From a virus, in IMG/VR virus record IMGVR_UViG_3300036830_000333, positions 1 through 25,813 of that record: 25,813 bases of DNA; one strand, written 5' to 3'. Position numbers and translations under genes: made by a program. Positions 1-25,813 of the stretch are shown piece after piece. The stretch's first letter is position 1, and each line of letters opens with the position of its first letter. The notes beneath the pieces were generated by a model. That model ran no database searches and was not told the origin of the DNA. It saw nothing but the letters and a program-made list of their open reading frames with translations.

Positions 1-2
1 AC

Positions 3-209
3 CACACGCAAGCTGTTGTGTTTGCAGCTCCTCCCATTAAAGAATTACGAGGCGGTGTTGAGGCAGTTACCCGCTACAGTGATTTGTATAAGTTGGCAAT
101 GACCTACTCTTTGGGTGCTGATATCAGGAATTATGAACAGTTAGATCGTATCGACGTTATATGCGGTGTGGCTATCAACCCTGAATTTGCGGTCATGATA
201 ATGTCTTAA
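3..209 (+). CDS. Major coat protein, P22 gp5-like (3' end only)
   Basis: The frame is open from the window edge, so this is the C-terminal ~68 residues of a longer protein. It ends in a segment containing NYEQLDRIDVICGV and then NPEFAVMIMS. P22-type coat proteins typically end with a similar 'RIDILYG...PELAVRI' segment. The position also fits, because the next recognisable genes follow the P22 order (gp4, gp10). Family assignment rests on this short tail and on context; another HK97-fold coat family remains possible. The GTG at 18 is internal, not a start. Confidence 0.65.
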   Translation, partial: HTQAVVFAAPPIKELRGGVEAVTRYSDLYKLAMTYSLGADIRNYEQLDRIDVICGVAINPEFAVMIMS

Positions 210-216
210 TTTACAT

Positions 217-254
217 AAAATTGACGCGATGCATTTTCTGGTTGCGTCAATTTT
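217..254 (+). terminator. Stem-loop terminator or attenuator after the coat gene
   Basis: An 11-bp perfect inverted repeat, AAAATTGACGC (217-227) and GCGTCAATTTT (244-254), starts 7 bases after the coat stop codon. The arms carry A- and T-runs, so it could terminate in either direction. It probably limits read-through from the highly expressed coat gene into the neck genes. Confidence 0.7.
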
Positions 255-278
255 ACTCTTGACAAGGAAAGGTGCTTT

Positions 279-503
279 ATGGAAGGGATTCCAGCTAATT
301 ACTTGGGCCGTTTAGTTTCAAAAGTAAACTTTCGTGCCTTTATTTACGATCCTTATGGCAACAGTAAGCTTGTGAATTCATGGGATGAATTCGAAAGCCA
401 TATGGCCTCTGGTTTATGGTTTGCATCCATTGAGGAGGCCAAGCAATCGGTTAAGCCTAAAGAGGATGTTGATATAGAAAAACCAAAATTTAAGAAAAAA
501 TGA
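279..503 (+). CDS. Small virion-region protein between coat and neck genes
   Basis: A 74-residue protein with a good ribosome site (AAGGAAAGG) before its ATG. It contains a compact segment with YDPYGNSKLVNSWDEF followed by GLWFAS, then a Lys-rich tail (KPKFKKK). Short proteins with a similar 'YxPxG...V.S..E....GW' pattern occur beside head genes of many podoviruses. I do not know a function. It lies 15 bases before the gp4-like gene and is probably cotranscribed with it. Confidence 0.7.
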   Translation: MEGIPANYLGRLVSKVNFRAFIYDPYGNSKLVNSWDEFESHMASGLWFASIEEAKQSVKPKEDVDIEKPKFKKK

Positions 504-518
504 CATTAAGGATTAGAT

Positions 519-1463
519 ATGACGCCAATGACTGTGCGCGAGTTTGTCTTTCAAATGTATCGCCTAATAAGCGCATCTAATCCTACTATTCCCTTGCATG
601 GTGATGATGAAAGTCTGGCCATTCGGGTGTTAAACCAGATGTTAAACTCCTACGCTAGTTCAGGTTTAATGCTCACTATTGCTCAAACCGTATCGGTTAA
701 CATCAATACACCTCAAAATCAGATATTTTTTACCGATCCCGATTATTCAACCATCACAACCCACAATGAAATTGTGACCCTAACTACAGGTTCGCCCTCT
801 TTTGCCGTGGCAGATGGTACTATTTACTTTATAGGCGATTTAGTAACAGGAGCAGGCATTCCCGCATCATCGACTATTATCTCCATTGTGGGCAACATAG
901 TTACTATTACCAATAATGCTACGATTAGTATGTCTTCTATGCTGACCTTTAGCCATGATGCATCAGATCCTACAGTGGCCTATATAAAACAGGGGCGTCT
1001 TGCCAATTTAGATAGTGCATGGCTTTTATTAAATGGCGTGACCTATCCTTTAATTGACAAATCACGGGATGAATTTTTAGCTGCCTGGAAATATGAGCCA
1101 TTAATAGGCTTGCCACGTTTTATCATCACATTCCCACAAACAGCCTATGTCAGCGCACAGTTGTATCCAGCGCCAAGCCAGTTTTTTACCTTTTTTTGCC
1201 GCGGTAAGTTTAAATTGCCGCCATTAACGGCCAATAGCGACTTATCAGGCGTACCTGATTATTACATTCTGTATTTCCTGTATGCCGTTGGTAAATATGT
1301 TGCCCAATTTAAATCCCGCAATAGTGCCTGGACACCAGACTTGGAAGCAACCTATAGGGAGCTTAAAGACAATATAGAAGGGGCAAGTGAAGTTAACCTA
1401 TCTATTGCAGGGGATGAACAAAGTTTACTTAATGGAGCCTTTAGGGTTCGGGCAGGTATCTAA
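519..1463 (+). CDS. Tail accessory factor, P22 gp4-like, with inserted beta module
   Basis: 314 residues. The N-terminal ~60 residues (VREFVFQMYRLISA, then ESLAIRVLNQMLNSYASSGL) match the helical start of P22 gp4-type neck proteins, which attach to the portal and open the tail assembly. P22 gp4 is 166 residues, so this protein is nearly twice as long. Residues ~82-145 form an extra beta-rich module (YFIGDLVTGAGIPASSTI) that recurs in the collar fibre at 8205. The C-terminal part returns to a neck-like sequence (LPDYYILYFLYAVG-like region near 1250-1310). Its stop overlaps the next start (TAATG). Family call from sequence plus gene order. Confidence 0.8.
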   Translation: MTPMTVREFVFQMYRLISASNPTIPLHGDDESLAIRVLNQMLNSYASSGLMLTIAQTVSVNINTPQNQIFFTDPDYSTITTHNEIVTLTTGSPSFAVADGTIYFIGDLVTGAGIPASSTIISIVGNIVTITNNATISMSSMLTFSHDASDPTVAYIKQGRLANLDSAWLLLNGVTYPLIDKSRDEFLAAWKYEPLIGLPRFIITFPQTAYVSAQLYPAPSQFFTFFCRGKFKLPPLTANSDLSGVPDYYILYFLYAVGKYVAQFKSRNSAWTPDLEATYRELKDNIEGASEVNLSIAGDEQSLLNGAFRVRAGI

Positions 1464-3247
1464 TGCCAATGCAAGATAACGGTAGTACTATTGAGGATTT
1501 ACCTATATTTTGTTATTTCGACAGACAAAGATTTAAACAGTTTGGCGCGCAAGATTGCGCCAATTGGTACGGGATAGCTGTAGATACGGGCAAAAAAAAG
1601 CAAGCCATGTATCCGGCTATGGGGCGCTCACATGTGCATTTCTTTAATCAAAACAGATTAATTTTCAATAAAGAACCTGTGGCCATTTTTAAATCTATTA
1701 ACTATTTTTATGTGGTGGATGGGGCAAATGTTATTCAATTTGACAGATTTTATAACAGAAAAACACTGCCTATTACCGTAACGCTTGGGGAGGCCATTTG
1801 GGCGGATACTTTAGCGGTAGATACGCATATTTATGTCATGATGACTGATGGGCATAATACTTTTTTAATTACCGAATCAGGCTCTACAGTAACTGCGGAA
1901 GTGGTAACCGATCCGCGCGCGCCTGTTAACCCGCGGTATGTGGCGGCCTTTGGAAACCGTTTTGTAGTAAGTACGGATAATACGCCTAACTATACCTTAA
2001 GTACTGTGAACGTTGCAGGCGGGGCAAATGGGTGCTTTTCTTTTGGTATTGCGCCTAATCAATTTGCTTTATTTAATAGGGCCTCTGGAGTCATAGGCCA
2101 ATTTGCTGTATTGCAAAATCAGCTTTATATTTTATGTGATTTTACAACCGATGTCTGGGCGAATATTGTTACCCAGATTACCGTGGCAGGAGTTACGCGT
2201 GAATTTCCCTGGAAATTAAATAGTTCGTATAACTTTAATTTTGGAATTGCCGATCCGCACTCACTGGATGTTGATTTTGGCATGATGGTCTGGCTTGGCA
2301 AGAATGCCTCAGGCCTTGTTACCTTTATGATGAGCGATGGCCAAGTACCAAAACCGATCTCTTCGCAGGCGGTCAATGTGTTGCTACAAGATTCAACTCA
2401 TGCCTCTGCTATGAGTCCTTTTTTATTTGATGAGGTAGACGGATTTTTATACCAGTATGAAAATACCATATTTTACAGAGCCAATGCAGGAACCTACGTG
2501 GGGCTTGGAGAGCTGGATATAGAAGATAGTGCCAATTCCATTGAATATAATTTCAGCACACAAACCTGGGGACGTTGTATCGAGCTGGATGGGGATAGAA
2601 ACCGTATTCAGAGGCATGTGTATTTTAATAACCTGCATTTAGTGACGGTTCAAAACGATCCGGCAATTTATCAAATGGCAGGCAATATTTATTACAATGA
2701 GCTGATAAATCCTGCGCAACCCGATAACCAGGCACCTGATGCCTTTTTAAAATACCCAATGCGCTACGAGCTTGTAACGCGCCAGATTTTTAATGCAGAT
2801 TACTCGGAGTTTATGGATGAATATGTCGAGATTGACTTTGTATTTGGGAATCAAACGTTTTATAACTCGAACGCGCCTTTTGATAATACCGTTTTTATTG
2901 TGGGTGAATCTAGTACCCCAACAGTGCCTGTTTACATGGTTGCGGAAGATGGTGTCACGTTTATCATTCAAGACGGTACCAACACACCCGCTTTTGACGA
3001 CAATCACTACAATGCGTTATTTAAGCCTTACATTGAGCTTTATTATTCTGACGATGGCGGTGAAACTTTCCTGCAAGCCGATGTAAGGGAATTTAGCCCC
3101 CTTGGAGCCTATCGCTGGCGTATGCGCTGGTATGAGTTAGGATGCTCCAGAAATCGCTGTTATAAGCTTATATGTGTGTCTTCCGCCCCTATTGTGATAT
3201 TGGGTGGCGTTAGAAATACAAGGCGCGTATCAGGAGGGGCTAATTAA
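1463..3247 (+). CDS. Packaged DNA stabilisation protein, P22 gp10-like
   Basis: 594 residues, beginning with an IEDLPIFCYFDRQRFKQFG segment and continuing with short beta repeats of the type expected in the propeller-like gp10 hub. In P22, gp10 closes the portal channel after packaging and is the platform for the needle and spikes. It is longer than P22 gp10 (472 residues). It sits directly after the gp4-like gene with a TAATG overlap and before the gene in the needle position, the same order as in P22. Assignment is by overall pattern and synteny. Confidence 0.8.
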   Translation: MPMQDNGSTIEDLPIFCYFDRQRFKQFGAQDCANWYGIAVDTGKKKQAMYPAMGRSHVHFFNQNRLIFNKEPVAIFKSINYFYVVDGANVIQFDRFYNRKTLPITVTLGEAIWADTLAVDTHIYVMMTDGHNTFLITESGSTVTAEVVTDPRAPVNPRYVAAFGNRFVVSTDNTPNYTLSTVNVAGGANGCFSFGIAPNQFALFNRASGVIGQFAVLQNQLYILCDFTTDVWANIVTQITVAGVTREFPWKLNSSYNFNFGIADPHSLDVDFGMMVWLGKNASGLVTFMMSDGQVPKPISSQAVNVLLQDSTHASAMSPFLFDEVDGFLYQYENTIFYRANAGTYVGLGELDIEDSANSIEYNFSTQTWGRCIELDGDRNRIQRHVYFNNLHLVTVQNDPAIYQMAGNIYYNELINPAQPDNQAPDAFLKYPMRYELVTRQIFNADYSEFMDEYVEIDFVFGNQTFYNSNAPFDNTVFIVGESSTPTVPVYMVAEDGVTFIIQDGTNTPAFDDNHYNALFKPYIELYYSDDGGETFLQADVREFSPLGAYRWRMRWYELGCSRNRCYKLICVSSAPIVILGGVRNTRRVSGGAN

Positions 3248-3702
3248 TGAGCTTGAACTTGGATAAAATTGACTCAGCCCCTATTTCCAACAGGGATTTT
3301 GATCCTGAATTTTTGCAATGGATTTGGGTATTAGTGGATTCATTAAATGAAAATTTAGCTGATTTAGATGGATCCGTATTATCCTCAACCGTTGTAGATG
3401 ATGTATCACAAAGTGTATCGGTTAATTCGCTCTATATTCCTACGAATACCTTATTAACGACGTTTACATTACCCGACGAGATGAATCCCGGGGATAGGGT
3501 ATCGATTGCAGGGCAAGGCAGTGGCGGATGGACTTTATTAACGGCTACAGGCCAAATAATTCAAGTGGCTAGTGTGGGTGCAACTGCTACTACTAGCATA
3601 TCCTCTTCGAGTCGGTATGATAGTATAGAGATAATTTGTGTGGTAACGGATACTACATGGATTACGCGTAGCTCTCAAACAACAGGATTTGTCATTGTAT
3701 AA
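3247..3702 (+). CDS. Probable short tail needle or plug (gp26 position)
   Basis: 151 residues. Residues ~15-45 are likely helical (FDPEFLQWIWVLVDSLNENL). The rest is a Ser/Thr-rich beta domain ending in WITRSSQTTGFVIV, of the kind found at tips of phage fibres ('GW.l....Q.i......tt.......D.i.i.C...nt.W'). It occupies the slot of P22 gp26, the trimeric needle that plugs the tail, but lacks the long coiled coil of gp26. I infer a short needle with a fibre-type knob. It could instead be a small tail decoration. Start overlaps the upstream stop (TAATG). Confidence 0.55.
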   Translation: MSLNLDKIDSAPISNRDFDPEFLQWIWVLVDSLNENLADLDGSVLSSTVVDDVSQSVSVNSLYIPTNTLLTTFTLPDEMNPGDRVSIAGQGSGGWTLLTATGQIIQVASVGATATTSISSSSRYDSIEIICVVTDTTWITRSSQTTGFVIV

Positions 3703-3713
3703 GGATATACATT

Positions 3714-4313
3714 ATGAGCTGGTTATCAAGTTTTTTTAATCCTGGAAAGGGTTATGAAGAAGGTCAAAAGCAATTAGAAAATTATTACAATCAAGGGCAA
3801 GGTTATTTGCAGCCTTATAATAATTTTGGCCAAAGTCAGCAAGGCACATTGCAGGAATATATTAATAACTTAAAAAATCCTGCCAAACTGCAAGACGAAT
3901 GGGTTAAAAATTATAAGGAGTCCGAAGCCGCCAAAAATACTGAAAATATGGCACAACAACAAGGGTTGGATGCAGCAAGCTCGATGGGGCTTATGGGTTC
4001 AAGTCCTGCATTGCAAGCCATTCAAGGCGGTACTGCTAATATTGCAGCACAAGATAGGCAAAATTATCTAAATGACTTAATGCAAAAATACGTCACAGGT
4101 GCTGGCCTTTCCCAAAATATTTATGGAGTGGGAGCCAATACCGCAGGTCAGCAATCCACCAATGCCATGAATATGGGTGTAAATTCTGCTAATAATACCA
4201 TTAACCGTGAAAATGCCGGAGGTAATACCTTTGGGGGATTATTAGGATTAGGGGGCAGTATATTAGGTAGTGCATTAGGGGGCGGATGGAATCCCTTTGG
4301 TGGAGGAAAATAA
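3714..4313 (+). CDS. Ejection-type internal virion protein (gp7 position)
   Basis: 199 residues. It starts with MSWLSSFFNPGKGYEEG and is rich in Gln, Asn and Gly. A segment with SSMGLMGSSPALQAIQGG is followed by a long amphipathic stretch and a glycine-rich hydrophobic tail (GGLLGLGGSILGSALGGG). Phage internal proteins at this position often have the same 'short hydrophobic start, Gln-rich middle, Gly-rich end' structure and are released into the cell before the DNA. It overlaps the next gene by one base (TAATG). Confidence 0.65.
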   Translation: MSWLSSFFNPGKGYEEGQKQLENYYNQGQGYLQPYNNFGQSQQGTLQEYINNLKNPAKLQDEWVKNYKESEAAKNTENMAQQQGLDAASSMGLMGSSPALQAIQGGTANIAAQDRQNYLNDLMQKYVTGAGLSQNIYGVGANTAGQQSTNAMNMGVNSANNTINRENAGGNTFGGLLGLGGSILGSALGGGWNPFGGGK

Positions 4314-5782
4314 TGATGAATTTGAGCGCGCCAACTCCAGGGACTGGATTACAGGGTTTATTGCAAGGAATGCAAACTGGTGGCAATTTTATGCATCAGA
4401 TTATGCAATCTAGACTTGAGCGGGAGAGGCAAAAGCAATTAGCGGAACAATTTAAACAAGAACTGGAATTAAAAAAACAGATAGAATCTCGTCTTGGTGC
4501 AAACCAAGGATTAAACAGACAAATTTTGCAAGAACAATTATTGAATTTGAAGCATAAAAACGATCCTAATTGGGAATACGATCAGTTTAATAAAATTTTT
4601 GGCGTAAATTCTGGAAATCAAAATACGCCTCCTTCCAATATGCCCAATACTTCGGTTGCCAATCAATACCCTGATTTACATAAAATGTTTTCAGGCGAGG
4701 GTGCTTTTCCGCAAGGAACTATTGAGACAGGTAATTTGGATTTATCTAATAGACCCCAAGTGCCAAATCCTGAGGGTGGTACTAGTACTGTATATTCCAT
4801 GAGCATAGGAACCCCAGAAGGCGAAGTATTAATTCCTCGTGTGAGCCAAGATGGACGCATATTAACGCCTGAGCAAGCTAAAGAGCAGTATCGTAGTACT
4901 GGTCAGCATATGGGTATTTATAGTTCTGTGGATGAGGCTAATAGAGCTGCAGAAGCAATTCATAACGATCAGGCCAAAATGATTGAACAAAAACAAGCTG
5001 CCTCTGTTGGGGCAACTCCAGGCTCCAATCTTATAGAAACTTTAAAAAACGATCCTGTAAAACGTGCTTATTTTCGGTATAAATATAAATTCGATCCTGT
5101 AACAGAAATTAAGCAAACTCCAGAACAAAAACTAGAAGATAAAAAACAGCTAGAAGAATATAAACATCAATTAAAGCAATCTGATCATGCGCAAGCCCTA
5201 GAAGAAAAGAAACAACTTGCAAATGATAAACATGAACAAAAATTAGCAGAACAAAAACAAGCAGAAGATTTAAAAAATGAAACAAAACGTCTTAAAGTGA
5301 TTGAAGATGCAAAAAAGGATGCTGTGCATCTTCAAATGGTTAAAAATTCTCTAGAAAAAATGTTACTCATTGCAAAAAATAATCCCGATCTTTTTGGTCA
5401 TAGCGGCATATTTGGATTTGGTGCAGAAAAAGATGCTGAGCGTTTTGCTGCTACAACAGATAACCCAAATGCAGGTGCATGGGAAACTTATGGATTACAA
5501 CCTATTATTCAAGCAGAAAAAGAAATGTCATCCAAAGGGAATGTATTGGCATTGAAAACATCTCTTGCTAGAAAACCCAATTTTTCAGAAACCCAAGGCA
5601 AAGCTATTTCTAAATTAACCGCCCAATTAGAACAAATAGACAAACTAATTGGAGAAAATGACAAAGTAGCTGGTTTATCAAATGAATCAAAAACTGTAAC
5701 TATTATAAATCCACAGGGTAAGTCTTTTAAAACAACGGAAGCCAATGCAAAACATTTACCAGCGGGGTGGAAACGTGGCTAA
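4313..5782 (+). CDS. Ejection-type internal virion protein (gp20 position), coiled coil
   Basis: 489 residues from the ATG at 4313, chosen because GGAGG lies 6 bases upstream and the start overlaps the previous stop; a start at 4286 would sit inside the upstream gene. Residues ~155-222 form a module with EVLIPRVSQDGRILTPEQA and TGQHMGIYSSVDEANRAAEA, which I recognise as common in phage internal virion proteins. A highly charged coiled coil follows (~260-345), then a C-terminal segment ending in NAKHLPAGWKRG. By gene order it corresponds to P22 gp20. No enzymatic motif is visible. Confidence 0.65.
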   Translation: MMNLSAPTPGTGLQGLLQGMQTGGNFMHQIMQSRLERERQKQLAEQFKQELELKKQIESRLGANQGLNRQILQEQLLNLKHKNDPNWEYDQFNKIFGVNSGNQNTPPSNMPNTSVANQYPDLHKMFSGEGAFPQGTIETGNLDLSNRPQVPNPEGGTSTVYSMSIGTPEGEVLIPRVSQDGRILTPEQAKEQYRSTGQHMGIYSSVDEANRAAEAIHNDQAKMIEQKQAASVGATPGSNLIETLKNDPVKRAYFRYKYKFDPVTEIKQTPEQKLEDKKQLEEYKHQLKQSDHAQALEEKKQLANDKHEQKLAEQKQAEDLKNETKRLKVIEDAKKDAVHLQMVKNSLEKMLLIAKNNPDLFGHSGIFGFGAEKDAERFAATTDNPNAGAWETYGLQPIIQAEKEMSSKGNVLALKTSLARKPNFSETQGKAISKLTAQLEQIDKLIGENDKVAGLSNESKTVTIINPQGKSFKTTEANAKHLPAGWKRG

Positions 5783-6944
5783 TTCAAAATTTGACTATTC
5801 ATTGCTTGAACCTATTGATGAAAAAAACACGAATCAATCAAGTTATATTGCGCCTTCCCCATTTAATTCAAAATTTGATGAATCCTTATTAACGCCTATG
5901 GAAAAAGAAGAGCAATTCTTGCCTCCAAAACGTGAAGGTATTTCTACATGGCTCCCCAGAGACATTATGATAGGCTTATTGAATCAGCGTCAAAATTTAG
6001 TAAATATGCCACATGATATAGTCCAAAATTTAGAGAATACTGGCCAAGGAATTAGTAATGCACTAGATAAAACTATGGGATTTGATAAGTTTAATTTACC
6101 AAAACCTGAATATAAAATTTCAGATTATCTGCCTAATGAACAAAATGATTTTGCGAAATTAATGGGGCAAAAAGGCACGACATCTACTGGCAGTTGGCTT
6201 ATTCAAAAGGGTGTTGAGCATGCTCCAGAATTATTAGGCATAGCACAGCTTTTACGTCGTGGTTTACCTATTACTGCAAAAGGCATTATGAATAAAATGT
6301 CAAAGCATAAGCAAAGTGCTTTAAATGAAGCAAAAAAAGAATATGGACAATTATTTAATGAAGCGGGTCAACAGGGTTTAACCCATGCTATTCCTCCCGT
6401 TGAAATTTTAAAAAATAGAAAACTTATTAATCAAAATTCTAGCTCAAAATATCATCGCTCTTTTAATGAGTTTCTACAAGATCCCACCTTAGAAAATGCT
6501 CATTGGGCACAAAGTGAATTAGGTGCATTAGAACGTCATTTAACTAATTTAGAAATGAAAATTGGCCTAACTCCCATTCAACATAAAACATTAAAAGCCG
6601 TCAATGAAGCTAGACAACAAATTAAACAATCTATGTTTAATAATAATGTATTAGGAGCAAACCCCGAATTGGCAGAAAAATATGGCCAATTAAGCAATAA
6701 ATATAAAGAAAAAGTTATTCCCTATACCAGGCTTGAACAATTATCGGAAACAGAATCAAAAAGAATGCTGCCAAAGAATGCTGTCAAAGAATTATTAAAA
6801 GACGATCAGTTTATGATTGAATTATCCAGAAGGTACCCTGGATTATTTTTACATAAACCTGGTGTAAAAACCTTTAGAAAAGGAACTGCTAAAATTGCAG
6901 CAGGTGTTGCGGGCTATGAAGGATTAAAAAAATTGTTACAGTAA
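5775..6944 (+). CDS. Ejection-type internal virion protein (gp16 position)
   Basis: 389 residues from a GTG at 5775, which overlaps the upstream stop (GTGGCTAA) behind a GGGGTGG site; the ATG at 5745 lies inside the previous gene. The N-terminus contains two copies of a short motif, NSKFDYSLLEPIDE and NSKFDESLLTPMEK, about 27 residues apart. A predicted amphipathic region follows (LLNQRQNLVNMPHDIVQNL), then a long helical region. Third in the ejection-protein set and in the position of P22 gp16. No transglycosylase motif is seen. Confidence 0.6.
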   Translation: MANSKFDYSLLEPIDEKNTNQSSYIAPSPFNSKFDESLLTPMEKEEQFLPPKREGISTWLPRDIMIGLLNQRQNLVNMPHDIVQNLENTGQGISNALDKTMGFDKFNLPKPEYKISDYLPNEQNDFAKLMGQKGTTSTGSWLIQKGVEHAPELLGIAQLLRRGLPITAKGIMNKMSKHKQSALNEAKKEYGQLFNEAGQQGLTHAIPPVEILKNRKLINQNSSSKYHRSFNEFLQDPTLENAHWAQSELGALERHLTNLEMKIGLTPIQHKTLKAVNEARQQIKQSMFNNNVLGANPELAEKYGQLSNKYKEKVIPYTRLEQLSETESKRMLPKNAVKELLKDDQFMIELSRRYPGLFLHKPGVKTFRKGTAKIAAGVAGYEGLKKLLQ

Positions 6945-6947
6945 TTT

Positions 6948-7010
6948 TTAATCAATACAGCCAATTATTATAAAAAATAAACATATTCCAAAACAACCTA
7001 ATGCGCTCAT
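6948..7010 (-). CDS. Possible 20-residue membrane peptide
   Basis: A very short frame that encodes an almost wholly hydrophobic peptide (MSALGCFGICLFFIIIGCID). GGAG lies 8 bases before the ATG. It starts 16 bases after the stop of the coiled-coil/membrane gene at 7026-7364, so the two may form a pair, as seen in some lysis or exclusion modules. Function unknown; it could be chance. Confidence 0.4.
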   Translation of the reverse strand: MSALGCFGICLFFIIIGCID

Positions 7011-7025
7011 TCTATCTACTCCAAT

Positions 7026-7364
7026 TTAAAACCAATGATAGGCTTTACCTACAGCACTTATCAATGTCACAAATGCCGTTCCGTAAATACCCAATATACA
7101 ACCTAAAGTCCAAAATAAATTACCCCTGATATTGCTTTTTAATTCCCTATTATCGCCTTTTAATTCACGTCTTGATTCTTTTACTGCTTCTGTCAGTTCA
7201 TTTCTTGTTTCTTTTAATTGATCACGAATTTCGTTTTTTGTTTGCCTTAATAAATCTTTAATTTCTATTAAATTTTTATCCATATTGATTATGGAATTCT
7301 CTACTATGGTAAGACGTGACTCCACACTATAAAACTCTTTAATATTAATTATATCACTCATCAT
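7026..7364 (-). CDS. Coiled-coil protein with C-terminal membrane anchor
   Basis: 112 residues on the strand opposite to the surrounding late genes. Residues ~12-80 are a charged heptad-rich coiled coil (KNLIEIKDLLRQTKNEIRDQ). Residues ~83-106 are one transmembrane helix (LFWTLGCILGIYGTAFVTLI). The shape resembles XhlA-type phage lysis/exclusion proteins and also small host coiled-coil membrane proteins, so only the architecture is certain. The ribosome site is weak. Its isolated minus-strand position suggests an accessory (moron-like) gene with its own expression. Confidence 0.6.
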   Translation of the reverse strand: MMSDIINIKEFYSVESRLTIVENSIINMDKNLIEIKDLLRQTKNEIRDQLKETRNELTEAVKESRRELKGDNRELKSNIRGNLFWTLGCILGIYGTAFVTLISAVGKAYHWF

Positions 7365-7442
7365 AAATCACTAAAAAAGGCTATACTTTTAGAGTAACAA
7401 ATCACTGGACAAAAAACAAGCATTAATATTAAGGGGATTGAA

Positions 7443-7595
7443 ATGCCTTTAAAGAAAGGGAAGAGCAAAAAAATCATAGGTGAGAATATTCGTGAAATGG
7501 AGGAAGCAGGCCATCCAAGAAATCAGAGTATTGCTGCGTCTTTAAATGAAGCCAGAAAAAGCGGAGCCAAGATACCTAAGAAAAAGAAAAAGTAG
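7443..7595 (+). CDS. Small basic phage protein (DUF6496-like)
   Basis: 50 residues: it starts MPLKKGKSKKIIGENI, continues with AGHPRNQSIAASLNEARKSG, and ends in KKKKK. AAGGGG lies just upstream of the ATG. Very similar short proteins ('MPLK.GSSK..I..NI.....G.P..QA.AIAL..AR') are widespread in phages, but their role is not known. The charge suggests nucleic-acid binding. It is too short to be found by length filters. Confidence 0.75.
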   Translation: MPLKKGKSKKIIGENIREMEEAGHPRNQSIAASLNEARKSGAKIPKKKKK

Positions 7596-7613
7596 TAAGA
7601 TGCATAAAAAGGA

Positions 7614-7650
7614 AAGCCAGCTAGAGTTAGTAGCTCTAATTTGCTGGCTT
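7614..7650 (+). terminator. Bulged hairpin downstream of the small basic gene
   Basis: Outer arms AAGCCAGC (7614-7621) and GCTGGCTT (7643-7650) enclose inner arms TAGAG (7622-7626) and CTCTA (7634-7638), with a 4-base bulge on one side. It lies between the gene at 7443 and the O-like gene. There is no strong T-run, so it may be a weak terminator or an RNA processing or protection element. Confidence 0.5.
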
Positions 7651-7685
7651 AAATGTTACGTCGAATAACAAGGCAAGTATAACAA

Positions 7686-8141
7686 ATGAGCACAGACTTA
7701 GTAAACCTTTCTCACAAACAAAAAAATCTTTCTTTAGCAGAGCATTCAATTTTAAACATATTAGCTTATAGAGCTAATGATGACGGAGAATGCTGGCCAT
7801 CTGTAGCCTCTTTAGTTGAAAGCAGTTCAGCAGATCGAAAAACAGTTATTAAAGTTCTCCAATCTTTATCGGATAAAAAATTAATCTTTCAGACTGGAAA
7901 AATGGCTGGAAGAACAAAACGAGTACCTGTGTATAAGTTGAATTTAAATAGTCCCAAAAACGGGACTGTTCAAAAAATAAATAGTACCACTTTTTCCGAT
8001 AACAGTCCCAAAAACGGGACTATTAAACAGTCCCAAAAACGGGACATGGAAAGATCATATCTTAAAGATCAAAGGAAAAGGGATTTTTCAAATTCCGAAG
8101 GCCCCAAAACCCTTAAAGAATTGTATGAAAAATTAATATGA
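7686..8141 (+). CDS. O-like winged-helix protein, likely replication initiator
   Basis: 151 residues. Residues ~10-90 form a winged-helix domain (LSLAEHSILNILAYRANDDG, CWPSVASLVESS, RKTVIKVLQSLSDKKLI), as in phage lambda O-type and DnaD-like replication proteins. After it, the short motif SPKNGT occurs twice and a related SQKRD once; each is encoded by the inverted repeat listed at 7950-8045. In lambda, O binds iterons inside its own gene to start replication. I infer the same here. It ends soon after (KTLKELYEKLI), so the helicase-loader contact region would be short. Alternatively it is a transcription regulator. Confidence 0.65.
   Translation: MSTDLVNLSHKQKNLSLAEHSILNILAYRANDDGECWPSVASLVESSSADRKTVIKVLQSLSDKKLIFQTGKMAGRTKRVPVYKLNLNSPKNGTVQKINSTTFSDNSPKNGTIKQSQKRDMERSYLKDQRKRDFSNSEGPKTLKELYEKLI
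7950..8045. repeat. Three iteron-like 18-bp inverted repeats inside the O-like gene
   Basis: AGTCCCAAAAACGGGACT is present exactly at 7950-7967 and 8004-8021, and with only the last base changed at 8029-8046. Each has perfect 6-bp arms around AAAAAC in the first two copies. Start-to-start spacings are 54 and 25 bp. The pattern resembles the lambda origin iterons (inverted repeats around a central A-run, inside gene O). Candidate replication origin; an AT-rich stretch follows to 8200. Confidence 0.6.
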
Positions 8142-8145
8142 TGAT

Positions 8146-8178
8146 TTAGCCAAATTGCAAAGACCGTGCTAATATAAT
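8146..8178 (+). promoter_or_regulatory. Possible promoter before the fibre genes
   Basis: The 63-base gap before the collar fibre contains TGCTAATATAAT (8167-8178), giving an extended -10 (TG-n-TAATAT) and a perfect TATAAT. A weak -35 (TTAGCC, 8146-8151) sits 18 bases from TAATAT. It would start a transcript just before the GTG at 8205. Confidence 0.35.
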
Positions 8179-8204
8179 CCAATAAATTACACAGGGAGTG
8201 TGAT

Positions 8205-9854
8205 GTGTCACTTGGTATACGAGGGATTAATCCCATATGGTTTGAAGTGGATCTACAGGCACGGGCATTTGATGATGATTTTTACCTCTATGTCCTGCAA
8301 AACACCATTCCCTATATCCCAGCTACCGTCTATCACGATGTCGACCTATCGCAGCCTTGGATAAACCCCATTGAGTTTTTAGCGAATGGAACACTACCCA
8401 TCGACATCTATTTTGACCCAACACAGGTCTATCGACTCGAATTTAGACAAAATAACGGAATTGATCCACCATCCCAAAATGATGCTCTAATTTATGAAGT
8501 CAATGATTATGTGCCAGGTACAGGCGGCTCAACCCCTGTCACCACCGTTGCCTTTCCAACGGGTAATCAGGTCGCCAATCCACAATTCGCTCTTTTTAAT
8601 TTCGCAGGCCCAAGCATTGCTACAGTCATCACAGTAGCCGGAACCTATAACATTGCCCCAGGTTGGTTCCTTGACTTAGCAGGCTCAGGAACAGCAACAG
8701 TTACGCAAGTGCCATTAACAAGCCTTAACCCTACCAAATCTAATGCTCCTTATGCCTTGCATATCGTGCTATCAGGCTGGAATCCTGATTCGGTAATACT
8801 GAGACAGCGGTTTTCCCAAAACGGCGTGCTGTGGTCAGGAATGGTGGTTGCAGCAGCCATTACAGCAGCTACAGGAACAGGCTTTGCCACATTAACGGCT
8901 AATTTAGTGCCAGATGTAGGGGCACCCACAACGGTATTAAGCGTGCCTGTGGTCAATACGACCTTAACTGAATATACAGGACATGCAACCATACCAGCAT
9001 CCACCGATACAACGGTACCTCCAGCAGCCTACATTGAGCTTCAAATACCGCTTTCCAGCACGTCAGATATGTATTTTACGAGCGTACAATTGGTAGTGGA
9101 AAATCCTGCGATGCCTTTTGAGCCATCTTTTATCCAAAATACAGTCGATTTACAAATTGATGGCACATACCATACCGAATATCCTATTGTGCCTGTAGGG
9201 ACTGTTATTGATTTTGCAGGGTTTACAGTGCCCTTGCATTATTTTAATTGCGATGGAAGTACGAAAAACAGGCTTATCTATAATCAATTATTCAGGGCTT
9301 TGACTACCGTAGAAACCGTATCGCTTACCAATACCGTAAATACTTTCACCGTAGTCTCCAGTGCGAATTATCGGGTAGGCATGGCCATTGAAGGCAATGG
9401 GATACCAGCTTCGACCACGATTACTGTGATTTCCGGTACTACTATAACCATATCCAATGCAGCAACAGCCACGGTGTCTTCGGCAATTACCTTCTTTGCA
9501 GCAGGCAACGGTGATGGCTCAACTACCTTTACTTTGCCTGATTTGCAAGGCTATGTCACGGCAGGACTGGGTGGAACGTCTGTGTATGCAGCAGGATTAA
9601 ATGGCGTGGGTAGCAAGGGCGGTGCATCAACCCATTTAATAACGCGCGATGAAATGCCTCAGCATACGCACGATCCGCTTACAGGAACAGGATTTTGGAT
9701 GAATACCACAAGTCAGCCCCAAGGCCCAACCGCAGGAGCTGCATCGGCCATATCGGCAGCTACAACAGATGGTATCACAGGTTATGCAGGCCCAAGTGCT
9801 TTAAGTCTGGTTCAGCAAACGTATTTGATGCGAAAATGCATTAGATACGAATAA
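8205..9854 (+). CDS. Tail fibre with phage tail-collar domain
   Basis: 549 residues from a GTG with AGGGAG 6 bases upstream. The N-terminus (GIRGINPIWFEVDLQARAFD) is a virion-attachment type region. The C-terminal ~230 residues are a tail-collar domain: GTVIDFAGFTVPLHYFNCDG, later GDGSTTFTLPDLQGYV, MPQHTHDPLTG and a final QTYLMRKCIRYE. The collar domain is interrupted at residues ~368-431 by the same 64-residue beta module seen in the gp4-like neck protein. Likely a receptor-binding or adhesion fibre; it heads a block of virion genes. His residues in QHTH may bind metal as in other short-fibre tips. Confidence 0.8.
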   Translation: MSLGIRGINPIWFEVDLQARAFDDDFYLYVLQNTIPYIPATVYHDVDLSQPWINPIEFLANGTLPIDIYFDPTQVYRLEFRQNNGIDPPSQNDALIYEVNDYVPGTGGSTPVTTVAFPTGNQVANPQFALFNFAGPSIATVITVAGTYNIAPGWFLDLAGSGTATVTQVPLTSLNPTKSNAPYALHIVLSGWNPDSVILRQRFSQNGVLWSGMVVAAAITAATGTGFATLTANLVPDVGAPTTVLSVPVVNTTLTEYTGHATIPASTDTTVPPAAYIELQIPLSSTSDMYFTSVQLVVENPAMPFEPSFIQNTVDLQIDGTYHTEYPIVPVGTVIDFAGFTVPLHYFNCDGSTKNRLIYNQLFRALTTVETVSLTNTVNTFTVVSSANYRVGMAIEGNGIPASTTITVISGTTITISNAATATVSSAITFFAAGNGDGSTTFTLPDLQGYVTAGLGGTSVYAAGLNGVGSKGGASTHLITRDEMPQHTHDPLTGTGFWMNTTSQPQGPTAGAASAISAATTDGITGYAGPSALSLVQQTYLMRKCIRYE

Positions 9855-9871
9855 TTTTATAAGGATATAAG

Positions 9872-10207
9872 ATGACAACCAAATATAATGAAAACTATGA
9901 TGGCACGATGCCTTTTAGTGACACCTGTGCGCAAGTAGGCTTAAGTATTAATTCATCTCAAGCAGTGACCGTGCCTGGTGTTTCTACCATGCAGTATCAA
10001 GCTTTATTTGAATATAATGCCACGGCTAACATCTATGTGGGATTAAATGCTACTCCTACCATATCCATACCAGGCAGTGTAGGAACGCAAGCTTATAGCG
10101 AATTTAGACCCTATAAACGCTATGTACGAGGAGGGGATGTATTACATTTTATTACCCCAGATGCAACGGCTTATTGCGGAGTTTCATTTAGGCAATTGCA
10201 AGGTTAA
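9872..10207 (+). CDS. Small beta-rich virion-type protein
   Basis: 111 residues, with AAGGATATAAG before the ATG. The composition (VTVPGVSTMQYQALFEYN, NIYVGLNATPTISIPG, GVSFRQLQG) suggests a single beta-sandwich domain. It is wedged between two fibre genes and probably belongs to the tail: a fibre accessory, adaptor or decoration protein. No named family recognised. Confidence 0.65.
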   Translation: MTTKYNENYDGTMPFSDTCAQVGLSINSSQAVTVPGVSTMQYQALFEYNATANIYVGLNATPTISIPGSVGTQAYSEFRPYKRYVRGGDVLHFITPDATAYCGVSFRQLQG

Positions 10208-10234
10208 ACGATTCAGTATGACAAGGATTGTCAG

Positions 10235-12838
10235 ATGGTATCTACAATTAAGTTTAGTCAATTTTTTAATGGTGGCGATTTATCCAATGGTGTTACAACT
10301 GTTGGTTTAACCGGCATGTCGCCGACCATAAATACACAATTCAATAATCCATGGACTTTTTTGGCTCCAGGCACTACGGGCGATAGACCCACACCCTCTG
10401 GAGCCGTAGATTATCGTCTACGATTAAATACAACTCTAAATGTATATGAATATTATGATGCAATGTCTGCCACATGGACTGAATTATCAGGCAGCGGCAC
10501 AGGTACAGTAAATCCTGGCGTTATTAATGATATTCCTTTTTATCCTGCCAATGGCACCGTATTATCTCCCATAGCGGCAGCCGCTAATGCAGTATTAGTT
10601 ACGAGTGCAGGCTCTGTACCTTCTTTAAGTACAACACTACCCACAGGACTGCATATTCCAGGTGCCATTATCACCTCATCCACAGCAGCCTTAACCTCAG
10701 GGCAGGTGGCAGCAGCTCCTGTTAATCCCACGGATTTAGTCAATAAATTGTATGTTGATACAGCAGTTGGCGGGGATGTGACCTCCATCACAGGCACTAC
10801 CAATCAGGTTATAGCTTCATCCCCAACCGGAGCAGTTACCTTAAGTCTGCCTCAAGATATTGCAACCGGAAGCTCGCCTACTTTTTCAACCATTACTTTA
10901 AGCTCAACCACCAACCATGCGGTATTAATAGGACAGGCTGGAAGTGCTATCCATTCGGTTTTATTAGGGGCAGGGCAAGTATTGGTTGGCACAACAGCAA
11001 GCGACCCATCTGCTGCCACTATAGGCTCTGGACAAAATATTACAGTAACCAGCAGTAGTGGTGCGATATCCATTGGCTTTAGTGGAAACCTTCCTGTCAC
11101 TAACTTAAACAGCGGTACTTCGGCTGGTAGCACTACCTTTTGGCGAGGTGACGGCACTTGGGCAGTTCCTGCGGGAACTGGCGTAACTTCGGTAAGTGGT
11201 ACTTTAAACCGGATTACCTCAACCGGAGGAACTACCCCTGTAATCGATATAGCGGCTACCTATGTTGGCCAAACCTCGATAACTACTCTAGGAACCATAG
11301 GCACAGGAACCTGGCAAGGTACGGTCATATCGCCCACCTATGGCGGCACAGGTGTCAATAATGGAAGCAGTACTTTAACTTTGGGCGGCAATCTGACCAC
11401 ATCAGGCGCCTTTGCCTCTACGTTCACTATGACCAATACCACCTCGGTTACTTTCCCCACCTCTGGCACCTTGGCCACCGTTGGCGGAACTGTATCCACC
11501 CTAACGGGAACTGCTAACCAGGTATTAGTAAATGGCACATCGGGTTCTGCCACCTCTGGGGCTGTGACTTTAACTACACCTCAAGATATAGCCACTACAA
11601 GCAATGTGACTTTTGGAAGTGTTACATCCACTAATGATGCGACTATACATAGCCTTACTGTTGGGCGTGGCGCAGGTTCTATCAGCACCAATACGGTACT
11701 TTCAAGCGGTGGATATGCTGCCGGAACGACTGGGGCAAATAACGTCATTATTGGATTTGGGGCTGCATCAGCAATAACGACCTCAGGAGGCTGTGTCATC
11801 ATTGGCTCTGGGGCTTATACAACGGCATCAACAGGGGCTAGCAGCTCAATCGCAATAGGCTTTGGGACAGCCTCTGGAAATACTGCCGCACAAATAGTGG
11901 GCATCGGAACTAATGCCCTGGCAGCAAATACAGGGGTTGGCAATCTTGCCATAGGTTATACGGCGGGAGCTGTCAATACGTCGGGAATTTTGACGGCCGT
12001 AGGATTCCAAGCTGGAGCTTCAAATACCACAGGAACCCTGTCCGCATTTGGTTACAATGCAGGTAATGCTAATGTGTCAGGCACAGGCATAAGTTGCTTC
12101 GGATATCAGTCTCTTAAATTAAATACTGGAAATGACAATAGCGCGTTTGGCTATAATTCGCTATCAAGCAACGTGTCAGGCATACGAAATAGTTGCTTTG
12201 GCTCAGGTGCTGGTCAAGCTATGACTGGCAGCAACTTATCAGCATTTGGATATTTGTGCGGTGTAAATGTGACCGGAGACCAAAATTGCGGCTTTGGTCG
12301 CTCCGCTTTGCAAGGTAGTAGCGGGACATCAGATAGTGCCTTCGGGTATCAGGCCTTGAATGCCACCGGAGCCTATTCTCAATGCAGCGCTTTTGGGGCG
12401 TCAGCGCTCAATGTATGCACAGGAAATTTAAACGATGCCCATGGTTACAATGCCTTAGGAAGTGTAACGAGTGGTACAAATAATGTGGGTTTTGGTGCGA
12501 ATACGGGCAGTACTGCTGGAAGTGGTACGGTTTTAATTTCCGGCACAAATAATACCTTCTTAGGCTATGGGTCTGGTACTAATTCAAATTCAAGCGTAGG
12601 TACTCTAGCTATAGGCTATCAAGCTATTGCTGACATTGCTACAGGGGCTACCTCATCAGATAACGGGCCTGGAATGGCTATCGGCTCAACGGCTGCAAAA
12701 GTAGGATTTAGAGGGGACGGAACGGTATATCCCTCGGCAGGAGTTGGCGGAGGAACATTGCCTTTAACCTTTACAGGCTATGTGCGCATTAAAATCAATG
12801 GCACTTATTATAAAATTCCACTTTATCCTGATGCATAA
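10235..12838 (+). CDS. Long tail fibre with YadA-head-like repeats
   Basis: 867 residues, low-complexity Gly/Ser/Thr. The N-terminal ~90 residues carry a fibre-base motif (YRLRLNTTLNVYEYYDAMSA then WTELSGSGTGTV). The middle has fibre shaft repeats (TLGTIGTGTWQGTVISPTYG, then GGTG). Residues ~585-760 contain about ten repeats of 16-17 residues with consensus [AC]FGY-x-[AS]-L-x4-TG-x2-NS, like the left-handed beta-roll repeats of YadA-type adhesin heads. The C-terminus (VRIKINGTYYKIPLYPDA) is a known type of fibre end. Likely host-surface binding. The repeats contain several Cys residues, unusual in a fibre. Confidence 0.8.
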   Translation: MVSTIKFSQFFNGGDLSNGVTTVGLTGMSPTINTQFNNPWTFLAPGTTGDRPTPSGAVDYRLRLNTTLNVYEYYDAMSATWTELSGSGTGTVNPGVINDIPFYPANGTVLSPIAAAANAVLVTSAGSVPSLSTTLPTGLHIPGAIITSSTAALTSGQVAAAPVNPTDLVNKLYVDTAVGGDVTSITGTTNQVIASSPTGAVTLSLPQDIATGSSPTFSTITLSSTTNHAVLIGQAGSAIHSVLLGAGQVLVGTTASDPSAATIGSGQNITVTSSSGAISIGFSGNLPVTNLNSGTSAGSTTFWRGDGTWAVPAGTGVTSVSGTLNRITSTGGTTPVIDIAATYVGQTSITTLGTIGTGTWQGTVISPTYGGTGVNNGSSTLTLGGNLTTSGAFASTFTMTNTTSVTFPTSGTLATVGGTVSTLTGTANQVLVNGTSGSATSGAVTLTTPQDIATTSNVTFGSVTSTNDATIHSLTVGRGAGSISTNTVLSSGGYAAGTTGANNVIIGFGAASAITTSGGCVIIGSGAYTTASTGASSSIAIGFGTASGNTAAQIVGIGTNALAANTGVGNLAIGYTAGAVNTSGILTAVGFQAGASNTTGTLSAFGYNAGNANVSGTGISCFGYQSLKLNTGNDNSAFGYNSLSSNVSGIRNSCFGSGAGQAMTGSNLSAFGYLCGVNVTGDQNCGFGRSALQGSSGTSDSAFGYQALNATGAYSQCSAFGASALNVCTGNLNDAHGYNALGSVTSGTNNVGFGANTGSTAGSGTVLISGTNNTFLGYGSGTNSNSSVGTLAIGYQAIADIATGATSSDNGPGMAIGSTAAKVGFRGDGTVYPSAGVGGGTLPLTFTGYVRIKINGTYYKIPLYPDA

Positions 12839-12895
12839 TGTGTCAGATGGTGTTAAATTAGGTTGTTGTATTATCATTAATAAGGAGTTAGTTTT

Positions 12896-13129
12896 ATGAG
12901 TTTAGATACAGAAACCATTAAGATTCAGTTGCAAAATTTAGAAGTACAAAAAAATAATGCCCAGGCTATTTTTAACCAGTGTGTTGGGGCTATTTCTGTT
13001 TTAAATGAGCAGCTTGTTTTGATTGAGCAAAAGGCAAAGGAATTGGTTGATGCTAAAGATTTGGCAACCGAAGGAGAAGATAATGGCGCAGAAGTGGATA
13101 CAAAAAGCCACGAGCAAGAACAAGGGTAA
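12896..13129 (+). CDS. Small coiled-coil protein
   Basis: 77 residues with AAGGAG upstream. Residues 1-52 form a heptad-type helix (IKIQLQNLEVQKNNAQAIF, then LNEQLVLIEQKAKELV); the tail is acidic and Gln/Glu-rich. Similar short proteins ('L..L...k...qa.......GAI..Le.l') are common in phage late regions; function unknown. Its 3' end overlaps the next gene. Confidence 0.65.
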   Translation: MSLDTETIKIQLQNLEVQKNNAQAIFNQCVGAISVLNEQLVLIEQKAKELVDAKDLATEGEDNGAEVDTKSHEQEQG

Positions 13130-13265
13130 ATTGCATCGGGAGCTTGGAGTAAAGGAAGGGGAGAAGATTCCGGCCAAAAAGTTAGCCAGGGCTGAAAAAT
13201 CTAAAAACCCAACTATTCGTAAAGAAGCAAATTTGGCCGAAACTTTAAAAAGGATGAAGAAATGA
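13083..13265 (+). CDS. Small basic phage protein, KWIQKA family
   Basis: 60 residues from the ATG at 13083, chosen because AAGGAG lies 7 bases upstream; the earlier in-frame ATG at 13023 has no such site. It starts MAQKWIQKATSKNKGKLH and contains RELGVKEGEKIPAKKLARAE and KNPTIRKEANLAETLKR. Close relatives are frequent in phage genomes as hypothetical proteins. The charge suggests DNA binding or a packaged protein, which is inference. Confidence 0.8.
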   Translation: MAQKWIQKATSKNKGKLHRELGVKEGEKIPAKKLARAEKSKNPTIRKEANLAETLKRMKK

Positions 13266-13378
13266 AAAAAGAAACACGAAAGGAAGAGCGTAAAGAAGAA
13301 AAAAAAGAAATGAGACATGAAAAGAAAGAGCATAAGAAAATGGATAAAAAGAAGTCTAAAAAGGATGGTAAATATTAG
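13262..13378 (+). CDS. 38-residue Lys/Glu-rich protein
   Basis: The start overlaps the previous stop (ATGA). About three quarters of the residues are Lys, Glu, Arg, Asp or His (KKETRKEERKEEKKEMRHEK and so on to KDGKY). Position, overlap and the following spaced gene support translation. It is probably a fully exposed helix. Function unknown. Confidence 0.6.
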   Translation: MKKETRKEERKEEKKEMRHEKKEHKKMDKKKSKKDGKY

Positions 13379-13387
13379 GAGCTAGTC

Positions 13388-13597
13388 ATGGCTTATGATG
13401 AAACACCGAAAAAGAAAATTGAAATACGAGAAGGTGATTTAAAGGATTATCCCGATCACGATGAGCTGATTCTTAAAGCGGGCGACTCCGGTAGTTATTG
13501 TGAGCGCACAGATATGAATGAGGAAATCGTGGGCTATTTAGGGATGGATGATATAGATAGGATTAGACGTAAGAATTTAAAACACAGAACCAGATAG
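13388..13597 (+). CDS. Small acidic hypothetical protein
   Basis: 69 residues with TTAGGAG before the ATG. It starts MAYDETPKKKIEIREGDLKD and ends in DDIDRIRRKNLKHRTR: acidic centre, basic tail. No family recognised. Fourth of four tightly packed small genes in the late region. Confidence 0.65.
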   Translation: MAYDETPKKKIEIREGDLKDYPDHDELILKAGDSGSYCERTDMNEEIVGYLGMDDIDRIRRKNLKHRTR

Positions 13598-13610
13598 TAT
13601 TTTACAGATG

Positions 13611-13625
13611 AGCACATGATGTGCT
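13611..13625 (+). terminator. Small palindrome/hairpin before a virion gene
   Basis: AGCACATGATGTGCT is a perfect palindrome around one central base; it could fold as a 5-bp stem with loop ATGAT and is followed by TTATT. It may be a weak terminator or a protein-binding site in the 55-base gap. Confidence 0.35.
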
Positions 13626-13652
13626 TTATTAAAATTATAAGGAGATTCTAAG

Positions 13653-14510
13653 ATGGCCGTATTAGCTATTGCCCGAAATTTTGACGGCAACCCCAACATT
13701 GTTACCATGGTAGTTGACGATGGTTTATCCACCATTACAACTAATGGCTATTTAACAACACCTGCCATTATGGCTGAAATTGAAGCATTACAAAATGGTG
13801 ACTTTCAATGGGCAGCCACTGATATCGTTTTAATATCTTATTCTGGCGGTATAGCCTTTTTCACCCACGATGCCACTAATAACACTTTTATTGCTAATCC
13901 TCCAGCAGGTGGTGTCAGCTCTACTTTACCAAGTGCTGAAATCATAGTTGGTAATGCTTCTAACGTGGCTACAGCCGTTGCCATGTCAGGGGATGTGCAT
14001 ATCAGCAATACAGGCGCTACAACCATACAGGCAGGTGCTGTAACAGGCTCCAAGATTGCTAATAATGCAGTGGATTATGCGCAATTAGCTTTGGATGTTG
14101 CTGCAACTGCAACCGTAACGTTAACTGCCGCTCAAATTAAAGCCTTATATGATACCCCTGTTCAATTAGTCGCAGCCCCAGGAAGTGGGAAGCTTATCCT
14201 GATTGACAGTATTTTATGGGATATTGCTTTTGGTACATTGCAATATACAGCAGGCGGTGCGATCCAAGCGCAATATGGCAATACAGTCCATGGTGCAGGC
14301 GCTCAGGCTTCCGCTTCTATTGCAGCAGCTACTTTAAACGGTGTTGCAGCCTCAGGATTCCTGGCTAATGGTTCAGGTGCAGCTACTCTTAATGCGCCAG
14401 CAACCGTGGAAAATACCGCTGTGTTCCTATCCAATGCTACCGCTGATTTTGCAACTGGTGACAGCACGGCAACTCTTTATGTACGTTACAGAGTCGTAAC
14501 TACCGCATAA
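13653..14510 (+). CDS. Virion-type protein with fibre-like repeats
   Basis: 285 residues with AAGGAGA upstream. The middle has a fibre motif (NTGATTIQAGAVTGSKIANN) found in many phage tail fibres and adhesin-like proteins. The C-terminal half (TVTLTAAQIKALYDTPVQLV, then GSGKLILIDS) is a beta-rich domain that I have seen associated with structural proteins in other phages. It is last in its transcription unit, followed by a strong terminator. A tail or head surface protein; exact role unknown. Confidence 0.65.
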   Translation: MAVLAIARNFDGNPNIVTMVVDDGLSTITTNGYLTTPAIMAEIEALQNGDFQWAATDIVLISYSGGIAFFTHDATNNTFIANPPAGGVSSTLPSAEIIVGNASNVATAVAMSGDVHISNTGATTIQAGAVTGSKIANNAVDYAQLALDVAATATVTLTAAQIKALYDTPVQLVAAPGSGKLILIDSILWDIAFGTLQYTAGGAIQAQYGNTVHGAGAQASASIAAATLNGVAASGFLANGSGAATLNAPATVENTAVFLSNATADFATGDSTATLYVRYRVVTTA

Positions 14511-14514
14511 TCCT

Positions 14515-14540
14515 AAAGGCCCTTAAATGGGCCTTTTTTT
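14515..14540 (+). terminator. Rho-independent terminator
   Basis: AAAGGCCC (14515-14522), loop TTAAAT, GGGCCTTT (14529-14536), then T's to 14540: an 8-bp stem with a 7-T run. It closes the virion-gene unit 5 bases after the stop. It partly separates lysis genes from it; some read-through would be needed to express lysozyme unless another promoter is used. Confidence 0.9.
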
Positions 14541-14550
14541 GAGGCAAATT

Positions 14551-14952
14551 ATGATTGATGTCAAAACTTGGATAAAGCATTGTGAGGATTTAAAAACCCA
14601 AACCTATATCGATACCACAGGCAATATCACCATAGGCTGGGGTAGGAATTTATCAAATGGCATTAGCTTGGACGAAGCTGAATTGATGTTTGAAAATGAT
14701 TTTAACCGGTGTGAGAAAGAATTAATGCAATACTCCTGGTATTTAACTCAACCCGAAGGCGTGCAAGATGCCTTGCTAAATATGAATTTTAATTTAGGTA
14801 TTGAACGGCTATTAAGTTTTAAAAAAATGATACGCGCCCTTATTAATAGAAATTATACTGATGCCGCCATTGAGGCTTTAGATAGCACATGGGCTAATCA
14901 GGTGGGGCAGCGTGCACGTGATATTGCTTTAATGATTCGCGAGGGCAAATGA
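14551..14952 (+). CDS. Endolysin: T4-type lysozyme (GH24 muramidase)
   Basis: 133 residues from the ATG at 14551, 6 bases after a GAGG; the earlier in-frame ATG at 14527 overlaps the terminator. The triad E12, D21, T27 has exactly the spacing of T4 lysozyme (E11, D20, T26): HCEDLKTQTYIDTTGNITIG, then WGR. The C-terminal part (SFKKMIRALINRNYTDAAIE, then NQVGQRARDIALMI) also matches T4-type lysozymes. It cuts MurNAc-GlcNAc bonds. There is no signal peptide, so a holin is needed; none is adjacent. It overlaps the next gene by ATGA. Confidence 0.93.
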   Translation: MIDVKTWIKHCEDLKTQTYIDTTGNITIGWGRNLSNGISLDEAELMFENDFNRCEKELMQYSWYLTQPEGVQDALLNMNFNLGIERLLSFKKMIRALINRNYTDAAIEALDSTWANQVGQRARDIALMIREGK

Positions 14953-15344
14953 GATTAAATCCTGAGCAAATAGAGCATATCAATGTAGTAAACTGGTTTA
15001 GCTTTAATTACCCTGACTTGGCCGATGATTTACACCACTTTGCTAATGAGCGCAAATGCTCGCCCCAGCAAGGCAGGCTTCTTAAGCGCATGGGCGTGAA
15101 AAAAGGGGTATCTGATTTTTTTCTGGCATTAAGTTGCGGAGGATTCTATGGCTTATGGATTGAGCTAAAAACTTTTAAGGGAAGGTTAAGTGAGGAGCAA
15201 TTGGATTTCTTAGAGCGGAAAAGGCAGCGCGGATATTGTGCGCGTGTAGCTTATGGTGCAGATGAAGCCAAAGAAGCGATACTTAGCTATTTGGATAATC
15301 ATGTAACTAATGGATTTTATAGCTTACCAAAAAACTGCTCCTAA
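14949..15344 (+). CDS. VRR-NUC family nuclease
   Basis: 131 residues. It has the VRR-NUC (PD-(D/E)XK) core: GVSDFFLAL with D56, WIELKT with E72 and K74, then GRLSEEQLDFLERKRQRGY and a final helix. This is the compact phage form, seen in Holliday-junction or structure-specific nucleases. Its place directly after the lysozyme (ATGA overlap) is at the end of the plus-strand block. A role in DNA processing for packaging or in degradation of branched DNA is inferred. Confidence 0.88.
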   Translation: MRLNPEQIEHINVVNWFSFNYPDLADDLHHFANERKCSPQQGRLLKRMGVKKGVSDFFLALSCGGFYGLWIELKTFKGRLSEEQLDFLERKRQRGYCARVAYGADEAKEAILSYLDNHVTNGFYSLPKNCS

Positions 15345-15364
15345 TTTCCTAGTGTTTGTATCAG

Positions 15365-15586
15365 TTAACTTCTTATAAGATCGGTCATTATATTTTTAAA
15401 ATTTCTTTGCGCTTCTTCTTCGCTATCAAAATGTACACGCTGAATTAGACCCCCATAGTTGATACTAATATGCCATTTTTCACCTAAGTCTAGGCGCGGC
15501 GTTATTATAAAAATAGATTCAATTTTCTCTATTTGTATTAATCCTATTTCACTTCCCCTGTCATCTCTCAAAATTAAAAATTTCAT
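15365..15586 (-). CDS. Small hypothetical protein at the end of the early operon
   Basis: 73 residues from the ATG at 15586, selected for the AAGGGATAAA site before it; an upstream in-frame start (15634) would overlap the previous gene. Beta-rich N-terminus (MKFLILRDDRGSEIGLIQIE) and helical C-terminus (DSEEEAQRNFKNIMTDLIRS). Last minus-strand gene, ending 20 bases from the convergent nuclease gene; no clear terminator is visible between them. Confidence 0.6.
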   Translation of the reverse strand: MKFLILRDDRGSEIGLIQIEKIESIFIITPRLDLGEKWHISINYGGLIQRVHFDSEEEAQRNFKNIMTDLIRS

Positions 15587-15594
15587 TTTATCCC

Positions 15595-15801
15595 TTATCC
15601 AATAGCCCATTTTTGTAAACAACCCAATCCGCAAAAATGTAAATCGGCAGTAATTGGTGGTTGAGCATACTTCAATGTTCTTATATTAGAATTATGCGAT
15701 TTAGCCTCAATAGTCAAAACCATCCTACAATCATTTATGTTATTAGTGCACGTTATATCTTCCCCGCATCCATCACAGGTTATTTTTTGTTCTAATGTCA
15801 T
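15595..15801 (-). CDS. Small zinc-binding protein
   Basis: 68 residues. C9 and C12 (CDGCGEDIT) pair with C57 and C61 (FCGLGCLQKW) as a likely single zinc site, with an intervening beta region. Similar short phage proteins exist ('CDxCG...FC...CL..W'). AGGA lies upstream, and two candidate promoters lie just beyond. DNA or protein binding is inferred. Confidence 0.7.
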   Translation of the reverse strand: MTLEQKITCDGCGEDITCTNNINDCRMVLTIEAKSHNSNIRTLKYAQPPITADLHFCGLGCLQKWAIG

Positions 15802-15843
15802 TAATTATCCTATTTATTTTAAATTCTCACATTTATAACAATT

Positions 15844-15872
15844 ATTATACCAAAAAATGGTATTTATTTTAA
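15844..15872 (-). promoter_or_regulatory. Promoter with perfect extended -10 and palindrome
   Basis: On the minus strand TGGTATAAT gives an extended -10 with perfect TATAAT (15844-15849) and a -35 TTAAAA (15867-15872) 17 bp away. The -10 lies in the palindrome ATACCA-AAAAA-TGGTAT (15847-15863), a plausible operator. It would drive the two genes at 15365-15801. Confidence 0.6.
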
Positions 15873-15906
15873 TCAATCTGTTAGTTCAATTATTGTACTT
15901 TTTGGT

Positions 15907-15935
15907 TCTATACAATTTGAATTACATCATATCAA
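15907..15935 (-). promoter_or_regulatory. Second possible promoter
   Basis: TTGATA (15930-15935) and TATAGA (15907-15912) on the minus strand are 17 bp apart. It overlaps the direct repeats listed separately, so it may be a regulated promoter. Prediction from sequence only. Confidence 0.4.
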
Positions 15936-15942
15936 TTTGAAT
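15913..15942. repeat. Two 10-bp direct repeats, 20-bp period
   Basis: CAATTTGAAT occurs at 15913-15922 and 15933-15942. The 20-bp period (about two helix turns) and overlap with the promoter candidate suggest a binding site for a regulator on one DNA face. Confidence 0.5.
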
Positions 15943-15963
15943 AACCATGTTGCTAAAATGCCA

Positions 15964-16200
15964 CTAAGTCTGATTATTTTGATTATCAGACCTTAGCTTA
16001 TAGTAATCAGGGTCAACAGTTGGTTTATTAATTCTGTTTGCAAGCCATTCCTGAAATATCTGGTCGTTTTTCATTTCTATAGTAAACATCCCTTCATTAT
16101 TGGTTAGCTCTTCGGCGTTAAAAATAATAAAATGATTATTGGGTAATATAAATTTTATAAATAATTCATTGCTAGTTTTTTTTGATATTTCAATTTTCAT
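15964..16200 (-). CDS. Small hypothetical protein
   Basis: 78 residues from the ATG at 16200 (weak AGAGAA site); a GTG at 16230 has no ribosome site. It starts MKIEISKKTSNELFIKFILP and contains NDQIFQEWLANRINKP. No family recognised. First gene upstream of the 160-bp regulatory gap. Confidence 0.55.
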   Translation of the reverse strand: MKIEISKKTSNELFIKFILPNNHFIIFNAEELTNNEGMFTIEMKNDQIFQEWLANRINKPTVDPDYYKLRSDNQNNQT

Positions 16201-16245
16201 TAGATTCTCTTGCAATACCAGAGAGTTCACAAGCTATTAAAATTT

Positions 16246-16506
16246 TCATATATCGACACGATTAGCATTTAAAATAAATTCTGGATCTTTCTCTGCCATA
16301 TCTTCAAAACAATGATAACAAGATATAAATATCTCTTTATTTATACTTGAGTCATAATTAAGGACTCCTCTTTTCTTTTCAGAAACCCACATTTTACACA
16401 AACACATTGGGCATTTAAAAAGCTGGCAATCCGGCTGATCTTCGGGGGCCTCTGGATAATCAGAAAATGGCGGACACATAATAATTGCACAATCTTTTTT
16501 AGTCAT
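16246..16506 (-). CDS. Small zinc-ribbon protein
   Basis: 86 residues with CxxC pairs KCPMC (C32, C35) and SCYHC (C63, C66), about 30 residues apart, typical of a zinc ribbon. A further Cys lies at the N-terminus (MTKKDCAIIMC). It directly abuts the previous gene. Function unknown. Confidence 0.7.
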   Translation of the reverse strand: MTKKDCAIIMCPPFSDYPEAPEDQPDCQLFKCPMCLCKMWVSEKKRGVLNYDSSINKEIFISCYHCFEDMAEKDPEFILNANRVDI

Positions 16507-16698
16507 TTACTCAGCCTTTAATAAAATACATTGTATACCTTTCGCATGAAGCCCATTACAAATTAAACATCGCTCCACTATGCTCCAATTTATGCTTGTA
16601 GATGTGCTCTGACTAAAGGTATCTAACTTGCAATCGCAACACGGAAGCCAAGGAGCATTGATTCGGTTACATCGTGGGCATTCCCATGGGTAGTTCAT
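16507..16698 (-). CDS. Small double-zinc-site protein
   Basis: 63 residues. It starts MNYPWECPRCNRINAPWLPC, with C7, C10, C20/C21 and C23, then a second set C44, C47, H51 and C57 (RCLICNGLHAKGIQC). Proteins of this 'YPWECPRCxRxNAPW...CxC' type occur in other phages. The start overlaps the upstream stop (TAATG). Confidence 0.75.
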   Translation of the reverse strand: MNYPWECPRCNRINAPWLPCCDCKLDTFSQSTSTSINWSIVERCLICNGLHAKGIQCILLKAE

Positions 16699-16916
16699 TA
16701 TTTTATAATCCTAGTACTTAAATGCTTTAGGCAATCATTTTTAGGCGACCAACGAAACATAGAACTAAAATTTCCTTCACAATCTATATGGTTGCAACGT
16801 TGGATTTCCAGTCTTATTCTAGCATAATCAGTCGCCTTTATTGGCTTAATGTCTTTATAAGGATTATCTCCGCATGAAACTAAAAGTAGACAAGATATTA
16901 ATATAATTATTTTCAT
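16698..16916 (-). CDS. Small lipoprotein
   Basis: 72 residues. It begins MKIIILISCLLLVSCGDN: a charged-hydrophobic signal peptide with lipobox L-V-S-C at C15, followed by Gly, which normally allows sorting to the outer membrane. The mature part has C40, C46 and C62 and no known domain. Small phage lipoproteins are often superinfection-exclusion proteins or spanins; no adjacent spanin partner is seen, so exclusion or envelope modification is a guess. Confidence 0.72.
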   Translation of the reverse strand: MKIIILISCLLLVSCGDNPYKDIKPIKATDYARIRLEIQRCNHIDCEGNFSSMFRWSPKNDCLKHLSTRIIK

Positions 16917-16929
16917 TTATCTCTAATCC

Positions 16930-17094
16930 TCAATTGTGATCTTCCGGGCGACTTCTTTGCTCTATTTCATTTATAGCTAATAATATATGAAGCATTGCCT
17001 CGTTCATTTTGTCTATACCTTCAGCTAAGGTCTTAAGAGCCTTAGCAGTTTCCAGTATTACATCGCTTAAATCTTGAATGTTGTAATTGTTCAT
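16930..17094 (-). CDS. 54-residue helical protein (FTxxEL-like group)
   Basis: It begins with MNNYNIQDLSDVILETAKAL and continues as one amphipathic helix with KTLAEGIDKMNEAMLHILLA. The start overlaps the previous stop (ATGA), which supports translation. Its N-terminus fits the loose 'N-x-[FLY]-[TN]-x2-[ED]-L' pattern of neighbours. Confidence 0.65.
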   Translation of the reverse strand: MNNYNIQDLSDVILETAKALKTLAEGIDKMNEAMLHILLAINEIEQRSRPEDHN

Positions 17095-17366
17095 TCAAGC
17101 ACCTCAAATACATGCCAAACTAAACCGTTTGGCATTTGCACTGTTTTAAGATAAAAAAATTCTATAAGATCATCAAGCTTTTGACCTGTTCCAAATATTT
17201 TAAATCTTTTTTTTATAAGGGATTCATTTTCGTCAAAAACTATAAGCCATATGCATATATCATCACCTTGCAGCTGGATATCACAATAACTATGACGCAT
17301 TGGAAATTCTAATTCAATCAGGGTATCTGTTAGCGGTAATTTATATTTATAGATGTATTGACTCAT
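17091..17366 (-). CDS. Conserved phage protein, DUF7352-like
   Basis: 91 residues. It starts MSQYIYKYKLPLTDTLIELE, then DICIWLIVFDENE, RFKIFGTGQKLDD and PNGLVWHVFEVLE. This matches the well-known phage family ('YKYPL......I..P....LSV..Q.G..C.WALVD......RRF.I.GTG........Y..T.....LVWHVFE'). Function unknown; the family is common in early regions. Overlaps neighbours by ATGA on both sides. Confidence 0.75.
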   Translation of the reverse strand: MSQYIYKYKLPLTDTLIELEFPMRHSYCDIQLQGDDICIWLIVFDENESLIKKRFKIFGTGQKLDDLIEFFYLKTVQMPNGLVWHVFEVLE

Positions 17367-17548
17367 TCTATCACCTTCAATTGCCCTGATTGCTGATTAT
17401 ATATCATGGTCATCAATTCACTAATCTGTTTAAGTGCTTCATGACCGGTTTCTGTTAGCTGCCCCTGTGATTTATTTATTAATAAAGTATTGCGGTATGT
17501 ATCTGTCCATTGCATTAACCACAAAATTTGTTTCTCACTTATTATCAT
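17363..17548 (-). CDS. Small helical protein, duplicate of its neighbour (copy 1)
   Basis: 61 residues. It shares its first 8 residues (MIISEKQI) with the next gene upstream. The C-terminus, MIYNQQSGQLKVIE, matches a tail I have seen in other small phage proteins ('NQQSEELKVIE'). Both overlap by ATGA, and they appear to be products of tandem duplication. Confidence 0.65.
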   Translation of the reverse strand: MIISEKQILWLMQWTDTYRNTLLINKSQGQLTETGHEALKQISELMTMIYNQQSGQLKVIE

Positions 17549-17703
17549 TTATCAAAATCCTGTAATTTTTCGGATTGTTGGGCTTCAATTTCCACCAACA
17601 GACAGGCAATGCCCTCTCTTACTAAAAATGGCGCGTCTTCAGTATGCATCCAATCTGTCGCTATTCTAATTAAAGCCATTATCTGTTTTTCACTGATTAT
17701 CAT
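17545..17703 (-). CDS. Small helical protein, duplicate of its neighbour (copy 2)
   Basis: 52 residues. It starts MIISEKQIMALIRIATDWMH and ends IEAQQSEKLQDFDK. The start and end (QQSxxL) align with the downstream gene at 17363, and the two are linked by an ATGA overlap, as is the upstream gene at 17700. Function unknown. Confidence 0.65.
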   Translation of the reverse strand: MIISEKQIMALIRIATDWMHTEDAPFLVREGIACLLVEIEAQQSEKLQDFDK

Positions 17704-17849
17704 TCAATCACTCTCCATAAGTCACACTTTTTACATCCGCAAAGATTAAGTAACGTAGGCACTAAAGGTAAATGTATAAGTTCTATATGCTCTTTTTTAT
17801 GAAACAATCTACACTTCCATTCTTTTACTTTTTCTTTAATCCTTCTCAT
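17700..17849 (-). CDS. Small Cys/His-rich protein
   Basis: 49 residues from the ATG at 17849, which overlaps the upstream gene by 14 bases; an earlier in-frame start lies within it. It starts MRRIKEKVKEWKCRLFHKKE and ends NLCGCKKCDLWRVIE: likely a zinc knuckle. ATGA overlap with the next gene. Confidence 0.6.
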   Translation of the reverse strand: MRRIKEKVKEWKCRLFHKKEHIELIHLPLVPTLLNLCGCKKCDLWRVIE

Positions 17850-18075
17850 GCCATAATTCCTTATCACAATTTGTGCATTTAGTGAAAATATGCCCATTTT
17901 CGTTTATTCCTAGTGCCTTGATTTCATGCTCGCAATAGTTATCAAGCATTTCTTGTAATTTATGAAATAATTCCAAATGCCCTTCTTCTGTAAAGTTATT
18001 AATACCAACACCTTCTATTCTATCTATTCCCCAAAATAAAATAATCTGTAAATCTTCTGTTGTTAAACCATTCAT
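17836..18075 (-). CDS. FTxxEL-type mini-protein with zinc tail
   Basis: 79 residues. The N-terminal helix (MNGLTTEDLQIILFWGIDRI) is followed by LFHKLQEMLDNYCEHEIKAL and a C-terminal CTNC pair (C67, C70). The middle piece ('LQ.M.DNYC.HE') is a widespread pattern in phage small proteins. AGGA site upstream. The same layout occurs in the gene at 18286. Confidence 0.7.
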   Translation of the reverse strand: MNGLTTEDLQIILFWGIDRIEGVGINNFTEEGHLELFHKLQEMLDNYCEHEIKALGINENGHIFTKCTNCDKELWHEKD

Positions 18076-18094
18076 TTCTTAAATTTTCCTAAAA

Positions 18095-18280
18095 TTAATA
18101 TACGTAACTATGGAATTTTACTTGCGCCCAATATTCAAATTCAAAATCGCATAATTTACATTTGTAGGACATAGCTTTTTTATTACTTGGATTTATAAAT
18201 TGGATTATATCATTATGAAGACAATACTTTTGGGACTTCTTTTTGATTAAGATTAACTCGTCTTCCGTAAAGTCATTCAC
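18095..18280 (-). CDS. FTxxEL-type mini-protein with CxxC
   Basis: 61 residues from the GTG at 18280, chosen because it aligns with the paralogue's start and GGAA lies ~10 bases upstream; a GTG at 18289 (GTGA overlap) is also possible. It begins VNDFTEDELILIKKKSQKYC and has C41/C44 (KCKLC) in the C-terminal half. Confidence 0.6.
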   Translation of the reverse strand: MNDFTEDELILIKKKSQKYCLHNDIIQFINPSNKKAMSYKCKLCDFEFEYWAQVKFHSYVY

Positions 18281-18285
18281 GATAA

Positions 18286-18477
18286 TCACATTCCATCAGA
18301 AACTCTTATATTAGAACATTTAGGGCATTTAGTTGATTGCTTATCGTAGTTATCAATCATAGCCTGGATATCTCTTTCTAGCTTTCTCATTGCATCCCCG
18401 CAATTAGTTGTACGTTCTCTTACGTATTTTATAGCCCAAATAAGGTATTTGAGCTCGGCTATAGTAAAATTGTTCAC
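18286..18477 (-). CDS. FTxxEL-type mini-protein with zinc tail
   Basis: 63 residues from the GTG at 18477 (TAGTG overlap with the upstream stop, GGTGG site). It begins VNNFTIAELKYLIWAIKYVR, continues with KLERDIQAMIDNYD and ends in KCPKC (C51, C54). It has the same three-part layout as the gene at 17836. A longer frame from 18558 is a shadow, because it would overlap the whole upstream gene. Confidence 0.65.
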   Translation of the reverse strand: MNNFTIAELKYLIWAIKYVRERTTNCGDAMRKLERDIQAMIDNYDKQSTKCPKCSNIRVSDGM

Positions 18478-18656
18478 TAAATAATCCACCAAAGCAAAGA
18501 AACAATTATCCCGGCAACTGCAAATCCTATCCAAAAACCAAACCAGACAATTTCCCAAAGAGGATTGTCTCTTGTAAACGTTATTCTTAAATCTTCTAAT
18601 TCTTCAGGAGTAAACCAGCTTTTAATACGGTTTTTTATTCTTCTGGGAATTCTCAT
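18477..18656 (-). CDS. Small membrane protein with FTxxEL motif
   Basis: 59 residues. The N-terminus is basic (MRIPRRIKNRIKSWFTPEEL), then comes one strong transmembrane helix (IVWFGFWIGFAVAGIIVSLL) with WWII at the end. The FTPEEL motif matches the soluble paralogues nearby, so one N-terminal segment has been joined to different C-terminal parts. It overlaps the upstream gene by 35 bases. Confidence 0.65.
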   Translation of the reverse strand: MRIPRRIKNRIKSWFTPEELEDLRITFTRDNPLWEIVWFGFWIGFAVAGIIVSLLWWII

Positions 18657-19002
18657 TTTTCTTATCGTCCTTTAGTTCTTCAATATACTCATCCAATTTG
18701 AGCTCTAAAGCTTCAGTTACCTTTTTTGGGATACCAGATTGGTCTAGGTATTTAACGCCTAGCATCATATACATAGTGGACTTAGATGGAATAGGGGCAT
18801 CCAAAACCATTAGTAATAATAAAATCCAATATTTTTTAATAATCTTTAATTCTAAACTAACATCTTCATCTTCAAATCTAAAAATAAAATATTTAAATGC
18901 TGTTACAATTAAAACTAGGATTCCGATACCAAATAAAACAGCAATTCCTTTATCTATATTGTCTATAATATTTACAATATATAAAGCTTGATATAAATTC
19001 AT
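18622..19002 (-). CDS. Phage membrane protein, two transmembrane helices
   Basis: 126 residues. TM helices lie at ~18-41 and ~57-69. The segment PSKSTMYMMLGVKYLDQSG, then KVTEALELKLDEYIEEL and a Lys/Asn-rich tail, resembles a recurring phage membrane protein family ('PSK.T.Y...G...L.......K...AL..KLDEYI'). Function unknown; a holin is possible but unproven. AGGA site upstream. Confidence 0.7.
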   Translation of the reverse strand: MNLYQALYIVNIIDNIDKGIAVLFGIGILVLIVTAFKYFIFRFEDEDVSLELKIIKKYWILLLLMVLDAPIPSKSTMYMMLGVKYLDQSGIPKKVTEALELKLDEYIEELKDDKKNENSQKNKKPY

Positions 19003-19011
19003 TTTAAATTC

Positions 19012-19362
19012 CTAGGATTCATGATTCAAAGTTCGTGGCTGGCGTTCAACAGGTTCAGGATCGAAACCCGCTAACAGAACCTCAAGCTCATTTGCTGTAA
19101 TTTTTTCAATTTTCTTAAGCATTTTTTTAATCTTAAATGTACATTTATCAAGCCTTTTATAATATAGAACAAAGCCGTTTCTGTCCCAAAATAAGCACTT
19201 TATTTTATCTTTATTGCCGTTATAAAAAACATAGATAGAGCCGTCATGTAAATAAGATTTATTTTCTTGATTGATAAAATTGGATAGTCCATCGATTGAC
19301 ATTCTGAAATCAACAGGTTGTGAAGCTATAAATATTTTTTTTCCTTCGTAGGGTATAAGCAT
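19012..19362 (-). CDS. tnpB: IS66 accessory protein TnpB (Orf2)
   Basis: 116 residues, normal length for the family. The conserved core is present: PVDFRMSIDGLSNFI, IYVFYNGNKDKIKCLFWDRN, GFVLYYKRLDKCTFK and ITANELEVLLAGFD. In IS66 elements TnpB accompanies TnpA and the DDE transposase TnpC; its biochemical role is not fully settled. Here it follows tnpA with a one-base overlap (TAATG). TnpC does not follow: the next gene (18622) encodes an unrelated membrane protein. Confidence 0.92.
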   Translation of the reverse strand: MLIPYEGKKIFIASQPVDFRMSIDGLSNFINQENKSYLHDGSIYVFYNGNKDKIKCLFWDRNGFVLYYKRLDKCTFKIKKMLKKIEKITANELEVLLAGFDPEPVERQPRTLNHES

Positions 19363-19889
19363 TATAAATCCTTTAATAATTCAATAATTTTGACTAGTTT
19401 TTCGGTGTGTATGTTATTAGGTAAAGTGACTTTTATATCGTGATTGAATGATATTTCTATAGGAGGCTTATTTATTTCAATAATAGGTTTTATTTCTTGC
19501 ACTTGGTCTACAGGTTTAAGCTCACTTGCAGAGAAAGCAGGTACTTGTATAAAACTCATTTTATTGTTTGATTCTTCTTTTAAGAATTCCATGCATTGAA
19601 TATGATTTTTAACATTGGTGAAATTATATTCACTAATACCTTTAAGCTTAGTAAATTTTTTAATATTTAATCCCGATCTTTCATGTTCTTCAATGTATGG
19701 CAAATATTTTTCGATAAGCCCCGGATTATCTTTCATTTCTAAAATCCAACTATAACGCCTTTTAAATTTAACTATATTTAATTTATTTTGTTTGCAATAA
19801 TCATTTTTAGTTAATGTGCTTTTTTGCCAATCTGTTAATATTTCGTTCCATTTAATAATATCCTTTTTGTCTAAAACATTTCTTGCCAT
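19362..19889 (-). CDS. tnpA: IS66 accessory protein TnpA (Orf1), tandem HTH type
   Basis: 175 residues. Two repeated helix-turn-helix-like segments lie at ~18-50 (WQKSTLTKNDYCKQNKLNIV) and ~66-98 (YIEEHERSGLNIKKFTKLKG). The C-terminus ends THTEKLVKIIELLKDL-like (EKLVKIIELLKDL), a hallmark of IS66 TnpA. Typical TnpA is ~100-130 residues, so this longer form has two HTH units. AGAGA site upstream. In the phage operon it could bind DNA as a regulator. Confidence 0.85.
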   Translation of the reverse strand: MARNVLDKKDIIKWNEILTDWQKSTLTKNDYCKQNKLNIVKFKRRYSWILEMKDNPGLIEKYLPYIEEHERSGLNIKKFTKLKGISEYNFTNVKNHIQCMEFLKEESNNKMSFIQVPAFSASELKPVDQVQEIKPIIEINKPPIEISFNHDIKVTLPNNIHTEKLVKIIELLKDL

Positions 19890-19903
19890 AATATAAATCT
19901 CTT

Positions 19904-20002
19904 CTATTTTTTTAACGTATTAATTAAAACCAAGACTGCAATCGCAACGATTGCGCCATAATATATAGTTTCTATGAGATAGTCAGTACTAATAATCCCC
20001 AT
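19904..20002 (-). CDS. 32-residue membrane peptide
   Basis: It starts MGIISTDYLIETIYYGAIVA and continues as a transmembrane helix to INTLKK. AAAGGAG lies 5 bases before the ATG, a strong ribosome site. It is placed between helicase and tnpA in the same orientation. Function unknown. Confidence 0.6.
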   Translation of the reverse strand: MGIISTDYLIETIYYGAIVAIAVLVLINTLKK

Positions 20003-20018
20003 AATTCTCCTTTAATAA

Positions 20019-21725
20019 TTAATCAAACAGTTTTTTCTTTATCTTAATGTTTTTATTTTCTTCCGTGATTAATAACCGTCTTGGAATCTTTGCTTCCCTT
20101 AACATCTCTTCGACTTTCTGCCTGTTATTTAAATAAATAAAATAGCTTGATGCTTTGTCGCAATGTTTTCTTACAAACTGCCCATAAAACACATGGCGCG
20201 CTTTTTCAGTGCAAGGCGTGTAATGCTCCATAACCATGCGAATATTGCCCTCTTTGTCATGGCATTGGTACCCACAATCAATTCTAAAGCTTTTTTGGGT
20301 GCCCGATATACCAAAGCGCGCCTGATTAACAAAAACTTCAACAGCAATCGGTTTTACGGATTCTAGCGATAGTTTTTTGTTAGGATCGATAATCTCTGTT
20401 TCGCAGAGTCGGCAATGGCGTGCTGAAATATCATTTTTAACCCGACATTCTAAATTAGGGCATTCTTTGAATTCAAAATAATAATCACAACGTGCGTCTT
20501 GAGGCAATCCTACGCAACGTCTTGCATGCTCTGTATTCATTGTCATGCAGGATGGGCATTGGATAACAAAAGGCTTGTCTTTATCAAGTGTTTGTAAAAC
20601 TGCCTTATGTAATATTGGATTATCCCAATCACGATGCCTTTCTATATTGCCAGCAAAGTCCATTACTAAAGCTTCTTTTTTGTTTGTATTGGGAGACAAT
20701 CGGAGCGCTCGCCCCATAGTTTGAACAAGCAAAACAAGACTTTCCGTTGGACGAAGATACGCAATGGTATCGTAGGCGGGCACATCAACACCAACCGATA
20801 TAATCGCAATATTAACCAGATACTTAATTTTACCAACACGCGCTTCATCTAATATCCTTGTACGTAAGTCCTGATGTGTATCACCTAAAATTAATGCAGA
20901 TTCCTCTTTAGGCAAATGCGATAAAATCTCATAAGCATGTTTTTTGGTGGTGGCAAATAAAAACACGCCGAACCGATTTTGCGACTGCATAATATGCACC
21001 GCCTGTTTACAAATAAGCTCTGTTAAGCGCGCGCTTTCATCAATGACATGCGCTAATTCTTTTTGATCAAACAATCCATTTTGCTTTATTTTGACCCTTG
21101 AAAAATCAATCACCAATTCTTTATCTATCTCAAAGGTAGGTTCAATTAGGTACTTATCCCGAATTAAACTCTCCGTGGTAATGTTCCCCACCTGCGATTT
21201 GAACAGACACTTTGGCCCGACAATTTCGGCCCCCTTGAATCTAAAATTAGTCCCCGTAGCTCCAAGGAGTCGCATGTCTTTATAGAGCGTCTTATAGTGC
21301 CTAAGTAGGCGCATAAAAGTAGAACGATGATTGTTGTAATTAATAGCATGTGCTTCATCCACAACAATAAGATTGAATGGTATTTCGCCGATGGATTCAT
21401 TTTTATTTATTCCGTTAAGTATCGATTGCGGCGTTCCAAAAACTACTGGAGCAGTGGCATCTTTTTCGGAAAGGGCTGCGCAGTAAATCGAGGAATTGCC
21501 TCCTTGCTCATTAAATGTAACACAATTATTTCGTACTAATTCCGCATTGTTAACAAGGCAGAGTGCGCGTTTACCAGCCTGTTGCATAGATAGTAATACG
21601 CTAGCCAGCATTAAGGACTTACCAGCTCCTACAGAGGCCATCAATAATACTGGCTCATCATCTTTTCTTAATGCAGCCCAGCATTCGTTAACGGCCTGTT
21701 GTTGGTAAGGGCGAAGGCTTTTCAT
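20019..21725 (-). CDS. SF2 helicase with C-terminal zinc ribbons
   Basis: 568 residues. It starts MKSLRPYQQQAVNECW (Q-motif type). Motif I SVGAGKS (31-37), II DEAH (123-126), III GATGT (155-159) and VI QTMGRALRLS (335-344) are all present. Eight Cys at 390-441 (CPSC...CV...C; CPNLEC...CRLC) suggest two zinc ribbons. The C-terminal ~100 residues (HYTPCTEKARHVFYGQF) are a separate domain. Likely the replicative or recombination helicase, ending the replication module. It overlaps the HNH-AP2 gene by ATGA. Confidence 0.9.
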   Translation of the reverse strand: MKSLRPYQQQAVNECWAALRKDDEPVLLMASVGAGKSLMLASVLLSMQQAGKRALCLVNNAELVRNNCVTFNEQGGNSSIYCAALSEKDATAPVVFGTPQSILNGINKNESIGEIPFNLIVVDEAHAINYNNHRSTFMRLLRHYKTLYKDMRLLGATGTNFRFKGAEIVGPKCLFKSQVGNITTESLIRDKYLIEPTFEIDKELVIDFSRVKIKQNGLFDQKELAHVIDESARLTELICKQAVHIMQSQNRFGVFLFATTKKHAYEILSHLPKEESALILGDTHQDLRTRILDEARVGKIKYLVNIAIISVGVDVPAYDTIAYLRPTESLVLLVQTMGRALRLSPNTNKKEALVMDFAGNIERHRDWDNPILHKAVLQTLDKDKPFVIQCPSCMTMNTEHARRCVGLPQDARCDYYFEFKECPNLECRVKNDISARHCRLCETEIIDPNKKLSLESVKPIAVEVFVNQARFGISGTQKSFRIDCGYQCHDKEGNIRMVMEHYTPCTEKARHVFYGQFVRKHCDKASSYFIYLNNRQKVEEMLREAKIPRRLLITEENKNIKIKKKLFD

Positions 21726-22435
21726 TGGATGGACTCATCACGTTTTATTCTGGCCTCTTCGTAAGCCTTCTGCGCTTCCTCCGGCGTACCATAGCTTCCT
21801 AAATTAACTTTTTTTCCTTTAATCCGGATTCTCGCCCTAAATCTACCCCTATTTTCATCAACACCAACAGGCAAAATCCTTTGTTTTTGTGATGTGCTTA
21901 AACCCTTCTCGCTTAATCCTAATTCATTACGTGTTTTCTTTTCAATTTCTTGCGGAGTTAAGGAATAGTCAGAGGCATATTTCTTTAAAACTTCTATTGC
22001 CTGCAATGCATCGCTCTCCTTATTATGCGAGCCTAAGTACATTAAATAGCCTTCAACAATAACATTTACCCTGTACTTAGTTTTGTTACCTTGTAAAAAT
22101 GTAGTGGGTTTTATATTTTCATGTCGCAGTCTGGTTTTAACGATATTTTCAATATTAGTATTCATTTTATTGCCATCTAAATAATGAATAAACCTAGGGA
22201 ATTCTTTGTGATGATATAAATATACAAGATGGGAAATCCGTTTATTGTACTCTTTTTTAGCTATGCTAAATGACCCAACAAAATAACAATCTCCATTCGG
22301 ATGAATTTTTACACTCCCCATCTTTCTGCCAACCTCACTGCCATGTATTCCCTTGATTCTGATAAAATCACCGTCTTTATATTCGTAATTCTCATGCAAA
22401 TAATCATAAATTAAATATACTTCATCTTGGTTCAT
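21722..22435 (-). CDS. HNH-like protein with two AP2 domains
   Basis: 237 residues from the ATG at 22435, which overlaps the upstream stop (ATGA). An HNH-like region at ~69-98 has HLVYLYHHKEFPRF, then IHYLDGNKMNTNIENIV. Two AP2-type DNA-binding domains follow, ~118-155 (KYRVNVIVEGYLMYLGSHNK) and ~188-230 (GRFRARIRIKGKKVNLGSYG). Architecture is of phage homing endonucleases. The usual 'DHxxGN' is here 'HYLDGN', so the catalytic His may be replaced or displaced. Inserted between nuclease and helicase. Confidence 0.8.
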   Translation of the reverse strand: MNQDEVYLIYDYLHENYEYKDGDFIRIKGIHGSEVGRKMGSVKIHPNGDCYFVGSFSIAKKEYNKRISHLVYLYHHKEFPRFIHYLDGNKMNTNIENIVKTRLRHENIKPTTFLQGNKTKYRVNVIVEGYLMYLGSHNKESDALQAIEVLKKYASDYSLTPQEIEKKTRNELGLSEKGLSTSQKQRILPVGVDENRGRFRARIRIKGKKVNLGSYGTPEEAQKAYEEARIKRDESIQ

Positions 22436-23085
22436 TGATGGCACACCTTATTAAATTTGCACATTTTGCACTTAAAATAGAGCGGACTCCCATTAATTCT
22501 AGGAGGCGCCACTACAGCCCGAGACACCATCAAAGCCTTATCCTCAAGCCCCTTATAAAAATCGGAATCAAATACAACCAGTTCATCGGATAATTCGCTA
22601 TTATCCTTATTTAATACCAGAATATAGGTGTTATGAATGCCACTCATTCCCATATAGGCTTGGACTTGCGCATAATATTGGGGATTCCATAGAGCGAGAC
22701 CTTTATTCACAAATACCTTAAAGCTTGCATCTTTAGCAGTTTTAATCTCAATAATGGCCTGTAGTGTTGAATCTTTAATCCAAATAGAATCTACATGCCC
22801 TTTAAATACTTCTACGTTTTTTGACTGCAAATCATGCCAGCGTCTAACCGTCTCAACGCCTGCCCCATCCAGCCAGTCATGGACTAACCCTTCTAGCCTC
22901 TTGCCTATCTCCCAGGTTCGTCGTGTTTTAGTTGGCACGTCTTCTGCAATAGTGCCTACAAATTCATACCAGATTTGACGCAGGCAATCAGAGCCTATGG
23001 TTGAGGCTCCAATGTAGTCCCGAAGCTCACGACTATCATAAGCCTGGGATTTATCTATTAGCTTGGTTAATATATCTCTTTTCAT
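22432..23085 (-). CDS. PD-(D/E)XK exonuclease with Fe-S cysteines (Cas4/RecB-like)
   Basis: 217 residues. Catalytic set: H69, D99 (GHVDSIW), E113-I-K115 (IIEIKTA) and a QVQAY motif (140-144). C34 (SDCLRQIWY) and C206, C209, C215 (CKMCKFNKVC) form the four-Cys pattern that holds a 4Fe-4S cluster in Cas4 and AddB-type nucleases. It lies next to an SSB-like protein and a Sak4-like ATPase, so it is the likely 5'-3' recombination exonuclease of this phage. Confidence 0.88.
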   Translation of the reverse strand: MKRDILTKLIDKSQAYDSRELRDYIGASTIGSDCLRQIWYEFVGTIAEDVPTKTRRTWEIGKRLEGLVHDWLDGAGVETVRRWHDLQSKNVEVFKGHVDSIWIKDSTLQAIIEIKTAKDASFKVFVNKGLALWNPQYYAQVQAYMGMSGIHNTYILVLNKDNSELSDELVVFDSDFYKGLEDKALMVSRAVVAPPRINGSPLYFKCKMCKFNKVCHQ

Positions 23086-23097
23086 TTATTTACCTTT

Positions 23098-23679
23098 TTA
23101 AAAAGGGATATCGTCTTCTGGCTCAATCTTCTTATTAGCCTGCCGATTAAGTGCCGAATCCAGAGCATCAATCGAATGATCAACGTGCGTATGCTTAACC
23201 ACAATATTGATACCAGTTTCACACTTAAAGCCTTTTGCATCATGAATTTCAGATACCCAATTATATTGCCTGCCTTCGGCATTAGGTTCTGTTTCACGAA
23301 TTTGTATGCCAGCTACTTTGCCTATAAAAATCATTAAGTCTTGATCGGTTGGATCGCCTGCATGTTTAGGCTTGACATTATAAAGTTGGTAAATAAGCTT
23401 TAACATGTTTAAAGCCCTGTGGCGCGTCTTATCCGAATCCTTAGAATTGGGATCTCCAAAGACTTTTAATTTCTGATTTACTTTAGACCCTTTAAAGTCC
23501 CCGTCCGTTAACACCCAATCAATGCTAATATATTTATTGCCCTGATACTCTGCATTCATAAAATATTCAATCTTGGCTAATGCCATGGTTTTATCGGGTA
23601 TATGCGTAAATGACTTTGCAAAAGCATCCGCTGCACTTCCTGTGACCTCTCCCAAATTACTCTCCCAAAATCCGCTCAT
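23098..23679 (-). CDS. Single-stranded DNA-binding protein (DUF669-type)
   Basis: 193 residues. Beta-rich N-terminal domain (ALAKIEYFMNAEYQGNKYIS, then VNQKLKVF) and an acidic end EPEDDIPF, the classic SSB tail that recruits partner enzymes. Position between Sak4 and exonuclease is typical. ssDNA binding is inferred from family and tail. Confidence 0.78.
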   Translation of the reverse strand: MSGFWESNLGEVTGSAADAFAKSFTHIPDKTMALAKIEYFMNAEYQGNKYISIDWVLTDGDFKGSKVNQKLKVFGDPNSKDSDKTRHRALNMLKLIYQLYNVKPKHAGDPTDQDLMIFIGKVAGIQIRETEPNAEGRQYNWVSEIHDAKGFKCETGINIVVKHTHVDHSIDALDSALNRQANKKIEPEDDIPF

Positions 23680-24338
23680 TCTTTAGTTTCCTCATCGTTA
23701 TAGTAAGATTCAACAGCCTTTTTTACTGCCAATAAATCATTAGGGATTAAAAATTCCTCAAACATATCAATAGGCGATTTAGCCAGAAAATCCCCATCAT
23801 CTTGGGTTTGAAATAAGTATTGGCCGTCAACTATTCTGGAATGTAAAACGGTTGTAAATAAACCCTCCAGGGTTATCTTTTCATCCAGCATTTTACCTAT
23901 AGTTTTAAGCTTCGAACGACCTGTTTGATCCATATCACTATGAGCCATAATAAAAGTAGTCAAGGATGGCCTTGTCCCTGTAGTGCAGGTGTTCATAGTT
24001 GCCCAACCGTGATGGGCTAATTCTGAAAATTTCTCAAAACCTTTCTCTGTAGCCCGCTTGATAAACTCATAGGATAAAATATATTGCCAGTCATCTATTA
24101 CTAAGGTCGTGATATCCTCACGCTCTTTGTTGACACGCTCGATACACTCAACTATCTTGCTCCAATCGTGGGTTGTATAATAATTTCTCTCAGCTTTATT
24201 GTAATTATTTTTAAAGCCCCTAAAAGGTAAGGGCTTATCCAAAACATTAATAATAAATGTGGATTTAGGATCGAGATTGCGTAAGGAAGTGGATTTGCCA
24301 CTTCCAGACTGCCCTATAATAAGAACTGTATTACTCAT
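23676..24338 (-). CDS. Sak4-like recombinase ATPase
   Basis: 220 residues from the ATG at 24338 (TAATG overlap, AAGGAG 8 bases upstream); a start at 24359 would lie inside the upstream gene. Walker A GQSGSGKST (9-17) and Walker B TLVIDD (78-83) mark a RecA-core AAA ATPase. Similarity and synteny with SSB and nuclease point to the Sak4 family, which anneals or exchanges strands with SSB help. Confidence 0.85.
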   Translation of the reverse strand: MSNTVLIIGQSGSGKSTSLRNLDPKSTFIINVLDKPLPFRGFKNNYNKAERNYYTTHDWSKIVECIERVNKEREDITTLVIDDWQYILSYEFIKRATEKGFEKFSELAHHGWATMNTCTTGTRPSLTTFIMAHSDMDQTGRSKLKTIGKMLDEKITLEGLFTTVLHSRIVDGQYLFQTQDDGDFLAKSPIDMFEEFLIPNDLLAVKKAVESYYNDEETKE

Positions 24339-24757
24339 TACACACGCTCCTTGATGCACACAGAAGCCTTCCCTGGCTTTTTATCTATCAATTCAATTAA
24401 GATATCTCGAACCTCGTTAGGTGCCTCATTCAAATACTTATCACATAAGCGTTTGTCAATGGAATAAGATATGGATTCTTTAATAGGATTAAATTCAGAT
24501 GGGAGCCTAAAATCTTCCGACTCATAAGCCTTTTTGTTTAGTGAATAGATAAATGGCGTCCTTATCTCAATTTTCCAAATATCATATTCATAAGTCTTTT
24601 GACCTTCATGATTATGCTCTAATGCGCCGATAATAGTATTGGTTAATTCTTCCCTTTTGACATTCAGCTTTGCTAATTGCTTATTTACCTTATCAAGCTC
24701 TTTAATACTTGCAACAAAACATTCTTCTTGATTACTTACATAACAACTGTCGTTCAT
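24338..24757 (-). CDS. Conserved protein preceding Sak4
   Basis: 139 residues. Coiled coil at ~20-48 (LDKVNKQLAKLNVKREEL), then a mixed domain ending KKPGKASVCIKERV. Similar proteins with a '...P......Y.ID......KP.K.SV' end often lie directly upstream of phage recombinases. First gene of the minus-strand operon behind the divergent control region, with an AGAGG site. Confidence 0.7.
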   Translation of the reverse strand: MNDSCYVSNQEECFVASIKELDKVNKQLAKLNVKREELTNTIIGALEHNHEGQKTYEYDIWKIEIRTPFIYSLNKKAYESEDFRLPSEFNPIKESISYSIDKRLCDKYLNEAPNEVRDILIELIDKKPGKASVCIKERV

Positions 24758-24878
24758 TTCTATACCTCTTTTACTGTATTTAGTATGCGTCGGTAGTGAC
24801 GTAAAAACAGTTTATATCATTCATTGTATTAATGCAAGCTTTAATGTAAACTATTTTAAAAATAATTAAGGGGGATTT
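24758..24878. promoter_or_regulatory. Divergent control region with early promoter
   Basis: Minus strand: TTTACA (24845-24850) and TACAAT (24823-24828) are 16 bp apart, 5/6 matches each; this would start the whole early operon. Plus strand: a weaker TTGTAT/TAAACT pair overlaps it. Possible operator elements are AGTTTA (24809-24814) against TAAACT (24847-24852) and TTAATG at 24829-24834 and 24841-24846. Together with the adjacent Cro-like gene this resembles a lambdoid switch region. Confidence 0.55.
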
Positions 24879-25256
24879 ATGAAACCGCAAGATATATGGG
24901 ATTATTACGGAACTTGTTATAAGTTTGGCAAGGATAGTGGTATGTCCAGCTCGTCTTTGATTAACTGGACGAAATGGGGGTATGTACCTGAGGATTCGCA
25001 ATATAGATTGGAGCGAATCACTAAGGGTAAATTAAAGCATGAACCTATAGAGTTAAAGGAAAATGTTTCTGATGAAACCAAAGCTTTTATGGATTTAAAG
25101 GGCAAAATTATGAAATTGATGTTTTCTTTTACTAATAAGTATGCAGCTCCCGGGAGTAGTTTATATCCTAAATGCGGGCATATTTTAGTGGATGTATTGG
25201 AGGCTTGCTTAAATGAGGCGCAATTTAATTTAAACAACAAGGTTATAAATGACTAA
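24879..25256 (+). CDS. Cro-like regulator
   Basis: 125 residues with AAGGGGG before the ATG. The N-terminal HTH (YYGTCYKFGKDSGMSSSSLI, then NWTKWGYVPEDSQYRLERIT, KGKL) has the layout of Cro/YdaS-type proteins ('G..S.S.V..W...G.VP..RQ..IE..T.G'). A ~60-residue C-terminal part of unknown fold follows. Divergent from the recombination operon, so it probably controls the shared region. Confidence 0.8.
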   Translation: MKPQDIWDYYGTCYKFGKDSGMSSSSLINWTKWGYVPEDSQYRLERITKGKLKHEPIELKENVSDETKAFMDLKGKIMKLMFSFTNKYAAPGSSLYPKCGHILVDVLEACLNEAQFNLNNKVIND

Positions 25257-25470
25257 TCAACGCGATCAAAACATTACAGATGCCAAGCGTTTTTTACGCA
25301 AGCATATTAAGTTAATGGAATCGGTTTTATCCAATTTAAATAGCACTAATAATACCTTGAAGGTTCGTGCTTTTGGGATTTCGTGGATTCTTCATAATTT
25401 TATGAAAGATGAATTATTAGACAAAGTAGATGATTTATTGAAAGAACACAAAATAAATAATCACCATTAA
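25249..25470 (+). CDS. Small hypothetical protein after the regulator
   Basis: 73 residues; the start overlaps the regulator by 8 bases. Helical (ITDAKRFLRKHIKLMESVLS, then MKDELLDKVDDLLKEHK). No family recognised; translationally coupled to the regulator. Confidence 0.65.
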   Translation: MTNQRDQNITDAKRFLRKHIKLMESVLSNLNSTNNTLKVRAFGISWILHNFMKDELLDKVDDLLKEHKINNHH

Positions 25471-25479
25471 GGAACTATT

Positions 25480-25656
25480 ATGCAACATGATTTGCATTTA
25501 CTAGCCCAACAGTTACTAGAGTCTTTAGCTAATTCTATGCACGACAGGAATCCTGAATTTGCCAATTTTTGTTTTAATGTGGCAGAGGTTCGTATTGTTG
25601 AGGAATGGATTGGGAGTATACTATTGGCTGATAAGAAAAGGCCCGCTATGGACTAG
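25480..25656 (+). CDS. Small hypothetical protein
   Basis: 58 residues: MQHDLHLLAQQLLESLANSM, then FANFCFNVAEVRIVEEWIGS. AAGGA precedes the ATG. Same transcription unit as the regulator. Function unknown. Confidence 0.6.
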   Translation: MQHDLHLLAQQLLESLANSMHDRNPEFANFCFNVAEVRIVEEWIGSILLADKKRPAMD

Positions 25657-25688
25657 CAGACCTTTGGGAAATCACTAAGGAAATAATT

Positions 25689-25712
25689 ATGTTTTTTACA
25701 ACATTTCATTAA
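25689..25712 (+). CDS. Possible 7-residue leader peptide
   Basis: MFFTTFH, with AAGGA 7 bases upstream. It ends 17 bases before the next ATG. It could be a translated leader or mere chance. Confidence 0.2.
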   Translation: MFFTTFH

Positions 25713-25728
25713 GCTTGGAGACTATAGC

Positions 25729-25813
25729 ATGACTGAACAACAAATTGAAATAGCACTTTCTGAACACAAAGAAAAAATAAAAGAATTGGAGTATTCCTAT
25801 AAAACTTTAGGTA
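25729..25813 (+). CDS. Start of a coiled-coil protein (cut by window end)
   Basis: At least 28 residues: MTEQQIEIALSEHKEKIKEL and on. TTGGAG lies 9 bases upstream. Only the 5' end is in the window, so no product can be named. Confidence 0.5.
   Translation, partial: MTEQQIEIALSEHKEKIKELEYSYKTLG

What the first reader, a model, noticed from the sequence alone, without database searches (positions are those of the whole stretch)
19012..19889. IS66 tnpA and tnpB kept without tnpC inside a phage early operon
Both accessory genes look intact and are linked by a one-base overlap. They sit in line with other phage genes, with a good ribosome site before the upstream peptide gene. No tnpC-like frame and no terminal repeats are visible. 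In IS66 elements the DDE transposase TnpC is needed for movement. Retention of an intact pair suggests a new use, such as DNA binding/regulation through the two HTH units of TnpA, or action together with a host-encoded TnpC.
Basis: partly seen in the sequence, partly recalled or inferred. Interest (0 to 1): 0.78.

Follow-up and report, generated by a model that had tools for sequence, protein, structure and literature searches.

The report
Phage-domesticated IS66 accessory gene pair
A group of phages, whose close kin live in Legionella-like bacteria, has kept two helper genes of an IS66 jumping gene under selection while losing the jumping enzyme itself, and has rebuilt one helper with an extra DNA-binding unit, so the phages appear to use the pair for something other than jumping.

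Summary
Window 19012-19362(-) encodes an IS66 TnpB (Pfam E 1.9e-28) and 19362-19889(-) an IS66 TnpA (NCBIfam 43.8 bits, cut-off 28), overlapping by one base (TAATG). There is no tnpC and no IS66 terminal repeat. The pair is not a lone relic: 33 IMG/VR records carry it, TnpB intact, TnpA directly upstream. None has TnpC by PF03050 or NF033517, whereas 20 of 20 assessable other viral contigs with IS66 TnpB do. Phage TnpBs form one clade (100/98) beside Legionellales IS66, with saturated synonymous sites and dN/dS mostly 0.1-0.2. Phage TnpA is remodelled: an added N-terminal HTH unit, fast-diverging heads (about 23% identity), a conserved tail (53%). The pair is accessory: 3 of 34 close coat relatives of G004 carry it, and its genome position varies. 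Related prophages sit in two genomes of a Legionellales order. Best reading: IS66 accessory proteins taken over once by phages as a TnpC-free DNA-binding adaptor (TnpA) plus conserved effector (TnpB). Retention under selection is well supported; the function is inferred. Acting with or against host TnpC is the main rival. No precedent was found in the papers searched.

The parts
19012..19362 (-). tnpB: IS66 accessory protein TnpB, 116 aa
   Evidence: PF05717 E 1.9e-28, NF033819 88.9 bits; all positions invariant in an alignment with six bacterial TnpBs are kept
19362..19889 (-). tnpA: IS66 accessory protein TnpA, 175 aa, with an added HTH unit
   Evidence: NF047593 43.8 bits; residues 66-172 match bacterial TnpA, hhalign E 1.7e-10
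19743..19868 (-). TnpA HTH unit 1 (residues 8-49), the unit that the bacterial TnpAs compared lack
   Evidence: AF2 helices; homologous to unit 2, E 2.3e-9; bacterial TnpAs are shorter
19563..19724 (-). TnpA HTH unit 2 (residues 56-109), the counterpart of the bacterial HTH
   Evidence: AF2 helices; hhalign to bacterial TnpA E 1.8e-7
19365..19466 (-). TnpA conserved tail (residues 142-175), inferred docking part
   Evidence: 52.9% median identity against 22-24% in the heads; AF2 hairpin and helix
19904..20002 (-). 32-codon membrane-peptide ORF upstream of tnpA with ribosome site AAAGGAG; not shown to belong to the module
   Evidence: sequence read
20019..21725 (-). phage helicase gene before the pair; context, not part of the module
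   Evidence: phrog_16 E 8.5e-70; the same neighbour in G004, and followed by no tnpA-tnpB in nG175
18622..19002 (-). 126-aa ORF after tnpB; context, not part of the module
   Evidence: phrog_3878 E 3.1e-9, function unknown

Best explanation
The pair is an IS66 tnpA-tnpB module that phages of Legionella-like bacteria captured once from an IS66 element, without tnpC and without the terminal repeats, and kept under selection as an accessory cassette. Shown: TnpC-free conservation, a single clade, purifying selection, a remodelled TnpA, varied genome positions. Inferred: the two proteins act as a complex. The HTH units of TnpA read a DNA site that differs from phage to phage, the conserved TnpA tail holds TnpB, and the near-invariant basic TnpB acts on a conserved partner (a host protein or a nucleic acid) to steer phage gene expression or host takeover. 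No TnpC and no transposition are involved.
For: TnpC absent in 33 of 33 viral records of the clade, present in 20 of 20 assessable viral contigs outside it (Fisher p 5e-15). One TnpB clade, support 100/98. Median pS 0.81, pN 0.20; dN/dS about 0.1-0.2 in most unsaturated pairs. Gene order and coupling kept: one-base overlap in 24 of 33. TnpB 70% median identity where portal is 25% and coat 31%. TnpA gained an HTH unit, heads diverge, tail conserved. TnpB family-invariant positions kept. Both proteins basic, pI 9.0. No IS66 ends above chance in the window.
Against: No binding, expression or phenotype data. The TnpA-TnpB complex is assumed; no multimer model could be run. No DNA site for TnpA was found. 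One phage (L334) has a long TnpA with no TnpB after it. TnpB keeps all family-invariant residues, which would also be expected if it still met a TnpC from the host.
Confidence: 0.58

Rival explanations
1. The phage pair works with, or against, the TnpC of host IS66 elements: it borrows TnpC to move DNA, or jams it so that host IS66 cannot insert into the phage.
For: Related host-order genomes hold many IS66 copies with TnpC. Phage TnpB is closest to their TnpB and keeps every family-invariant residue. The pair occurs at different positions in different phages.
Against: No IS66 ends around the pair in the window above chance and no paired ends in the relatives. Both TnpA HTH units diverge strongly, which is not expected if they must read IS66 ends. 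The two related prophages with host flanks carry no phage-type pair.
Confidence: 0.23
2. The pair is a counter-defence cassette: TnpA-TnpB neutralises a host defence, with TnpA heads diversifying in an arms race.
For: In many relatives the pair opens a cargo stretch before the terminase gene with tRNA clusters, an RNA ligase or a metallophosphoesterase, and RtcB-like genes occupy that stretch in some relatives without the pair. It is accessory and has one variable and one conserved component.
Against: The window's phage and several others carry the pair elsewhere and without that cargo. This is association by position only.
Confidence: 0.13
3. The pair is a decaying relic of an IS66 insertion, retained by chance.
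For: tnpC and the ends are missing, as in a truncated element.
Against: Intact tnpB in 34 copies and saturated synonymous change with low dN/dS; a single clade, so not repeated independent truncations.
Confidence: 0.03

Closest known systems
IS66-family insertion sequences, three-gene form tnpA-tnpB-tnpC (for example the 2470-bp element of genome G143)
   Same: homologous TnpA and TnpB in the same order and with overlapping or abutting ends
   Different: no TnpC, no terminal repeats; TnpA 156-373 aa in full-length phage copies against 108-126 aa, with an added HTH unit
IS66 insertions resident in phages (Pseudomonas phage Marin, Streptococcus phage phiStag1)
   Same: an IS66 TnpB gene inside a phage genome
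   Different: there an IS66 transposase gene lies just downstream; the TnpB is only 28-32% identical and, for Marin, outside the clade
IS66 variants without tnpA and tnpB (ISBst12 group; from my own knowledge, not tested)
   Same: the IS66 gene set is split
   Different: the opposite split: there tnpC is kept and tnpA-tnpB are missing
TnpB nuclease of IS200/IS605 (shares only the name)
   Same: the name TnpB; the Marin record labels its IS66 TnpB an endonuclease
   Different: 116 aa, matches TnpB_IS66 models only

Membership tests
IS66 TnpB protein family | score over the curated PF05717 and NF033819 cut-offs | tested here: met
   98.8 bits (cut-off 26.6) and 88.9 bits (cut-off 50)
IS66 TnpA protein family | score over the curated NF047593 cut-off; profile similarity to bacterial TnpA | tested here: met
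   43.8 bits (cut-off 28); hhalign E 1.7e-10 over residues 66-172
IS66 insertion sequence (mobile element) | DDE transposase TnpC downstream of tnpB | tested here: not met
   0 of 33 viral records by PF03050 or NF033517
IS66 insertion sequence (mobile element) | terminal inverted repeats of the IS66 type with 8-bp target duplication | tested here: not met
   best window match 13/18, as in shuffled sequence; flanks of relatives show no paired ends; positive control found in G143
PUA-like (EVE/YTH) fold for TnpB | significant structural match | tested here: inconclusive
   nearly all top VIA rows are YTH or EVE-like, but Z is 3.5-5.0 at rmsd 3.6-5.2 over mostly 90-107 residues, under the tool's noise range; no Foldseek hit at E 0.001; a profile of seven TnpBs finds no PUA-like chain by sequence
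IS66 accessory pair acting in transposition | TnpA and TnpB support TnpC-dependent movement | not testable with these tools
   needs a transposition assay

The most novel reading that the evidence does not exclude
TnpA-TnpB is a reprogrammable two-part targeting module: the phage changes and multiplies the HTH heads of TnpA to choose a DNA address, and a constant TnpB, perhaps a PUA-like base reader, does the same job at each address. The ancestral IS66 job of TnpA-TnpB would then be target or end selection for TnpC.
Probability: 0.15. Interest if true: 0.85.

Novelty: new variant of a known kind. Interest (0 to 1): 0.63.

Why it matters
To my knowledge the roles of TnpA and TnpB in IS66 are poorly understood, because they have been studied only as helpers of TnpC. 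A naturally TnpC-free, selected form in dozens of phages indicates that the pair has an activity of its own and gives a clean system in which to find it. It also adds a case of phages domesticating the accessory proteins, rather than the transposase, of a mobile element.

Tried and rejected
Relic of an insertion: rejected. Hidden or diverged TnpC: rejected by two models in 33 records and by tblastn on the window. Collection bias against transposase-bearing contigs: rejected, since 20 of 24 other TnpB-bearing viral contigs have TnpC and the remaining four end within 400 bases of tnpB. Core gene of the lineage: rejected. TnpA as terminase small subunit: not favoured; another small HTH-like protein (f17) is the likelier candidate and the pair is absent from many relatives. 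Role in integration: not favoured; the G158 prophage is integrated without a phage-type pair. Obligate third gene f40 upstream of tnpA: common, but absent from the window and found without the pair in L327 and L355. Folds: no Foldseek hit at E 0.001 for TnpB (PDB, BFVD) or TnpA (PDB); EVE/YTH rows are only a lead. Repeats and Rfam in the window gave no site tied to the pair. Phage collection by DNA: no match. Literature searches for a TnpC-free IS66 pair in phages: none found.

Full report
What was checked. The two ORFs exist where stated. TnpB (19012-19362, minus) passes Pfam and NCBIfam cut-offs; TnpA (19362-19889, minus) passes the NCBIfam cut-off for IS66 TnpA, in two stretches. They share one base at TAATG. 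Upstream lie a 32-codon membrane-peptide ORF and a phage helicase; further upstream are Sak4-like, SSB-like, exonuclease and AP2/HNH genes, so the pair sits in a likely early transcription unit (inference). The window is a 25.8-kb viral record without end repeats; no relatives of the terminase, portal, scaffold or coat genes of the longer phages were found in it, so it is probably incomplete.

No TnpC, no ends. PF03050 and NF033517 find nothing in the window, and a Legionellales TnpC gives only chance hits. As a positive control, a multicopy IS66 from a host-order genome (G143) was delimited: 2470 bp, ends GTAAGCGCTTAATTAACC, with an 8-base target repeat read from the junctions. Its end does not occur in the window above chance. 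Across the phage loci the best flank matches stay within the shuffled range, except 14/18 on one side only in L014 (shuffled maximum 13) and a tie at 14/18 in L026. That scan covered 0.4-1.5 kb before the tnpB start and 1.5 kb after tnpB, and used the end of one element, so other or more distant ends are not excluded in the relatives.

A family of phages. TnpB searches returned 26, 30 and 54 viral loci, the last including contigs outside the clade. Together with G193, which was found through its coat gene, they give 33 viral records of one clade including the window, plus one contig in a Desulfosporosinus MAG (L028). All 34 TnpB ORFs are undisrupted; in L024 TnpB simply ends early, near residue 105. 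A TnpA ORF stands directly upstream in 33, and its tail is visible at the locus edge in L028. TnpC is absent from all 33 viral records by at least one of two models. Of 24 viral contigs with TnpB outside the clade, 20 have TnpC and the other four end within 400 bases of tnpB (Fisher p 5e-15). All 13 host-order genomes tested that have a related TnpB also have TnpC. Three pairs of records carry identical TnpB (L009/L011, L013/L015, L019/L020), so independent loci are somewhat fewer than 33.

Origin. Phage TnpBs form one clade with 100/98 support, next to TnpBs of the Legionellales order (that order was sampled most, and the tree has few columns). The best non-phage identity over most of the protein is 49-52% in that order, against at most 46% in an even draw of 369 gammaproteobacteria, one short fragment aside. 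Prophages of this phage family lie in two genomes of that order, G158 and G160, with coats 82-88% identical to phage coats. Neither carries a phage-type pair.

Selection. Synonymous sites are saturated (median pS 0.81) while median pN is 0.20; dN/dS in the unsaturated pairs is mostly 0.1-0.2, with a maximum of 0.36 among those listed. Among 11 long genomes TnpB has a median identity of 70% when the portal has 25% and the coat 31%. High TnpB identity across very different structural genes suggests exchange among phages as well as constraint.

Remodelled TnpA. Bacterial TnpAs from the host order are about 108-126 aa with one HTH unit. Phage TnpA residues 66-172 match them (E 1.7e-10); residues 8-49 are an additional unit homologous to the second (E 2.3e-9). 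AF2 shows two helical units, a disordered linker, then a hairpin and helix. Heads have 22-24% median identity, the tail 53%. In the close pairs examined, nonsynonymous change is about two to fifteen times higher in the heads than in the tail. L003, L008 and L334 have still longer TnpAs.

Accessory status and position. Among 34 long contigs with coat genes at least 82% identical to G004, three have TnpB. Among contigs with TerL-A at 79% identity or more and at least 3 kb upstream, 8 of 13 have it. In the window and G004 the pair follows the helicase; in nG175 the same helicase is followed directly by the gene that lies beyond the pair in G004. In G193 it lies beside regulators, in G023 after another small gene, and in most others before the terminase gene, often followed by tRNAs, an RNA ligase or a metallophosphoesterase.

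Mechanism. From this anatomy I infer that TnpA reads DNA, its tail holds TnpB, and TnpB, whose family-invariant residues are all kept, works on a conserved partner. The fast heads fit phage-specific targets; the constant TnpB fits a constant partner. The nearest rival is action on host TnpC. A relic is excluded for practical purposes. The TnpB model gave only weak EVE/YTH-like rows (Z up to 5.0), which is a lead and no more.

Novelty. No paper found in the open-access library describes a TnpC-free IS66 tnpA-tnpB pair in phages; the library lacks most subscription papers. That TnpA, TnpB and TnpC are all needed for IS66-type transposition is from my own knowledge of work on IS679 and was not checked here.

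Noticed in passing
L019 2721-2796; L020 5580-5655: ARAGORN calls a tRNA with a four-base anticodon (gggt) shortly after tnpB in two records with identical TnpB, a possible frameshift-suppressor tRNA.
   Followed up: no
L334, ORF 337-1485: A 382-aa TnpA-like protein with what look like two sets of HTH heads and the conserved tail, but no tnpB after it.
   Followed up: partly
upstream of tnpA in many relatives, e.g. L014 4262-4459; also L327, L355: A small gene (f40, about 66 aa) usually stands just before tnpA; it is absent from the window and occurs without tnpA-tnpB in two phages. Its only Pfam hit is a sub-threshold one to a late promoter activator, E 0.065.
   Followed up: partly
window 7947-8052: Three copies of AGTCCCAAAAACGGGAC inside a gene with an HTH_36/DnaD-like N-terminus (7686-8141, plus): possible origin iterons in a replication initiator gene.
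   Followed up: no
window 21722-22444 (-): AP2 plus HNH gene inside the replication gene block, a possible homing endonuclease.
   Followed up: no
window 7026-7364 (-): A gene on the opposite strand within the structural region, coiled-coil-like with a membrane stretch, of a family present in many of the related phages, with and without tnpA-tnpB.
   Followed up: no
G158 contig C26, 75507-78266 (L250/L307): The related prophage carries a 919-aa ORF resembling a sensor histidine kinase in the stretch before the terminase genes where many phages carry tnpA-tnpB.
   Followed up: no
L342, L377, before the terminase gene: RtcB-like RNA ligase genes beside tRNA clusters in phages of this family: an RNA-repair cargo.
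   Followed up: no
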